The translations under genes and the position numbers were made by a program. 41,728 bases of DNA, taken from IMG/VR virus record IMGVR_UViG_3300027608_001240, positions 1 through 41,728 of that record. One strand, given 5' to 3'. Source of the DNA: a virus. Numbering within the stretch: the stretch's first letter is position 1; every line of letters begins with the position of its first letter. Of the stretch, positions 1 through 41,728 are shown piece after piece. The notes below the pieces were generated by a model. It saw nothing but the letters and a program-made list of their open reading frames with translations, did no database searches and had not been told where the DNA came from.

Positions 1-117
1 AAGATATAAAAACTTTTTTAAATCGTCTTCGAATTCTGCTAAACTATAACACTGCGTATTATCATAGTGATGCATTGCGTAGATTAGAAAATTCGCTTCA
101 CTTAACTTTTCATTCAT
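1..117 (-). CDS. Small conserved phage protein, N-terminal part (cut by window edge)
   Basis: Only the first 39 codons are in the window; the gene continues off the left edge. The start is an ATG at 117-115 preceded by a GAGAG-like ribosome site. The visible protein begins MNEKLSEANFLIYAMHHYDN, followed by a QCYS...EFEDDLKKF segment. This resembles, from memory, a small family of marine T4-like phages with a YDNPQC-like motif and a following EF-x-DDL-x-K segment, sometimes labelled late-transcription accessory protein gp33. I cannot confirm that assignment from 39 residues. It lies downstream of a virion protein gene and a strong hairpin. Confidence 0.5.
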   Translation of the reverse strand, partial: MNEKLSEANFLIYAMHHYDNTQCYSLAEFEDDLKKFLYL

Positions 118-139
118 ACTGCATTATATCTCTCAAAGG

Positions 140-162
140 AATGGGAGAACAATTCTCCCATT
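140..162 (-). terminator. Perfect 10-bp hairpin between two genes
   Basis: Positions 140-149 (AATGGGAGAA) pair perfectly with 153-162 around a 3-nt loop. It sits 16 nt past the stop of the virion protein gene at 178. No U-tract follows on the minus strand, so it may stabilise or process mRNA rather than terminate it. Confidence 0.5.
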
Positions 163-177
163 TACATAATCTATTTA

Positions 178-459
178 TTATGCTGGATCGACACCAATAG
201 TAGTATCATCAGCAACAAGGTCTCCACCTGCTTGGACCATAGAACCCATAGCAACTAGAACTTCAGTCTTGTTGCGAGTTGCGCCTTGTGCATCAGTATA
301 AGTCAGGTTACGAACCCAACCAGCGTGAGCAACACCCTTTGCTTTATTTGCTGCAACAGCAGCTTCTTCGATAGAAATACCCGCAGTTGCTGTTTTTTCA
401 GCAGCAGTTAGATATTTTGGTTTGCTGTTAGCAGCATCTGTATTTGACCATAGTGCCAT
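178..459 (-). CDS. Probable virion structural protein (small, T4-like family)
   Basis: A 93-residue protein starting MALWSN with a central HAGWVR motif and an ETLVAMGS-like segment (here TEVLVAMGS). From memory this pattern belongs to a small protein widespread in marine T4-like phages and reported as a virion component; I infer a structural role. The start has a strong AAGGAG site seven bases upstream. A consensus T4 late box TATAAATA lies about 30 bases upstream of the ATG, which independently supports late expression. There is no signal peptide or membrane segment, and the C-terminus is acidic (ADDTTIGVDPA). The precise location in the particle cannot be told from the sequence. Confidence 0.65.
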   Translation of the reverse strand: MALWSNTDAANSKPKYLTAAEKTATAGISIEEAAVAANKAKGVAHAGWVRNLTYTDAQGATRNKTEVLVAMGSMVQAGGDLVADDTTIGVDPA

Positions 460-486
460 TTTAGTTCTCCTTGAATTGGGCTTGTT

Positions 487-3400
487 TTATTTATAAGTTG
501 AGCCAGCTGACTTCAGCTTGGACATAGTTGCACGTGGTTTGTAAGAACCAGTGCTTTGACCAGTTTTACGACCAGCTGGTTTCTTTTCTTTTTTCTTCAT
601 ATCAGCTGCTGTTTCATCAGCACCTTCTGGATCAACATAATCAGCGCCATATGAACGACCTTTAATTATGGTCTTTCCATCTGGACCTGGAGTATACTCA
701 AGTAAGTGGTCAGCTTCTTCTTTACGAAGAAGTTCAAAGTCATGCCCGTCAACCTTACCATTCTTGTTCTTGTCAAGTTTGTGCTGTTTACCAATTAGTT
801 TTTCTTCTAATGATTGTAAAAACTCTTTATATGATTTCATATTTTCCTCTTTTACTTTTTTAATTTTTGATACTGTCTTAGGTGCTGGTTCCCATTTTTC
901 TTCATGGGGTGTGTCACCAGCGTGGTTTACTTTATCTACGTTAACACCTTTCTGCGCAGTGGCTTCACTACGTAGTGCGCGACCAATTGCTACGTTTTTT
1001 TCTCTAGCAGTTTTATGATCAGTGTCAGGAACTGGATTATTAAGTTTATAACGAGCACCACGAGATGCGTCCATCATATTTTTCATTGTTTTGTTTTGTT
1101 TAGCCTGATCAGATTTCTCGTCAAGAACTTCTTCATTAGTTGGCATGCCATTGATTGGCTTCTTAGTTGCTTTATATGCTTTGTGCTCAGGAGTACCTTT
1201 AATATACTTGCGATCAGGTACTGGAGCAACTGGAGTTGGATCTCTCACTTCGTCACCTTTACGGCGATATGCTGATGCTGGCTTTTCGTAGTAGCCCTCA
1301 TTAACTTCAGACTCAGAATACAAGTAGTCAGCTGCAGTTTGAATATAGTCAGTGGCAAGAGTAATCTTAGATTGAACCCATTCTGGCAAATCAGTTTCTG
1401 GCTTTAGACAATCTTTAATCATTTCAGCACAACGTGTTAGCGTTGCCAATTGATTCAAAGCCATGTCGCCTTCATAACCATACTCTTGTTCGTCTTTTTC
1501 TTCCATATTAAGTTCTTCAGTTCTAGTTCTACGACCAGCGAAGTGATGCACACCTCTATTTTTCAACTCAGAACGAGATGCATCATATTCATATGGATTC
1601 TTATGTGCGTTAGATGGGGTATTGCCAAGAGTTTTAACTTTATTGTCAAGTGTTCCTGTTTTCAATTTACCAGCAACTTTATTTGTTGCTCTGTATAAAC
1701 CAGTGTCGCCTTTACCACCATCATCAGCACGACCAGATTTAATATTTTTATTGATATATGATTTTAGAGTTTTTTGATCCAGTTCATGAATATGTTCTAC
1801 TTCGTCTTTTGCTTCTTTGAAGTGAACTACATTACCTTGAACTTTACCTTTACCATGTTCCTTAGAAGCACGATTGGCCAAATCTTCACCAGACATTAAA
1901 GTAGTTCCTTTCGGATTAAGAGTGCTATACCCATGAACTATTGAACGCATTCTTACTTCAGCGTGACCATTGGGATGAAAAGTTGCTTTACCATCATAGT
2001 CTTTTGCCATTTTACGAGCATTTTTATGATGCTCTGAAGATTTATCGTAACCTTCTTCTAATTCAACTTCTTCTTTGACTGGTTTCTTTTTATTAAGTTG
2101 ATCCATTGCACGTTGAGCCAATGAACGAGCAGCATCCATTCCAGTACGATTTGGATTATTAGGTTTCTTAAAATTAGATTTGTATGGTCCATCAAATGGA
2201 ACATCATCTTTCTTAGATTCTTCATTTGTTTGAGATGCTTTTATTGCGTCTGCAGTTGGCGCACCTTTGCTTCCAGGTTTACGCATGCGCTCACCAGAAC
2301 CATTCTCGATACGTTTACGCTTGGCGTGAATGTTATCCCAAAGACCACGTTCACCTTCTTGAATTTCTTCTTTAACTGGCTGATTCATATTCATTTGTTT
2401 ATCATTCTCGCCATTAAAGAATTTAAATCCTTTAATCTTTTTATTCATAGTAGTATCCTTTGATGTTGAACCTGATGGAGCAGAAGTTGTAGTATTCATA
2501 GCGTCAGCACCAGCGATGTTACCTTGAAGAGTACCTTCTTTCATTTGACCATGCTTCTTTAAATCATTGTCAAATTGTTTGTTTGTGGCTTTGTTAATAC
2601 CTTTGAAACGCTTGTCGCCTTTTGCATAATTGCCAGCAGCATCCGCAGCTTTTGCATCTGCGCCAGCAGCAGTTTTATATTTACCTAGAAGATCAGTGGA
2701 TAGTTCATCGATCTGAACTTCTTCTTTGACACCACGAGATTTGGCAGCCATGAATGCGCCAATAGCCATCTTGCGACGTTCATCTTTAGATTTATTATTA
2801 AAGCGAGGGTGTGTTGAAGAAATAAAATCTTTAACCCAAGCAGCAGCACCCATATCAGCACGCAGTTCTTCTTGAACAACTTCTTCTTTAATATTCATAC
2901 CTTTACGCACATCGTTATACATGGCGTCCTTGTGTTCTGGCTTCATCTTTGATGGAGCACCTTTATGGAATTCTGTTTTGTTACCAGAAGCAGCATGTTC
3001 GCGCATTTTACTTGCAGAGATACCAGTAGTACCTTCAGCATCTGGATCACGTTCGCCAGAAGAATGCACAGTAATCTTTTTAAAGTTATAGTGGCCATGA
3101 GCAGCGTCTTTGCCATTATATTTATGAAGTAGATTATGCATCTCTTCATGGCGATCAGAACCAGCAACTACGTGTAGATGTGTTGCTCCAGCAGCATGAG
3201 CAGCTGCAGCATGGTGAAGGATAGTTGGAGATTCTTTGCTGGCAGAACTTACCTTAGTTCCAGGGAATGCGTTCTTAGCGTGAGCAACTTTTTGTTCACC
3301 AGTTAATGGGTTTTTCTTAGCATCTTGGCTATGAGAAACAACAAGACTATGACTTGCGCCATGTTCTTTAGCAACTGAATGTAGTTTGTTAACTACTGCT

Positions 3401-3585
3401 TCGTGACCTGACGTGATTGGGTTCATACGACCAAATGCTAACACGTGGTGCTTTTCAGAACCATGTCCACCTTCATCTTTTTCTTCTTTCATACAGCTGT
3501 CATCCTCGTAAGGTTTAGTACCTTTTTTGCGTTTGTACCCAGTCCAGCAGATACCTTTTTCTTGGAGATCTTTGTAGTTAATCAT
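487..3585 (-). CDS. Modular 1032-aa protein: adenylyltransferase-like domain plus protease-site-punctuated modules (capsid-internal polyprotein candidate)
   Basis: The N-terminus (MINYKDLQEK) resembles a capsid-targeting peptide. Residues about 47-215 form a cytidylyl/adenylyltransferase-like domain with GRMNPITSGH (the T/HxGH site) near 52-61 and GISASKMRE (ISSTxxR-type motif) near 188-196. The remaining about 800 residues are short, Lys/Glu-rich modules: WVKDFISSTHPRF near 250; DELSTDLLGKY near 293 with a second copy (HELDQKTLKSY) near 600; LWDNIHAKRKRIENGSGERM near 415-434; LPEWVQSKITLATDYI near 733; a second targeting-like peptide MKSYKEFLQSLEE at 916-928; and an EF-hand-like loop DKNKNGKVDGHD near 938-949. 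Modules are separated by (I/L/V)-x-E sites: VQE 237-239, IDE 292-294, IQE|G 408-410, LEE|G 509-511, IHE 599-601, VNE|G 761-763, LDE 821-823, LLE 961-963. These match the T4 gp21 protease preference. Processing into pieces is inferred. Confidence 0.75.
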   Translation of the reverse strand: MINYKDLQEKGICWTGYKRKKGTKPYEDDSCMKEEKDEGGHGSEKHHVLAFGRMNPITSGHEAVVNKLHSVAKEHGASHSLVVSHSQDAKKNPLTGEQKVAHAKNAFPGTKVSSASKESPTILHHAAAAHAAGATHLHVVAGSDRHEEMHNLLHKYNGKDAAHGHYNFKKITVHSSGERDPDAEGTTGISASKMREHAASGNKTEFHKGAPSKMKPEHKDAMYNDVRKGMNIKEEVVQEELRADMGAAAWVKDFISSTHPRFNNKSKDERRKMAIGAFMAAKSRGVKEEVQIDELSTDLLGKYKTAAGADAKAADAAGNYAKGDKRFKGINKATNKQFDNDLKKHGQMKEGTLQGNIAGADAMNTTTSAPSGSTSKDTTMNKKIKGFKFFNGENDKQMNMNQPVKEEIQEGERGLWDNIHAKRKRIENGSGERMRKPGSKGAPTADAIKASQTNEESKKDDVPFDGPYKSNFKKPNNPNRTGMDAARSLAQRAMDQLNKKKPVKEEVELEEGYDKSSEHHKNARKMAKDYDGKATFHPNGHAEVRMRSIVHGYSTLNPKGTTLMSGEDLANRASKEHGKGKVQGNVVHFKEAKDEVEHIHELDQKTLKSYINKNIKSGRADDGGKGDTGLYRATNKVAGKLKTGTLDNKVKTLGNTPSNAHKNPYEYDASRSELKNRGVHHFAGRRTRTEELNMEEKDEQEYGYEGDMALNQLATLTRCAEMIKDCLKPETDLPEWVQSKITLATDYIQTAADYLYSESEVNEGYYEKPASAYRRKGDEVRDPTPVAPVPDRKYIKGTPEHKAYKATKKPINGMPTNEEVLDEKSDQAKQNKTMKNMMDASRGARYKLNNPVPDTDHKTAREKNVAIGRALRSEATAQKGVNVDKVNHAGDTPHEEKWEPAPKTVSKIKKVKEENMKSYKEFLQSLEEKLIGKQHKLDKNKNGKVDGHDFELLRKEEADHLLEYTPGPDGKTIIKGRSYGADYVDPEGADETAADMKKKEKKPAGRKTGQSTGSYKPRATMSKLKSAGSTYK
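488..495 (-). promoter_or_regulatory. T4-type late promoter TATAAATA
   Basis: The minus strand reads TATAAATA, the exact T4 late -10 consensus, overlapping the stop of the gene ending at 487 and about 30 bases before the ATG of the 178-459 gene. Only this box is needed by the gp55-type sigma factor in T4. Confidence 0.75.
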
Positions 3586-3586
3586 A

Positions 3587-3871
3587 TTAGCAATTCCACT
3601 TTCTTAGTGCCAATGCTTTACGACTTGGTTCGCCATTTGGTTTCTTCATTGGACCTTCCATGCCACCCATACGTGCACAGAAAGACTTACGGCGATTAGC
3701 AGCTTTGCTACCAGCCTTTAACTTAGATGGTGGAGTAGTAACTGGTGCTTGTAGATTAGCACCTTTAGCATTATATGCGTCACGACCCTTTTGAGTCAAC
3801 CCACCAGTAGAACTTTTATGTCCTTTACCATCGACTGCATATTCAACAAGATATTCTTTAAATGTTAACAT
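3587..3871 (-). CDS. DUF6321-like protein with capsid-targeting N-terminus
   Basis: A 94-residue basic protein. The first ten residues, MLTFKEYLVE, match the pattern of the T4 internal-protein capsid-targeting sequence, with a predicted cut after LVE (residue 10). The rest carries a motif set I associate with DUF6321: GGLTQKGRDAYNAK, PSKLKAGSKAANRRKSFCAR, MGGMEGPMKKPNGEPSRKAL and a C-terminal RKWNC. That family is known from phages and bacteria but has no established function; its high Arg/Lys content would suit nucleic-acid binding inside a head. One base separates it from the next gene downstream and one from the gene upstream, so it belongs to one operon. A sigma70-like match (TTGACT-18-TATAAT) lies inside it. 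Confidence 0.75.
   Translation of the reverse strand: MLTFKEYLVEYAVDGKGHKSSTGGLTQKGRDAYNAKGANLQAPVTTPPSKLKAGSKAANRRKSFCARMGGMEGPMKKPNGEPSRKALALRKWNC
3770..3799 (-). promoter_or_regulatory. Possible intragenic sigma70 promoter (18-bp spacing)
   Basis: The minus strand has TTGACT (3799-3794), 18 bases, then TATAAT (3775-3770), inside the DUF6321-like gene and upstream of the 1032-aa gene. The match is good, but the site is within coding sequence and the spacer differs from the 17 bases seen elsewhere in this window. Confidence 0.3.
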
Positions 3872-3872
3872 A

Positions 3873-4916
3873 TTATACAGCCTTTCCTGCGGATTTTAGT
3901 GAACTTAGTGGATCACTCTGTGAATCAAACTTGTGTGCTTGAGAAGCAAACTTCTTACCGTTATGATAGAAGTGAACCGAACCACCACTTGATTTAACTG
4001 AAAGATTCTTATGGTCTTTTAGGATATGCTCATGATCTTCGCTTGGGTTACTAGCATGGTGTTGAACACCCTTAGCAGTTTTGTAAGTAGTATGCTTGAT
4101 AAAGGTATGACCCTTTTCTTGAGCAGGTGTTTTATGAGCATGAAGGACTTCACGGATATGCTTAACTACGTGCTCATGATTACCAGAATCTAAATGGTGT
4201 TGCAGTTCAGCAGCATGACTGTGAGCAACTTTATGTAATAGTGCTTTGTTGCGTTCTTTAACATCAGCGTGCATCTTAGGATCTGCTTTGGCAGCTTCTT
4301 TACGTTGGTCTTTATTTTTACCAACCAACTGAGGATGCGCTTTAATAATCGCAGCTTTGTGCGCAGCGAAATGCTCTTTGGCTTTTGATCCACCAGATTC
4401 CATACCAAGACTTGATGATGGAATATTCTTGCTAGAGTTATCGCTAACTTTTAAACTTACGCCATGGTGAGTTACTTTACCAGTCTTAGGATGCTTAGTA
4501 GAAACATAAACATCAGAAGAATCTTCTTTCTGAGTTGCTTTGTGACCAGTTACCTTTTCTGTATCTCCAGGTTTGGAAGTATGAGTAACCGCATGGACTG
4601 CATGACCTGGATGAGTAGACTCAATATGCTTTTTAATATGATCAGCAGCAGACTTAGCATTGGTATCAATGCGCTTATAGTCAGCTGGGTGGATTGCTTT
4701 CTTTAAACGATCATGAGTTTGTACAGGAGTTTCGCCTTGTTCGTTAACATGCTTCTCCATATGTTTGCCATTATTAAGATGCTTGCCAGTTAGAATCTCG
4801 TGTAGAACACCCTTAGTGTTATTTGAAACACCACCTTCTTTAGAAGCATCATCTGCTGCTTCTGTTAGTTCTTGGAAATAAGTTTCTTCAACTATGAATG
4901 TTTTAAAGGATTTCAT
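3873..4916 (-). CDS. Capsid-targeted protein with possible PD-(D/E)xK nuclease-like core
   Basis: 347 residues. It begins MKSFKTFIVE, a capsid-targeting-like peptide with an IVE cut site at residue 10 and a second site, LTE|A, at 17-19. The body is His- and Lys-rich. It has a helix with LHEIL (E40), then SSDVYV (D135) and HGVSLK (S154-L-K156). An acidic residue, an Asp-containing strand and an S-x-K strand in this order resemble a PD-(D/E)xK nuclease core, but with Ser in place of the usual Asp/Glu, so this is a hypothesis. I recall similar hypothetical proteins in marine T4-like phages. The start overlaps the upstream ligase-like gene by four bases (ATGA type), which suggests the two proteins are made together. 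Function is otherwise unknown. Confidence 0.65.
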   Translation of the reverse strand: MKSFKTFIVEETYFQELTEAADDASKEGGVSNNTKGVLHEILTGKHLNNGKHMEKHVNEQGETPVQTHDRLKKAIHPADYKRIDTNAKSAADHIKKHIESTHPGHAVHAVTHTSKPGDTEKVTGHKATQKEDSSDVYVSTKHPKTGKVTHHGVSLKVSDNSSKNIPSSSLGMESGGSKAKEHFAAHKAAIIKAHPQLVGKNKDQRKEAAKADPKMHADVKERNKALLHKVAHSHAAELQHHLDSGNHEHVVKHIREVLHAHKTPAQEKGHTFIKHTTYKTAKGVQHHASNPSEDHEHILKDHKNLSVKSSGGSVHFYHNGKKFASQAHKFDSQSDPLSSLKSAGKAV

Positions 4917-6136
4917 TTACGCACCTTTAGTAAGTTAGATCTTGCGAACTCAGCACGATTTACCAACTTAGAAGGCTCATGTTTACCATTGTGTTCGTGG
5001 TTAATAACGAAACCTTCTGGCTTGGATTCTTTACCTTCGATATGGTGTTCATAATTGCTATGACCACTTTCTAGAGACTTAACCAAAGAGTTCTTTGCAG
5101 CAGCAAGATGGTTATGTGCAGTCAATACATGTTCGTAATGACTCTTATTCTTTTCTACGTGATCAACTTCTTCTTTACCCTTGGCACGTTTTGCGTCTTG
5201 GGACTTTTCAGTCTTAACACCAGCAACTTGTTTAGCGTGGTGTGTTTCAAGATGGGCTTTGAAATCTTTTACGTTTGGAGTAGTGTTATTGCGAACAGTT
5301 GAGTTAATGTAAGTGGCTAGATGACCATGATCACCACTATGATCTGCGTGAACTGCTTTGTACATCTTGTCGCCATGAGTATCATGAACTGCTTTGGCAG
5401 CGTTCAGATGCTTATGGAACTCATCTTGATTTGCTTGAGAGTGAGACGCTTTGCTAGTATCGTAGCTGGCATCGTGATGGTGAACATCAGGATGATCTTT
5501 AAACTCATGATGATCAACTTCGTGGTGAGCAGACATTGATTGAATGTCTTTACCGTGGTATTGAGTATGAACTGCTACACCTACTTTTGCTTTTGCAGCT
5601 TTCTTGGCTTCATCGCCAGAAGCAGTATAGGTAATAGTGTTTGGCGTAAAAGATGCTTTGCCAGTTTTCTTATCGTGCTTAACATCACCTTCAGAGTGCA
5701 TAATGTCACCTTGATAAACTTTACCCTTTGGAGTAACTTTAGGTAAGTGATGTAACGCAGCTTTTAATTTAGCAGCAAGACCTGGAGCATGGCCATGGTT
5801 CTTATCGATATCAGCATCAGTGTGATTAATCTTTGGGTCTTTGTTGAAAGCAGATTTAGAAGCAACAAAGAACTTACCAGTCTTAGGATGAGAACCGAAA
5901 ACTACAGCTGGTGAACCATCATACTTTGTAGTAAGATTAGCATTATTCTTACCAGACTTCATGTGCTCATGAGCATGAGACAAAGCACCATGAGCATGTT
6001 CAAAGCCATCGTGACCATGCATTAATGGACGATCTTCAGGATGCGTAATGTGCTTGAGTTTAGTACCTTCTTGAGTATCTGATCCATGACCCAATTTATC
6101 TTTTTCTTCTTTTAAGTATGTAGTAAATCTTTTCAT
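4913..6136 (-). CDS. Capsid-targeted nucleotidyltransferase/ligase-like protein (DUF6267-like)
   Basis: 407 residues, strikingly His-rich. It begins MKRFTTYLKE, a capsid-targeting-like peptide with an LKE|E cut site at residue 10. It then shows signs of the covalent nucleotidyltransferase (DNA/RNA ligase, capping enzyme) fold: K71-Y-D-G74 as motif I (KxDG), GKFFVASKSAFNK shortly after, YQGDIM near 141-146 in a motif III-like place, EGFVI at 374-378 as motif IV, and KLV at 390-392 as motif V. The set matches, from memory, a cyanophage family named DUF6267. An activity that joins or adenylylates nucleic acids or proteins is inferred, and no assay is known to me. An early-type promoter lies just upstream (6156-6184), making this the first gene of the capsid-cargo operon. 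Confidence 0.7.
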   Translation of the reverse strand: MKRFTTYLKEEKDKLGHGSDTQEGTKLKHITHPEDRPLMHGHDGFEHAHGALSHAHEHMKSGKNNANLTTKYDGSPAVVFGSHPKTGKFFVASKSAFNKDPKINHTDADIDKNHGHAPGLAAKLKAALHHLPKVTPKGKVYQGDIMHSEGDVKHDKKTGKASFTPNTITYTASGDEAKKAAKAKVGVAVHTQYHGKDIQSMSAHHEVDHHEFKDHPDVHHHDASYDTSKASHSQANQDEFHKHLNAAKAVHDTHGDKMYKAVHADHSGDHGHLATYINSTVRNNTTPNVKDFKAHLETHHAKQVAGVKTEKSQDAKRAKGKEEVDHVEKNKSHYEHVLTAHNHLAAAKNSLVKSLESGHSNYEHHIEGKESKPEGFVINHEHNGKHEPSKLVNRAEFARSNLLKVRK

Positions 6137-6155
6137 TTTCTTATCCTATTAACTT

Positions 6156-6184
6156 ATTATACTATATCTTGCAATAAAAGTAAA
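6156..6184 (-). promoter_or_regulatory. Early promoter, TTTACT-17-TATAAT
   Basis: -35 TTTACT at 6184-6179, 17-base spacer, -10 TATAAT at 6161-6156. It belongs to a five-member family sharing the longer context TCGCTTTACTTT before the spacer. It drives the ligase-like gene starting at 6136. Confidence 0.8.
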
Positions 6185-6199
6185 GCGATATTTGTATTC

Positions 6200-6216
6200 C
6201 CCTCAACTTTTGAGGG
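6200..6216 (-). terminator. Short hairpin after the Dps-like gene
   Basis: CCCTCAA (6200-6206) pairs with TTGAGGG (6210-6216) around a 3-nt loop, directly after the stop codon at 6217. No U-tract follows, and the next early promoter starts 16 bases later. Confidence 0.5.
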
Positions 6217-6663
6217 TTATCCTATTTTCTTAGCAGAAGCACGTAAGAACCAAGCATGCTTCTGATGAGTATCTATTCTATCAGCTATAAAATTACAAAC
6301 ACCTTGTTGCTTTTCTGAGTTAGCAATAGTGAACACTTTATTTAGGCTGGCCAAGACTTCTTCGTTTGCAGCAATAAGACATACGAATATATCTTTTAGT
6401 AACTCAACACGAGTAGTTTCTTCTTCTAGTGTTTTATACTTGTAAAGTTCATCAATGCTTACTGGAGCATAGTCGTCTAACTTACGTAGAAGTTCAGCGA
6501 TTGGATCTACAGAATTATAAACATCAGTATAAAGGTCACCAAAGAAATCGTGATACTGAGTAAACTCAATACCCTCAATATTCCAGTGAAACTGATGCGC
6601 TTTGTAATACATTACAGTAGCATTTGCCAGCAATACTTTAATTGCTGTTGTTAACTCATTCAT
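6217..6663 (-). CDS. Dps-like ferritin-fold protein
   Basis: 148 residues, within the usual Dps length. The motif HQFHWNIEG followed by a His-containing helix (QYHDFFGDLY) and VDPIAE reproduces the Dps ferroxidase pattern: a HW pair, then a His, with Asp and Glu at +15 and +19 from it. The position equivalent to E. coli Dps Asp67 (+4) is Gly, with Asp at +5. From memory this also occurs in phage relatives, so iron oxidation may be altered. The family binds iron and DNA and protects DNA from oxidative damage. The start overlaps the stop of the upstream adenylyltransferase-like gene (ATGA). It has no capsid-targeting peptide. Whether it acts in the infected cell or the virion is unknown. Confidence 0.8.
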   Translation of the reverse strand: MNELTTAIKVLLANATVMYYKAHQFHWNIEGIEFTQYHDFFGDLYTDVYNSVDPIAELLRKLDDYAPVSIDELYKYKTLEEETTRVELLKDIFVCLIAANEEVLASLNKVFTIANSEKQQGVCNFIADRIDTHQKHAWFLRASAKKIG

Positions 6664-7523
6664 TGCACAACTCCAGTATTCGAAAACGCATCAAATGTTC
6701 TAGAAGTAAAATCTTGTGGAGCCAAACCAGCTGGCTGCTCAGTATTTCTAACAGTAGATTTAAAAGACTTCAGCTTTTTCTTTTCTACTTTCTTCTCTAC
6801 TAATTTAACATTCTGAATCCACTTGCTGACTAATTTGCCAGTAGATTCTTTTAGCAATAGGTGATTAGAACCACGCTTGACAATTTCATATTGTTCGCCA
6901 TCGGATTCTACTTGCTCACCAACATTAAAGATTTCGCCACGGAAATATTGTTCACGCAGATCGTCTTTAACTAACTTAATTTCTTCTTTGATTGGCTCAA
7001 GTCCAGAACCAATTCTAATATCATTCATCAATCTACGAGAATCAATATCACGTATTGCTGATGGTAGATTCTTTTTAAAATCTTCGTATAAACCTTTGAT
7101 CGCATAATTACGAGTAGCATCTTCGCTATCTGGATCTTTGTCCATGGCTGATATGACTGTAGCTTCCTTTAGAGATTTCTTCATGGAAGCTACTTTATCT
7201 GCGCTGGTAACAATGATAACATTGCGATAGGTTTCTTTTAGTTTAGCAACCACTTCACTTATATTGTCAGAGTAAGTATTGAACTGCGTGTTCGGAAACA
7301 ACGTATTCAAATACTGTAATTTCTTTTCTACAATTAAGGGATTCTTTTTCGCATCGCTAGAATCGGATGCATAAATGGCGTAGCTGGCATTCTTTTGCTC
7401 AGCTACAGATTTGACCGCCTTGATTAGAAGTTCATGTCCGATAGTCGGAGGGTTAAACTTCGAACAGGCTAGAACTATCGTTTTACTCGGTAGTTCTCTG
7501 ATTAGTTGTCTATAATCTTTCAT
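6660..7523 (-). CDS. Adenylyltransferase-like protein with capsid-targeting N-terminus and C-terminal SH3/KOW-like module
   Basis: 287 residues. It starts MKDYRQLIRE, a targeting-like peptide with an IRE site at residue 10. The domain that follows has KFNPPTIGH, the T/HxGH nucleotide-binding signature of nicotinate and pantetheine-phosphate adenylyltransferases, and SDAKKNPL shared with the 1032-aa protein (DAKKNPL). The second catalytic motif (ISSTxxR; GISASKMR in the paralogue) is not recognisable: after DKDPDSEDATR the sequence continues NYAIKG. The domain may therefore be inactive or altered. Residues about 190-245 (LREQYFRGEIFNVGEQV, RGSNHLLL, KWIQNV) resemble a small beta-barrel module of other T4-like virion proteins. 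A CTAAATA late box lies about 31 bases upstream of the ATG. Confidence 0.7.
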   Translation of the reverse strand: MKDYRQLIRELPSKTIVLACSKFNPPTIGHELLIKAVKSVAEQKNASYAIYASDSSDAKKNPLIVEKKLQYLNTLFPNTQFNTYSDNISEVVAKLKETYRNVIIVTSADKVASMKKSLKEATVISAMDKDPDSEDATRNYAIKGLYEDFKKNLPSAIRDIDSRRLMNDIRIGSGLEPIKEEIKLVKDDLREQYFRGEIFNVGEQVESDGEQYEIVKRGSNHLLLKESTGKLVSKWIQNVKLVEKKVEKKKLKSFKSTVRNTEQPAGLAPQDFTSRTFDAFSNTGVVQ

Positions 7524-7554
7524 TTAATCCATCAATTTAATAGTGTTATATGGT

Positions 7555-7561
7555 TATTTAG
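7555..7561 (-). promoter_or_regulatory. Variant late promoter CTAAATA
   Basis: The minus strand reads CTAAATA about 31 bases upstream of the adenylyltransferase-like gene, in the only gap between it and the preceding gene. This variant of the T4 late box is used by some marine T4-like phages (from memory) and recurs at 8654-8660 and 29635-29641. Confidence 0.5.
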
Positions 7562-7569
7562 TATATTTG

Positions 7570-8631
7570 CTACTTAGAGTATATACCCTTACCTACTTCT
7601 AGGTAAAATTTGGCTTCATTGGCTGGGGGTGGTCTAAGTTTGGTTCGTATCTGAAAGATTGGTGTTTGATCAGACTTGCTTTTAAAGACTAAGTTGTTAC
7701 CATTCTCTTCTACAAATAACTTTGTTTTCTTTTCTAATTCATCGAAATACGATTTGGTAATTTCCTTTACCCCACCTTTAGTGACATCTATAACATCTGC
7801 AAGATCTGAACCGAATATATTCTTACTAAGGAATGCAAATGCATCTTTAGTAAATGTCCCAGAAGAAGACTTCGTTTTTATCCTTTCCTTTAGATCATTA
7901 TACATGGCAGTAATCATTTCAAATTTAGCATTCTGTTCAGTCACCCCTTTGAATACTTTAGAAAGTCTTTTGTATTTTTCTTCTCCATCCCACTCTATGT
8001 TTAATGCTTTGGCTATATCAAGCATTCCATGATACGGTGATAGATTAGAAACAGTAACACTTTCTGATTTTAAAGAAAAGGGTAACGCTCCAGATATGAT
8101 TTCTTTTTTAGTGCCATTACCAAGGGTAGCATTGACCGCAAGAGTTACGTCTCCCTTTATATCTCCACCAGATGTTTCCCCTTCTATTCCATCCGATATA
8201 ACAGTGAATAGAATTCTGTCGCTGGTATTATTATCAAGGAAATAATCAATAGCACCCTTTACTCTTCTAGAAAAACTTCCATACTGTAATGCACTAATAA
8301 GGTGGTCAATCTTTTTATCTAGATCACCCACATCTTTTGAAGAGGTATAATGTATATGAAAATCTTTTCCGAATGCTTCACCAATAGATTTCGGTTTTAA
8401 TCGCATCTCGAATTTAACATCAAATATATCTGGAGGATGATTACCTCTTTGTTTAGATACACCTTCAGCAACTGTATGGGTGAACCTTCCCGAGTTGAAC
8501 ATCTTTGTGTCAACTTGAGTTCTTATCTTATTCAGTTTGGCTTTGTCTACCTTACCGTCTGCTATGTACAATGACAAAGCAATACAGAAGATACCTTCTA
8601 TAACATCACCTTCGTTTAATTTACCAGCCAT
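7570..8631 (-). CDS. Conserved T4-like phage protein of unknown function (nuclease-like motif possible)
   Basis: 353 residues, starting MAGKLNEGDVIEGIFCIALS and ending NEAKFYLEVGKGIYSK. I recognise it as a family shared by T4-like phages (conserved stretches: SGGDIKGDV, LSPYHGMLDIAKAL, NIFGSDLADVIDV, RTKLRPPPANEAKF) but know of no assigned function. An early glutamate (VIEGIF), an Asp-rich strand (GGDIKGDV) and FSLKS might form a PD-(D/E)xK-like site with Ser before Leu-Lys, as in the 3873-4916 protein; this is speculative. It contains no targeting peptide, signal peptide or membrane segment. A CTAAATA box lies 22 bases before the ATG, suggesting late expression and a role in the particle or packaging. 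Confidence 0.65.
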   Translation of the reverse strand: MAGKLNEGDVIEGIFCIALSLYIADGKVDKAKLNKIRTQVDTKMFNSGRFTHTVAEGVSKQRGNHPPDIFDVKFEMRLKPKSIGEAFGKDFHIHYTSSKDVGDLDKKIDHLISALQYGSFSRRVKGAIDYFLDNNTSDRILFTVISDGIEGETSGGDIKGDVTLAVNATLGNGTKKEIISGALPFSLKSESVTVSNLSPYHGMLDIAKALNIEWDGEEKYKRLSKVFKGVTEQNAKFEMITAMYNDLKERIKTKSSSGTFTKDAFAFLSKNIFGSDLADVIDVTKGGVKEITKSYFDELEKKTKLFVEENGNNLVFKSKSDQTPIFQIRTKLRPPPANEAKFYLEVGKGIYSK

Positions 8632-8653
8632 GATGACCCCTATACGTTTAGTA

Positions 8654-8660
8654 TATTTAG
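8654..8660 (-). promoter_or_regulatory. Variant late promoter CTAAATA
   Basis: The minus strand reads CTAAATA, overlapping the stop of the metalloprotease-like gene at 8657 and 22 bases before the ATG at 8631. The spacing suits a late promoter with a very short leader. Confidence 0.5.
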
Positions 8661-9352
8661 GTCATGCGATTATACTTGCGATCCCATTTACCGATCTGGT
8701 CTATAATCTTACGAGTGGCTATGTTGTTTCTTAAATCGTAGTTAAACGTCTTTAAGAAATAGTGAAGGGTAGACGAATCTCGTTTTGTCTTATAACGATT
8801 TAGCAGGACGCTAATATCTACCTTTGGTCTGCGCATTTTAAAATCTAGATACACACAATGCGCATATGCTTGTATCTCATCGAACTCAGAAAGGTATGCT
8901 CTCTGTTCATCCTTCTTGGCGATTCCTACTTTCTTGTATGGAACTACGTAAGTGCTCCACTCATCACCACGTCTATTGAACTGCATGAAGTGAATCAACT
9001 CATGCATCAAAGTCTGTAATAGGCGCATCTTGAATGATGCCCAAGAGGTTTGAGTGAAAGGGAATGTGTTAAACTTTTCAGTATAGATATGAAGAGAACA
9101 TTGACGTTTGTCTGGATTATATTCCCCACCAATCGCCACGTAGTTTTCAGTCCACTTTGCTTTGGACTTCTCTTTCTTCCACTCTATTTTGGTTCGCCAT
9201 TTTTTAACATAATTAGATAAGCCATCTTTATCATTTACATAGAGATCTAGATCTCTCCATACTTTTGCTGGAATGAGTTTTGCTCTAAATGGACGCTCAT
9301 CAAAATTGAGTAAGTCCATCCAGTCGTAAGTTACATTCTCTAGGAAATTCAT
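8657..9352 (-). CDS. Zinc metallopeptidase-like (HExxH) phage protein
   Basis: 231 residues. The key motif is LMHELIHFMQF, an HExxH zinc site (HELIH) in a helix, followed about 45 residues later by EFDEIQAYAH, whose acidic residues could supply the third ligand. The layout recalls SprT-like and other small metallopeptidases. The N-terminus is rich in Trp, Lys and Asp (VTYDWMDLLNFDERPF) and I do not recognise it. Related proteins occur, from memory, as hypothetical proteins in marine T4-like phages. Substrate and timing are unknown. A 20-base gap separates it from the kinase-like gene upstream, so it is probably co-transcribed with it. Confidence 0.6.
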   Translation of the reverse strand: MNFLENVTYDWMDLLNFDERPFRAKLIPAKVWRDLDLYVNDKDGLSNYVKKWRTKIEWKKEKSKAKWTENYVAIGGEYNPDKRQCSLHIYTEKFNTFPFTQTSWASFKMRLLQTLMHELIHFMQFNRRGDEWSTYVVPYKKVGIAKKDEQRAYLSEFDEIQAYAHCVYLDFKMRRPKVDISVLLNRYKTKRDSSTLHYFLKTFNYDLRNNIATRKIIDQIGKWDRKYNRMT

Positions 9353-9372
9353 GATTCCCAGAAGATACTTGC

Positions 9373-9981
9373 TTAAATAAACTGCTTCTCAATAAATGCA
9401 AGAACCTTCCCTTGCTCCTCTAAGTTAGTGTTTGCAAACTCAGTAATATATGGCATCAAGTCAAAATTAGACATCAGATTACTATATTTAGTTTCTCTTC
9501 CACGTAGGAATTGCTCAGATTGATCGGATCCACGTGCTTTATAGCGTTGTTCTAAAATATCTTTTGGAGCCTTTACGAAAATCACTTCTAATTGGGTATT
9601 TGGGAGACCCATACAGAACTCTAGGAATGACTGATTAAAAACCCGATCTCCTTCGAAAAGGATATTGCAATTATGAGAAGCGACCCATTCTTGAAGAGGT
9701 GGTTGAACTGCCATGGATAGTCGGTCAGTCCCAGCGAATACTTCGCCTTCCTCATACTTACCAAGAACGTATAGATCTCTTTCTGTATTATAAGAGGCAT
9801 TTACCAACTTGGCAGGGGAAACTTCTAGCCAAGTTTTATCTTCCATAAACTTACGGAACAGAGTAGTCTTGCCAGTTCCAGGCGATCCACCAACTGCAAT
9901 AATCTTTCTAGTCTTCATAGGGTTAGTAATCCTTTGTACATTAATGGTGTCAATAACACCTACGTTTTCACTAAATGCCAT
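9373..9981 (-). CDS. P-loop kinase/NTPase-like protein
   Basis: 202 residues with a clear Walker A motif GGSPGTGKTT at about residues 31-40, a strand ILFEGDRVFN like a kinase Walker B, and a lid-like ERYK..RGS pattern (LEQRYKARGSDQSEQFLRGR). The signature FAGTDRLSMAVQP is shared, as I recall, with a T4-like phage kinase family. The fold suits phosphorylation of a nucleotide, a base in DNA or another small group. Because the next genes upstream look like base-hypermodification enzymes, one role could be hydroxymethyluracil-in-DNA kinase (HMUDK), but I cannot assign it. An internal ATG at residue 22 (MKTRKI) is an alternative start. The chosen ATG overlaps the preceding gene by 11 bases. Confidence 0.7.
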   Translation of the reverse strand: MAFSENVGVIDTINVQRITNPMKTRKIIAVGGSPGTGKTTLFRKFMEDKTWLEVSPAKLVNASYNTERDLYVLGKYEEGEVFAGTDRLSMAVQPPLQEWVASHNCNILFEGDRVFNQSFLEFCMGLPNTQLEVIFVKAPKDILEQRYKARGSDQSEQFLRGRETKYSNLMSNFDLMPYITEFANTNLEEQGKVLAFIEKQFI

Positions 9982-10414
9982 TTCTAATTTCCTCGATCAT
10001 TTTAATCAGTTCTTCTTTACTAAAAACCCACACACGTCCACGGAATGAATGGGTATCTGTATTTATTTCTGTTTTCTTAGTAAAGGTCATCTTACTAGTA
10101 ACTTCTTCTGAAGCATGCTTTGCTAGATTATGCTTAATCTCAGTGGCATAATCTACATTACTTTCTCGAAGTTTCATAAGTTCAAACTCTTGAACTCTAT
10201 GCTGAACAGTTATCTCATTCAACTGATAACGATCTAAAATAACTTCAGCTGGAGTGCGCATTGGTGTGATACTGCCAGTTCCACCAGCTGTAGTAGTAAT
10301 TGTGCTTGCATGACCAATAGTAACATGAGGTGAAGTTGCTATTGTAATACAACCACCTGCATCTTCATACATAGCACCTGTAAGTCCAGTCATCTGCGAT
10401 TTAGTCATTGCCAT
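9971..10414 (-). CDS. Conserved T4-like phage protein, function unknown
   Basis: 147 residues, starting MAMTKSQMTGLTGAMYEDAG. The N-terminal half is Gly/Thr/Ser-rich and looks like an exposed beta or flexible region. The C-terminal half is helical and charged (VQEFELMKLRESNVDYATEI) and ends FRGRVWVFSKEELIKMIEEI. I recall close relatives in marine T4-like phages with no known function. The start lies on the stop codon of the radical SAM gene (TAATG arrangement) and the stop overlaps the kinase gene, so it is part of the modification operon. A structural role is also possible. Confidence 0.6.
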   Translation of the reverse strand: MAMTKSQMTGLTGAMYEDAGGCITIATSPHVTIGHASTITTTAGGTGSITPMRTPAEVILDRYQLNEITVQHRVQEFELMKLRESNVDYATEIKHNLAKHASEEVTSKMTFTKKTEINTDTHSFRGRVWVFSKEELIKMIEEIRNGI

Positions 10415-11910
10415 TATAAAACTCCAATCAATTGTTTATATTCATCTATACGTATAGAATTCATTTTTGGTATATCATACTTTTGATTTAACTCAATCAT
10501 TGTATGTTTATACAAATCTTTAATATCAATGCCAATATTTAAATTTGTAATCATCTGAAATTCAGCAACTTTATTCCTAGGACTAATTATACTATTAAAT
10601 TCATTGGCAATCAAATTACATTTTTCATAACTTAGGTTTTGTTCTTGCAAAGTCCAATTCATCCAATTAGTTTTATCATTGAACTCATATCCATAAATCT
10701 CTGGCTTTAAACTAAACTCTGAAGTATATGCAGCAAGATCGTGATCAGGTTTTCTTGGGAATAGATATAATGGATAAAATGATATATGTTGCAGTGGATT
10801 ATTAGATTCCATGCACCAAGAAATTAATTCTTCAAAGTACGATTCAGTATCGTGTGGTAATCCTAAGATAAATCCTGCGCCAATATTTACAGAATCTTTC
10901 CATTCTTCTGCCAACCAATATAATCTATCTTTAACCTTAGAAGGATGTAAACCTTTACCAATAGATTTAGCACTATTTGGTTGAATAGTTTCCAAACCAA
11001 AATAAGTTCCAATCAATCCCATCTCTTTTAATAGAGTGGCTTGGTGAGGATATTTGTGTATCAAATCAACTCTAAGATATGCGCTGAATTTTAATTTGAA
11101 TGGCAATTCAGTAATTATCTTATGTAAAGCATCAATCTTATCGTTATCATCATTAAATGTATCATCTGTCATATAATATGATTCAGTGCCATACAGTTCC
11201 CAATTCTGAATCATCTCATCTTTAATTTCAGAAGGATCTCTAAGATATGTCCCTTTCTTTTTGCCTAGCAAAGGATATGAACAGAATTTACATTTAAAGA
11301 TGCACCCTCTAGCAAGTTCCATTGGTAAACCTTCTTTATGAATAACGTATTGGTCTTTCCAATTAGTTTTAATGTTATCCATTTTTGGTTCATCAAAATT
11401 AGTAGATTCTACTATCTGTGTGTCATTAACATATTTTAATTTAATTTCTGAACCAGTTTGAATATGCTTTGTTAATTCTATAATAGAAGTATCAGCATAA
11501 CCAATAACATAATAATCAATATTTTCATCCGCTTGGAAGTATGGTGCTTTACCGCCACCGTATATTAGTTTGGCTTTGCTATTATCTTTTATGTATTTAA
11601 TAATAGATTCAATGTCATCTAATGAAGTATAGTACATTCTTTCTTTTTGAGTTTGTAAAAAAGAATTGCTATTATTACTCCAGAAAAACGTAGAAGAAAA
11701 ACCAACCCATAATGTTTCTTCAGAAAGATGTTTACTCAATGCAGTTTTTATTTCTTCTACAGACATATGAATAATATAATCTAAAACAAAAGTAGAATAT
11801 CCTTCTTGCTGTAGCGCAGATGCTACTCTATACGCACCCAAATTTCTTTGGATATGTGGTTGATTGGGGTTAGTGTGAGTTCCGCCAGTTAATATAATAC
11901 ATTGCGCCAT
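10414..11910 (-). CDS. Radical SAM protein with B12-binding-like N-terminal domain
   Basis: 498 residues. The 4Fe-4S motif CxxxCxxC is C203-IFK-C207-KF-C210, followed by a radical SAM barrel pattern (YYMTDDTFNDD, FSAYLRVDLI, GLIGTYFGLETIQPNSAKSI, GAGFILGLPHDT). The first about 170 residues (MAQCIILTGGTH, YRVASALQQEGYSTFVLD, AKLIYGGGKAP, YVIGYAD) resemble a cobalamin-binding Rossmann domain, but I do not see a DxHxxG motif, so cobalamin may not be bound. Such proteins perform methylations, methylthiolations and C-C or C-S bond formation. In this operon, next to a DNA hypermodification-like protein and amidoligase genes, I infer action on a modified base or a peptide. The start and stop share bases with both neighbours (TAATG). 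Confidence 0.85.
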   Translation of the reverse strand: MAQCIILTGGTHTNPNQPHIQRNLGAYRVASALQQEGYSTFVLDYIIHMSVEEIKTALSKHLSEETLWVGFSSTFFWSNNSNSFLQTQKERMYYTSLDDIESIIKYIKDNSKAKLIYGGGKAPYFQADENIDYYVIGYADTSIIELTKHIQTGSEIKLKYVNDTQIVESTNFDEPKMDNIKTNWKDQYVIHKEGLPMELARGCIFKCKFCSYPLLGKKKGTYLRDPSEIKDEMIQNWELYGTESYYMTDDTFNDDNDKIDALHKIITELPFKLKFSAYLRVDLIHKYPHQATLLKEMGLIGTYFGLETIQPNSAKSIGKGLHPSKVKDRLYWLAEEWKDSVNIGAGFILGLPHDTESYFEELISWCMESNNPLQHISFYPLYLFPRKPDHDLAAYTSEFSLKPEIYGYEFNDKTNWMNWTLQEQNLSYEKCNLIANEFNSIISPRNKVAEFQMITNLNIGIDIKDLYKHTMIELNQKYDIPKMNSIRIDEYKQLIGVL

Positions 11911-12926
11911 TAGAAATTCTCTAGTCCAATTAAGACTTCTTGTTCATCATCAAACATCCAATTTAAGTTTTCTATTTTACCTGAATTTATAAATGCAGGA
12001 AACTTTTCTTTATCAATTCCTCTTTTATTGTCTAGGCGTAAGTCAATAGTTTCATCTCTTGCTTGCCAAAGAACATCCCAATCAATACCATACCAACCAT
12101 CGCCTTCGGCTTTGATAATTTCTTCAGCTTGACGATCCAAGTAATACCCAAGGTAACGTCCATGATGCGCTCTAAATATTTTCTTGAATGAACACAAACA
12201 AGTTTCCATTGTAAAGAAATCTATTTGCGTTTCCAAATTTGGGAATCTATCTTTGGTTTCGATGAGAATAGATCTGGCTTCGTGCTCAAGAGTTTCATAC
12301 TCTTGACTAGTGAGTTTTCTATCCATATCGTCGTGTCTGCCAATGGCGCAAAGTAATCCATTACGATGAGAGCGAGAGCCATCATAATCATCCAACATGA
12401 GACTAGTAGGGCTAATGCGAATATCAGCGGTATGCTTAAGATGCTGAAGATAAAACCAAGTGGAATAGCGACCAAACTTATGCAGCCCAGACTTAACGCT
12501 TTCCCACAGGTTATCAAAGTTTGCCTCTTCATTGTCTCCATAAAACCCTTCCATTCTTTCTCGTTGTGTTCGGTTACCAATGAATTGTTGATAAGAAGCA
12601 AACATAGCAGGTAGATGCCCCTTGTTCCACTTTGTATCAGTTTGATAACGCAGTCGTTTGTAGTTTGTAGTATTCCATTGCGTAATTCTATCAACTGTTG
12701 CTAATTCATAATCAGGAAATTCATTCATCAATACCCACGCAGTTGGTAGTTGATATGTGTTGCCATAAAGCCAAGCGAGCCAAAGACGTTGTTCGTCATT
12801 ATGCTCGTATCGTTTGTTGAGATAGTTCGTAGCCCAAACAGCTGGGTCACAGTCATCATATTTTAATGACCATGCGTACCAGCGAATGAACGCTTCTCTA
12901 TTATTTTCGGGTTTTCGATAATCCAT
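11910..12926 (-). CDS. Alpha-glutamyl/putrescinyl thymine pyrophosphorylase-like (amino acid:DNA transferase-like) protein
   Basis: 338 residues. I recognise the pattern FIRWYAWSLKYDDCDPAVW, YEHNDEQRLWLAWLYGNTY, PTAWVLMNEFPD, FGRYSTWFYLQHL (151-163), SRSHRNGLL, ETCLCSFKKIFR (241-252) and RYLGYYLDRQAEEI (257-270) as a family described computationally as alpha-glutamyl/putrescinyl thymine pyrophosphorylases, linked to DNA glycosylase-like folds. In phages such as phiW-14 and SP10 relatives of this group help install amino-acid or putrescine groups on thymine after hydroxymethyluracil activation. The substrate here is not known. It lies directly upstream, with base sharing, of the radical SAM gene. 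Its first 26 bases overlap the end of an HNH gene, suggesting that a mobile HNH gene landed just before it. Confidence 0.65.
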   Translation of the reverse strand: MDYRKPENNREAFIRWYAWSLKYDDCDPAVWATNYLNKRYEHNDEQRLWLAWLYGNTYQLPTAWVLMNEFPDYELATVDRITQWNTTNYKRLRYQTDTKWNKGHLPAMFASYQQFIGNRTQRERMEGFYGDNEEANFDNLWESVKSGLHKFGRYSTWFYLQHLKHTADIRISPTSLMLDDYDGSRSHRNGLLCAIGRHDDMDRKLTSQEYETLEHEARSILIETKDRFPNLETQIDFFTMETCLCSFKKIFRAHHGRYLGYYLDRQAEEIIKAEGDGWYGIDWDVLWQARDETIDLRLDNKRGIDKEKFPAFINSGKIENLNWMFDDEQEVLIGLENF

Positions 12927-13338
12927 TTACTCGTTTTCTTGAATTGGGTACACTATCTTTCGACAACCTAGTTTTTATTTTGTGACATGTTACACACAAC
13001 TCTTGAATATTTTTCTTAGAATTGTCTGCATCATTGCCATTGATATGATCAATTTCAGTAATAAAGATTCCCTTTGGTAGTAATTTAAAATTTGTTGGAC
13101 ATTTAAATCCCAAACGTAAGTCTTTATTAGCGCATGTATTTTGCCGAAAGGGTATAACACCATCAGCGTATGGAGTCTTTCCAGTTTGAGCCTGTGCGCA
13201 AGTTCCGCAAACTGGACGCCATTTAGCGTTGCCGTTTTTATAATACGATGAAACCGTAACTGGTGTATTGCATCCACGATTAATACAATTTGGTCTGGTA
13301 GAGATATTTTTAATATCAACTGTTTGAGGACGACCCAT
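12901..13338 (-). CDS. HNH endonuclease (homing-type) with zinc-ribbon motifs
   Basis: 145 residues. EIDHINGNDADNSKKNIQEL with a following CVTCHKIKT is a standard HNH core (D97-H98, N110, and C115-x-x-C118-H119), and a second CxxC (VCGTC, 44-47) suggests a zinc ribbon. Such stand-alone HNH genes are common mobile endonucleases in T4-like phages. It is preceded by an early-type promoter at 13372-13400 and overlaps the next gene by 26 bases. It is the only clearly selfish-looking gene in the window and has no recognisable flanking intron or repeat. A role in degrading unmodified DNA is possible but less likely. Confidence 0.8.
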   Translation of the reverse strand: MGRPQTVDIKNISTRPNCINRGCNTPVTVSSYYKNGNAKWRPVCGTCAQAQTGKTPYADGVIPFRQNTCANKDLRLGFKCPTNFKLLPKGIFITEIDHINGNDADNSKKNIQELCVTCHKIKTRLSKDSVPNSRKRVNGLSKTRK

Positions 13339-13371
13339 AATATAGCTCCATTATCAATTATTCCAACCTTT

Positions 13372-13400
13372 ATTATACCCTATTCTGCAATAAAAGTAAA
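13372..13400 (-). promoter_or_regulatory. Early promoter, TTTACT-17-TATAAT
   Basis: -35 TTTACT at 13400-13395, 17 bases, -10 TATAAT at 13377-13372, in the gap between the GNAT gene and the HNH gene. Its surroundings match the other four family members (CAAATATCGCTTTACTTTTA). Confidence 0.8.
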
Positions 13401-13412
13401 GCGATATTTGAC

Positions 13413-13964
13413 TCAAAAACCATCTAATTTGACCCCTATTTGGCTCGTAGCAAGGTCGTAGAGGGTCGTACAGCCCCCTTTACCCTTACGGTTGACCGCT
13501 TTATTGATAGTCGTGTCAGAGAGGTCGTAGTCGCCCTCTAAGAAGGTATTTCCCCCTATTCTAAACACTGATAGGGAGCATCCGCTCTTTTGGGCTCCCC
13601 AAAACTTAAACCCAAGACGCTCGTAAAACCCCACTGCGGACTTCTCAGAGGATACCCTGAAGTAACTTGCGCCATTGGCTTTGGCACGTATTAAGGAATC
13701 CTCACATAGTAATCTAGCCGAACCTTTGCCTCTATGCTTTACGAAAGTATGCAAGAGTTGAAGGTTAGCAACATGAGGTTTGGTCTTTGATATTGTTGTA
13801 ATAATTGCAGCAGTTAAATCATTACCATCGAATGCGCCAATGCAGTAATCCCATTGGTCTTGCATATCTGCTTTGGCAACAAATGTCTTGGCGAAGTTAT
13901 CTTCTTTATCAGTGCTTATTGCTGAAACAAAATCAGCACGAGAACACTTAGACAACTTCAACAT
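13413..13964 (-). CDS. GNAT-family acyl/acetyltransferase
   Basis: 183 residues. The GNAT acetyl-CoA loop is seen as HTFVKHRGKGSARLLCEDSL (V-x-x-x-x-RGxGxA-like) and the C-terminal strand-turn as SSEKSAVGFYERLGFKFWG. The reaction would be transfer of an acyl group from acyl-CoA to an amine. The last about 50 residues (EGDYDLSDTTINKAVNRKGK) are an unusual C-terminal tail coded by a more GC-rich stretch than the rest. It overlaps the amidoligase gene upstream by 17 bases. Published comparative work on amidoligase systems reports GNAT proteins beside them, supporting a linked role in making a modified peptide or base adduct. The exact substrate is unknown. Confidence 0.8.
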   Translation of the reverse strand: MLKLSKCSRADFVSAISTDKEDNFAKTFVAKADMQDQWDYCIGAFDGNDLTAAIITTISKTKPHVANLQLLHTFVKHRGKGSARLLCEDSLIRAKANGASYFRVSSEKSAVGFYERLGFKFWGAQKSGCSLSVFRIGGNTFLEGDYDLSDTTINKAVNRKGKGGCTTLYDLATSQIGVKLDGF

Positions 13965-14832
13965 AAGTTCTTACCTTTTCTCCACGATCTTCTGGATGCT
14001 TAGTTTTCTCCCAACCAATAAACTGATTGAGATCCCAAATCATTGGAGGGAAATTATAATTATTGTTTGAAATTAATTCAAGAACACTTTGCCCTTCATT
14101 TAACGCAGCATCAAGAAAGTCTTGAACAAAGCGGAAGCAAGATTCTAATTGAGTTCTGTCCATTGTGCCACGGAACAATCTAAACTCTACAGTATCGATA
14201 TGTTTCAATGCGTACATATTAATAGCGTATCGGAATGGGCGACCCATTGACACTCCATCTTTACCTGCAGCGTGCATCTTAATGAATGAAGGAAAGTCTG
14301 TTGCTAGATTAATGATGTTATCTGCCATGTAATCTGGAAGAGTACGACCACCATCAAACTTCAAATACATCTTTGCGCCTTTGGCACCTTTCATTTGATT
14401 GTGTTCAAAGTAACCATACACATTCTCTACAGTATCATGTTGGTTTTCTTTAATGTATTTGGTTAGACGCTTCAGTGCATCGATATCATCACGTAGATTA
14501 GGGACACGACAATGAATGTGTGTATGAGCAGTAGCACCAATTGTAGGTGGAGTGCCATTGTCCGTGAATAGTTTTTGAAGTTCAAAATACCGATCAACTT
14601 GTTCTTCCCAAGTTCTAGTCGGTTTCGTGTTGATCTCACCACCGAATGGAGGATCGATACCAAGTGGGTCAGCGCAGACATATTGATATGGCTCTCTTAG
14701 ATTAATAATATCTCGCTCTGAATATTCCCAAGTACCGAGATGTTCTGGAATTGAAAAAGAGCGAGGAACATCACCCCACTCTATTTCCATTCCGTAAGTA
14801 AATTTATCAGTTGGATATGGTTTGAGTTTCAT
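13948..14832 (-). CDS. Amidoligase (COOH-NH2 ligase, glutamine-synthetase-like fold)
   Basis: 294 residues. Diagnostic motifs are TYGMEIEWGD (E16 and E18, metal binding), GGEINTKP (E66), HTHIHCRVPN (near 103-111), and VEFRLFRGT near residue 218, in the order seen in the Amidoligase_2 family. These enzymes form amide bonds between carboxyl and amino groups with ATP. It sits between a GNAT gene and a class II glutamine amidotransferase gene and overlaps both. That trio was predicted in comparative work to synthesise or attach peptide-like groups. Here it may add an amino acid to a modified base or modify host peptidoglycan or protein; the neighbours favour the first. The start at 14832 gives a 26-base overlap with the amidotransferase gene. 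Confidence 0.8.
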   Translation of the reverse strand: MKLKPYPTDKFTYGMEIEWGDVPRSFSIPEHLGTWEYSERDIINLREPYQYVCADPLGIDPPFGGEINTKPTRTWEEQVDRYFELQKLFTDNGTPPTIGATAHTHIHCRVPNLRDDIDALKRLTKYIKENQHDTVENVYGYFEHNQMKGAKGAKMYLKFDGGRTLPDYMADNIINLATDFPSFIKMHAAGKDGVSMGRPFRYAINMYALKHIDTVEFRLFRGTMDRTQLESCFRFVQDFLDAALNEGQSVLELISNNNYNFPPMIWDLNQFIGWEKTKHPEDRGEKVRTYVEVV

Positions 14833-15511
14833 AATCTACTTTCTGTAAATCAATTTTTGTTGTTTGAACAGCTTCCATGATCATTGTCATGCGCTCATCA
14901 AATGTAAGATATGTATTCATTGGCACTTCAACAATTGGCATTTTAATACCTGCACGTTTAGGAATATCCGCAGTAGAAGTAATTATAACGCCATTCACTA
15001 AAGAAGTCAAGTATAATGGACGCTTACCATTACGATATGCAAGGAGTTTCTTATCTACAGTAAGTTCACAAACAGCCATTGATGCATCAGTATATTCTTC
15101 AAGAGGTGAGTCAGAATGTAATACCAATTCAGAATCATTCTTAGTTTCACATTTGTAGTTGAATAACTTATCCCAATTCTCTGCTAGTTCTTGAGTGATA
15201 ACTCCATTGTGAACAATAGAATGTTCTTCGTTTGCTATCGGCTGGTTATACAATAAATCGCTAGTAGAATATCTACAATGACCAATAAGGTAAAGATTAC
15301 CGTCATCATTAACCATCTCCTCTAAATTATCTAAATGAACAAATCTATCAGCAGGAACTGGCTCTTTGAATGTTAGAACCTTACCATTATAGACAACAGA
15401 CATACCTGTAGCATGCATTCCTCGAATCTTAGACTCAAGGAATACCTTACGGATAGTTTCAAAATCTTTTGACGTGGGATTCTGAATCAAAGCACCAATG
15501 ACGCTACACAT
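14807..15511 (-). CDS. Class II glutamine amidotransferase
   Basis: 234 residues starting MCSVIGAL, so Cys2 becomes the N-terminal nucleophile after Met removal, as in the Ntn-type glutaminase domain (GATase_2) of GlmS, PurF and AsnB. Supporting motifs are RGMHATGMSVVYN, GHCRYSTSD, and SIVHNGVI. There is only the glutaminase domain; no synthetase half follows, so the ammonia is probably used by the neighbouring amidoligase, which is the inferred partner. Stop and start overlap the amidoligase and oxygenase genes (TAATG with the latter). It could alternatively hydrolyse another gamma-glutamyl compound. Confidence 0.8.
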   Translation of the reverse strand: MCSVIGALIQNPTSKDFETIRKVFLESKIRGMHATGMSVVYNGKVLTFKEPVPADRFVHLDNLEEMVNDDGNLYLIGHCRYSTSDLLYNQPIANEEHSIVHNGVITQELAENWDKLFNYKCETKNDSELVLHSDSPLEEYTDASMAVCELTVDKKLLAYRNGKRPLYLTSLVNGVIITSTADIPKRAGIKMPIVEVPMNTYLTFDERMTMIMEAVQTTKIDLQKVDYETQTISN

Positions 15512-16104
15512 TATTTAATCTCCAGTTTAGCATATTTACTCATCATTTGACCACGTATATAAGAATTAACAACTACAGAAAACCTAGATACATTATCAGT
15601 ATTCTTAGAAATAGAATGTTCCAATGATGAAGGAAATAGTATTAAATCATTCTTGTTTGGTTGTATAGGTATGATCGTCTTATTATAATAATTACTATCG
15701 TTATTTGAGAACATATGAATAGTAGATTTACTTTCTCTATAAAAAATTATAGAGGATGGATTGGGTGAAACATAAAACGATCCACTAATGATACTATTAA
15801 CGTGACTGTGTCGTTCACCAAATTGTAAAGTATCGCTCTTAGTTACCCAAGATGACGAGATATAAAATTCTAGCCCAGCACCAAACAATATATCTCCAAA
15901 TATCTGTAAATGTTTTTGTATAGCAACCCGCAAAGCATCCAATCTATCACTAGAAAGAACATCATCAGAAGATGATATGTTAGGCACAGCGTCAAATAAC
16001 TTTTCTGTTTTTAATTTAGTGATATGCTCTAACGACTCTTCAGATAAAATATCTCCAAGATTAGTTCTATATACAGGTGTTGGGAATATATTTAAGATTT
16101 CCAT
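15511..16104 (-). CDS. 2OG-Fe(II) oxygenase (PF13759-like)
   Basis: 197 residues beginning MEILNIFPTPVYRTNLGD, a usual start for this family. The metal site appears as RHSHVNSIISGSFYV (H99-x-H101) and FPSSLEHSISKN (H163), with R174 in RFSVVVN as the likely 2-oxoglutarate-binding Arg. Proteins of this type are numerous in marine T4-like phages; most substrates are unknown. The gene is in the hypermodification-like operon directly after the TET/JBP-like gene (two-base gap), so a base or protein substrate connected to that pathway is plausible. Confidence 0.8.
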   Translation of the reverse strand: MEILNIFPTPVYRTNLGDILSEESLEHITKLKTEKLFDAVPNISSSDDVLSSDRLDALRVAIQKHLQIFGDILFGAGLEFYISSSWVTKSDTLQFGERHSHVNSIISGSFYVSPNPSSIIFYRESKSTIHMFSNNDSNYYNKTIIPIQPNKNDLILFPSSLEHSISKNTDNVSRFSVVVNSYIRGQMMSKYAKLEIK

Positions 16105-16106
16105 TA

Positions 16107-17423
16107 TCAGAAGAAACTTTCTAATGAAGAAGCATTGGCTTCTGGATGATACTTATGTAGTTCTTCTTGACCTAATTTAGATTCAAGATATTCATACCAT
16201 TCTTGACTGTCCCACATAGATTCAGATACGCCATTCCATAGTGGTTTGTACAATGGGTGTTCTTTGTTAGTTCTACGGGATTCAACAAAGTTATAACGAG
16301 TGTCTTCATATTCATGTGAGCCAAGTTCTAACATTTTCTCACGGAAATAAACTACCAATGATACACGCTCAGAACCTTCTTCACAAACAATAGGTGTATT
16401 GCCATGCATAACTTCGTGGTTGTTAATCAGAAGCAAATCTCCTGGACGAACATTTACTGCCACACGATACTCAGGTGCAATTAAATATCCACCAGTGTAA
16501 CGACCATCATTGGATAGTGTTAGCAGATTAGATAAACCTTCATTCAAATCACCAGCATCTCTGTGCGCTGCAGTTCTAAATGTTTTGTTAACAGTGACTG
16601 TTGTGAATGGAGTTCCAGGTACTAGGAATCGTGGATCTAGTTTATTTGCTGCAGTCATTTGTGCTGCATAGCGTTCAGGTAGAAGATTCTTAAATCCATC
16701 AGAAAGATTCTGTAGGAATGGATATGACATTTTGAATTTATCAAAGTTGTCACGAGTATATGAAGTGGCGCGACCATACGGAATGCGTGGATAACGATCG
16801 AACCATCCAGCAATACCAGAGTTTACTGCAGTACCATAGGTGGTTGTACTAATCATTTCCATGACATCTTCACATGCTTCTGCGCGATTCTGACGACCTA
16901 GTGGTTTGATAGTATCTAACCATGCTTCGAAATCAAACTTACTTCCACGGAAACGAGAAATAACCCATACGTTGTTTTTGCCACTACCACCAGCCATGCG
17001 CTTATCAGTTTCAGTAGGATACTTGGCACGAATGGTATCAATTACATCTTCTTCATCAAGAGATGAGTTACGATTCTTCAACAAGGATTCCATCATCTCT
17101 TGTTGATAATTTGTTACCCACTCACGACCTTCAGTTGTGGCAAGAATGCCATCTTTGATACCAGAAGCAAGTCCACGATTCTCTGTGCGAATTGCAGCTT
17201 CTCTAAGTCCGACATACGCAGCATCTTGTTGTTCTTTACTAAAATAATTTTTACGAAACTTTAATACAATTCGTTTCTCTGAAATTGGATCTTCACCCAT
17301 TTGTGGTGGCATATAAACATCAGTATCTTCTTCAATAAGATGATCATAATTAGTTTCGTCAACAAACTTACCAAGAAGATGTTCACAATTGTGTTTTTGC
17401 TCAGCTACAATTACCTTAACCAT
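16107..17423 (-). CDS. TET/JBP-family 2OG-Fe(II) dioxygenase (base oxidation in DNA)
   Basis: 438 residues. The C-terminal catalytic core is unmistakable: TVNKTFRTAAHRDAGDLNEG with H287-x-D289, then YTGGYLIAPEYRVAVNVRPG, LLINNHEVMHGNTP with H340 (or H336), and ERVSLVVYFRE with R353. This order matches the JBP/TET clade, which oxidises the methyl group of thymine (JBP) or 5-methylcytosine (TET) in DNA. The first about 200 residues are an accessory region with no motif I recognise. No cytosine-C5 methyltransferase is in this window, so thymine is a reasonable guess for the substrate. It is the first gene of the modification operon, just downstream of the gp41 helicase gene (nine-base gap). Confidence 0.8.
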   Translation of the reverse strand: MVKVIVAEQKHNCEHLLGKFVDETNYDHLIEEDTDVYMPPQMGEDPISEKRIVLKFRKNYFSKEQQDAAYVGLREAAIRTENRGLASGIKDGILATTEGREWVTNYQQEMMESLLKNRNSSLDEEDVIDTIRAKYPTETDKRMAGGSGKNNVWVISRFRGSKFDFEAWLDTIKPLGRQNRAEACEDVMEMISTTTYGTAVNSGIAGWFDRYPRIPYGRATSYTRDNFDKFKMSYPFLQNLSDGFKNLLPERYAAQMTAANKLDPRFLVPGTPFTTVTVNKTFRTAAHRDAGDLNEGLSNLLTLSNDGRYTGGYLIAPEYRVAVNVRPGDLLLINNHEVMHGNTPIVCEEGSERVSLVVYFREKMLELGSHEYEDTRYNFVESRRTNKEHPLYKPLWNGVSESMWDSQEWYEYLESKLGQEELHKYHPEANASSLESFF

Positions 17424-17432
17424 ATTTTTCTC

Positions 17433-18827
17433 CTAAAACTTAAATCCACTGAATGCTTCTGCTTTTTGTCGTTTACCAAATTCGCTCTTGTCAAACATAG
17501 GTACATCATCTTGAACTTGTCCAGCATCAGACAATCCTACTTGAGCAGACGCTTCAACATCATATAACTTCATCTTTGCTCTATCAACACCAATAACAAA
17601 TCTCTTATAATAACTAGGATCGTTGTAACGATTCTTTAATTGCTTTACAATAATTTGATTCAACTGTTCAAGTTCTTCATTTGAAACTAACGCAAACATT
17701 AAGTCAGCAGTGGCAGGTAATCCAAACGATTCAGAAGTATCTTCCAAACCTGGATCGCTATTTGTAAATCCACTTCGAGTAGTTTGTGTGGCTGAAACAA
17801 TCGGAACATTATATTCTACTGCCAAACCACGTAACTCTTCAGCGATGGACTTAATATATGTATAAGAGTTAATACTTCCACCTTGCTTCATACGCTGACT
17901 TGCGCAGATATTCAAATAGTCAATGAAGATAATATCAGGCAGAAACTCACGCTTCAACTTCAACTCTTCAAGCAATGCTCTAAAGTGACCAGAGTGTGCG
18001 CCAGCAGTTGGATATTCCTTGACGATTAACTTACCTTGCGTCTTGCTAGAGATCTTCTTGATACGATTATCAAAGATATCCTTATCAATAACTTTCAATT
18101 CATCCATGGTAAGATTCAACAAGTTTGCATCAATACGTTCAGCGATACGCTCCTCAGCCATTTCCATAGTAATGTAAAGCACATTCTTACCTTGAGTCAA
18201 AACTCCAGCTGCAACGTGACACATAAACAAAGACTTACCAACACCAGTACCAGCCAAAACAATGTTTAGAGTTTTCTTGGACAAACCACCTTTGGTGATT
18301 TTGTTGAACATGTCTAGGTCGAATGGAACCTTTTCTTCAACTCGGTGATAGTAGTCATAACGAGCATCTGAGTCTTCGATGTAATCATGACCAACGTGAT
18401 TATCGAAAGAGATGGCAAGAGCATCAGAAAGGATAGAAGGAATGGAATCTTTGGTGTTAACTTTATCTCCGCCATCAATGATTCGGATCGAGTGTAGAAT
18501 TGCATTATAGACTGCCTTATCTTTACAGAACTTTTCTGTTTGTTCTAACATCCATGACTCATTAACTTCTTCATGGGTCATTGTATCTACATAACTATTA
18601 ATCTCAGCAAGTTCTTTGTCGTTGATATCAGTTCGGTTTCCTACCTCAATCGATAGTATCTCTTTTGTTAATGGTTTGTTATACTTTGTAAAGAACTCCA
18701 CAATAATCTTAGAAAGGATTGCTTCTTTTCTTTCAGAGAAATAATCAGTTCTAATAAAGGGAATTACTTTACGACAATACTGTTCATCATATACAAGATT
18801 ACTTAAAATCTTTGTTTCAATTCTCAT
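17433..18827 (-). CDS. 41: Replicative DNA helicase gp41 (DnaB-like)
   Basis: 464 residues, close to T4 gp41 (475). It is a RecA-fold hexameric helicase: Walker A at 192-199 (AGTGVGKS), Walker B at IIFIDYLNI, a Q-loop-like IVSATQTTRSGF, and the conserved NNR-type segment KNRYNDPSYYKRFVIGVDR near the end. It unwinds the lagging-strand template and recruits primase. The N-terminal about 150 residues form the DnaB-like N domain. The start overlaps the preceding small gene by four bases (ATGA). A sigma70-like match (19020-19048) lies about 190 bases upstream. Confidence 0.95.
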   Translation of the reverse strand: MRIETKILSNLVYDEQYCRKVIPFIRTDYFSERKEAILSKIIVEFFTKYNKPLTKEILSIEVGNRTDINDKELAEINSYVDTMTHEEVNESWMLEQTEKFCKDKAVYNAILHSIRIIDGGDKVNTKDSIPSILSDALAISFDNHVGHDYIEDSDARYDYYHRVEEKVPFDLDMFNKITKGGLSKKTLNIVLAGTGVGKSLFMCHVAAGVLTQGKNVLYITMEMAEERIAERIDANLLNLTMDELKVIDKDIFDNRIKKISSKTQGKLIVKEYPTAGAHSGHFRALLEELKLKREFLPDIIFIDYLNICASQRMKQGGSINSYTYIKSIAEELRGLAVEYNVPIVSATQTTRSGFTNSDPGLEDTSESFGLPATADLMFALVSNEELEQLNQIIVKQLKNRYNDPSYYKRFVIGVDRAKMKLYDVEASAQVGLSDAGQVQDDVPMFDKSEFGKRQKAEAFSGFKF

Positions 18828-19120
18828 TCAGTTCCGCCAGTGTAAGTAATATTATTTTTCTGTAGTTGGTCCATCATAATAAACTGAAGTAAGTCGCCGA
18901 TATAATGTTCAAACTCTTCAGCGACATACTCTTGTTCATTTTCTAAAACCTCATACTCAAAGCAAAGTTTGCAAGTACCATCATCTTGTTCATCAAACTT
19001 CACTTTACCGTAAGTATAAATTATACCTGAATACGGTCCAGAAGTCAACTTTATTGCGTCAACTCCTGTTTTGCGATTCTCAACTACAACGAATGGGGGT
19101 TTCGCAAGATGTTCACTCAT
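18824..19120 (-). CDS. Small conserved protein between UvsX and gp41
   Basis: 98 residues, acidic, starting MSEHLAKPPFVVVENRKTGV. A beta-rich first half (SGPYSGIIYTYGKVKFDEQD, CKLCFEYEVLENE) is followed by a helical C-terminus (EEFEHYIGDLLQFIMMDQLQ). From memory the same position (between uvsX and gene 41) holds a small protein of unknown function in marine T4-like phages. It overlaps uvsX by eight bases and gp41 by four, so it is translationally linked to both. The gene contains the 19020-19048 promoter match. Function unknown; a helper in recombination or helicase loading is conceivable from position only. Confidence 0.7.
   Translation of the reverse strand: MSEHLAKPPFVVVENRKTGVDAIKLTSGPYSGIIYTYGKVKFDEQDDGTCKLCFEYEVLENEQEYVAEEFEHYIGDLLQFIMMDQLQKNNITYTGGTE
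19020..19048 (-). promoter_or_regulatory. Intragenic sigma70-like promoter TTGACT-17-TATAAT
   Basis: TTGACT at 19048-19043, 17 bases, TATAAT at 19025-19020, inside the 98-aa gene and about 190 bases upstream of gp41. It is coded in-frame, so chance is possible, but it belongs to a set of similar sites in this window. Confidence 0.45.
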
Positions 19121-20186
19121 CGAATTCTAGAGCCTCAAGTGCTTCATCAAGGTCATCGCGCATCATTACTTCACCCTGACCAATTGAATATTTGTTCTTG
19201 ATAAAATCGTAGAAAGATTTGCTTGTAAGAATTGACATCCAAAACTCTTTTGAGTCTGTATCTTTAATACGATGTTTCTTGTCTTCAATCTCACCAGTTT
19301 CTTTATTTACCTTTTGATACCAACCATTGGAAGGTTTGATGACATGTCCAGATTCCAAAGCAACGTCAAGTAAACCAGACCACTTACTAAGACCACCATC
19401 GAAAGATACGCTAACAGGTATCTTAGATTTTTCTTTAACATAACGACTCTTCTCTACGTTGATAATAAAGTTATAACCTACAATCTCTGTCCCTTCTTTC
19501 TCTTGCTGACGACCAAGAATGTATACGTTATCTGCAGAATACATTGCACCAGTGCCACCACCAACGATTGCTTTGGGGAACATACCGATTTCCATGTAGG
19601 TATGATTCACAACTACCAATGGAATATCTTTCAAGTTCAGATGTGGTGTAACCATACGGAACAAACTCTTTAGTTGTTTTGCTCGAGTCATATCACCAAC
19701 AGACTTACCTTCCATGGCATCTTCAACTTCTTTCTTAGAAGCCAGATTACCAATTGAGTCAATGACAATAATTAGGTGGTCGCCACGCTCGACTTCAGAC
19801 AACTGTTGCATTATATCAAACTTCAATTGTTCTATATCGGTAAGTGGAGTATGAACAACTCTGGATGTGTCAATCCCGAAAGTATCAAAGTAAGACTGAG
19901 GAGTACCGAACTCAGAATCGTAAAAAAGTAAAGCAGCATCTGGATATTTGTCTAAGTAAGATTTTGCCATCAGTAAACTGAAAGCAGTTTTAAAGTGTTT
20001 CGATGGACCAGCCCACATCGTGATACCTGGAGTAAGTCCACCATCAAGACGACCTGATAAGGCTACGTTGATAATTGGAACAGAAGTAGGAATCATATCC
20101 TTCTTCTTAAAGAACTTTGATTCAGAAAGAATCGCAGAGTCTTTGATTGTGGAATTCTTTTTTATTTTGTCTAGGATGCTTGCCAT
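19113..20186 (-). CDS. uvsX: UvsX recombinase (RecA-like)
   Basis: 357 residues. Walker A GPSKHFKT at about 60-67 (UvsX-type, rather than the RecA GPESSGKT), a Walker B-like strand LIIVIDSIGN, and the following PLVVVNHTYMEIG. UvsX forms filaments on single-stranded DNA and drives strand invasion for recombination-dependent replication, with UvsY and gp32 as partners. UvsY is not in this window. Thioredoxin lies upstream with a one-base gap, so the order trx-uvsX-orf-gp41 is one unit. The start MASILDKI follows an AAGG-type site in the trx 3' end. Confidence 0.92.
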   Translation of the reverse strand: MASILDKIKKNSTIKDSAILSESKFFKKKDMIPTSVPIINVALSGRLDGGLTPGITMWAGPSKHFKTAFSLLMAKSYLDKYPDAALLFYDSEFGTPQSYFDTFGIDTSRVVHTPLTDIEQLKFDIMQQLSEVERGDHLIIVIDSIGNLASKKEVEDAMEGKSVGDMTRAKQLKSLFRMVTPHLNLKDIPLVVVNHTYMEIGMFPKAIVGGGTGAMYSADNVYILGRQQEKEGTEIVGYNFIINVEKSRYVKEKSKIPVSVSFDGGLSKWSGLLDVALESGHVIKPSNGWYQKVNKETGEIEDKKHRIKDTDSKEFWMSILTSKSFYDFIKNKYSIGQGEVMMRDDLDEALEALEFDE

Positions 20187-20187
20187 G

Positions 20188-20439
20188 TTATACCTTTAGG
20201 AAAGTGAGCAACTGCTCTTCATTTAATGTGCCAACGTGTCGTTTCAATTCAGTACCATTTTCATCAAGAAGAATCATAGTGGGGACAGAACGAACACCAT
20301 ATTCAACTGAAGTCATAAGTTCATTATCAATGTTGACTTCATCAATGGGTACTGTAACTTTATCGCCAGCACCTTTAATAACCATGCTCAGCCCTTTGCA
20401 TGGACCGCACCAGTCTGCGTAAAATTTCAAAACTTTCAT
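20188..20439 (-). CDS. Thioredoxin
   Basis: 83 residues, short for thioredoxin (about 105) but with the whole active site: YADWCGPCKGL with Cys11 and Cys14, a strand VDEVNID-like segment, and the cis-Pro region GVRSVPTMILL. It reduces disulfides, probably supporting the phage's own enzymes such as ribonucleotide reductase (not seen here). An ATGA overlap joins it to the oxygenase gene upstream. A near-perfect sigma70 promoter (20484-20512) inside that upstream gene is about 45 bases before its start, so the trx-uvsX-gp41 unit could start here. Confidence 0.9.
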   Translation of the reverse strand: MKVLKFYADWCGPCKGLSMVIKGAGDKVTVPIDEVNIDNELMTSVEYGVRSVPTMILLDENGTELKRHVGTLNEEQLLTFLKV

Positions 20440-21101
20440 ATATTCTCCTTCGTAAGTAATCTGTAATTAGTTTTGTCTATCATATTATAAACTTCTTCTG
20501 TTATAATGTCAAATGCAATTGTTATTCTTGGGTTAACTGATAAATTTGGTGAAGACCAATGAGTTATAAACGATGGGAATAAAATTAACTCACCATTTAC
20601 ATTTGCAATCTCTCTATATACCTTCTTGTTTAATATCGGATGCGCAAAAAATGTGCTTGTATTTTCTGTCTGTAAAGATATATTTCCTGAGATATAAGAA
20701 TATTCTGCTGGTGCGCCACCATGAGCATCAGCATGATTATGCGGGGTAATTATCCTTCCATCATTATTGATAATGTTAACCCAACATTGGATATATACTG
20801 ATTTAGATGAATCAATATTACAAAATAATTCATACTCTAAATATTTTTCATATATGAATTTCTTCAAGTGACGTACGCTTGGGTAATCGAAATCTAAAAA
20901 GTTATATGCCCACAGTTTTCCTGTTATCCAATTGGGATCATCGTTAGGATTACTAGATTTAATTGCAATAATATTCGGTTGTTCTTTAAGAACAACCTTT
21001 ACTAATTGTTCACAATTTTCTATATCAATAGAACTATTATGTAGAGCAATATCAAATGCAGGTAACATTGCAGAATTTGACGGAAAATTTAAATTTATCA
21101 T
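20436..21101 (-). CDS. 2OG-Fe(II) oxygenase
   Basis: 221 residues. Candidate ligands are in TPHNHADAHGG (H121 or H123 with D125) and FPSFITHWSSPN (H181), with R192 in NPRITIAFDI binding 2-oxoglutarate. The family and substrate are unclear. It is the last of three consecutive iron oxygenase genes between the polymerase and thioredoxin genes, overlapping both neighbours by four bases. The 3' end carries the consensus-like promoter match for the trx-uvsX unit. Confidence 0.75.
   Translation of the reverse strand: MINLNFPSNSAMLPAFDIALHNSSIDIENCEQLVKVVLKEQPNIIAIKSSNPNDDPNWITGKLWAYNFLDFDYPSVRHLKKFIYEKYLEYELFCNIDSSKSVYIQCWVNIINNDGRIITPHNHADAHGGAPAEYSYISGNISLQTENTSTFFAHPILNKKVYREIANVNGELILFPSFITHWSSPNLSVNPRITIAFDIITEEVYNMIDKTNYRLLTKENI
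20484..20512 (-). promoter_or_regulatory. Intragenic consensus sigma70 promoter TTGACA-17-TATAAT
   Basis: TTGACA at 20512-20507, 17 bases, TATAAT at 20489-20484: a perfect sigma70 consensus inside the end of the oxygenase gene, about 45 bases before the thioredoxin start. Its placement is right for the trx-uvsX-gp41 unit. Confidence 0.6.
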
Positions 21102-21646
21102 GGATTATTTTTCGAATGTGGAACATCAAAGACAAATGTAATTCTTGTGCAATCGCCAGTGTTTTCAGTTCCATGCTTTAACTTATTATTGAACCAGAGC
21201 AATGTTCCAGGTTCAATGTCTACATACTCATCACCTACAAAATATCTATATCTTCCTAAAATGGCTAAATGATAGCGATCTCGTGTAAGATAGTAAGTTC
21301 CCTCATCGATGTGTAATCCAACATGACCTCCAACTGGAAGTGAAAGAAATCCACAACGACTAAACTTCTTGAAATTGCGTTTCATAAAACTTACAACTTC
21401 AGTATGATGATCTATGGCAGGAGTTGGAATACAAATCTCACTATCTCCAACGAAGTCTTCTGCTTTTTGCACACCGCCCATTACTAATTGTAATGCATCT
21501 ACTGGTAAATCAGCAAACCCTCTATCAACTAGAGAACCTACATTCTCCATGTTCTTTTGAGAACCCCAATCTGCTGGGTATTGTTTCAATTGTTTCACAA
21601 TCTTTGAAACATTGATTCCAGTTTTAATTATGCGAATATTACTCAT
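21098..21646 (-). CDS. Aspartyl/asparaginyl beta-hydroxylase-like 2OG oxygenase
   Basis: About 182 residues from the chosen ATG at 21646 (an in-frame upstream start at 21667 is also possible). The chosen start gives the ATGA overlap with the preceding gene. The core matches the Asp/Arg hydroxylase fold: SLPVGGHVGLHIDEGTYYLT (H-x-D), WFNNKLKHGTENTG (His), and RITFVFDVPHSK (Arg), at H112, D114, H158 and R168. It is a double-stranded beta-helix Fe(II)/2OG enzyme that hydroxylates Asp, Asn or related side chains; the phage substrate is unknown. It is the middle gene of a tandem of three oxygenases. Confidence 0.75.
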   Translation of the reverse strand: MSNIRIIKTGINVSKIVKQLKQYPADWGSQKNMENVGSLVDRGFADLPVDALQLVMGGVQKAEDFVGDSEICIPTPAIDHHTEVVSFMKRNFKKFSRCGFLSLPVGGHVGLHIDEGTYYLTRDRYHLAILGRYRYFVGDEYVDIEPGTLLWFNNKLKHGTENTGDCTRITFVFDVPHSKNNP

Positions 21647-22254
21647 ACTCTTGGTCCAAGAATCCAACCAACTAAACTCTTTCTGAACCCAGAAGTTACT
21701 GGTGTTACTTCATGCAGTATTGTTGATTCAAAGAAAGTGATTGTACCGCACTTCTTGTTTGCAGTAATAACATTATTGCCACAATAAATTAAAACATCTC
21801 CACCCACATATGCATCTTCTGGAGATATCTGAATTGTAAATGATAATGATCGGACAAGAGGATCTCTTTTATCACTAGCATCTATATGTGGTTTATAAAA
21901 TCCATGATATTTGGAATCATACTCAGTATATTGTAATGGTTCAGTACCATATAATATCTTATTATAATTTGTTAGGTTTACGTGGTTAATTGCAATGGAC
22001 AATTTATCATACAACCAAATCCAACTAACATCACTAAGAAAACTAATATTGGATTTCCTAGAAGAGTGGGAAGCCAATCTTCGGGTTTCAAAATCATCAT
22101 TATCATTATCTTCTCCAAGTAATGCTGCTTCTATATTTACAGTTTTTAATTGTAAATTTATTTTTTGTAGTTCTTCTTGTGTAAGAAAATTATTAATACA
22201 AATTATTGGTTGGTAATTATCAATTTTATTTAAATGATAAAATATATTAGCCAA
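21643..22254 (-). CDS. Prolyl-4-hydroxylase-like 2OG-Fe(II) oxygenase, probable TTG start
   Basis: The frame is open up to 22353, but that extension overlaps the polymerase end. A better start is TTG at 22254-22252, preceded six bases away by a GGAGG site and giving 203 residues with an eight-base overlap. In this numbering H123-I-D125 (from YKPHIDASDKRD), H181 (STILHEVTP) and R191 form the P4Hc-type metal and 2OG site. The pattern VRSLSFTIQISPED...GGDVLIY also fits P4Hc. The substrate may be a phage structural or host protein. The start call rests on the ribosome site; no homologue was aligned. Confidence 0.7.
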   Translation of the reverse strand: MANIFYHLNKIDNYQPIICINNFLTQEELQKINLQLKTVNIEAALLGEDNDNDDFETRRLASHSSRKSNISFLSDVSWIWLYDKLSIAINHVNLTNYNKILYGTEPLQYTEYDSKYHGFYKPHIDASDKRDPLVRSLSFTIQISPEDAYVGGDVLIYCGNNVITANKKCGTITFFESTILHEVTPVTSGFRKSLVGWILGPRV

Positions 22255-24733
22255 AGAAATCCTCCAATGAACTTTGCTCGGAAGTAGACCAACCAAGCGA
22301 ACCAATAATAATTTGAAGAGCATCAGTAAATACTTTTTCAAACATCTTGTCATAATCTATGTAGGAGTGCAATTCAAACTCTGGTGGCAACTCTTGACTG
22401 AACGCAATAACATCTTCTTGGAATTTATTAGGTTTACGAACATAGACAAATCTAATTTTATCACCATCACGAATTGGTTGATACTTTTTATCAAGCCCCA
22501 TCTTCTTAGTGTAGTGATTAAACAATAACGCACCACGAACATGAATCGGAGTTCCCTTAGAATAGATAGGTGAACCAGCGTACTGTTTCATACCATTCAC
22601 ACTACGAGGAAATGCAATCTCCTCAACGGGAAGTTTATCAAACTCTTTACGGAATTCCATAATATAGTTCTGAAGATCGGCTTGATTTCCTCTAAGAATA
22701 ACCTCAATTGAATCTCGCAACTTGTCACGAATGACCGCAGGAGTAGAGGACTTGACCATCTCAAGACCCATAACTTTAATCTTTGGTTTCTCATACTGAA
22801 CACCTTCAGAGTTATGGACATTAAGAATGTATCGTTTCTTGGCAGTCCAGATACCTTTGTCAGCCAAAACCTCACGCTTCATCTGCATCTTCTGACTATA
22901 CGCATTCATATAATCAGCAAGTTCTTGATAACCACTATCAATGAATGGTTGGAAAACATCTTCACAGATCTTGTCCATAAACTTAATCTTCTGCTCATCA
23001 GTTTTACCTTCACACATCTTCTCAACTAAAGTTTCAAGCGTAAGATAGATTGAGTCAGTATCAATGGCAACTACATAATCTTTACCCTCAGTCTTGAGAG
23101 TTTTATTCATGAATGCATTTAACTTGTTTGCCATCCAACGAATAGACAACTGACCTGACGTAGTAATACCCTCAGCCATACGGATATCAAAGTATCGGAA
23201 GTACTGATTACCCATGGCACCATAAGCAGAGTTCAACGCAATCTTCATAGCCATCTGCAAGTTATTCAATCGAGAGATATCTTTGAGTAAGTGTTTCTTA
23301 GTCTTATCTTTCTCATACTCTTGTTGAATAACAAGCATCTGTTTCTTAAACTTAGAACGATTCTTGTACATCTGTTCCATCAACTCAGGCATGAACCCTT
23401 TGAACTCTTTGGTATAAGTCCAACCATTGGCAGTTAGCGCAAGATCTCGTTGCTTAACATATGTAGTATCAATCTCTTGATTGAGTAGTTTATCAACAGT
23501 GACGCTAATCTTTTCAGAAGTCAAAGTCTCAGGACTAATGTTATACTGCATAATCAAGTGAGGATACAGCGAGTTCAAGTCAAAGGAAGCCATCCATTTA
23601 TGAAGACCAATGATTGGATCTTTAACATAAGCACCTTCGAACTGAGAATCTTTGCCAGAGTAAGACTTTGCTGGAACAACGATACCCTTTTTACGCAAGT
23701 GGTTATAGATAATTGTATCCCACATACGAACCTGCGAATAAACATCTTCGAAGTTAATCTTAGCATTATACGCCATGGTTAGATGCAACTCAATTAGGCG
23801 CATCTTATCTTCCAATTTGTCAACCAACTCTACGTCATGTATGTTGTAGTCAACGAATTCTTGCCAGTGATTAGTATAGAAATCTTTGAACGAATCACCT
23901 GGATTTACTTTCTTCTTATCGCCAAGTTCTTGCTCGGCGATATAATCAAGGCGATAACTTTCTTGTTTAGAATACGTATATTTCTTATACAGTTCAAGAT
24001 AATCTAGTTGAGCAATACCAACGATATCGTAGTGAATCTCTTCACTACCTTTGATGAAAGTCTTGCGCTCATTCACATAACCCCATGGGCTTAGTTTGTT
24101 GGATTCACCATCACCAAGTTCACGCTCAATCCTACGAATTAGATATGGCATGTCGAAGAAGTCAGTATTCCAACCAGTAATAACATCGGGATGACTCTTG
24201 GACCAAAACTCTAGGAATTGAGTAAGTAGTGCTTGCTCATCTTTACAATTGACATAGATTACATCTTCCCGTGGATTGACATAAGTCTTACTGCCGAAAG
24301 TAATGATGCGTTTGGTTGATAGTTCTTTGACAGTGATTAACAGAATCTCTTCATTGGCAGATTTGATATCAGGGAAACCATTCTCAGTTGATGTTTCAAT
24401 GTCAATGGTGAACACTTTAATCTGTTCCATATCCCAATTAACATCATGCGAATAGTTGTCACTGATGTATTGATACGCATAGTTTGAGTTACCGTAAACA
24501 TCAAATCCCTGAACACCCTCATATCGTTTAATGAATTCTCTAGTGTCTTTAATAGATCCAGGATTCACCTCATCAACGAATGATCCCTCCAGTGTCTTCC
24601 ACTTGGAGGGTTTCTTTGAAGTCACATAAAGAGTAGGAGAGAAGTCTAGTTTGCGTTGGTATCGCTTACCATTCTCAACACCACGAATGAAGATTCGATC
24701 TCCAATCGGATGCACCGAAGTATAAAATTCCAT
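22247..24733 (-). CDS. 43: DNA polymerase gp43 (family B)
   Basis: 828 residues, shorter than T4 gp43 (898) but with all main parts. 3'-5' exonuclease: TIDIETSTENG (D111, E113) and WNTDFFDMPYLIRR. Polymerase motif A: FDLNSLYPHLIMQYNISPET. Motif B: KIALNSAYGAMGN. Motif C: VAIDTDSIYL. The C-terminal end is a clamp-binding-like SSLEDFFG. It replicates phage DNA with the gp45 clamp and gp44/62 loader, all encoded further right. It lies downstream of the DexA-like gene (one-base overlap) and upstream of the three oxygenases. A strong sigma70 promoter match lies about 160 bases upstream, inside the DexA-like gene. Confidence 0.97.
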   Translation of the reverse strand: MEFYTSVHPIGDRIFIRGVENGKRYQRKLDFSPTLYVTSKKPSKWKTLEGSFVDEVNPGSIKDTREFIKRYEGVQGFDVYGNSNYAYQYISDNYSHDVNWDMEQIKVFTIDIETSTENGFPDIKSANEEILLITVKELSTKRIITFGSKTYVNPREDVIYVNCKDEQALLTQFLEFWSKSHPDVITGWNTDFFDMPYLIRRIERELGDGESNKLSPWGYVNERKTFIKGSEEIHYDIVGIAQLDYLELYKKYTYSKQESYRLDYIAEQELGDKKKVNPGDSFKDFYTNHWQEFVDYNIHDVELVDKLEDKMRLIELHLTMAYNAKINFEDVYSQVRMWDTIIYNHLRKKGIVVPAKSYSGKDSQFEGAYVKDPIIGLHKWMASFDLNSLYPHLIMQYNISPETLTSEKISVTVDKLLNQEIDTTYVKQRDLALTANGWTYTKEFKGFMPELMEQMYKNRSKFKKQMLVIQQEYEKDKTKKHLLKDISRLNNLQMAMKIALNSAYGAMGNQYFRYFDIRMAEGITTSGQLSIRWMANKLNAFMNKTLKTEGKDYVVAIDTDSIYLTLETLVEKMCEGKTDEQKIKFMDKICEDVFQPFIDSGYQELADYMNAYSQKMQMKREVLADKGIWTAKKRYILNVHNSEGVQYEKPKIKVMGLEMVKSSTPAVIRDKLRDSIEVILRGNQADLQNYIMEFRKEFDKLPVEEIAFPRSVNGMKQYAGSPIYSKGTPIHVRGALLFNHYTKKMGLDKKYQPIRDGDKIRFVYVRKPNKFQEDVIAFSQELPPEFELHSYIDYDKMFEKVFTDALQIIIGSLGWSTSEQSSLEDFFG

Positions 24734-25302
24734 TAAGACTTTCCATACATTAACATCATAGCATCAAGAGCACAGTCATGAACAGGGTGGTGTTTAATAA
24801 CTTGGGCTCGTTCAAATAGAGGATGGTTCACATCACAATAACCATTAGTCCCGCCACTCATTAAATCAACAGCAGTTCTAACGTCCCTCCACATATTATA
24901 CCCTGTAATTGGTTGCATGTCAAGTTTTTTAGCAAGCGAATCAATTGCCATTTGATCAAGCGATCCTCGTGCCCACATAGTCTGACCATTTGCATTAATG
25001 ATCTTGTTCATATAGTTATGCAACTCTTTGAGCGCATCTTCTGCATACATATCGGTTGAGTTTGCATCGAACGAAACGCTGCGAGTATACTCATGCTGAT
25101 TAGACCACCACTCAAGTGTTCCAACATCTACAGTTCGACCAAGACGTTTCGCTTGATCCTTTGAGTTCAACTTAACAAAGCAAGCATTATCTAGCAAGTC
25201 TTGATATGTTGGACGCTTCTCTGGATCAAAGTGAATCAGCGCAGCTGAAAGAATAACTGCGTTTGATTCAACACCAAGAGTTTCTACGTCAAATATAAAC
25301 AT
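24733..25302 (-). CDS. dexA: DexA-like 3'-5' exonuclease (DEDDh)
   Basis: 189 residues. The exonuclease core is visible as MFIFDVETLG (D and E of motif I), a middle SLDQMAID segment in a motif II-like place, and HHPVHDCALDAMML (motif III H...D). It resembles the T4 DexA and RNase T-like family and would remove 3' nucleotides from single-stranded nucleic acids, perhaps degrading host DNA or trimming ends. It has single-base overlaps at both ends. The gene contains the perfect promoter at 24895-24923. Confidence 0.8.
   Translation of the reverse strand: MFIFDVETLGVESNAVILSAALIHFDPEKRPTYQDLLDNACFVKLNSKDQAKRLGRTVDVGTLEWWSNQHEYTRSVSFDANSTDMYAEDALKELHNYMNKIINANGQTMWARGSLDQMAIDSLAKKLDMQPITGYNMWRDVRTAVDLMSGGTNGYCDVNHPLFERAQVIKHHPVHDCALDAMMLMYGKS
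24895..24923 (-). promoter_or_regulatory. Intragenic consensus sigma70 promoter TTGACA-17-TATAAT
   Basis: TTGACA at 24923-24918, 17 bases, TATAAT at 24900-24895, inside the DexA-like gene and about 160 bases upstream of the polymerase start. A perfect consensus match. Confidence 0.55.
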
Positions 25303-25592
25303 TAATATTCCCTCTTCTCACCTTCTTTGGTGAACAGATTATTAATTTTTTGTTCGTCTGTCCAATCCTTAAGATAATCATTTTCACTATCGCAAATGTC
25401 AAGTGCTTCTGCCTCAGAAACAACACGATGACTGAAAATAGTTTCGCCAAGATATGTCTGAGAAAATTCTTTGGCAGTTTCCATAGTGACATCATCAAGA
25501 GCATATTCAGGATGATCCTTTGGAGCCTGAACCATGTAACTTACTTTATGCTGCGCAATGCAGTCAACCTTTACCCATACTTTATCACTCAT
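25302..25592 (-). CDS. Small acidic phage protein, unknown
   Basis: 96 residues starting MSDKVWVKVDCIAQHKVSYM; highly acidic and likely beta then helical (KVSYMVQAPKDHPEYALDDV, then SEAEALDICDSENDYLKDW). I do not recognise it. It lies between DexA-like and other small genes, overlapping its upstream neighbour by eight bases and its downstream neighbour by one. Small acidic proteins at such positions in T4-like phages are often early host-interaction factors; that is only a positional inference. It has no membrane segment. Confidence 0.6.
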   Translation of the reverse strand: MSDKVWVKVDCIAQHKVSYMVQAPKDHPEYALDDVTMETAKEFSQTYLGETIFSHRVVSEAEALDICDSENDYLKDWTDEQKINNLFTKEGEKREY

Positions 25593-25953
25593 TAATAATC
25601 TCCTTAGTTAATGCCAGTGAATTCTTCAATGCTTTCTCAGCAACTCGTAATCCATATTCCATCTCACGTCTTTGTTGTTTCAACAACCGAATCTCTTGTA
25701 AGTTTGTTTGATAACTTGTAAACAAATCTTCAGTATCTTTCTTAAGTTTCTCAACCCAAGTAGTAACTTTAATAATAGTTACCCAAGAACCATCAGCAAG
25801 TTTGGTATGACCATCACGAGTACGAAATTCGTCAGTCCATCTGTCACCTGTTTTATAAGATGGCATTGGTTCAAACAAAAACAATTCTTGTTGCTCTAAT
25901 TTGTTTAGAAGTAGAGTAAAATCTGCGTCAACATTATCTTTACCATAAAACAT
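25585..25953 (-). CDS. Small phage protein with C-terminal coiled coil, unknown
   Basis: 122 residues. The first half (FYGKDNVDADFTLLLNKLEQ, PSYKTGDRWTDEFRTRDG) looks globular; the second half (TTWVEKLKKDTEDLFTSYQT, LLKQQRREMEYGLRVAEKAL) has heptad-like leucine spacing suggesting a coiled coil. I do not recognise a family. The start and the stop of the gene upstream share one base (TAATG), and the stop overlaps the next gene. It is part of a run of small linked genes between the ligase and exonuclease genes. Confidence 0.55.
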   Translation of the reverse strand: MFYGKDNVDADFTLLLNKLEQQELFLFEPMPSYKTGDRWTDEFRTRDGHTKLADGSWVTIIKVTTWVEKLKKDTEDLFTSYQTNLQEIRLLKQQRREMEYGLRVAEKALKNSLALTKEIINE

Positions 25954-26489
25954 TATTCATTCTCCTCATACTCATATTCTTCTTCCTTGCCAGCCATTGC
26001 TGCGTGAATATCGCAAAGAGTAGTATGCCAACCATCAGTGTAAGTTTTTCCTGGAGCACCACATTCTTCACATGTACGATAACTCATAGACTCTGCGAAA
26101 GAAATATACTGATAGTGTTTGTCAGTTGCAGCCTGAACATAGAAACGAAGTCCACCGAACTTTTCTTTCACTTGAGATGCAACTGGAACCTTGCTGGCTT
26201 CTTCATCCATAATTTGTTTACGGAGATCGACTTCACCCTGTGTAATAATATCACCAGAGCCACCATACATCTTCTCACCAACTTTATCTTTGATAAATTC
26301 ATAACGACTCTTTGCTGCGTAGTACTCACTACATAATTTACCGCAAAGAACATCGATGATGTTATACCAACCATCACCACAATCAAGCCCCCAGCACATG
26401 GCTGTGGTACGCATGTCTGCATTACGATCTTTGAAGATCAATGGATACCTAGCACAAAGTGCTTCGTCTAGTTCTTTTCTCATGACCAA
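25953..26489 (-). CDS. Conserved phage protein with zinc-ribbon-like motif
   Basis: 178 residues. Near the C-terminus is RTCEECGAPGKTYTDGWHTT followed by LCDIHA: a CxxC, a His and a C-x-x-H pair consistent with a zinc site. The N-terminal two thirds (ALCARYPLIFKDRNADMRTT, CWGLDCGDGWYNIIDVLC) include a segment like those of hypothetical phage proteins I recall. A VKEKFGGLRFYVQAATDKHY segment is a recurring pattern in such proteins. No function is known to me. It overlaps the preceding gene by ten bases. Confidence 0.6.
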   Translation of the reverse strand: MVMRKELDEALCARYPLIFKDRNADMRTTAMCWGLDCGDGWYNIIDVLCGKLCSEYYAAKSRYEFIKDKVGEKMYGGSGDIITQGEVDLRKQIMDEEASKVPVASQVKEKFGGLRFYVQAATDKHYQYISFAESMSYRTCEECGAPGKTYTDGWHTTLCDIHAAMAGKEEEYEYEENE

Positions 26490-26845
26490 GTCCTATGATT
26501 TTCTGCCACATGTTCCATACCATCATACTCATGGATATGCCACTTAACATCATCAGGAATTTCAATGATAGAAATAGCACCATATCGAGTGTTGGCTTTA
26601 TCACCTAGTTCTTCAATGACTGCGATTAAATCTGGATCAGCACGATTCTCTGTCATATCATAATCACTTAGGTAGTGGTCATCTTCACCAGCATGTCCTG
26701 CTTCGTAATATGAAGCACCCATGAATGAACGATCTTCTTCTGGTTCAACTTTATCAAAAGCGATACCCTTACGATCCAGCAACTTCTCGAACGCTTCATT
26801 CGAAATACCGAACCCACCGAAACATGTATTAATTGCTACTTTCAT
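26480..26845 (-). CDS. Conserved phage protein (MKVAINTCFGGFGIS family), unknown function
   Basis: 121 residues starting MKVAINTCFGGFGISNEAFE, a distinctive opening I recall in many phage proteins, with ADPDLIAVIEELGDKANTRY and IIEIPDDVKWHIHEYDGMEH later. The function of the family is unknown to me. It overlaps the ligase gene upstream by four bases (ATGA) and the next gene by ten. The 26947-26975 promoter match inside the ligase gene is about 100 bases upstream of its start and may serve this small-gene run. Confidence 0.65.
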   Translation of the reverse strand: MKVAINTCFGGFGISNEAFEKLLDRKGIAFDKVEPEEDRSFMGASYYEAGHAGEDDHYLSDYDMTENRADPDLIAVIEELGDKANTRYGAISIIEIPDDVKWHIHEYDGMEHVAENHRTWS

Positions 26846-28149
26846 TTTATATCCTTTGAATTATCTGCGATATCTTTATCATCACGAATTTCAATAAAGA
26901 TTGGAAGGAACAAACTTTCGTCTCCCAATTTATTCTTTATACGACTATTATACTTGATTGCCACGATTTTGTCAAGTATTTCTGATCCTAGATTCTTGCG
27001 ATGTGCATCATTGAAACCAGAACCTACGTTTACCTTGATCTTACCATCAGAAGATTCGCAAACAATTGCACCAAGCATACCTGCATATTTGCCAGTACCT
27101 TCTTCAATTGCAACGATCTTAAGGTCACACTCAAGTTCACCTTTAAATTTAATCTGATGCTTTGCACGTTTATCTTCCCAAACACCATTACCGTCTTTAA
27201 GAATGATACCTTCAAAACCTTCTGCAAGATATCCTTGGAAAATCTCTTGTGCTTCTTCCAATGTTTCCACAATAGTTGAAGTTACATTCCAAATCTTTTT
27301 ATCTCTTGCAGCCTGTTTACTAACAATTGCCTGCAGTGTAGAGTATCGTTTTGAGTATGGAGTCTGACAGTAGCCATCAATGAATTGAACATATGGAATC
27401 AAATCCCAAACAGTGGCATGAACCAGTGCTGCTTCTTTGGCAGAAATAGTTCCTTTGTTTGCTTTATTGAGGATGCCATTACCAGTCTGACGATCAGCAA
27501 ACTGGTGATCACCTTCAAGCATTACAAGTAGTTCACCATCAAAGACGCAATCAACAGAACCAGCAAGAGCAATAAATTCTTGCTCGAGGTTACCCAGCAA
27601 CAAGATTTCTTTTCCATTTCTGCTACGGAACTCACACTTACCATCACGAACGATGGCATTGAATCGCATACCGTCCATCTTCATTTGAGCATAGGCTGGG
27701 AAACTAATCTTATCAACCAACTTCTGTTCGAATGGTGAACACAACATACATGGATATTCAGGAATCAACCCAGACCAAACTTTATTGGCAGTTGATACAT
27801 CAAAACCACTCTTCAAATCTTTGGCGATAATTCGTTCAATAACTTTAGCATCATCAGCATCAAGAGAAGATAAAACATTCTTAAGGAACTCAATTGCAGC
27901 ATGCCCTGTAACTTCTCTACTTGAAAGACTATACAATTGCCCCATGGCAAACCCAAGAGTCATCGTATTAAATTTTGGATCTCGAGTGTAAGCTGGAATC
28001 TTTCGTTGATAGAACTGAGTAAAGGGATCCAGTGCTAGCCGAATTACCTCACGCAGAGTTTCGTTTCCTTGATGCTCACGGAGTTTTTCTAACTTATAAT
28101 TGCGTGATGCATTAGAAGCAAGGTCATTAAAGAGTGCATTAATATTCAT
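26842..28149 (-). CDS. 30: ATP-dependent DNA ligase (gp30-like)
   Basis: 435 residues, somewhat shorter than T4 gp30 (487). Motif I is QMKMDGMRF with K157 as the adenylylated lysine; motif III is CVFDGELLVML; motif IV is GFEGIILKDGNG; motif V is HQIKFKGE. The C-terminal half has the OB-fold pattern GTGKYAGMLGAIVCES and SGFNDAHR. It seals nicks between Okazaki fragments. The start overlaps the small upstream gene by four bases (ATGA). A perfect sigma70 consensus lies inside its 3' part. Confidence 0.93.
   Translation of the reverse strand: MNINALFNDLASNASRNYKLEKLREHQGNETLREVIRLALDPFTQFYQRKIPAYTRDPKFNTMTLGFAMGQLYSLSSREVTGHAAIEFLKNVLSSLDADDAKVIERIIAKDLKSGFDVSTANKVWSGLIPEYPCMLCSPFEQKLVDKISFPAYAQMKMDGMRFNAIVRDGKCEFRSRNGKEILLLGNLEQEFIALAGSVDCVFDGELLVMLEGDHQFADRQTGNGILNKANKGTISAKEAALVHATVWDLIPYVQFIDGYCQTPYSKRYSTLQAIVSKQAARDKKIWNVTSTIVETLEEAQEIFQGYLAEGFEGIILKDGNGVWEDKRAKHQIKFKGELECDLKIVAIEEGTGKYAGMLGAIVCESSDGKIKVNVGSGFNDAHRKNLGSEILDKIVAIKYNSRIKNKLGDESLFLPIFIEIRDDKDIADNSKDIK
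26947..26975 (-). promoter_or_regulatory. Intragenic consensus sigma70 promoter TTGACA-17-TATAAT
   Basis: TTGACA at 26975-26970, 17 bases, TATAAT at 26952-26947, in the 3' part of the ligase gene, about 100 bases before the next gene start. A perfect consensus match coded in-frame. Confidence 0.5.
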
Positions 28150-28334
28150 TTGTGTTTCAATTCCTTAAAAGTTCTATACCGCATATCCCATCGTATGGGT
28201 TTACTGAATTTTTTAATCTCGCCTGATACCGTGTTATAGAATGCGTAGATTTTGCTTTTGCTATCACTGGTATAATAGATATGGTTGGGAACATTGTGTT
28301 CCTTCCAGTTAGTGGTCTCTTGGAAAACCCTCAT
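28146..28334 (-). CDS. Very small phage protein, unknown
   Basis: 62 residues, basic, starting MRVFQETTNWKEHNVPNHIY. A beta-rich pattern (YYTSDSKSKIYAFYNTVSGE) is visible, with no family I know. Four-base (ATGA) overlaps with the neighbours on both sides show it is part of a coupled operon with the ligase. Function unknown. Confidence 0.5.
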   Translation of the reverse strand: MRVFQETTNWKEHNVPNHIYYTSDSKSKIYAFYNTVSGEIKKFSKPIRWDMRYRTFKELKHK

Positions 28335-28702
28335 GCTGTTTTCCTGAAGTAACCATAAGGAAGACCCTGCGTGAAACAGAAATACTCATGGTCACCATTG
28401 GCACTCTCAGCATCCATCAACCATGCGATTACTCGCTCACGATTAGTGCCAGTGTGCATAAGATTGAGAACACGATCTTCGAACTCAACGATGGCTCGAG
28501 CCTCATGTTCTTTGCGAGCGATCTCTTCCTGCTCAATAACTTTACCAAGGGTTTCAAATTCTGCCATGAAATATTCCTCGGTCCACTCGGTGGTATCGAT
28601 ACCACGTGGACGAACACCATACGCATCCTTGTACATATCCCAGTATTGGCACTGCATTTGTTCCAACACAGACATTTCTTCCCAAGATTTGAATTCAGAC
28701 AT
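28331..28702 (-). CDS. Small acidic phage protein, unknown
   Basis: 123 residues starting MSEFKSWEEMSVLEQMQCQY. Rich in Glu, Trp and Met, probably helical (EYFMAEFETLGKVIEQEEIA, HEARAIVEFEDRVLNLMHTG). I do not recognise a family. It is separated by 16 bases from the gene upstream and overlaps the next gene by four. A leader with AGGAG just before the start supports this ATG. Confidence 0.55.
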   Translation of the reverse strand: MSEFKSWEEMSVLEQMQCQYWDMYKDAYGVRPRGIDTTEWTEEYFMAEFETLGKVIEQEEIARKEHEARAIVEFEDRVLNLMHTGTNRERVIAWLMDAESANGDHEYFCFTQGLPYGYFRKTA

Positions 28703-28718
28703 TTATGATCTCCTAAAA

Positions 28719-28913
28719 TTAAACGAACGACTTGCGTGGAAAACCAACAGCGAAACCAGAAGTTCCAGTGGATGCTTGTTTGGTAACCTTTGACCGCATA
28801 ACCATCTTTGGTCCTTTGCGGGGTTTTACAACCTCAATAGAACCACCTTGCTTCAAGAATTTCTTCAGTGCTTGTTCCATTTCAGCACGCAACTCAGTTT
28901 TAGACTTATACAT
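28719..28913 (-). CDS. Small basic phage protein, unknown
   Basis: 64 residues from the ATG at 28913 (MYKSKTELRAEMEQALKKFL), preceded by an AAGGAAC ribosome site. The open frame runs further upstream to 29018, but that extension would cover the promoter at 28944-28972 and the terminator at 28984-29007, so the shorter start is preferred. The protein is basic in the middle (EVVKPRKGPKMVMRSKVTKQ) and may bind nucleic acid. No family is recognised. Confidence 0.6.
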   Translation of the reverse strand: MYKSKTELRAEMEQALKKFLKQGGSIEVVKPRKGPKMVMRSKVTKQASTGTSGFAVGFPRKSFV

Positions 28914-28943
28914 AATCAGTTCCTTTTCAATTATCATACAGTA

Positions 28944-28972
28944 AGTATACCTTAATTCTGCATTAAAGTAAA
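28944..28972 (-). promoter_or_regulatory. Early promoter, TTTACT-17-TATACT
   Basis: -35 TTTACT at 28972-28967, 17 bases, -10 TATACT at 28949-28944, with the family context TTCGCTTTACTTTAATGC. It serves the ligase-region unit starting at 28913. Confidence 0.75.
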
Positions 28973-28983
28973 GCGAAATGTTG

Positions 28984-29007
28984 AAAAACCCTACAAAAAG
29001 TAGGGTT
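28984..29007 (-). terminator. Rho-independent terminator with AACCCTAC stem
   Basis: 28987-28994 and 29000-29007 form an 8-bp stem (AACCCTAC / GTAGGGTT) with a 5-nt loop, followed on the minus strand by a run of T. It ends the unit upstream (29121-29423 and others). The same stem sequence recurs at 40256-40276. Confidence 0.7.
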
Positions 29008-29120
29008 ATTTTGGTCAAAAAGACGAGTTTTTAGACCCCGAGAGAGGGGTTTTGGGAGGTAGGGGTGGGTAAACCCCCATTTGAAGCCGTAAAACGTCCC
29101 TACGGTCGTCCTGGCACGTC

Positions 29121-29423
29121 CTAGGAGACGATTTGAAGTCCGCTTAAAGCACTGGCGGGAACGACCTCGATACCCGACCCGAAGATTCGGTTATATTCGT
29201 TCGCCATATTCTTTGATGGGATACCTTCAGTTGCTATTGCAGTAGCGTATAAAGTAATATCACTTTCGGCATATGGCATATATGGAGCAAGTCCAACGCC
29301 AACACCCTTATCTGTTTGCTGAATTACAATTGCAGCTGGATCAGATAATGTATATCCAAGTCCATTTATCTCAGTCTTGGCAATAATCTCTTCACCATTC
29401 AATAATTTAAAAACTTTAATCAT
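29121..29423 (-). CDS. Small beta-rich (LSm/Hfq-like) conserved phage protein
   Basis: 100 residues starting MIKVFKLLNGEEIIAKTEIN. The pattern KLLNGEEIIAKTEINGLGYT, LSDPAAIVIQQ, GVGLAPYMPYAE, and NEYNRIFGSGIEVVPAS recalls a small Sm-fold-like phage family with a YNxxFGSG motif near the C-terminus. RNA binding is a guess from the fold. The stop is followed by a GC-rich non-coding stretch (29019-29120) before a terminator. The last part of the gene is coded by relatively GC-rich sequence. Confidence 0.6.
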   Translation of the reverse strand: MIKVFKLLNGEEIIAKTEINGLGYTLSDPAAIVIQQTDKGVGVGLAPYMPYAESDITLYATAIATEGIPSKNMANEYNRIFGSGIEVVPASALSGLQIVS

Positions 29424-29424
29424 A

Positions 29425-29565
29425 TTATTCCTCTATCATGTATTCAATAAAATCTGCTGCTTCGTTTTGATTATGGAAATATTGCATAATAATTTTATCC
29501 ATGTCATAAACATGTTGCATAAAAACTAGAATCTGTTTATTCTTATACACCGATACTTTGAGCAT
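29425..29565 (-). CDS. Very small phage protein, unknown
   Basis: The open frame starts at 29628 (67 aa). The better start is the ATG at 29565, which has a GAGGG ribosome site seven bases upstream and gives 46 residues (MLKVSVYKNKQILVFMQHVY, then AADFIEYMIEE). A CTAAATA box at 29635-29641 would start transcripts near 29628, leaving no leader for the longer form. A small family with this opening in T4-like phages is recalled. Function unknown. Confidence 0.5.
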   Translation of the reverse strand: MLKVSVYKNKQILVFMQHVYDMDKIIMQYFHNQNEAADFIEYMIEE

Positions 29566-29634
29566 CCAATTCCCTCTGCGAACCAGAAAGAAGGATATTA
29601 GGTTTGGTGATAGTTTTGCTTTCATCATAACAAG

Positions 29635-29641
29635 TATTTAG
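29635..29641 (-). promoter_or_regulatory. Possible late promoter CTAAATA
   Basis: CTAAATA on the minus strand, overlapping the last bases of a hairpin (29640-29661) and upstream of the 29425-29565 gene. A third copy of the CTAAATA box. Confidence 0.4.
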
Positions 29642-29661
29642 GGGAACCCGAAAGTTCCCCT
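29640..29661 (-). terminator. 8-bp hairpin after the 31-aa gene
   Basis: AGGGGAAC (29640-29647) pairs with GTTCCCCT (29654-29661) around a 6-nt loop. It follows the stop of the small gene at 29674 by 12 bases; no long U-tract follows. Confidence 0.5.
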
Positions 29662-29673
29662 GCTTGCTATGAT

Positions 29674-29769
29674 TTATTTAACCTTGCGTGCTTTGTAAGT
29701 TCGGAATGCTTGTATGCCTTCACCTAAACCAAAAACAATATTTTTAAAGTGTTTCAGCAGCTTGGTCAT
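29674..29769 (-). CDS. 31-residue basic peptide gene (short ORF)
   Basis: A 31-codon frame: starts MTKLLKHFKNIVFGLGEGIQ and ends AFRTYKARKVK. Its ATG at 29769 lies inside the end of the Hsp20 gene (26-base overlap) and is preceded by an AGAGGA ribosome site five bases upstream. The peptide has an amphipathic or hydrophobic first half and a basic end. Small T4-like phage proteins with a GLGE segment and such a tail are recalled. Function unknown; the ribosome site and position make it likely real. Confidence 0.6.
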   Translation of the reverse strand: MTKLLKHFKNIVFGLGEGIQAFRTYKARKVK

Positions 29770-30259
29770 ATCCGTCCTCTTGTAAGAATTGCTTACCTTT
29801 ACCAGTCTTGACTGGAACTTTCTTTGGCTTGGATTCTTCTGGAACTAAACGCTCCAAAGCAATCTTAAGCATACCATTGAATAGTTCTGCGTTCTTTACT
29901 TCGATATGATCATCGATAGCGAATGCGCGAGTAAACGCACGAGTAGCAATACCCTTGAACAAGAAGTTATCTTCTAGAGCATCAAGACTTGCGTCAACAT
30001 TACCCTTGACAATTAACTTGCCACCATCAATCTCGATATCGATCTCATTCTGTCCGAAACCAGCGACTGCGATTTCGATTGTGTATGAGTTCTCATCATT
30101 CTTACGAATGTTATAAGGTGGGTAGTTGGGGATATTTTTAGTTAGATCAGCATGTAACGATTGTAATTGTTTTGCTGATTCATCAAAGCCGACAAAGAAT
30201 TTGTCGAAGTCCTTAAATCCTGGACCAAATAATGCAATGTTTGGAAAATGATTTCCCAT
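29744..30259 (-). CDS. Hsp20 (alpha-crystallin/IbpA-like) small heat-shock protein
   Basis: 171 residues. The alpha-crystallin core starts at YPPYNIRKNDENSYTIEIAV and AGFGQNEIDIEIDGGKLIVK, and ends with GMLKIALERLVPEE, which contains the typical ALERxVPE motif. The C-terminus VPVKTGKGKQFLQEDGYD is longer than usual. Hsp20 proteins hold unfolding proteins, and marine T4-like phages often carry one, probably to help virion protein folding. A structured leader lies upstream (30292-30312) and a small gene overlaps its end. Confidence 0.92.
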   Translation of the reverse strand: MGNHFPNIALFGPGFKDFDKFFVGFDESAKQLQSLHADLTKNIPNYPPYNIRKNDENSYTIEIAVAGFGQNEIDIEIDGGKLIVKGNVDASLDALEDNFLFKGIATRAFTRAFAIDDHIEVKNAELFNGMLKIALERLVPEESKPKKVPVKTGKGKQFLQEDGYDQAAETL

Positions 30260-30291
30260 GGTGTTTCTCCTATTAAGCGAGTAGTAAAATT

Positions 30292-30312
30292 TATCTCCCC
30301 GAAGGCGAGATA
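30292..30312 (-). promoter_or_regulatory. Stable hairpin with UUCG-type loop in the Hsp20 leader
   Basis: On the minus strand, TATCTC and GAGATA flank GCCTTCGGG, making an 8-pair stem with one bulged G and a UUCG loop. It lies 33 bases before the Hsp20 start, in a 142-base non-coding stretch. It could be a terminator for the upstream RegA unit or a leader element for Hsp20. Confidence 0.55.
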
Positions 30313-30401
30313 CTAAAATGCTGGTTACTGGTTCCAGCGATGACTTAACGTATCACCAGCTTTAATACGATTCGTAACTTAGCGGTCCTAAGGTGAATAC
30401 T

Positions 30402-30581
30402 TTATGCAGCTGGCATTGATGCTTTGTCAGCTTTTGCTTGTGCAGCAACAATTGCTTCGGCTTGTGGGTCACCTTGCTGTTTAATTTTAACAACAAGGTT
30501 GGCAACTTCCTCGAAAGGATGCTTACCCAACACTGCAAGAATCGTGTTTACTTCATTAATTTCAAGTTCAAGTTTAATCAT
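30402..30581 (-). CDS. 59-residue acidic phage protein (short ORF)
   Basis: A 59-codon frame starting MIKLELEINEVNTILAVLGK and continuing HPFEEVANLVVKIKQQGDPQ, ending SMPAA. Its ATG at 30581 forms an ATGA overlap with the RegA stop, so translation is coupled. A family with a similar LTVxEVNTIL opening is recalled from marine T4-like phages. It is helical and acidic in its first half. Function unknown. Confidence 0.65.
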   Translation of the reverse strand: MIKLELEINEVNTILAVLGKHPFEEVANLVVKIKQQGDPQAEAIVAAQAKADKASMPAA

Positions 30582-30997
30582 TTTGATTTTTTTCCTATGT
30601 TATATTTCGGTACTAATTCCCATTGTTCTTTCTCTTTGAAAGATACAACTTTAATTTGCGACAGAGATGCTTTCTGATCGGCTTGAGAATTATTTAGGAT
30701 CTTTAGCAGATCCCAATCCTGAAGCAAACCAGCGATCGCATTTCTACGCTCAATATCACCTGCAGTGATATTCGACTCTTTACCGTCCAACGCAAATAGT
30801 TCTTTGAAGTGGACGATAAAATACCTACCCTGCTTATGCAGGATATGGCAAGATTGGTACAGTTTGTTTTCTTTCCTAGAAGCAATGCCAATGCGTGTCA
30901 AAGTTTCGCGAACCTTTAGAAAGTTATCAGGTTCAGGTAAACTCACTTCAAGCATGGACTCTGGCGTCCAGTCGTAATAAATCATTTCAACAGTCAT
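30578..30997 (-). CDS. regA: RegA translational repressor
   Basis: 139 residues; T4 RegA is 122. The conserved stretch DNFLKVRETLTRIGIASRKE, LYQSCHILHKQGRYFIVHFK and GLLQDWDLLKILNNS is diagnostic. The first about 20 residues (MTVEMIYYDWTPESMLEVSL) extend beyond the usual start. RegA binds ribosome sites of early mRNAs and represses their translation. It overlaps gp62 upstream (ATGA) and the 59-aa gene downstream. Confidence 0.93.
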   Translation of the reverse strand: MTVEMIYYDWTPESMLEVSLPEPDNFLKVRETLTRIGIASRKENKLYQSCHILHKQGRYFIVHFKELFALDGKESNITAGDIERRNAIAGLLQDWDLLKILNNSQADQKASLSQIKVVSFKEKEQWELVPKYNIGKKSK

Positions 30998-31377
30998 GAT
31001 TTTCCACCTTTGTATAATTTTTCTTTTATCATAATCAAGTTCTCTTCAGACAACACTTTAAGTGCTTCTGCTGCTTTCTCACTTGAATACCCATAATACT
31101 CTTTAACAAGTTCAAGAGATTCAGTTGCAGCATCCTTTTTGGACCACTTACTAAACCTCTTCTTCCTTGTGATAATATTTAGGAAAAAGAAAAACTGCAT
31201 ATCCTTATCCAAACCAGCATGTTGATTCATCTGGTTAGCATAAAGGACAGTATCGGGAAAATACGATAACCCTCTATTTATTAGGAAAGGTTTATAATCC
31301 TTACCTGCTTGCGGATCCTTTTCAAATAAATTTTCTTTGGTTGAATTTATAGCATTTAAAAAATCAAAGGGACTCAT
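30994..31377 (-). CDS. 62: Clamp-loader small subunit gp62
   Basis: 127 residues, shorter than T4 gp62 (187). The order gp44-orf-gp62-regA and the opening MSPFDFLNAINSTKENLFEK, with YKPFLINRGLSYFPDTVLYA and FFFFLNIITRKKRFSKWSKK, support the call. It forms the loader complex with gp44. It overlaps the membrane-protein gene upstream by 14 bases and RegA downstream by four. Confidence 0.88.
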   Translation of the reverse strand: MSPFDFLNAINSTKENLFEKDPQAGKDYKPFLINRGLSYFPDTVLYANQMNQHAGLDKDMQFFFFLNIITRKKRFSKWSKKDAATESLELVKEYYGYSSEKAAEALKVLSEENLIMIKEKLYKGGKS

Positions 31378-31696
31378 GGAGAACCTTCAGACTTTCTTTA
31401 TCTGCTGCAAACTTCTTATCAGGAAATCTTTTTGCAAGATTAATTTCTAAATCTTGGCGAGTATTACCCTGACCCATAAACTCTTCAGTATCTTTATTGT
31501 GAACATAAAAAACACCATTATGGCGGTCAATTTTAATTGGGATTGCTGAGTCATTAACTTTCTCACCAACAGTTTCCTCAACCTCGGAAAATAATCTGTC
31601 AATGGTTCTCCTGGCTTGACGCTCTCTTGCATACCAACCATAAACTGCACCAAGTATCCACACTACTACATATGTTACGTAATCAAAAAATTCCAT
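31364..31696 (-). CDS. Small membrane-anchored protein inserted between gp44 and gp62
   Basis: 110 residues. Residues about 5-21 (DYVTYVVVWILGAVYGW) form one hydrophobic segment, followed by a basic stretch (YARERQARR), implying a single N-terminal anchor with the rest in the cytoplasm. The soluble part, HNGVFYVHNKDTEEFMGQGN and FPDKKFAADKESLK, matches a small family in marine T4-like phages as I recall. It splits the usual gp44-gp62 pair. Role unknown. Confidence 0.65.
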   Translation of the reverse strand: MEFFDYVTYVVVWILGAVYGWYARERQARRTIDRLFSEVEETVGEKVNDSAIPIKIDRHNGVFYVHNKDTEEFMGQGNTRQDLEINLAKRFPDKKFAADKESLKVLHESL

Positions 31697-31703
31697 AGCG
31701 TCC

Positions 31704-32657
31704 TCATTTGAATTTACAGTTAGCCATTACCTCAGTTAGTGCTGCCATGATATTTAGTTCATGGTCTGCAACAAAGGCTGCTTTGTACTGATAGTCAGCA
31801 AGGACTAATACCAAAGAAGGAATACTTTCTGAAACCATGTAAGTTACAGAATTATCATATAGTTCACGAAACAATGCTACCGTATCTGAATCAGAATTCT
31901 TACCCACCCACTTACGAACATTGGTAAAGTCCTTTTCTTTCATCAACTTGATTAGATCTTTGAAGGATTCCTGACTCATGTTGACTAAGATACCAGAATC
32001 AATCTTACCTGAAACACTATAACGCTGAAGTTCGTTTAGAACCCTACGATAATCTGGAAAGTGTTTAGTAATTAACTCGGCAACTACTTTCTGGTCAAAG
32101 TCTACATTCTCTTGTTTGAGAATCTGCGTGGCACGTTTGAAAAATAGACCAAGAAGAACTTGCTTATCTTTATTATCAATCTTAAAATCAATACAAGCAC
32201 AACGAGAATGAATCGCTTCTAAGATACGATTCTTAAAGTTACAAGTAAAGATAAAGCGACAATTAGCAGAAAACTCTTCAATGAAACTACGCAACGCTGG
32301 CTGAGTAGAGTTGGCTTGAAGGTAATCTGCCTCATCAATAATAATAATCTTTGGAGCATCAGTTAGAGATACGGTTGACGCAAACCCCTTAATCTTAGTT
32401 CGCAGAGTATCAATACCTGATTCCTCTGAGCCATTTATCATAATGTAATCAGCACCAATCTCATTACACAGTGCTTTTGCTACGGTAGTTTTACCTACAC
32501 CAGCTGTTCCCGAAAGAAGAAAGTGGGGTAGTTCACCTTGGGCGATATACTGCTTGAACGTATCCTTTAACGATTCAGGAAGAACACATTCATCTATTTT
32601 CTGTGGACGATACTTCTCAACCCACAGAAACTGGTCATCACGAAAATCAATCATCAC
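31704..32657 (-). CDS. 44: Clamp-loader large subunit gp44 (AAA+ ATPase)
   Basis: 317 residues, equal to T4 (319). Opening FLWVEKYRPQKIDECVLPES; Walker A SGTAGVGKTT (49-58); Walker B KIIIIDEADYLQ; arginine-finger SRC box IHSRCACIDFK. It hydrolyses ATP to load the gp45 clamp. Eight bases separate it from the halogenase gene upstream. Two ATGs at the start (MM) make the first residue ambiguous. Confidence 0.96.
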   Translation of the reverse strand: MMIDFRDDQFLWVEKYRPQKIDECVLPESLKDTFKQYIAQGELPHFLLSGTAGVGKTTVAKALCNEIGADYIMINGSEESGIDTLRTKIKGFASTVSLTDAPKIIIIDEADYLQANSTQPALRSFIEEFSANCRFIFTCNFKNRILEAIHSRCACIDFKIDNKDKQVLLGLFFKRATQILKQENVDFDQKVVAELITKHFPDYRRVLNELQRYSVSGKIDSGILVNMSQESFKDLIKLMKEKDFTNVRKWVGKNSDSDTVALFRELYDNSVTYMVSESIPSLVLVLADYQYKAAFVADHELNIMAALTEVMANCKFK

Positions 32658-32665
32658 TTACTCCA

Positions 32666-34135
32666 TTATTTACGGTCAAATTTTACTACAAGTTTATTTT
32701 GTTCCAACAATACCTTATGATCAATATAAGATTGTTTTTCAATGTTTGCTAGGTAGTCTTCATATATTGTATGTTGTTCAGTTTTAACATCGCCATGTGT
32801 TTCTAATAACCGATCTCGTAAGAAGTCTTTATCAAACAACTCTAACCCAGCCATGACCTGAGCCCAGTTTGGCGCAGTAAACATATTATACATGCCACTA
32901 AACTTATGCGTTTGTGGTAAACATTTTGTAAACAATTCTAAATTGTGTTCAATAAAATTAGTCTTAGTCATTCTCTCTGGGAGAGTCTTCCAGAACTCAG
33001 TATCATTACGTTTAGTCATATAATGTAATTGAACAAAGTCAACTATGTTATCAAAACATGCTATGAACTTTACATTATAATCATCAGCGATAGATCTATC
33101 TATAAACCATTCCTCTAGCATATCGCATAAGCCAAACGATTGAAGAATTGAATTACCAATGCTTGATGCTTCTAATGGTTCAACAAATGATGCAGACAGA
33201 CCAATACTTACGCAATTATTAATCCATAATTTATCTACACGACCTGCTTCAAATTTAATATCCTTTGCTACTTTGACTTCTTCAGTATAGAATGACTGAA
33301 CCTCATCGTGTGCTTTTGTTGCATCAATAAAGTTGTCATCAAACACATAACCATTACCATACCTACCTTGAGTAGAAATCCTCCAATTCCAACCAGAAGA
33401 TAATGCACGAGATAGGGTATAAGGTTTAAGATCTGTAATATCATTAGTAGGAAATGCCAATGCATGATTCATTGGTAGGTATTTCTTATAAGAAATCCAC
33501 TTAGCCCCAACCTTGGTAGCAATTACTCGCTTAAAACCACTACTGTCAATAAACAAATCGGCAGAATACTTGGTGTCATCTTCTGCAATAATATAATTAA
33601 CATCACCAGTTTCAGTTAATGTTATTTCTTTGATTGTAGAATTAATTACATCAATCTTTCTCTCAGAGCATAATTTATGTAGATATGCATTCAACTTAAA
33701 TGTATTAAAATGGTATTGATTTACAGTAAATAAACCGCCACCATAATCAACCAAAGAAGTTTCTAATAAAATATCTTCAGTTTTTATGTTATCAGTGATT
33801 AAAGTTTTTGCAAATGCGTTACTATTGACAGCTTGATTATATGAATAGAATGGATGGCTTAATGCGTGGAAATAACTTTTACCATCACCATTCCAATTCT
33901 CAAATTTAATACCCTTCTTGAGAGCACCATCAGTTTCTCTGACAAGGTTGCGAATATCAATCTTACAATACTCAGACCATCGTCTCCAGTGTTCAGTTGA
34001 ACCTTCTCCTACTCCAATAATTCCAACAGAATCTGATTCAATAACTCTAACTGAATAGTTTGGAAATGTTTGTTTAATTGTAATTGCAGAAATTAAACCA
34101 GCAGTTCCCCCACCAAGAACAATAATGCTCTTCAC
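32666..34135 (-). CDS. Flavin-dependent tryptophan-halogenase-like protein
   Basis: About 489 residues from the GTG at 34135, chosen because GAGG lies six bases upstream and one base separates it from the clamp stop; the frame opens earlier at a TTG codon (34165). Signatures: VLGGGTAG (FAD site, 8-13), GVGEGSTEHW, ALKKGIKFENW with the lysine near the catalytic Lys of PrnA-type enzymes, GWNWRIS at about 248-254 (the WxWxI motif, with Ser where Pro is usual), and FVEPLEASSIG with the catalytic Glu. It may halogenate an indole-like substrate, or be a diverged flavoprotein with another use. Lying between clamp and clamp-loader genes, it looks like an accessory insertion. Confidence 0.82.
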   Translation of the reverse strand: MKSIIVLGGGTAGLISAITIKQTFPNYSVRVIESDSVGIIGVGEGSTEHWRRWSEYCKIDIRNLVRETDGALKKGIKFENWNGDGKSYFHALSHPFYSYNQAVNSNAFAKTLITDNIKTEDILLETSLVDYGGGLFTVNQYHFNTFKLNAYLHKLCSERKIDVINSTIKEITLTETGDVNYIIAEDDTKYSADLFIDSSGFKRVIATKVGAKWISYKKYLPMNHALAFPTNDITDLKPYTLSRALSSGWNWRISTQGRYGNGYVFDDNFIDATKAHDEVQSFYTEEVKVAKDIKFEAGRVDKLWINNCVSIGLSASFVEPLEASSIGNSILQSFGLCDMLEEWFIDRSIADDYNVKFIACFDNIVDFVQLHYMTKRNDTEFWKTLPERMTKTNFIEHNLELFTKCLPQTHKFSGMYNMFTAPNWAQVMAGLELFDKDFLRDRLLETHGDVKTEQHTIYEDYLANIEKQSYIDHKVLLEQNKLVVKFDRK

Positions 34136-34136
34136 A

Positions 34137-34793
34137 TTAAACCTCAAATGTAGAATCTGCCTCAACTGCTACATAATAAACTAGATCGCCTGCACCTTTG
34201 AAGCGAGAGATCTTCTTGCTGGAAATAGACACTTGATAGTCACCTGGAATCATCTTTAGGTTTTCTACCTTCAAATTAACTTTGAACTTCTTCTCAGTTG
34301 CGCCCACTGCGGAGTTATAAGAGTTGCCAGTGGCATTCTTTTTATCACCAACAACTACAGCAATAGTTGAACCATCACCAACGATTGATACGTCAGAAGC
34401 ACGTAATACAGAAGCAGTTCGTTGAATCATGCTGAGCATATTAGCACTCATAGGGAATTCAATTTCTGCATCAGGGAAGGTAATTGCTTTTTGCGGGGCA
34501 GTTAGTACGCTTGCATCGGCTGCAAAATACTTAATGCTGTTCCCACCTTGTTCAATCGTTACCCACTTGTCATTGAATGTCAATTCTGGATCTTCAAACA
34601 AAGACATGGCACCGAGGAACTCATTGAGGTCATAGATACCAAAGTCGGGGAATGTTTCAGTAACAACTGCATCAGCCATTACGTTTTTCTGAGCCGAGAT
34701 AGTGGCTAGTTTATTACCAGACTTCAAAAGCAAATTGCTGTTAATGCCAGCAAAGTTCTTGATCAATCCTACGGTTTCTTTAGAGAGTTTCAT
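34137..34793 (-). CDS. 45: Sliding clamp gp45
   Basis: 218 residues (T4: 228). The opening MKLSKETVGLIKNFAGINSN and ITLSKKISRFK-like ISSKKISRFKGAGDLVYYVA match gp45. It is a trimeric ring that tethers the polymerase and activates late transcription. It is preceded by a perfect sigma70 promoter (34834-34862), showing it can be expressed on its own. Confidence 0.95.
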   Translation of the reverse strand: MKLSKETVGLIKNFAGINSNLLLKSGNKLATISAQKNVMADAVVTETFPDFGIYDLNEFLGAMSLFEDPELTFNDKWVTIEQGGNSIKYFAADASVLTAPQKAITFPDAEIEFPMSANMLSMIQRTASVLRASDVSIVGDGSTIAVVVGDKKNATGNSYNSAVGATEKKFKVNLKVENLKMIPGDYQVSISSKKISRFKGAGDLVYYVAVEADSTFEV

Positions 34794-34833
34794 TTATATT
34801 TCCTTTTTCAATTAACATAGTATATGTATAATA

Positions 34834-34862
34834 ATTATACCCCAAAAATGAAGTATTGTCAA
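34834..34862 (-). promoter_or_regulatory. Consensus sigma70 promoter TTGACA-17-TATAAT (clamp unit)
   Basis: -35 TTGACA at 34862-34857, 17 bases, -10 TATAAT at 34839-34834, in the gap before gp45 and about 40 bases before its start. A perfect consensus match. Confidence 0.85.
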
Positions 34863-34864
34863 AT

Positions 34865-35218
34865 TTATTTGACTAGATGTTGAGCCAAAACCATGCAACT
34901 TATCCAAGCCCAAATTACATTGAACCCAACTAGAGTTGGTAGCAACTTCTTATTGCTTGCCCAGATAAGTGCCAATGAAGTAGCAAGAGTGAATAAGTAT
35001 AACCACCAAAGCTGGATACCAAAGATAAGTCCAGGAATAATGATAACTACTTTTGCTGCCCAACTGGCAAACTCTACTGTGTTATAGTTAGTCCAATATT
35101 CTTTGGTAAACCACATAGCAAAGCAATCACGAATCTTGCTCCAATTTGAATGAGTAAATACAACAGTACACAATACAGCCCATGCTGCTGTTGCTACTAC
35201 GATTTGCTCAAGATTCAT
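34865..35218 (-). CDS. Multi-spanning small membrane protein
   Basis: 117 residues with four likely hydrophobic segments: IVVATAAWAVLCTVVF (near 6-21), ASWAAKVVIIIPGLIFGI (51-68), WLYLFTLATSLALIW (72-86), and LVGFNVIWAWISCMVLA (96-112). I do not recognise a family. It is a probable inner-membrane protein acting on the host envelope, holin-like or superinfection-related at best as a guess. It overlaps the pyrophosphohydrolase-like gene by four bases. Confidence 0.6.
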   Translation of the reverse strand: MNLEQIVVATAAWAVLCTVVFTHSNWSKIRDCFAMWFTKEYWTNYNTVEFASWAAKVVIIIPGLIFGIQLWWLYLFTLATSLALIWASNKKLLPTLVGFNVIWAWISCMVLAQHLVK

Positions 35219-35553
35219 TTAATTTCCTTAGAATACTTCACATCATGCTCATACAAGAACATTAGACAACACATTGCATGCGCCAAATGGTTCTTACCAG
35301 TTTCGGGATCATCTTGTTCTCCCTCTTTCCATGCCCAAAGATGTCTTTGCATTGCGTCAAAGTATCTACGTTTTGAGTCAGGAACATTCTTCCAATTATC
35401 TGGCTCATATTTCTCTGCGCCAAATGTTAGAATTTCTACAGTTGCTTTTAATGCAAGTGGTGGCAGTAAACCATATTGTAGTTTACCACCATCAAATTTT
35501 CTACCACCTGTTGTGGCATTTTGGGACTTCTTGATATCTTCTTTGGTTGCCAT
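35215..35553 (-). CDS. dATP/dGTP pyrophosphohydrolase-like (DUF5664/MazZ-type)
   Basis: 112 residues. The pattern GGRKFDGGKLQYGLLPPLAL, TFGAEKYEPDNWKNVP, RRYFDAMQRHLWAWKEGEQD and ETGKNHLAHAMCCLMFLYEH is the all-alpha NTP pyrophosphohydrolase family reported in phages as DUF5664 and related to MazZ, with E..E...D-type metal residues. It would remove purine dNTPs or a damaged or modified purine. No PurZ or DatZ is in the window, so a Z-genome is not supported. It overlaps the membrane gene downstream by four bases. Confidence 0.7.
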   Translation of the reverse strand: MATKEDIKKSQNATTGGRKFDGGKLQYGLLPPLALKATVEILTFGAEKYEPDNWKNVPDSKRRYFDAMQRHLWAWKEGEQDDPETGKNHLAHAMCCLMFLYEHDVKYSKEIK

Positions 35554-35574
35554 ATTTTCTCCAAATGAAATGAC

Positions 35575-35602
35575 AAATGAGCACTCCGAAGAATGCCCAT
35601 TT
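35575..35602 (-). terminator. 12-bp hairpin with UUCG loop
   Basis: 35575-35586 pairs with 35591-35602 (12 pairs, two of them G-U on RNA) around CGAA/UUCG. It follows the HTH gene stop at 35616 and precedes the next gene. A stable terminator- or processing-type hairpin. Confidence 0.6.
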
Positions 35603-35615
35603 ATAACTCACTTAA

Positions 35616-35876
35616 TTAAACTGTACGAGTAAATACAGAAGAACCACGAATAGCTGCAGCAAGTGCAACCATAGCACGAGTTGGCTTGCCAATGCGGTAC
35701 TTAACCACATCAACACCATTTACAACTGCTGGGTTAGAGTAAACACAGTAGCCTTGCTCACGCAAGTTACGGATTGTGGACGCTGGTTGGGCGATACCAA
35801 AAGAAGCAGAGATCTGCTTTGAGGTGAATGCTTTACCAGCATTAAGGTGCTTCAACAGCAAGGTTTGCTTAGACAT
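35616..35876 (-). CDS. Winged-helix/HTH-like small protein
   Basis: 86 residues starting MSKQTLLLKHLNAGKAFTSK. The segment SKQISASFGIAQPASTIRNL followed by REQGYCVYSN is a helix-turn-helix with a wing-like strand (VDVVKYRIGKP). Such small HTH proteins exist in marine T4-like phages, from memory. It may be a transcription factor, perhaps for middle genes, but no target is visible. It has its own hairpin downstream and a terminator upstream, so it may be expressed separately. Confidence 0.65.
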   Translation of the reverse strand: MSKQTLLLKHLNAGKAFTSKQISASFGIAQPASTIRNLREQGYCVYSNPAVVNGVDVVKYRIGKPTRAMVALAAAIRGSSVFTRTV

Positions 35877-35906
35877 TTTAAAATGACTCCATTATTTAAC
35901 CATCAC

Positions 35907-35948
35907 AAAATAAAAAATCAGAGGGGAGATGGCAGTGACCCCTCTGAT
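35907..35948 (-). terminator. Rho-independent terminator
   Basis: ATCAGAGGGG (35917-35926) pairs with CCCCTCTGAT (35939-35948) around 12 nt, followed on the minus strand by TTTTTTATTTTG. It is the clearest intrinsic terminator in the window, after the 35963-36415 gene. Confidence 0.85.
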
Positions 35949-35962
35949 ACCAAAGACGTGAG

Positions 35963-36415
35963 TTAGACTTCGATGCCGTTCTCACGTAAGATCTGATTGA
36001 AGTCTTCAGTATCCTGATCAACTTCAACAGAATCATTAATAATCTTTTCAAGACGAGTGGTCTCAGAAAGATCAGTAGTAGGTTTAACTTTAGAAGTAAC
36101 CTTTACCACTTTCTTGTTCTTAACAATCTTACTTGACGTAGGTTTGTTGGTTAGATCTTTCGTATAAGTCGAAAGTTCTGCTTCAGTAGGAACTGGCAAT
36201 TGATACACGCCACGTTCTACTTTATTGGTCTTGAACAACCAGTTGGGATAGCCAATCTTGACAGCACCAGCAGTACGCTTAGATGCCAAGTCTTGGGTGA
36301 TAGCAACGACTTCTTTCAAAGAGATCCTACCGTTTTTCTTAAGAGAGGGTTGGGCTTCAATCAAAGCAACAACGCATTTCTTTTGAGCCATGCTCAGGTC
36401 AACAAATTTCAACAT
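35963..36415 (-). CDS. Small protein sharing a winged-helix-like domain with the CobS-like ATPase
   Basis: 150 residues from the ATG at 36415 (AAGGA ribosome site); the frame opens at a TTG two codons earlier. The segment IGYPNWLFKTNKVERGVYQL near residues 57-76 matches TQPKWLMANKVSRGLYAIDG of the next gene upstream (same spacing of P-W-L...NKV-RG-Y), so the two share a domain. The rest is a basic linker (SKIVKNKKVVKVTSKVKPTT) and an acidic C-terminus (DQDTEDFNQILRENGIEV). It may be an adaptor for the CobS-like ATPase. A terminator lies just downstream. Confidence 0.6.
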   Translation of the reverse strand: MLKFVDLSMAQKKCVVALIEAQPSLKKNGRISLKEVVAITQDLASKRTAGAVKIGYPNWLFKTNKVERGVYQLPVPTEAELSTYTKDLTNKPTSSKIVKNKKVVKVTSKVKPTTDLSETTRLEKIINDSVEVDQDTEDFNQILRENGIEV

Positions 36416-36445
36416 AATCAATTTCCTTTATCAATTTCAAATAAT

Positions 36446-36474
36446 ATTATACTACGGATTTACTTGCAAGTCAA
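36446..36474 (-). promoter_or_regulatory. Sigma70 promoter TTGACT-17-TATAAT
   Basis: -35 TTGACT at 36474-36469, 17 bases, -10 TATAAT at 36451-36446, in the gap before the 35963-36415 gene and ahead of its AAGGA site. Confidence 0.7.
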
Positions 36475-36476
36475 GT

Positions 36477-37640
36477 TTAAAATGGAACCTCATCACTTGC
36501 AGGTGTTGCAGCAACTTCAGGTGTTGCGATAACCTCAGGTGCAGGGTTTGCAACTTTATCATACAGGTCGATGAACGCATTCTTAGTAGCAGTATCAAAA
36601 CGATTGCAGCAAAGTTCCACTGCTTTCTCACGCTTCTTAAAGATTGCAAACGCACGAACAATATGAATCATACGACGAGTCGTAATTGTTTCATCCACAC
36701 CACCATCAGCAAAGGTGCGACGGATTGCGTCAGCCCACTTAACTAATGTCTCCGCAAACTCTTGGTCTTTGCAACCATAAGAGTCCATCAGATTCTCAAT
36801 AATCTTTTGTTCAATCTTAGCACTAGGATAATCCTGTTCAAACGTAACAGCGAATCGCTCCAAGAATGCTTCATTCAAGACGTTGGTACCGATGTAACGA
36901 CCATCATCTGAACCTTTACCCTTGGTATTAGCAGTGGCAAAGATGTTGAATCCTTCAGCTGGGACAATCATCTCGTTCTTGAGTTTGAAGTAATAAGGTT
37001 TACCCTCAAGGATCGGCTGCAAGCAAAGCAAAGTATTTGCGGAGCCAGCGTCAATCTCGTCAAGCAATAGTGTGCAACCAGTTCGCATAGCGATAAGAAC
37101 TGGACCTTCAACGATAAGCACGTTACCGTCTTCAAGGGTTTTCGTACCAATGAGTTGTTCTTCATCAGTCATCATGTTCAAGTTAACACGAATCAGCGGA
37201 CGCTTATGCTTGGCACAAATCTGCTCAATCATAGTTGACTTACCGTTCCCAGTCGGACCAGAAATATAGGCTGGATAGAAAATCTTCGCCTTGATAATAT
37301 TTTCCAAGTCGGCATAGTTACCGAATGGTACAAAGTTCGGATCCTTCGCAGGGATCAGCGATGCCATGTTAGTATAATCCACTGTAAAGGATTCAATCTT
37401 TGGTTGGGGTTTCAAAACAGTATTGCCAACGATCGTAGGTTTACCACCATCAATCGCATACAAACCACGACTTACTTTATTTGCCATCAACCACTTGGGT
37501 TGAGTTGTAGTTCCAAGAGCACGCATTGTTTCTAGCAACTGCGCATTTTGTACGACACCCTCTGTCTTAACATCGGGGAATAATTCAAACAGTTTGGTTT
37601 CAAACTCAGTCTGAAATGCAGGGTCAATCTTAGCCATCAT
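36477..37640 (-). CDS. cobS: CobS/MoxR-like AAA+ ATPase
   Basis: 387 residues. The N-terminal domain carries TQPKWLMANKVSRGLYAIDG (46-65), also found in the downstream gene. The AAA+ core has Walker A SGPTGNGKST (127-136), Walker B TLLLDEIDAGS (190-200), and sensor-like IFATANTKGKG. The closest known set is CobS, the ATPase of cobaltochelatase, but phage copies with a CobT-like VWA partner more likely act as a MoxR-VWA chaperone pair; a cobalamin role is not shown here. The partner gene follows at 37777-39963. Confidence 0.82.
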   Translation of the reverse strand: MMAKIDPAFQTEFETKLFELFPDVKTEGVVQNAQLLETMRALGTTTQPKWLMANKVSRGLYAIDGGKPTIVGNTVLKPQPKIESFTVDYTNMASLIPAKDPNFVPFGNYADLENIIKAKIFYPAYISGPTGNGKSTMIEQICAKHKRPLIRVNLNMMTDEEQLIGTKTLEDGNVLIVEGPVLIAMRTGCTLLLDEIDAGSANTLLCLQPILEGKPYYFKLKNEMIVPAEGFNIFATANTKGKGSDDGRYIGTNVLNEAFLERFAVTFEQDYPSAKIEQKIIENLMDSYGCKDQEFAETLVKWADAIRRTFADGGVDETITTRRMIHIVRAFAIFKKREKAVELCCNRFDTATKNAFIDLYDKVANPAPEVIATPEVAATPASDEVPF

Positions 37641-37686
37641 ATATCCTCTTTCAAAAAAACACCATAATCAATCAACTTATACAACT

Positions 37687-37715
37687 ATTATACGCCAACC
37701 TTGCATTAAAGTAAA
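37687..37715 (-). promoter_or_regulatory. Early promoter, TTTACT-17-TATAAT
   Basis: -35 TTTACT at 37715-37710, 17 bases, -10 TATAAT at 37692-37687. It drives the CobS-like gene and shares the family context plus a downstream match (CAACTTATACAACTATTATA) with the promoter at 40180. Confidence 0.8.
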
Positions 37716-37745
37716 GCGAAATTTTGTAATCCCTTGCAGATTTGA

Positions 37746-37761
37746 GGGGAATTAAATCCCC
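37746..37761 (-). terminator. Short hairpin after the VWA gene
   Basis: GGGGA (37746-37750) pairs with TCCCC (37757-37761) around 6 nt, just past the stop at 37777. No U-tract; weak terminator or processing site. Confidence 0.4.
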
Positions 37762-37776
37762 TTTAAAATCAACAAC

Positions 37777-39963
37777 TTACGCAACGTAGCCTACGAACCT
37801 ATTGAGTAGGACTCGGGAAGTCTTCTTTACGTTCAAAAACTTACCGAATTCCTTTGCAATAACCTTTGCATTCGCATCGGATTTTACATCAAGGTCAGAT
37901 TCAACAATCTTCGTTGCGGTTTGAGGAATCAAGAACAGATCATCACGACCAGTGTTCTTGATTGACGCAAACCCTTGGTGGCGGAAGTCTTTCCTCCAAG
38001 ATTCAATTTGAGAATAAGCATCACCATTGAACGATGGTAGGTTAGAATTCAACGCACACTGCAAGTCACGACGAGCATTGCGGCAGATAAAGAATCCAAC
38101 AACCATAATATTATGGCGATCTTTAATCATACGCAAGTAGGTTTCAGTTTGAGGATTTGCGTATCGTGTCAACTGATAAGTCTTTTGCGTAATCTCATCA
38201 CGGATAAAATGCTTCTGTTTGATTTTCTTGGTCATGCCATTTGCGTCATAGCCATAACGTGTATCAGACATATCACCTTCAGAAGAACACAACGCACCAC
38301 CTTCACCATCAGTCAATGTAATCAAAGTCAGCTTCTCAATAGAATTCTGTTTGATATACTTGTCGATATTTAAATACATCCATACTAATGCTTCGTTCAG
38401 CGGAGTACCACCAGTGCTATAACCTTCATTCCATTGGAACCTGCGATTGATAACACGTTTACCCATAGAATGGAATTCGCTGGTAGTCATCTTGCTAGAG
38501 AACAACTCAAGTAGATTAAAGTTAGTATTGGCATTAGTAAGAATATTCTTACCTTCGTTACGAACACGTTTGTTCATAATCCATTTACGTTGTTTAATTT
38601 GTTCTAATTCAGTAGGATACTTATGATCATTATATTGCGATGTAAACGCCAACACACGATACGGAATATTGATTCGAGCACAGAACATTGCCAAGTTTAT
38701 AACTTGCTTCAAGGTATCTTCAAGAACACCATCCATAGAACCAGACCAGTCAAGCAAGAACAACATACCGTGATTCTTACCTTGTGGTAGAACAGTAACA
38801 CGTTTGAATAAGTCATCCTGCAATTTATATGCATAGACTTTCTTCATGTCCAACGAACCAGACTTAGAAACCTGAGCACGTTTGTATAGAGTTGCAGACT
38901 TGCGCATCTCAAATTCTTTTACCAAGTAGTTGACTGCGCTGGTAGTCTCAGATTTAAACTTATCGTACTTACCATTTTCAGAAGCAATAAACTTGCGATC
39001 TTCTTCGGTAAGATTCTCATCATCTTTGATCCAAACTGCTTTGGTTTCATTGAGGATTGTTTTGTAACCAATCACTGGGTCAACCAAATAATCTTTATCA
39101 AATTCATGATAGAGATACTCAGTGCTTTCATCAGCAAGGTCTTCTAATTTCTCAGCGAATGCTTTCTCAGTTTTTGACTCAAGTTCTTGGTCACCAACTG
39201 TAGGAGATTCTTCCTGTTCTTTCTTATCTTCTTCACCAGAAGATTTTTGTTTGGCTGGTTTCAATTCTTGATCTTGTTCGTCATCAGTTTCTTGGAAGTC
39301 ATCAAAGTCAATATCATCGTCATCAAATTCGCCATCTGTATCTTCTTGTTCTTCAAGGTCTTCTAGATCTTCAGGGGTTTGATTTTGTAATGCTTTCTTC
39401 TTCTTTTCTTCCAACTGTTGTTTTGAGTAAGCCCAAACTTCTTCAGCCAGAGCGATAACTTCGTCAACAGTCTCGGTGCGTTCAGCACGATTTGCGAATT
39501 GTTTTTCATCAGGTGTAAAAGTAACACCACAGGAGAACCCTGCTTTGAAGTAAAGATTAATTTTGTCGATCAACAACAAGTCATCAAAGGATTGAACTTG
39601 CTTAACACCAAAGAAGTCGCGATCATTCAGTTGCTTATATCCTTCGTTCATACGCTTACGCAGACCTGGATATTTACGTTTAATGAGTTTCTCAATACGC
39701 ACATCTTCGAGTACGTTGAGGTAAGTCATAATTTTTGAGTTCTCTTGAATAGGAACAAAGTAGTCGTCGGTGGTATATAATGCATGACCGACTTCGTGAC
39801 CAACAAGCATGTCCTCAATCTCAGGAGTCATGTCCTTCCAAAGAGGTAGTGTTAGAACACGTGACTTAACATCGAAAGATGCGGTGCGAGTCCTTGCTCG
39901 CTGAACTGAAAGATTCTCAGTAGCCAGTAGACGTGCGGAAAGGTCTGATGATTTTATATCCAT
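37777..39963 (-). CDS. CobT-like VWA protein with N-terminal HExxH
   Basis: 728 residues. An N-terminal metallopeptidase-like HEVGH at 56-60 (VGHEVGHALYTTDDY) is followed by a charged middle with an acidic linker (about 200-260, rich in Glu and Asp). A VWA domain follows, with the MIDAS motif LLDWSGSMDG at D405-x-S407-x-S409. CobT has a similar architecture and partners CobS. The extra HExxH suggests a peptidase or metal-dependent maturation factor. The start shares one base with the small upstream gene (TAATG), so they are coupled. The 3' end is close to the CobS promoter. Confidence 0.8.
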   Translation of the reverse strand: MDIKSSDLSARLLATENLSVQRARTRTASFDVKSRVLTLPLWKDMTPEIEDMLVGHEVGHALYTTDDYFVPIQENSKIMTYLNVLEDVRIEKLIKRKYPGLRKRMNEGYKQLNDRDFFGVKQVQSFDDLLLIDKINLYFKAGFSCGVTFTPDEKQFANRAERTETVDEVIALAEEVWAYSKQQLEEKKKKALQNQTPEDLEDLEEQEDTDGEFDDDDIDFDDFQETDDEQDQELKPAKQKSSGEEDKKEQEESPTVGDQELESKTEKAFAEKLEDLADESTEYLYHEFDKDYLVDPVIGYKTILNETKAVWIKDDENLTEEDRKFIASENGKYDKFKSETTSAVNYLVKEFEMRKSATLYKRAQVSKSGSLDMKKVYAYKLQDDLFKRVTVLPQGKNHGMLFLLDWSGSMDGVLEDTLKQVINLAMFCARINIPYRVLAFTSQYNDHKYPTELEQIKQRKWIMNKRVRNEGKNILTNANTNFNLLELFSSKMTTSEFHSMGKRVINRRFQWNEGYSTGGTPLNEALVWMYLNIDKYIKQNSIEKLTLITLTDGEGGALCSSEGDMSDTRYGYDANGMTKKIKQKHFIRDEITQKTYQLTRYANPQTETYLRMIKDRHNIMVVGFFICRNARRDLQCALNSNLPSFNGDAYSQIESWRKDFRHQGFASIKNTGRDDLFLIPQTATKIVESDLDVKSDANAKVIAKEFGKFLNVKKTSRVLLNRFVGYVA

Positions 39964-40148
39964 TATAGGTATTCTCCAGCTGCAGCGATGTCCAACTCAA
40001 AGTCAGTGAGCAATTTTTCAACTTGTTCACGATTTGCTAAGGTAAGGTTATCTGCCCAAACCAATTCTTCTTCAATGCCATATGTATAGCAAAGTTTGGC
40101 TAGTTCGTAGTCGTTAAAATCTGCCCACATCTCTTTATGAATCGTCAT
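39963..40148 (-). CDS. Small acidic phage protein, unknown
   Basis: 61 residues from the ATG at 40148 (the open frame starts three codons earlier at GTG). The sequence MTIHKEMWADFNDYELAKLC with ANREQVEKLLTDFELDIAAA is helical and acidic. The start follows an AAGGTG site. It shares one base with the VWA gene. Function unknown; similar small proteins are recalled next to gp46/47 in marine T4-like phages. Confidence 0.6.
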   Translation of the reverse strand: MTIHKEMWADFNDYELAKLCYTYGIEEELVWADNLTLANREQVEKLLTDFELDIAAAGEYL

Positions 40149-40179
40149 AATATACACCTTTCAATCAATTTATACAACT

Positions 40180-40208
40180 ATTATACTCCAACCTTGTATA
40201 AAAGTAAA
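40180..40208 (-). promoter_or_regulatory. Early promoter, TTTACT-17-TATAAT
   Basis: -35 TTTACT at 40208-40203, 17 bases, -10 TATAAT at 40185-40180, upstream of the small gene and the VWA gene. Its whole context (ATCGCTTTACTTTTAT) matches the other early promoters. Confidence 0.8.
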
Positions 40209-40246
40209 GCGATATTTGATTGCAAGCGTAAGTTGTTGATTTTAAA

Positions 40247-40276
40247 GGGTTTTTTAACCCTACTCTCTGTAGGGTT
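40247..40276 (-). terminator. Two mutually exclusive hairpins after gp46
   Basis: On the minus strand AACCCTAC (40276-40269) can pair with GTAGGGTT (40263-40256), or the GGGTT of the second arm can pair with the next AACCC (40251-40247) around AAAA, followed by TTT. Only one of the two can form at a time. The first stem is identical to that at 28987-29007. Confidence 0.55.
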
Positions 40277-41728
40277 ATTGTGAAATCACTGAGAAGTCGT
40301 TGCGTTTCTCAAACTTTATCACGGATCTGAACTTATCAAAGAGTTGATCACCCTTATGACTAATAACAAAGATGTTTGAATTCCCTCCGAGGGTATTCAT
40401 AAGCGTAAGGAAGTAGTCAGTCCCTGCCGTATCTAAACTTGAATCAAAGATCTCATCAAGTAAGAGAAGGTTAGTATTGACCGAGTTCTTCATCTTTGCG
40501 ATTGAGCGCCAAGTAAATAAGATTGCAAGGTCAATACGCATCTTCTCACCCTCAGAGAAACTTGCATAAGTAAACTCATCACGAAAACGAGACTTGATCT
40601 TTTCGTTGAACGCTTCGTCAAGTTCAAAGTGGATATACGTATCCATTGCATTAAGATACTTATTAATCAACTTATTCATGGCAGGTAAATACTCACGGAT
40701 AATCGCAGTCTTAATACCAGTGTCCTTCAATAGAACATTAGCAACTTCTTCAATGTTACGATGTTCAAGCAATAGATTCTTTTGAGTAATCTTATTTAAC
40801 GCATCTTGAGCGAGTTCTTTTAACTTCGACTTCTCCTCATCGATGTTAGTTGTGTCAGATTTAACCCTTTGGGTCTCAGTTTCAAGTTCACGGATTTGTT
40901 TGTTGAGTAAGGTGATCGTACTGTTTCTTGTAGATAACTCAATGTTCTTATCGGTAATTTGCTCAACCACTTTTTGTATTTCAGATAACTTTTCGTTGAG
41001 GTTTGTAAGTATTGTTTCGAGTTCATTAATCTTTGTGTTGTTGTCCAACAGTTTCTCATTAAGATCTTTGATAATACCCTCTTTGTATTCTTCTGGGATA
41101 TCTTGGTTACAACTTGGACATACGTCATGTTCGTTAAAAAACTCCGAGTGGTGCTCGCAAGTTTCGATCTTCTGGAGTAACTTACTTCTAATTGATTTGG
41201 CTTTGTCAATGTCTTCAGATACATTGTCCTTATCATTGATGCTTGCTTGAAGAGTATGGATCTCCGAAACGATAAGTCCGACCTCCCCCTCGACAGATAG
41301 AATCTCATCATTGTTAGCAGATATCTTTGATACGATACTTTCGATAGCATTGGACTTCGCTTCGGCGATAGTTTTGATGATTGTTTGTTGGCTCTCAACC
41401 TTGTCCTTTGCGCTTTTAATTTCGCCCTCAATCCGTAATATACCATCTTTAGTCTCCTGCGCTTTTTCTTTCAATAACGAATTCATTGTAGAGAAAATTC
41501 TAATGTCAAGAATATCCTCAATAACTTCTCTACGTTGAGAAGATGATAACTGCATAAATGGAACGAATGACGCAGAACCTAAAATAACAACTTGGGTAAA
41601 CGTCTTATAATTTAATCTAAGTATTTGTTGCTCAAGGATCTTTTGGTAATCACGAGAAGCAGCATCCTGATTAAGCATTTCATTCTCACACCAAATCTCA
41701 AAGACGTTTGGTTTAATACCACGAATGA
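40275..41728 (-). CDS. 46: Recombination endonuclease subunit gp46 (SbcC/Rad50-like), C-terminal part
   Basis: The gene runs off the right edge; the visible part is about 484 residues and reads without a stop to the last full codon. It includes a segment typical of gp46, LNYKTFTQVVILGSASFVPF and QLSSSQRREVIEDILDIRIF, then a long coiled coil, a zinc-hook-like CPSCNQD, and the second ABC ATPase half with signature YASFSEGEKMRIDLAILFTW and Walker B LLLLDEIFDS. With gp47 it resects DNA ends for recombination-dependent replication. The true start lies outside the window. Confidence 0.93.
   Translation of the reverse strand, partial: IRGIKPNVFEIWCENEMLNQDAASRDYQKILEQQILRLNYKTFTQVVILGSASFVPFMQLSSSQRREVIEDILDIRIFSTMNSLLKEKAQETKDGILRIEGEIKSAKDKVESQQTIIKTIAEAKSNAIESIVSKISANNDEILSVEGEVGLIVSEIHTLQASINDKDNVSEDIDKAKSIRSKLLQKIETCEHHSEFFNEHDVCPSCNQDIPEEYKEGIIKDLNEKLLDNNTKINELETILTNLNEKLSEIQKVVEQITDKNIELSTRNSTITLLNKQIRELETETQRVKSDTTNIDEEKSKLKELAQDALNKITQKNLLLEHRNIEEVANVLLKDTGIKTAIIREYLPAMNKLINKYLNAMDTYIHFELDEAFNEKIKSRFRDEFTYASFSEGEKMRIDLAILFTWRSIAKMKNSVNTNLLLLDEIFDSSLDTAGTDYFLTLMNTLGGNSNIFVISHKGDQLFDKFRSVIKFEKRNDFSVISQ

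Follow-up and report, generated by a model that had tools for sequence, protein, structure and literature searches.

A modular protein of a T4-like myophage as a putative prohead-core precursor with protease-type sites at its module borders

Overview

We propose that P0001, a protein encoded in a viral stretch of 41,728 nucleotides (the window), probably serves a T4-like myophage as prohead-core precursor. It would be targeted to the capsid, where the prohead protease would divide it into several pieces. The initial annotation had described a polyprotein cut by the head protease, and this is supported as the best reading, although not proven, by the separate genes that encode several of the modules in relatives, by the motif-specific borders between modules, and by the S77 protease and the LFE↓A capsid precursor of the relatives (an arrow marks a putative cut). 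The features are collected in Table 1.

Table 1. Features of P0001 and its neighbours in the window
Feature	Residues	Positions	Strand	Remark
Putative modular precursor ORF P0001	1032 aa	487..3585	minus
Targeting-peptide-like MINYKDLQE, LQE↓K	1-9	3559..3585	minus	neighbours and relatives begin alike
Nucleotidyltransferase (NadD-like adenylyltransferase fold) domain, TxGH and ISxSxxR	44-234	2884..3456	minus	PHROG cytidyltransferase, E 6e-57
Putative cut sites IKE↓E and VQE↓E	232-239	2869..2892	minus	largest breakpoint cluster, 236-242
Module DFxxSxxPRFxxKSKxERRKMAxGAF	240-288	2722..2868	minus	resembles C-terminal part of gp67-position gene, relative L078
Putative cut sites VKE↓E and IDE↓L	286-294	2704..2730	minus	breakpoints 282-296
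DELS-type module A (IDELSTDLLGKY from 292)	291-346	2548..2715	minus
Putative cut site MKE↓G	348-350	2536..2544	minus	[ILVMF]KE↓G in 12/12 unique contexts of relatives
Module GTLQGN...IKGFKFFNG	351-404	2374..2535	minus
Putative cut site IQE↓G	408-410	2356..2364	minus	LWDNIH contexts: site at most 5 aa upstream in 16/16 unique, 4.6 shuffled
LWDNIHAKRKRI module	411-452	2230..2355	minus	PHROG 16028, E 2e-18
Putative cut site LEE↓G	509-511	2053..2061	minus
Module YDKSSEHHKNARKMAKDYDGKATFHPNGH...	512-590	1816..2052	minus
Putative cut site IHE↓L	599-601	1783..1791	minus
DELS-type module B (IHELDQKTLKSY from 599)	599-690	1516..1791	minus	in separate targeting-peptide gene of L004
YEGDMA/LPEWVQSK helical module	699-760	1306..1491	minus	isolate homologues: S-WAM2, S-SM2, HTVC008M
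Putative cut site VNE↓G	761-763	1297..1305	minus
KYIKGTPE...KPINGMPT module	790-818	1132..1218	minus	front border without site, internal negative control
Putative cut site LDE↓K	821-823	1117..1125	minus	13/13 contexts of next module, 6.0 shuffled
KSDQAKQNKTMKN module	824-880	946..1116	minus
Ribosome-site-like AAAGAGGAAAAT		841..852	minus	directly before internal ATG, codon 916
Internal targeting peptide MKSYKEFLQSLEE, LEE↓K site	916-928	802..840	minus	Met and peptide kept in 14 loci listed
EF-hand/dockerin-like loop DKNKNGKVDGHD	938-949	739..774	minus	pattern DxNxNGxxDxxD present
Putative cut site LLE↓Y	961-963	697..705	minus
C-terminal basic module (...SYKPRATMSKLKSAGSTYK)	964-1032	490..696	minus	conserved end of full-length relatives; charge +7
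DUF6321 neighbour gene, targeting peptide MLTFKEYLVE↓YAVDGKG		3587..3871	minus	PF19846, E 3e-24
Neighbour gene, targeting peptide MKSFKTFIVEE		3873..4916	minus
DUF6267 neighbour gene, targeting peptide MKRFTTYLKEE		4913..6136	minus	PF19782, E 4e-105
Second nucleotidyltransferase paralogue, begins MKDYRQLIREL		6660..7523	minus

The gene and its N-terminal peptide

The coordinates given initially for the reading frame hold, while its strand is corrected to minus, the plus strand being full of stops there. P0001 consists of at least nine small modules behind an N-terminal tag, and its full-length relatives have 757-1141 aa. The tag, which the first reading had overlooked, has the aromatic residue 4 (Y4), the hydrophobic residue 7 (L7) and the LxE-type end of a T4-type CTS, where residues 4 and 7 are the targeting residues (PMC9026906). 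Similar starts (MITYKELQE, MLTYNELKE, MLSFKEYLVE) are present in cassette neighbours and relatives. We found no literature on DUF6321 or DUF6267.

The enzyme domain

The first domain had been called adenylyltransferase-like, which agrees with its PHROG match, with the NadD folds in the PDB and with the two superfamily motifs, TSGH at 58-61 and ISASKMR at 189-195, both kept here and conserved in relatives. By structure comparison, the best PDB folds for residues 44-234 are NaMN adenylyltransferases (E 1.6e-4), and the predicted structure has a pLDDT of about 75-90 over these residues; a search by sequence gave no close PDB relatives, and Pfam CTP_transf_like stays under its cut-off (14.2 vs 21). 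It is the one enzyme domain recognised in the chain with Pfam, PHROGs and PDB folds, and no Pfam or PHROG match to a peptidase domain was obtained. The syntenic cytidyltransferase of cyanophage S-SM1, which others detected together with gp21 in purified virions (PMC3037559), begins MKKFSAFLNE↓A; over residues 49-234 the identity is 37% (E 3e-35), and it matches P0001 in the first domain only. Outside residues 44-234 the structure model is of low confidence; over the chain, pLDDT is <50 at 66% of residues, including 235-243 around IKE↓E and VQE↓E, so that the occurrence of cut sites in low-confidence stretches is no evidence.

The low confidence of much of the chain would also be expected if P0001 were cut into scaffold-like fragments that mostly leave the head instead of acting as injected cargo, in the way that T4 core proteins, gp22 among them, yield many fragments of which most leave (PMC9026906). 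Relative L078 has the 240-288 module, as the only shared one, in its gp67-position gene, which speaks for a prohead-core precursor as well as for such fragments; P0001 itself is not a member of the gp22/gp67/gp68 core family as judged by location between gp20 and gp23 or by overall homology, and it lies in a different cassette. We regard this disposable fate of the pieces as rather unlikely, because it would be odd for a scaffold to have an enzyme fold whose active-site motifs are preserved, because the homologue of the enzyme domain remains in mature S-SM1 virions, and because the strong variation of module content is more like that of variable internal proteins than of a scaffold.

The chain of modules and its putative cut sites

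The modules named in the initial annotation are all present, namely two of the DELSxxxLxxY type, the LWDNIHAKRKRI and LPEWVQSK modules and the EF-hand-like loop. Their description as short basic modules is to be taken with caution, since the pieces are not uniformly basic, with a predicted net charge from -4 to +9. In the YEGDMA/LPEWVQSK region, helices are predicted at 690-726 and 735-761. The loop falls short of an EF-hand/dockerin assignment, with Pfam Dockerin_1 at 12.5 against a cut-off of 22.9 bits, and no match to this module was found in isolate phages.

Each of the eight residues proposed as cut positions (239, 294, 410, 511, 601, 763, 823 and 963) is indeed the E of an [ILV]xE, and Gly follows at 410, 511 and 763. 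The border site MKE↓G at 350 was not in that list. LPE735 is rejected as a cut site, as it lies inside the conserved LPEWVQSK motif. It is noted that the total of 16 [ILV]xE in P0001 is barely above the 10.4 expected from composition (P=0.047), that [IL]xE occurs 10 times vs 6.6 expected (P=0.11), and that the mirror motifs are raised equally; site counts in a single protein, with P=0.05-0.11, are therefore rejected as proof. G, A or S follows the site in only 3/16 cases, and six of the 16 sites with V at P3 and one border site with M are outside the strict T4 L/I-x-E rule.

Enrichment of sites at module borders across relatives

The initial claim that the sites lie at or near module borders is upheld by a motif-specific, non-chance signal with flat controls, which appears only across relatives. 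Plain [ILV]xE near borders is weak as proof because E-rich linkers also raise EE and E.[ILV], and it was thus replaced by order-sensitive shuffles made within sequence segments, with P1' and other-protein controls; the border test comprised 92 dereplicated proteins. At borders, [ILV]xE[GAS] was observed 32-40 times vs 12-13 in the shuffles (2.6-3.2-fold, z 5.9-7.1), and under stricter dereplication 21.1 vs 6.6 times (z 5.9), with [IL]xE[GAS] at 3.6-fold, where all z-scores are inflated because homologous borders are not independent. The same test is nearly flat in module-interior segments (1.0-1.7-fold), and it gives 0.3-1.3 for the control motifs ([GAS]E.[ILV], [ILV]E[GAS], [ILV]..E[GAS], [ILV].K[GAS], [ILV].D[GAS] and polar.E[GAS]). 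Other proteins of the same contigs give 1.11-fold (z 0.6), and the cassette family reaches 2.19-fold, or 2.70-fold for [IL]xE[GAS] (z 10.5). Such border-specific [ILV]xE[GAS], which fits the cleavage rule and is placed non-randomly, is what would be expected of a gp21/S77 substrate.

For single modules, a site lies at most 5 aa upstream in 16/16 contexts of LWDNIH, 17/18 of DUF6321, 15/15 of the EF-hand module, 12/12 of GTLQ, 8/8 of DMGAGA and 13/13 of KSxQAK, with 1.5-6.2 in the shuffles. The front border of KYIKGTPE has a site in 0/11 contexts, and the breakpoints near 455 and 785 are without a site.

It may be that LxE partly hitch-hikes with targeting peptides during shuffling. Taken to its end, this would mean that the modules carry along the peptide end LxE↓G, that the chain is packaged with only its N-terminal peptide removed, and that the internal sites are uncut relics. 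Targeting-peptide ends such as YLEE↓G and YLVE↓Y directly precede the same modules in stand-alone genes, so that recombination could move them, and E-rich linkers raise several E-containing motifs at borders; however, most internal linkers (KKPVKEEVELEE, KEEVEALDE, KHGQIKE) are unlike targeting peptides. Moreover, L, V, I, M and F all occur at P3 and P2 is variable, whereas E is constant (12/12 for GTLQ, 16/16 for LWDNIH), which is unexpected of relics, and the preference for Gly/Ala at P1' peaks at the borders. Uncut relics are thus in our judgement quite improbable, and cutting at the joints is preferred.

As to the protease, the window, which is a genome fragment, holds no prohead protease gene. 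Of the relatives' records, 6/12 encode an S77 (gp21-type) protease, among them all four that exceed 150 kb; for searched records of 60 kb or more the figure is 6/7. In L082 this protease lies at 6219-6872. The gp23 of the relatives reads EALFE(A/T)AP in 5/6 head clusters and LSE↓LAPSN in the sixth.

Module exchange and the possible internal start

Among 70 IMG/VR relatives the modules are reshuffled, are lost or lie in different genes, and module content differs strongly from one relative to another. A search for separate genes encoding the modules in related phages, suggested in the initial annotation, was positive for several modules, several of them behind a targeting peptide. The LWDNIHAKRKRI module is N-terminal, right after the targeting peptide, in separate genes of relatives, and several podoviruses encode it alone, in genes of about 48-63 aa. 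In Pelagibacter and Roseobacter podoviruses, where the motif reads GLYANIHAKR, stand-alone genes of the LWDNIH type are situated between those for scaffold and capsid. These latter genes speak against the view that P0001 is no head protein but a multidomain cytoplasmic protein accreted from small phage genes near replication genes, with coincidental N-terminal and Glu motifs. The gene does sit in that half of the genome which holds the replication genes, and most modules are without known function; yet the same phages' other proteins lack the border enrichment, targeting-type N-termini are repeated in the cassette, and a homologue detected in virions is encoded in a syntenic cassette, so that we consider a cytoplasmic role very improbable.

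The internal targeting peptide reported initially is present, but it seems to be more than an internal copy, since a MKSYKEFLQSLEE-type peptide is the N-terminus of a separate gene in nine relatives; it is absent from some others (L029/L030/L039, L019, L033). Its sequence context suggests a gene start, either former or still in use. Because fused forms usually keep the Met and the ribosome-site-like block, it is a candidate internal translation start, and codon 916 is a possible start of a 117-aa product. The GAG codon in this block occurs in 7/7 unique contexts vs 8/218 elsewhere (Fisher p 1.2e-9, with rows that are not independent).

Proposed pathway

What we infer about targeting, cleavage, retention, injection and internal initiation of the P0001 products is as follows. 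The N-terminal MINYKDLQE would draw the chain into the assembling prohead, where the phage's gp21/S77-type protease would cut behind the Glu of [hydrophobic]-x-E sites within the linkers, removing the tag and freeing the folded nucleotidyltransferase from the string of short modules. Like T4 IPs and Alt, the larger pieces would probably be retained in the head as internal proteins and reach the next host along with the DNA, whereas the short peptides from the linkers would leave the head. The modules are interchangeable, as is seen in the relatives, where they are gained, lost and moved between neighbouring targeting-peptide genes, with the joints at the protease-type sites. The C-terminal part is probably a former gene that became fused but still has its targeting peptide, start codon and ribosome-site-like block, and it would thus probably also be translated alone. 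A wider reading, which we hold only tentatively and at somewhat less than an even chance, is that there are two cargo layers, the protease-cut full-length precursor and a C-terminal protein that has its own initiation, from a conserved internal ribosome site at codon 916, and its own targeting, and that the protease sites serve as recombination joints, the injected cocktails being built by adding or dropping modules.

If the proposal is true, joints at protease sites would give efficient delivery of many small proteins at equal dose, the cargo set would evolve by module swapping, and families of small phage proteins of unknown role (LWDNIH-type, DUF6321) would be suggested as head-associated cargo. 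The polyprotein reading makes predictions that can be tested on the mature N-termini of T4-like phages from the sea and from fresh water.

Comparison with known systems

T4-type phages package and inject internal proteins, encoded as single-cargo genes, and the T4 targeting peptide is MKTYQEFIAE. No description of a T4-type internal 'polyprotein' was found in the open literature searched. With T4 IPI-III and Alt, P0001 shares a short N-terminal targeting peptide (here MINYKDLQE, and internally MKSYKEFLQSLEE), a Glu-ended site and variable cargo, some of it enzymatic. By contrast, the T4 IPs have one cargo each and one N-terminal cut, with Alt also cut C-terminally, whereas P0001 has at least nine modules in one chain, putative sites at most joints and a second, internal targeting peptide. 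T4 gp22, gp67 and gp68 are likewise single precursors with several LxE sites, which gp21 fragments; their fragments mostly leave, whereas P0001 combines a folded enzyme domain with modules that recombine and are elsewhere separate genes.

The polyvalent proteins (Iyer et al. 2017, PMC5512222) also have many domains per chain, probable packaging and delivery at infection, and strong shuffling, but they often carry their own peptidase and known conflict domains, while the cutting of P0001 would depend on the prohead protease. The head proteins of the phiKZ/SPN3US type (PMC10052503) follow the same protease logic, with several cuts after x-x-E per substrate; there the cuts break up a long N-terminal propeptide, while the putative sites of P0001 separate distinct recurring modules. 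Finally, the S-SM1 virion cytidyltransferase T4-GC190 shares the homologous enzyme domain, the targeting-type N-terminus and the gene neighbourhood, but it is a separate protein of 387 aa, unfused to a module chain.

Protease-like sites at the module borders

The initial annotation read P0001, the modular ORF on the minus strand, as a polyprotein, and this reading is the best supported one, with the prohead-protease cuts being putative. The eight [ILV]xE sites (candidate P3-P2-P1) that it listed are all correct, three of them followed by Gly. P0001 contains 16 [ILV]xE versus 10.4 expected by composition (P=0.047), with the mirror motif E.[ILV] raised equally, and thus the site count in P0001 alone would not support a polyprotein.

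The evidence comes from the relatives. When breakpoints are placed where local alignments between 92 dereplicated proteins end, 329 of 709 lie within 6 residues of [ILV]xE versus 170 expected, and EE and E.[ILV] are likewise raised there because the linkers are E-rich. In an order-sensitive test, where each border window is shuffled, [ILV]xE followed by G/A/S is enriched 2.6-3.0-fold at the borders, with z of 5.9-7.1, the significance values being upper limits because homologous borders are not independent. Under stricter dereplication the enrichment is 3.2-fold, or 3.6-fold with [IL] only; it is 0.3 to 1.3 for the mirror, shifted and substituted motifs at borders and 1.0 to 1.7 for the same motif in module interiors. 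At border sites P1' is Gly in 12.5% versus 4.2% elsewhere, and Pro in 0/423 versus 9/334. The motif is enriched 2.19-fold in the cassette family versus 1.11-fold in the other proteins of the same contigs. Just ahead of the LWDNIH module (411-452) the site is kept in 16/16 contexts while P3 and P2 vary, and ahead of the GTLQ module (351-404) in 12/12, with P3 being L, V, I, M or F; ahead of the KYIKGTPE module (790-818) it occurs in 0/11.

Shuffling of the modules

Only residues 44-234 of P0001 have a confident predicted fold, matching NaMN adenylyltransferases, with the TSGH and ISASKMR motifs conserved among relatives; the rest is modelled as short helices within low-confidence linker. Local matches of P0001 to the 70 relatives, found by a scan of viral contigs, are mosaic: the order and number of the segments differ, as do the genes that contain them. 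Separate genes, 139-274 aa in length, begin with MISFKEYLEEG or MLTFKNYLEEG, directly followed by the LWDNIH module, and end in DUF6321. The segment of targeting peptide and EF-hand-like loop (MKTYKEIAEALKGKQHK..., MQFKSFMEALKGKQHK...) is N-terminal or nearly so in a separate gene in nine relatives, and the 240-288 module is the C-terminal end of the gp67-position gene of one relative, in the portal/protease interval.

Podoviruses have the LWDNIH module as a gene of its own. Its place is between the genes for scaffold and capsid in HTVC168P, CRP-804 and Jormungand, and after the capsid assembly gene and before psbA in S-SBP1 and S-CBP4. In Jormungand it is followed by a DUF6321-like gene. Many T4-like relatives carry DUF6321 (compare the first neighbour of P0001, and 735-974 of locus L094) fused after LWDNIH, and podovirus Jormungand has it as a separate adjacent gene; the pair thus recurs across phage families.

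The internal targeting peptide

The Met and the internal peptide are kept in fourteen loci of the fused form, some near-identical, and the peptide is lost in L029/L030/L039, L019 and L033. The block AAAGAGGRAAMT-ATG-AAATCA-TA is common to twelve distinct loci, with slight differences in L011 and L045, while the residues farther upstream vary. Its Glu codon is GAG in 7/7 unique contexts versus 8/218 other KE[EG] contexts (p=1.2e-9, uncorrected for shared descent), the commonest Glu codon being GAA (77%). This pattern fits a conserved ribosome site from which a 117-aa product would start internally; in T4, gp21 has a second internal start, which is essential (PMC9026906). Alternatively, the block could mark a junction of recombination that recent exchange has spread. 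It is noted that the 709-aa ORF of L045 (9891-12020), a protein otherwise different, has at residue 618 another internal MKSFKDFITE after GCAGAGGGAACT, with the same ribosome-site-like block.

Genomic setting and link to the virion

The window is an IMG/VR fragment of a T4-like myophage. With gene names assigned by reading translations, it has the same gene content and order as cyanophage S-SM1, starting from gp46, passing through gp43, uvsX and gp41, and reaching the cytidyltransferase cassette. The DNA polymerase is ~55% identical to its best matches, Synechococcus myophages, too distant for these to indicate the host.

Features in the window
Feature	Position	Strand	T4 targeting-type peptide	Remark
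P0001 ORF, 1032 aa	487-3585	minus	N-terminal and internal	Present as initially annotated; strand assigned here
Neighbour	3587-3871		N-terminal	DUF6321 gene
Neighbour	3873-4916		N-terminal	SDVYVS...GVSLKVSD recalls PD-(D/E)xK nucleases; no significant match in Pfam or PHROG
DUF6267 protein	4913-6136		N-terminal	TTKYDGSPAVVFG, by eye like the KxDG motif that covalent nucleotidyltransferases (ligases) carry; may be a ligase-like enzyme that is packaged
Ferritin-like (Dps-type) gene	6217-6663		none	Within cassette; conserved in relatives
Second nucleotidyltransferase paralogue	6660-7523		N-terminal	Within cassette; two nucleotidyltransferases also near one another in many relatives
Radical-SAM-like protein and tryptophan-halogenase-like FAD protein	10414-11910 and 32666-34165			By eye, in a T4-like phage

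No protease gene lies within the 41,728-base window; an S77 gp21-type protease is present in 6/12 relatives' records, including all four >150 kb. In five of six head clusters gp23 has ALFE, then A or T, then AP, and in the sixth (locus L079) MLSELAPSN, likewise an LxE; by analogy with T4, where gp21 cleaves after L/I-x-E (PMC9026906), we infer that these are gp23 maturation sites. In T4 IPIII, the ten N-terminal residues are enough for targeting, with positions 4 and 7 the most important (PMC9026906). The syntenic S-SM1 cytidyltransferase, with N-terminus MKKFSAFLNE|A, is 37% identical to P0001 residues 49-234, and both it and gp21 were found in purified virions (PMC3037559).

On the polyprotein reading, P0001 would be no new kind of system but a new variation on the internal head proteins and core precursors of the T4 type.

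What the first reader, a model, noticed from the sequence alone, without database searches (positions are those of the whole stretch)
3587..7523. Four genes share a ten-residue capsid-targeting leader ending in a protease site at residue 10
The proteins at 3587-3871 (MLTFKEYLVE), 3873-4916 (MKSFKTFIVE), 4913-6136 (MKRFTTYLKE) and 6660-7523 (MKDYRQLIRE) all have a Met, an aromatic residue at position 4 or 5, and I/L-x-E ending exactly at residue 10. T4 internal proteins IPI-IPIII begin with the same kind of peptide (MKTYQEFIAE), which sends them into the prohead and is removed by the gp21 protease after residue 10. This suggests a set of enzymes loaded into the head and injected with the DNA. 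Only Dps, lying among them, lacks the leader.
Basis: partly seen in the sequence, partly recalled or inferred. Interest (0 to 1): 0.92.

Follow-up and report, generated by a model that had tools for sequence, protein, structure and literature searches.

The report
Phage enzymes tagged for capsid loading
An uncultured T4-like virus of bacteria tags several unrelated proteins, some of them probable enzymes, with the same ten-residue address label that phage T4 uses to load proteins into its head before cutting the label off, so the virus probably carries a ready-made enzyme kit into the cell with its DNA.

Summary
Confirmed and extended. Exactly four of 52 window genes start M-x-x-[FY]-x-x-[FYL]-[IL]-x-E (chance about 2e-10), and they are the four named. 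Across about 100 relatives the leader sits on 210 of 238 ORFs of these families, on 0 of 137 ORFs of the flanking families (Dps included) and on 12 of 2787 others. Conservation peaks at residues 10, 4, 8 and 7, the positions that mutagenesis of T4 IPIII tied to targeting and processing. Relatives that extend to the head genes encode the S77 prohead protease (gp21 family) and gp23. Leader-bearing homologues of the cytidylyltransferase were found by mass spectrometry in virions of four cyanophages. DUF6321 homologues in five T7-like phages that lack S77 have no leader. The 347-aa protein folds like restriction endonucleases HinP1I and MspI; DUF6267 has ligase-type motifs. Cleavage and injection are inferred, not shown. 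This is a new variant of the T4 internal-protein system.

The parts
3587..3871 (-). DUF6321 protein, 94 aa, small and basic (net +13); leader MLTFKEYLVE
   Evidence: Pfam DUF6321 E=3e-24; leader on 45 of 53 relatives; [LIVT]-x-E directly before the module in 26 of 26 distinct contexts
3842..3871 (-). leader of the DUF6321 gene, residues 1-10, predicted cut after E10
   Evidence: motif; T7-like homologues start at the module without it
3873..4916 (-). 347-aa protein, predicted restriction-endonuclease fold (PD-(D/E)XK type); invariant D135, S154, L155, K156
   Evidence: AlphaFold2 model pLDDT 83, residues 1-22 disordered; Foldseek top PDB hits HinP1I E=8.7e-4 and MspI; alignment A1
4860..4916 (-). 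leader of the 347-aa protein: MKSFKTFIVE (cut after E10) plus a second conserved site LTE19|A20
   Evidence: F4 100%, F7 95%, E10 95%, E19 95%, A20 95% in 22 sequences
4913..6136 (-). DUF6267 protein, 407 aa, nucleotidyltransferase/ligase-type motifs KxDG (K71), EGxV (E374), K390
   Evidence: Pfam DUF6267 E=4e-105; invariant motif residues; best but weak Foldseek hits are RNA ligases
6107..6136 (-). leader MKRFTTYLKE of DUF6267, residues 1-10
   Evidence: F4 and E10 100%, [FY]7 and [LI]8 100% in 26 sequences while residues 11-25 are hypervariable; present on 89 of 95 relatives
6660..7523 (-). cytidylyltransferase/NMNAT-like protein, 287 aa
   Evidence: PHROG 3041/395 cytidyltransferase E=3e-33 and 3e-29; lacks the ISxSxxR motif of the other copy
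7494..7523 (-). leader MKDYRQLIRE of the 287-aa protein, residues 1-10
   Evidence: motif; MK[DN]YRQL[IL][KR]E conserved
487..3585 (-).
   Evidence: PHROG 3041 E=6e-57; 16 [ILV]xE sites against 10.4 expected; module junctions keep [ILVM]xE in relatives with unrelated upstream sequence
2875..3465 (-). cytidylyltransferase/NMNAT-like module of the polyprotein (residues 41-237), with GRMNPITSGH and ISASKMR
   Evidence: in relatives a separate gene with the leader, e.g. MLSFKSFLKE; 531 phage records
2221..2355 (-). GLWDNIHAKRKR module of the polyprotein, preceded by EEIQE|; a separate leader-bearing gene in relatives
   Evidence: MLTFKNYLEE|GERGLWDNIHAKRKR and similar; 11 of 17 distinct contexts are leaders ending at this junction
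802..840 (-). internal leader-like segment MKSYKEFLQSLEE of the polyprotein (residues 916-928)
   Evidence: conserved as MK[ST]Y[KN][ED]FLQxL[ED]E before the KLIGKQHKLDKN module; same layout as T4 IPI
6217..6663 (-). Dps/ferritin-like protein inside the cluster, no leader
   Evidence: Pfam Ferritin E=6e-22; 0 of 49 relatives have the leader

Best explanation
The ten-residue N-terminus is a capsid-targeting sequence of the T4 internal-protein type. During head assembly the newly made proteins bind the scaffold core through the hydrophobic face of this peptide (residues 4 and 7) and are enclosed in the prohead. The phage's S77 prohead protease (gp21) then cuts after the Glu of the [IL]-x-E site, at residue 10, or at residue 19 in the 347-aa protein. 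This frees a nuclease-fold protein, a DUF6267 ligase-like protein, an NMNAT-like protein and a small basic DUF6321 protein inside the head. The adjacent 1032-aa gene works the same way as a polyprotein: it would enter as one chain and be cut at [ILV]-x-E sites into an NMNAT-like enzyme and several small basic modules. The contents are then ejected with the DNA and act before any phage gene is expressed. Shown here: leader, conservation, restriction to these families, module junctions, presence of S77 and gp23 in relatives. Shown by others for homologues: presence in virions. Inferred: cleavage, ejection and activities.
For: (1) 4 of 52 genes match, P about 1.6e-10. (2) Leader on 89/95 DUF6267, 45/53 DUF6321, 31/39 p347 and 45/51 CT287 ORFs in about 100 relatives, against 0/49 Dps, 0/64 p231, 0/20 p93, 0/4 p353 and 12/2787 other ORFs. 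(3) Most conserved positions 10, 4, 8, 7 apart from M1 and K2, those assigned to targeting (4, 7) and processing (8, 10) by T4 IPIII mutagenesis (PMC9026906). (4) The leader is separable: residues 1-10 are conserved and 11-25 hypervariable in DUF6267; the leader is disordered in the p347 model; for Melnitz's syntenic 361-aa protein hhalign aligns only the leader. (5) S77 protease and gp23 in relatives, with matching sites in gp23: ALFE|AAPTNAVG in G001, LLTE|APTQAVG in S-CREM2. (6) Virion mass spectrometry of leader-bearing homologues: S-SCSM1 ORF91 MKSFLQFLKE|A, S-CREM2 ORF154 MKNFSSFLTE|A, S-SM1 SSM1_190 MKKFSAFLNE|A, S-SZBM1_140 MRFRQFIIE|A. (7) DUF6321 in five T7-like phages without S77 has no leader and starts at the module, inside the head-gene cluster. 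(8) Junctions between modules keep [ILVM]-x-E when the upstream sequence is unrelated.
Against: No N-terminus of a mature protein has been read, so cleavage is inferred. The window itself carries no S77 protease; it is a 41.7-kb fragment without the main head genes. Some homologues lack a leader: DUF6267 in S-SM1, S-RIM2, P-SSM7 and S-SZBM1. S-SCSM1 ORF90, a virion protein, also has none, so the leader is not the only way into the virion. Virion mass spectrometry can include contaminants, as the S-CREM2 authors say. The [ILV]-x-E enrichment in the 1032-aa protein is weak by count alone (16 against 10.4, p=0.036).
Confidence: 0.86

Rival explanations
1. The leader is a scaffold- or shell-docking helix that brings proteins to the head but is not cut. 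The E10 conservation reflects helix capping or charge, not proteolysis.
For: Residues 4-14 of DUF6267 are predicted helical, and T4 targeting and processing are separable (an Asp at position 10 blocks processing but not targeting).
Against: E10 is the best conserved residue apart from Met1. The same [IL]-x-E sits at module junctions with unrelated upstream sequence, and DUF6321 in S77-less phages starts at the junction.
Confidence: 0.07
2. The shared start is a regulatory or translational feature, or a recombination handle for gene shuffling, with no role in packaging. The repeated KEEVxxIDE linker would then be a site of recombination between modules.
For: Leaders and linkers do mark the boundaries where modules are exchanged.
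Against: The constraint is on amino acids at positions 4, 7, 8 and 10. Unrelated upstream contexts share only [ILVT]-x-E. Homologues with the leader are found in virions.
Confidence: 0.04
3. The similarity is simple descent: the genes arose by duplication and kept an ancestral start without function.
For: All lie in one cluster.
Against: The bodies belong to different families (DUF6321, DUF6267, cytidylyltransferase, nuclease fold), and leader types vary within one family (MKSFQTYLKE or MLNFKSFLKE on DUF6267). A functionless start would not stay fixed at 4, 7, 8 and 10 while residues 11-25 vary freely.
Confidence: 0.02

Closest known systems
T4 internal proteins IPI, IPII, IPIII and their capsid-targeting sequence, processed by gp21
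   Same: 10-residue leader with aromatic 4, F/Y/L 7, I/L 8, E 10; in a T4-like phage clade with S77 protease, gp22 and gp23; leader placed on unrelated proteins
   Different: T4 IPs are small basic proteins, of which IPI is a restriction inhibitor. Here the leader is on a nuclease-fold protein, a DUF6267 ligase-like protein and NMNAT-like proteins, with a polyprotein relative. No homology of the bodies was found.
Virion-associated cytidylyltransferase/NMNAT-like proteins of cyanomyoviruses (T4-GC190)
   Same: Same family, same genome neighbourhood, same leader in S-SM1, S-SCSM1, S-CREM2 and S-SZBM1
   Different: In the papers read they were reported as virion proteins of unclear role; no targeting leader or protease site was described in the library searched
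Polyvalent proteins of phages and plasmids (PMC5512222)
   Same: Multi-domain proteins predicted to enter the cell with the DNA
   Different: Not tested as homologues; the modules here differ and are bounded by prohead-protease-type sites with single-gene leader versions
Prohead scaffold gp22
   Same: Chain with many [IL]-x-E sites (14 against 5 expected in G001 gp22)
   Different: The 1032-aa protein carries a cytidylyltransferase domain and exchangeable basic modules, not a scaffold; no family match to gp22

Membership tests
T4-type capsid-targeting sequence | N-terminal ~10-residue peptide with hydrophobic residues at 4 and 7 | tested here: met
   4 of 4 genes; 4 and 7 among the best conserved positions
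T4-type capsid-targeting sequence | gp21 site [IL]-x-E at residues 8-10 | tested here: met
   4 of 4 genes; E10 in 60 of 63 distinct leaders
T4-type capsid-targeting sequence | phage encodes an S77 prohead protease and gp23 | tested here: met
   S77 not in the window fragment, but S77 and gp23 in near-complete relative G001, in G002 and in the cultured relatives; met for relatives, not directly for this phage
T4-type capsid-targeting sequence | protein present in the virion | tested here: inconclusive
   Only for homologues, from published mass spectrometry
T4-type capsid-targeting sequence | leader removed in the mature virion | not testable with these tools
   Needs N-terminal peptides from virions
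T4 IP proteins (body homology) | sequence homology to IPI, IPII or IPIII | tested here: not met
   Bodies match DUF6321, DUF6267, cytidylyltransferase or no family
PD-(D/E)XK nuclease (347-aa protein) | restriction-endonuclease-like fold | tested here: met
   HinP1I E=8.7e-4, probability 1.00, but TM only 0.29/0.38
PD-(D/E)XK nuclease (347-aa protein) | active-site D...(D/E/Q/S)xK | tested here: inconclusive
   D135 and S154-L-K156 invariant, Ser in place of D/E; agreement with the HinP1I motif is from memory only
Polynucleotide ligase superfamily (DUF6267) | KxDG, EGxV and K motifs | tested here: met
   K71-Y-D73-G74, E374-G375-F-V377 and K390: K71, D73, G74, E374, G375, V377, K390 invariant
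Polynucleotide ligase superfamily (DUF6267) | ligase fold | tested here: inconclusive
   Top Foldseek hits Trl1 and REL1 but E=0.13 and 0.83
NMN adenylyltransferase-like | GH motif and ISxSxxR motif | tested here: inconclusive
   Both in the polyprotein module; the 287-aa protein lacks ISxSxxR

The most novel reading that the evidence does not exclude
Marine and freshwater T4-like phages (Kyanoviridae and relatives) carry an exchangeable virion cargo system. Modules switch between single genes with a T4-type targeting leader and polyproteins cut at the same gp21-type sites, so that a nuclease, a ligase-like enzyme, NMNAT-like enzymes, HAD phosphatases and small basic proteins are matured inside the capsid and delivered together with the DNA.
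Probability: 0.6. Interest if true: 0.85.

Novelty: new variant of a known kind. Interest (0 to 1): 0.74.

Why it matters
The leader gives a simple sequence rule for reading which of the many unknown proteins of abundant marine and freshwater T4-like phages are carried in the head. DUF6267, DUF6321 and the cytidylyltransferase family each occur in over 450 phage records and are annotated as unknown or as auxiliary metabolic genes. If they are injected cargo, the NMNAT-like and nuclease-like proteins act at time zero, against defences or host DNA, rather than as metabolic genes expressed later. It also explains why cytidylyltransferases keep appearing in cyanophage virion proteomes, and it extends the T4 internal-protein mechanism to polyprotein cargo.

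Tried and rejected
Looked for the S77 protease in the window itself: absent, fragment only. Searched phage records for the 347-aa protein by sequence: none; solved structures by sequence: no significant hit for p347, DUF6267 or either cytidylyltransferase. Tested whether Melnitz's 361-aa protein or S-SCSM1 ORF90 are sequence homologues of p347: no, though cyanophage proteins of similar fold exist. Site enrichment by shuffling in the 1032-aa protein is weak; the junction comparison is the stronger test. Depletion of [IL]-x-E inside DUF6267 is modest (0.9 against 2.1). Considered NAD+ recycling for a ligase, or anti-NADase defence, as the role of the NMNAT-like protein: no evidence either way. 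The HinP1I structure paper was not held.
Full report
What is there. The window is a whole IMG/VR contig, a 41.7-kb fragment of a T4-like phage; its DNA polymerase is about 55% identical to those of cyanomyoviruses. All its recognisable genes lie on the - strand. Next to the helicase-recombinase-polymerase block lies a cluster: a cytidylyltransferase-like protein (6660-7523), Dps (6217-6663), DUF6267 (4913-6136), a 347-aa protein of no sequence family (3873-4916), DUF6321 (3587-3871) and a 1032-aa protein (487-3585).

Is the leader real? The pattern taken from the T4 IPIII determinants matches exactly four of 52 genes, chance about 1.6e-10. In G001, a 164.7-kb relative with 207 ORFs, it matches three, all in the same cluster. 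In about 100 loci fetched with patterns that do not include the N-terminus, the leader is on 210 of 238 ORFs of the four families, on none of 137 ORFs of the flanking families (Dps, p231, p93, p353) and on 12 of 2787 others, several of which look like further cargo.

Why it is a capsid-targeting sequence. Among 63 distinct leaders, apart from Met1 and a common Lys2, the conserved positions are 10, 4, 8 and 7. T4 work assigned targeting to residues 4 and 7 and processing to 8 and 10 (PMC9026906). In DUF6267, residues 1-10 are conserved while 11-25 vary in sequence and length; the first 22 residues of the 347-aa model are disordered. For the syntenic 361-aa protein of phage Melnitz, which is not a detectable homologue of the 347-aa protein, hhalign aligns only the leader.

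The protease and its sites. S77 protease and gp23 are present in G001, G002 and the cultured relatives. gp23 has matching sites: ALFE|AAPTNAVG in G001 and LLTE|APTQAVG in S-CREM2. gp22 of G001 has 14 [IL]-x-E sites against 5 expected.

Virion evidence from homologues. Cytidylyltransferases detected by mass spectrometry in virions start MKSFLQFLKE|A (S-SCSM1 ORF91, PMC9602691), MKNFSSFLTE|A (S-CREM2 ORF154, PMC10665884), MKKFSAFLNE|A (S-SM1, PMC3037559) and MRFRQFIIE|A (S-SZBM1, PMC9146016). In S-SZBM1 the leaderless DUF6267 (ORF141) is not in the listed proteome. None of the papers found describes a targeting leader in these phages.

A natural control. DUF6321 also occurs in T7-like Pelagibacter, Prochlorococcus and Synechococcus phages, where it lies beside the scaffold gene or between the scaffold and capsid genes. 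Five of five lack S77 and have no leader: the protein starts at the module.

The polyprotein. The 1032-aa gene begins MINYKDLQE, a nine-residue variant, and joins a CWTGYK module, a cytidylyltransferase module and several short ones. In relatives these modules occur elsewhere, behind differing upstream sequence, yet [ILVM]-x-E is kept at the junction: LSTDLLGKYK 15 of 15, KSDQAK 8 of 8, GYYEKPASAYRRKG 6 of 6. The GLWDNIHAKRKR module keeps it in 14 of 17 contexts, 11 of which are single genes whose leader ends at that junction. DUF6321 shows the same in 26 of 26 contexts, with Glu directly before the module. An internal MKSYKEFLQSLEE resembles the start of T4 IPI. By site count alone the enrichment is weak.

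What the cargo may do. The 347-aa protein models well (pLDDT 83); its best solved matches are the restriction endonucleases HinP1I and MspI, and D135 and S154-L-K156 are invariant. DUF6267 has invariant KxDG, EGxV and Lys motifs of the ligase superfamily, but its best structural hits, two RNA ligases, are not significant. The cytidylyltransferase module of the polyprotein keeps the GH and ISxSxxR motifs; the 287-aa copy has lost the second and may be inactive or altered. The mechanism preferred here, loading by the leader, cutting by S77, ejection with DNA, is shown in its sequence parts and inferred in its last two steps.

Limits. No mature N-terminus has been read. Some homologues, and the virion protein S-SCSM1 ORF90, have no leader, so the leader is not universal. 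Start codons are supported by conservation of residues 1-10 in homologues, not by experiment. The literature search covers open-licence PMC papers only.

Noticed in passing
L126:10343-11236, L127:8122-8307, L129:27806-28354: Small genes in the same cluster of cyanophages carry a near copy of the gp23 N-arm after the gp21 site (S-CREM2 ORF160 GATGFTGAAAPEGPVAGYDPLM against its gp23 GADGFTGAAAPGGPNAGFDPVM); S-CREM2 ORF160 is listed in the virion proteome.
   Followed up: partly
L051, L091; L001:14988-15500: HAD-type phosphatase-like proteins with the leader (MQSFLEFLGE, MLTFTSYLSE; Melnitz MKSIVEVTSINE), suggesting further enzyme cargo.
   Followed up: no
L127:6627-6836: S-SCSM1 ORF93, annotated as a virion protein, ends in RTFKEFLEYIE, a leader-like sequence at the C-terminus.
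   Followed up: no
window 6660-7523: The 287-aa cytidylyltransferase-like protein lacks the ISxSxxR motif present in the polyprotein copy and may be a pseudoenzyme.
   Followed up: no
window 8657-9352: 231-aa protein with a HELIH motif and a weak SprT-like match, conserved next to the cluster, never with the leader.
   Followed up: partly
L135-L139: In T7-like marine phages DUF6321 genes lie beside the scaffold gene or between scaffold and capsid genes, hinting at a head-related role of DUF6321 itself.
   Followed up: partly

Follow-up and report, generated by a model that had tools for sequence, protein, structure and literature searches.

A putative thymine hypermodification cassette with a glutamine amidotransferase and an amidoligase in uncultivated T4-like phages

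A ten-gene operon behind a helicase gene

The stretch of DNA we analysed, called the window throughout, is a 41.7 kb viral record from IMG/VR (IMGVR_UViG_3300027608_001240; 41,728 nucleotides) and is itself a fragment. Its DNA gave no direct nucleotide match to phage records. On the minus strand lie ten ORFs (Table 1), all present in the order that an earlier, sequence-only reading had listed. That list also stood up for eight of the ten families, which could be named from Pfam, PHROGs and NCBIfam or, for the amidoligase, from a predicted structure: TET/JBP dioxygenase, 2-oxoglutarate (2OG) oxygenase, class II glutamine amidotransferase (GATase), amidoligase, GNAT, amino acid:DNA transferase (ADDT), cobalamin (B12)-type radical SAM protein and P-loop kinase 3.

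The junctions between ORFs run from -26 to +2 nt throughout, apart from a 74-nt gap ahead of the HNH gene, spacing that resembles a single transcription unit. The operon begins with the TET gene, immediately after a gp41-like replicative helicase gene. Because its genes overlap or nearly touch and TET directly follows this helicase gene, the cassette looks like an extended replication operon of a T4-like phage.

Table 1. The cassette and its ORFs, in order of transcription.
Feature	Coordinates	Strand	Length (aa)	Basis
Cassette, ten ORFs	9373-17423	-		
TET/JBP-family 2-oxoglutarate/Fe(II) dioxygenase	16107..17423	-	438	Pfam PF12851 E=9.6e-25, above cut-off; PHROG 24024 E=4e-151
Small 2OG-Fe(II) oxygenase, optional accessory	15511..16104	-	197	PF13759 (2OG-FeII_Oxy_5) E=7e-16
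Stand-alone class II glutamine amidotransferase (GATase)	14807..15511	-	234	PF13522 (GATase_6) E=6e-9, above cut-off; purF-like
Glutamine-synthetase-fold (predicted) carboxylate-amine ligase (amidoligase)	13948..14832	-	294	PF12224 E=0.04, weak, below cut-off; predicted structure
GNAT acyltransferase	13413..13964	-	183	PF13673 E=1.8e-10
HNH endonuclease	12901..13338	-		Pfam 0.0098, weak; PHROG HNH families E=5e-6, clearer
ADDT, amino acid:DNA transferase (aGPT-PPlase; 'alpha-glutamyl/putrescinyl-thymine pyrophosphorylase' family)	11910..12926	-	338	PF18724 E=5.9e-23, above cut-off; PHROG 3271 E=1e-55
Cobalamin-type radical SAM protein	10414..11910	-	498	PF04055 E=7e-18; B12-binding 1e-4, weak
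Protein with no assigned family	9971..10414	-	147	No family at cut-off (Pfam, PHROGs)
P-loop kinase (Ploopntkinase3)	9373..9981	-	202	PF18751 E=4e-7, above cut-off

A conserved core

Four of these genes travel together. The TET/JBP product, a predicted hydroxylase of the thymine 5-methyl group in DNA, aligns over almost its whole length, at 41-48% identity, with proteins from phages DLP6, Cr30 and C48C1, and its iron triad (H287xD289, H340) and 2OG-binding R353 are invariant among 33 homologues. The GATase, predicted to be a source of ammonia, keeps its N-terminal nucleophile Cys2, its glutamine-binding R80, N102-G103 and D126 in all 39 homologues. ADDT homologues occur in 376 phage records, many of them ViI-like Salmonella phages. 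Searches of the PDB gave no sequence relatives of ADDT or the GATase at the thresholds used, an absence that is not evidence. The P-loop kinase, a predicted 5-hydroxymethyl-pyrimidine DNA kinase, has a Walker A motif that is nearly invariant among dereplicated homologues; by Pfam it is not of the M6-type HMUDK family. It is 26% identical (E=3e-8) to gp4 of mycobacteriophage Zemanar, whose gene follows those for TET and ADDT.

Scans of IMG/VR returned 80 loci with the TET query and 80 with the ADDT query, and from them a consensus order emerged: TET, [2OG oxygenase], GATase, [tailoring genes], ADDT, [radical SAM], [147-aa protein], kinase and a SprT-like gene, with brackets marking genes that vary. 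Among 98 ADDT loci, TET and the GATase lie upstream in 42 of the 42 with more than 6 kb of upstream sequence, and the kinase lies downstream in 62 of the 62 with more than 3 kb of downstream sequence. From the TET side, 66 loci had sufficient downstream sequence; the GATase and a window-type ADDT are both present in 49, both absent in 17, and neither is ever found alone. These are not counts of independent events, because the phages that carry the cassette are related. The gene set is nevertheless beyond chance, since dozens of contigs repeat its gene order and content and the catalytic residues of each family are invariant among dereplicated homologues. By gene content, TET, GATase, ADDT and kinase make up the core, and the remaining genes are interchangeable. 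In phage Cr30 and in a divergent branch (L060-L063) the other three core genes are there, but no GATase was detected. Cr30 also carries a gene of the thymidylate synthase family. Members of the divergent branch carry TET, ADDT, a second protein (317 aa) with a weak ADDT match and, where the sequence allows, the kinase.

Such families, conservation and linkage support the earlier proposal of a base-hypermodification operon that starts with TET/JBP and includes a kinase and ADDT, and DNA-base hypermodification is very probably what the cassette does. The same reading had thought the combination unfamiliar in a T4-like phage. As a set it is not unique but common among uncultivated T4-like phages in IMG/VR; new, as far as the literature searched shows, is the extension of the triad TET, ADDT and kinase by GATase, amidoligase and B12 radical SAM, with exchangeable tailoring genes.

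The amidoligase

The amidoligase was the hardest protein to place by sequence. Homologues from Vibrio phage 2.275.O (1.8e-4) and phage Simon (8e-3) match PF12224 better than the window's protein does, both still below the cut-off. An AlphaFold2 model (pLDDT 78, pTM 0.83, with some low-confidence stretches) predicts a glutamine-synthetase fold: compared with YbdK, glutamine synthetases and gamma-glutamylcysteine ligases it gives VIA Z scores of 9-11 over roughly 175-230 aligned residues, and the matches listed are all of this superfamily, although Foldseek E-values for the model did not pass 0.001. E16, E18, E66, E216 and R218 are invariant among dereplicated homologues.

Phage records yielded two matches only, in Simon and in Vibrio phage 2.275.O. 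Simon is an isolated phage, and its cluster (PQ683277, not annotated) contains the amidoligase, ADDT, a flavin oxidoreductase, a low-molecular-weight (LMW) phosphatase, both parts of HMUDK (the 5-hmdU DNA kinase) and a thymidylate synthase. Amidoligase, ADDT and an activating kinase are thus together as in the window, whereas a thymidylate synthase relative replaces TET, the LMW phosphatase replaces GNAT, and a flavin oxidoreductase is present with no GATase detected nearby. Simon's amidoligase is 40-42% identical to those of T4-like cassettes of the LMW-phosphatase type and 28% identical to the window's. In the Vibrio phage (L169, 9896-15104) the homologue sits beside queF, queC, folE (GTP cyclohydrolase) and a weak GATase-family gene, neighbours that suggest a further use in deazaguanine DNA modification.

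Scanning viral contigs with an alignment of amidoligases brought 73 new loci, 64 with ADDT nearby; the single Simon protein as query brought none. Pooled and dereplicated, in a set that includes loci originally found through TET or ADDT, the amidoligase loci with full flanks numbered 41, of which 37 have ADDT and 36 a kinase. In these 41, 28 have only the GATase, eight have only the flavin oxidoreductase, and none has both. Such mutual exclusion suggests that a 5-aminoalkyl thymine, later acylated by the amidoligase, can be reached in two ways. In L202 and L248 the amidoligase context includes M6-type genes for radical SAM and PLP enzymes. Enzymes of the latter two kinds, like flavin-dependent lyases, reportedly turn amino-acid-thymine adducts into amine-bearing bases (Lee et al., 2021), and by analogy the flavin-enzyme context and the M6-type radical SAM/PLP context would both give a primary amine. 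As a working hypothesis, one reading covers these contexts most simply: the amidoligase would acylate a primary amine, supplied in the window's family by a GATase-fed ADDT. We lean, with moderate confidence, toward a base substituent as the target of the amidoligase.

Interchangeable parts

Between GATase and ADDT the cassettes carry one of three arrangements: amidoligase with GNAT, as in the window; amidoligase with LMW phosphatase; or a GNAT-like gene (c8). The position of the window's GNAT is accordingly taken in relatives by the LMW phosphatase or another GNAT, and in a few relatives the interval holds a GT1 glycosyltransferase or additional 2OG oxygenases. The small 2OG oxygenase behind TET is found at this place in only some relatives. 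Lee et al. (2021) reportedly proposed that thymidine-tailoring genes are permuted combinatorially in viral metagenomes. Elsewhere in the window (20436-22353), three successive small oxygenases (2OG-FeII_Oxy_5, Asp/Arg hydroxylase-like and 2OG-FeII_Oxy_3) lie between uvsX-like and DNA polymerase genes.

Two members of the original gene list have changed standing. The HNH protein is probably not a pathway enzyme, for relatives have a different HNH gene, GIY-YIG/ParB-like genes, unassigned genes or nothing at all before ADDT. Since endonuclease-like genes at this place vary or are missing, we regard the place as a hot spot for insertions and the HNH protein as, most likely, a homing endonuclease whose gene has entered the operon. 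The radical SAM protein was right as to family, and is cobalamin-type and methyltransferase-like. It is not an obligatory component, being present in just seven of the 62 cassettes with downstream sequence, and BLAST against M6 gp53 (E=2.8) detected no similarity to the M6-type isomerase.

The best NCBIfam matches of the radical SAM protein are to B12-rSAM families, below their cut-offs; TIGR04072 spans both domains at E=1.2e-29, below the equivalog cut-off, and several of the matched cobalamin-dependent families are methyltransferases. Its CX3CX2C motif (C203, C207, C210) is invariant in three dereplicated sequences. It is predicted to be a C-methyltransferase-like tailoring enzyme. Neither phage records nor, at the threshold used, the PDB held sequence relatives, and the absence from the PDB is not evidence. 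Of 20 relatives, 13 sit in a cassette beside the ADDT gene, the kinase gene or both; the others lie beside 2OG oxygenases, three with a halogenase. Because of these relatives outside the cassette the protein may have another substrate; it likely works in the cassette, though not there exclusively. In contig L137 a flavin halogenase that has a WxWxIP motif comes right after ADDT, the place of the window's radical SAM gene, and in L180, L182 and L183 a halogenase adjoins the radical SAM gene. The window has its own Tryptophan-halogenase family protein (PF04820 E=2.6e-91; 32666-34165), within the replication region, where its neighbours are a clamp-loader-like gene on one side and a sliding-clamp-like gene on the other.

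The 147-aa protein, found in 49 of 62 cassettes, has a conserved stretch of 85 C-terminal residues and a disordered N terminus (low-confidence model, pLDDT 63). Its relatives adjoin TET in two loci without ADDT (L027, L038), and it may therefore belong to the TET step and not to ADDT.

A proposed pathway and its wiring

What we have observed are gene identities, conservation, linkage, gene absences in large relatives, and the predicted fold of the amidoligase and its recurrence in unrelated thymine-hypermodification clusters; from these we infer every reaction that follows, and the order of the reactions. After replication, TET/JBP would hydroxylate thymine in phage DNA to 5-hydroxymethyluracil, which the P-loop kinase would phosphorylate. 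ADDT would then swap the (pyro)phosphate for an amine, with the GATase freeing ammonia from glutamine and so, most likely, leaving a 5-aminomethyl group exposed on the product. The amidoligase would couple this amine to a carboxylate, for example that of an amino acid, the GNAT would acylate a free amine, and the B12 radical SAM protein would put a methyl group on carbon. The final base would shield phage DNA from nucleases, probably against bacterial defences. That the cassette hypermodifies thymine post-replicatively, by a mechanism of this kind, we consider probable. Its parts are less secure: radical SAM methylation is a tentative assignment, and the aminomethyl product of the GATase step is one we hold more tentatively still. 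Equally tentative as the methylation is the wider picture of amide-linked, amino-acid- or peptide-like side chains built on thymine by a glutamine-synthetase-fold ligase and a glutaminase-fed transferase amine, with interchangeable GNATs, phosphatase, B12 radical SAM, glycosyltransferase, halogenase and 2OG oxygenases giving each lineage its own base.

The same thymine pathway could be wired differently. ADDT might add a whole amino acid such as glutamate, whose free carboxylate the GATase and amidoligase would amidate with ammonia, much as MurT/GatD do in cell walls, with no aminomethyl stage. A GATase that adjoins a ligase commonly serves in glutamine-dependent amidation, the two genes are adjacent in the window with a 26-nt overlap, and the GATase may feed the amidoligase instead of ADDT. 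Against this arrangement, the GATase is kept in cassettes that have the GNAT-like c8 instead of the amidoligase, and the amidoligase stays where the flavin oxidoreductase replaces the GATase. We regard whole-amino-acid transfer as somewhat unlikely.

The target base

We are fairly confident that thymine is the target base. Profile PF00303 (thymidylate synthase, dUMP/dCMP hydroxymethylases) is absent from seven relatives of 160-174 kb, and PF00145 (C5-methylase) from ten records that include these seven, although some records may be incomplete. ADDT is present in five of the seven. Large relatives lacking both profiles point to TET as the most likely source of hydroxymethyluracil, which it would make from thymine in DNA in the manner of JBP. 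In relatives that lack ADDT, the corresponding genomic position has a GT1 or TET-associated glycosyltransferase behind TET; it is as though the hydroxymethyl group could be glycosylated or else handed to ADDT. In six such loci (L026, L027, L029, L038, L041, L043) a protein of about 449 aa follows TET directly or past one or two small genes; in L029, the one scanned, it is a GT1 glycosyltransferase. Two records without C5-methylase and thymidylate synthase genes, L038 (165 kb) and L047 (169 kb), are candidates for base-J-like glycosylated thymine in phages.

Were cytosine the target, TET would oxidise 5-methylcytosine and the later steps would act on 5hmC. Phage TET enzymes reportedly act on 5mC (Burke et al., 2021). 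The missing C5-methylase genes argue against this, as do the linked ADDT and kinase families, known from 5-hmdU pathways, and we think a cytosine target improbable. There is a similarly small chance that the trio of GATase, amidoligase and GNAT is a module of its own, modifying cell-wall peptides or small metabolites and merely parked in the operon. Such a role has been proposed for phiEco32-type amidoligase/GATase genes (cited in PMC10580990), and GATase homologues also occur in LUZ24-like phages, in a different setting; set against that, dozens of contigs have these genes placed between TET and ADDT, and unrelated clusters of siphovirus type also combine this amidoligase with ADDT. An RNA or free-nucleotide substrate is very improbable: the TET and B12 radical SAM superfamilies do have other cellular substrates and a TET relative bears a tRNA-enzyme label in one PHROG, but ADDT and the 5-hmdU kinases are families associated with DNA and the operon starts straight after the replicative helicase gene.

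Relation to known systems

The chemistry of activation followed by amine displacement is established for Delftia phage W-14 and related phages (PMC5977210, PMC6449724). In W-14, which makes alpha-putrescinylthymine, a pyrophosphoryl intermediate in DNA is documented and an amine displaces pyrophosphate on hydroxymethyluracil (PMC5977210). Unlike the window's proposed route, W-14 makes hydroxymethyl-dUMP before replication, and TET, amidoligase and radical SAM are not reported there. Thymidine hypermodification in M6 and ViI, as reported by Lee et al. (2018, 2021; cited in PMC6449724), shares with the window ADDT, an activating kinase and post-replicative tailoring of a 5-substituted uracil and, as a concept, tailoring by radical SAM and acyltransferase. 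M6 relies on a thymidylate synthase relative to make hydroxymethyl-dUMP and on HMUDK with a helical-domain protein, whereas in the window's family TET and Ploopntkinase3 are used instead, GATase and amidoligase come in addition, and the radical SAM protein has no BLAST similarity detectable to that of M6.

A triad of TET, ADDT and kinase is already known from actinophages: Zemanar has TET/JBP, ADDT and a Ploopntkinase3 kinase in the window's order, and in CaiB (PMC9302106) and Tonitrus (PMC11955845) the triad is described as a nucleotide/thymidine hypermodification set. These actinophage clusters have a ParB-like gene in front, and among the first genes of Zemanar we saw no GATase, amidoligase, GNAT or B12 radical SAM. 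The YbdK/glutamine synthetase superfamily supplies the predicted fold of the amidoligase, with a base substituent in DNA as its predicted substrate in the window. As far as the literature searched shows, the GATase and the glutamine-synthetase-fold amidoligase are new as recurrent parts of thymine-hypermodification clusters; so are the exclusion between GATase and flavin enzyme and the variants with B12 radical SAM and halogenase in T4-like phages. We found no description of an amidoligase acting on DNA in that literature, which cannot exclude an earlier proposal.

If the reading is true, the known repertoire of DNA-base enzymes gains a ligase that forms amide bonds, a glutamine amidotransferase and, probably, chemistry of the B12 radical SAM kind, in a T4-like lineage that is common in metagenomes. 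Hypermodified bases affect restriction resistance and bias phage sequencing, and the enzymes that make them could be used in DNA labelling.

Several database labels in these families are probable misannotations. Among entries that include PHROGs 800 and 6059, Zemanar gp2 and gp4 and the TET genes of DLP6 and Cr30, TET proteins appear as 'queuine tRNA-ribosyltransferase' or 'SNF2 DNA repair protein', and in the same PHROG and Zemanar group the P-loop kinase appears as 'terminase small subunit'.
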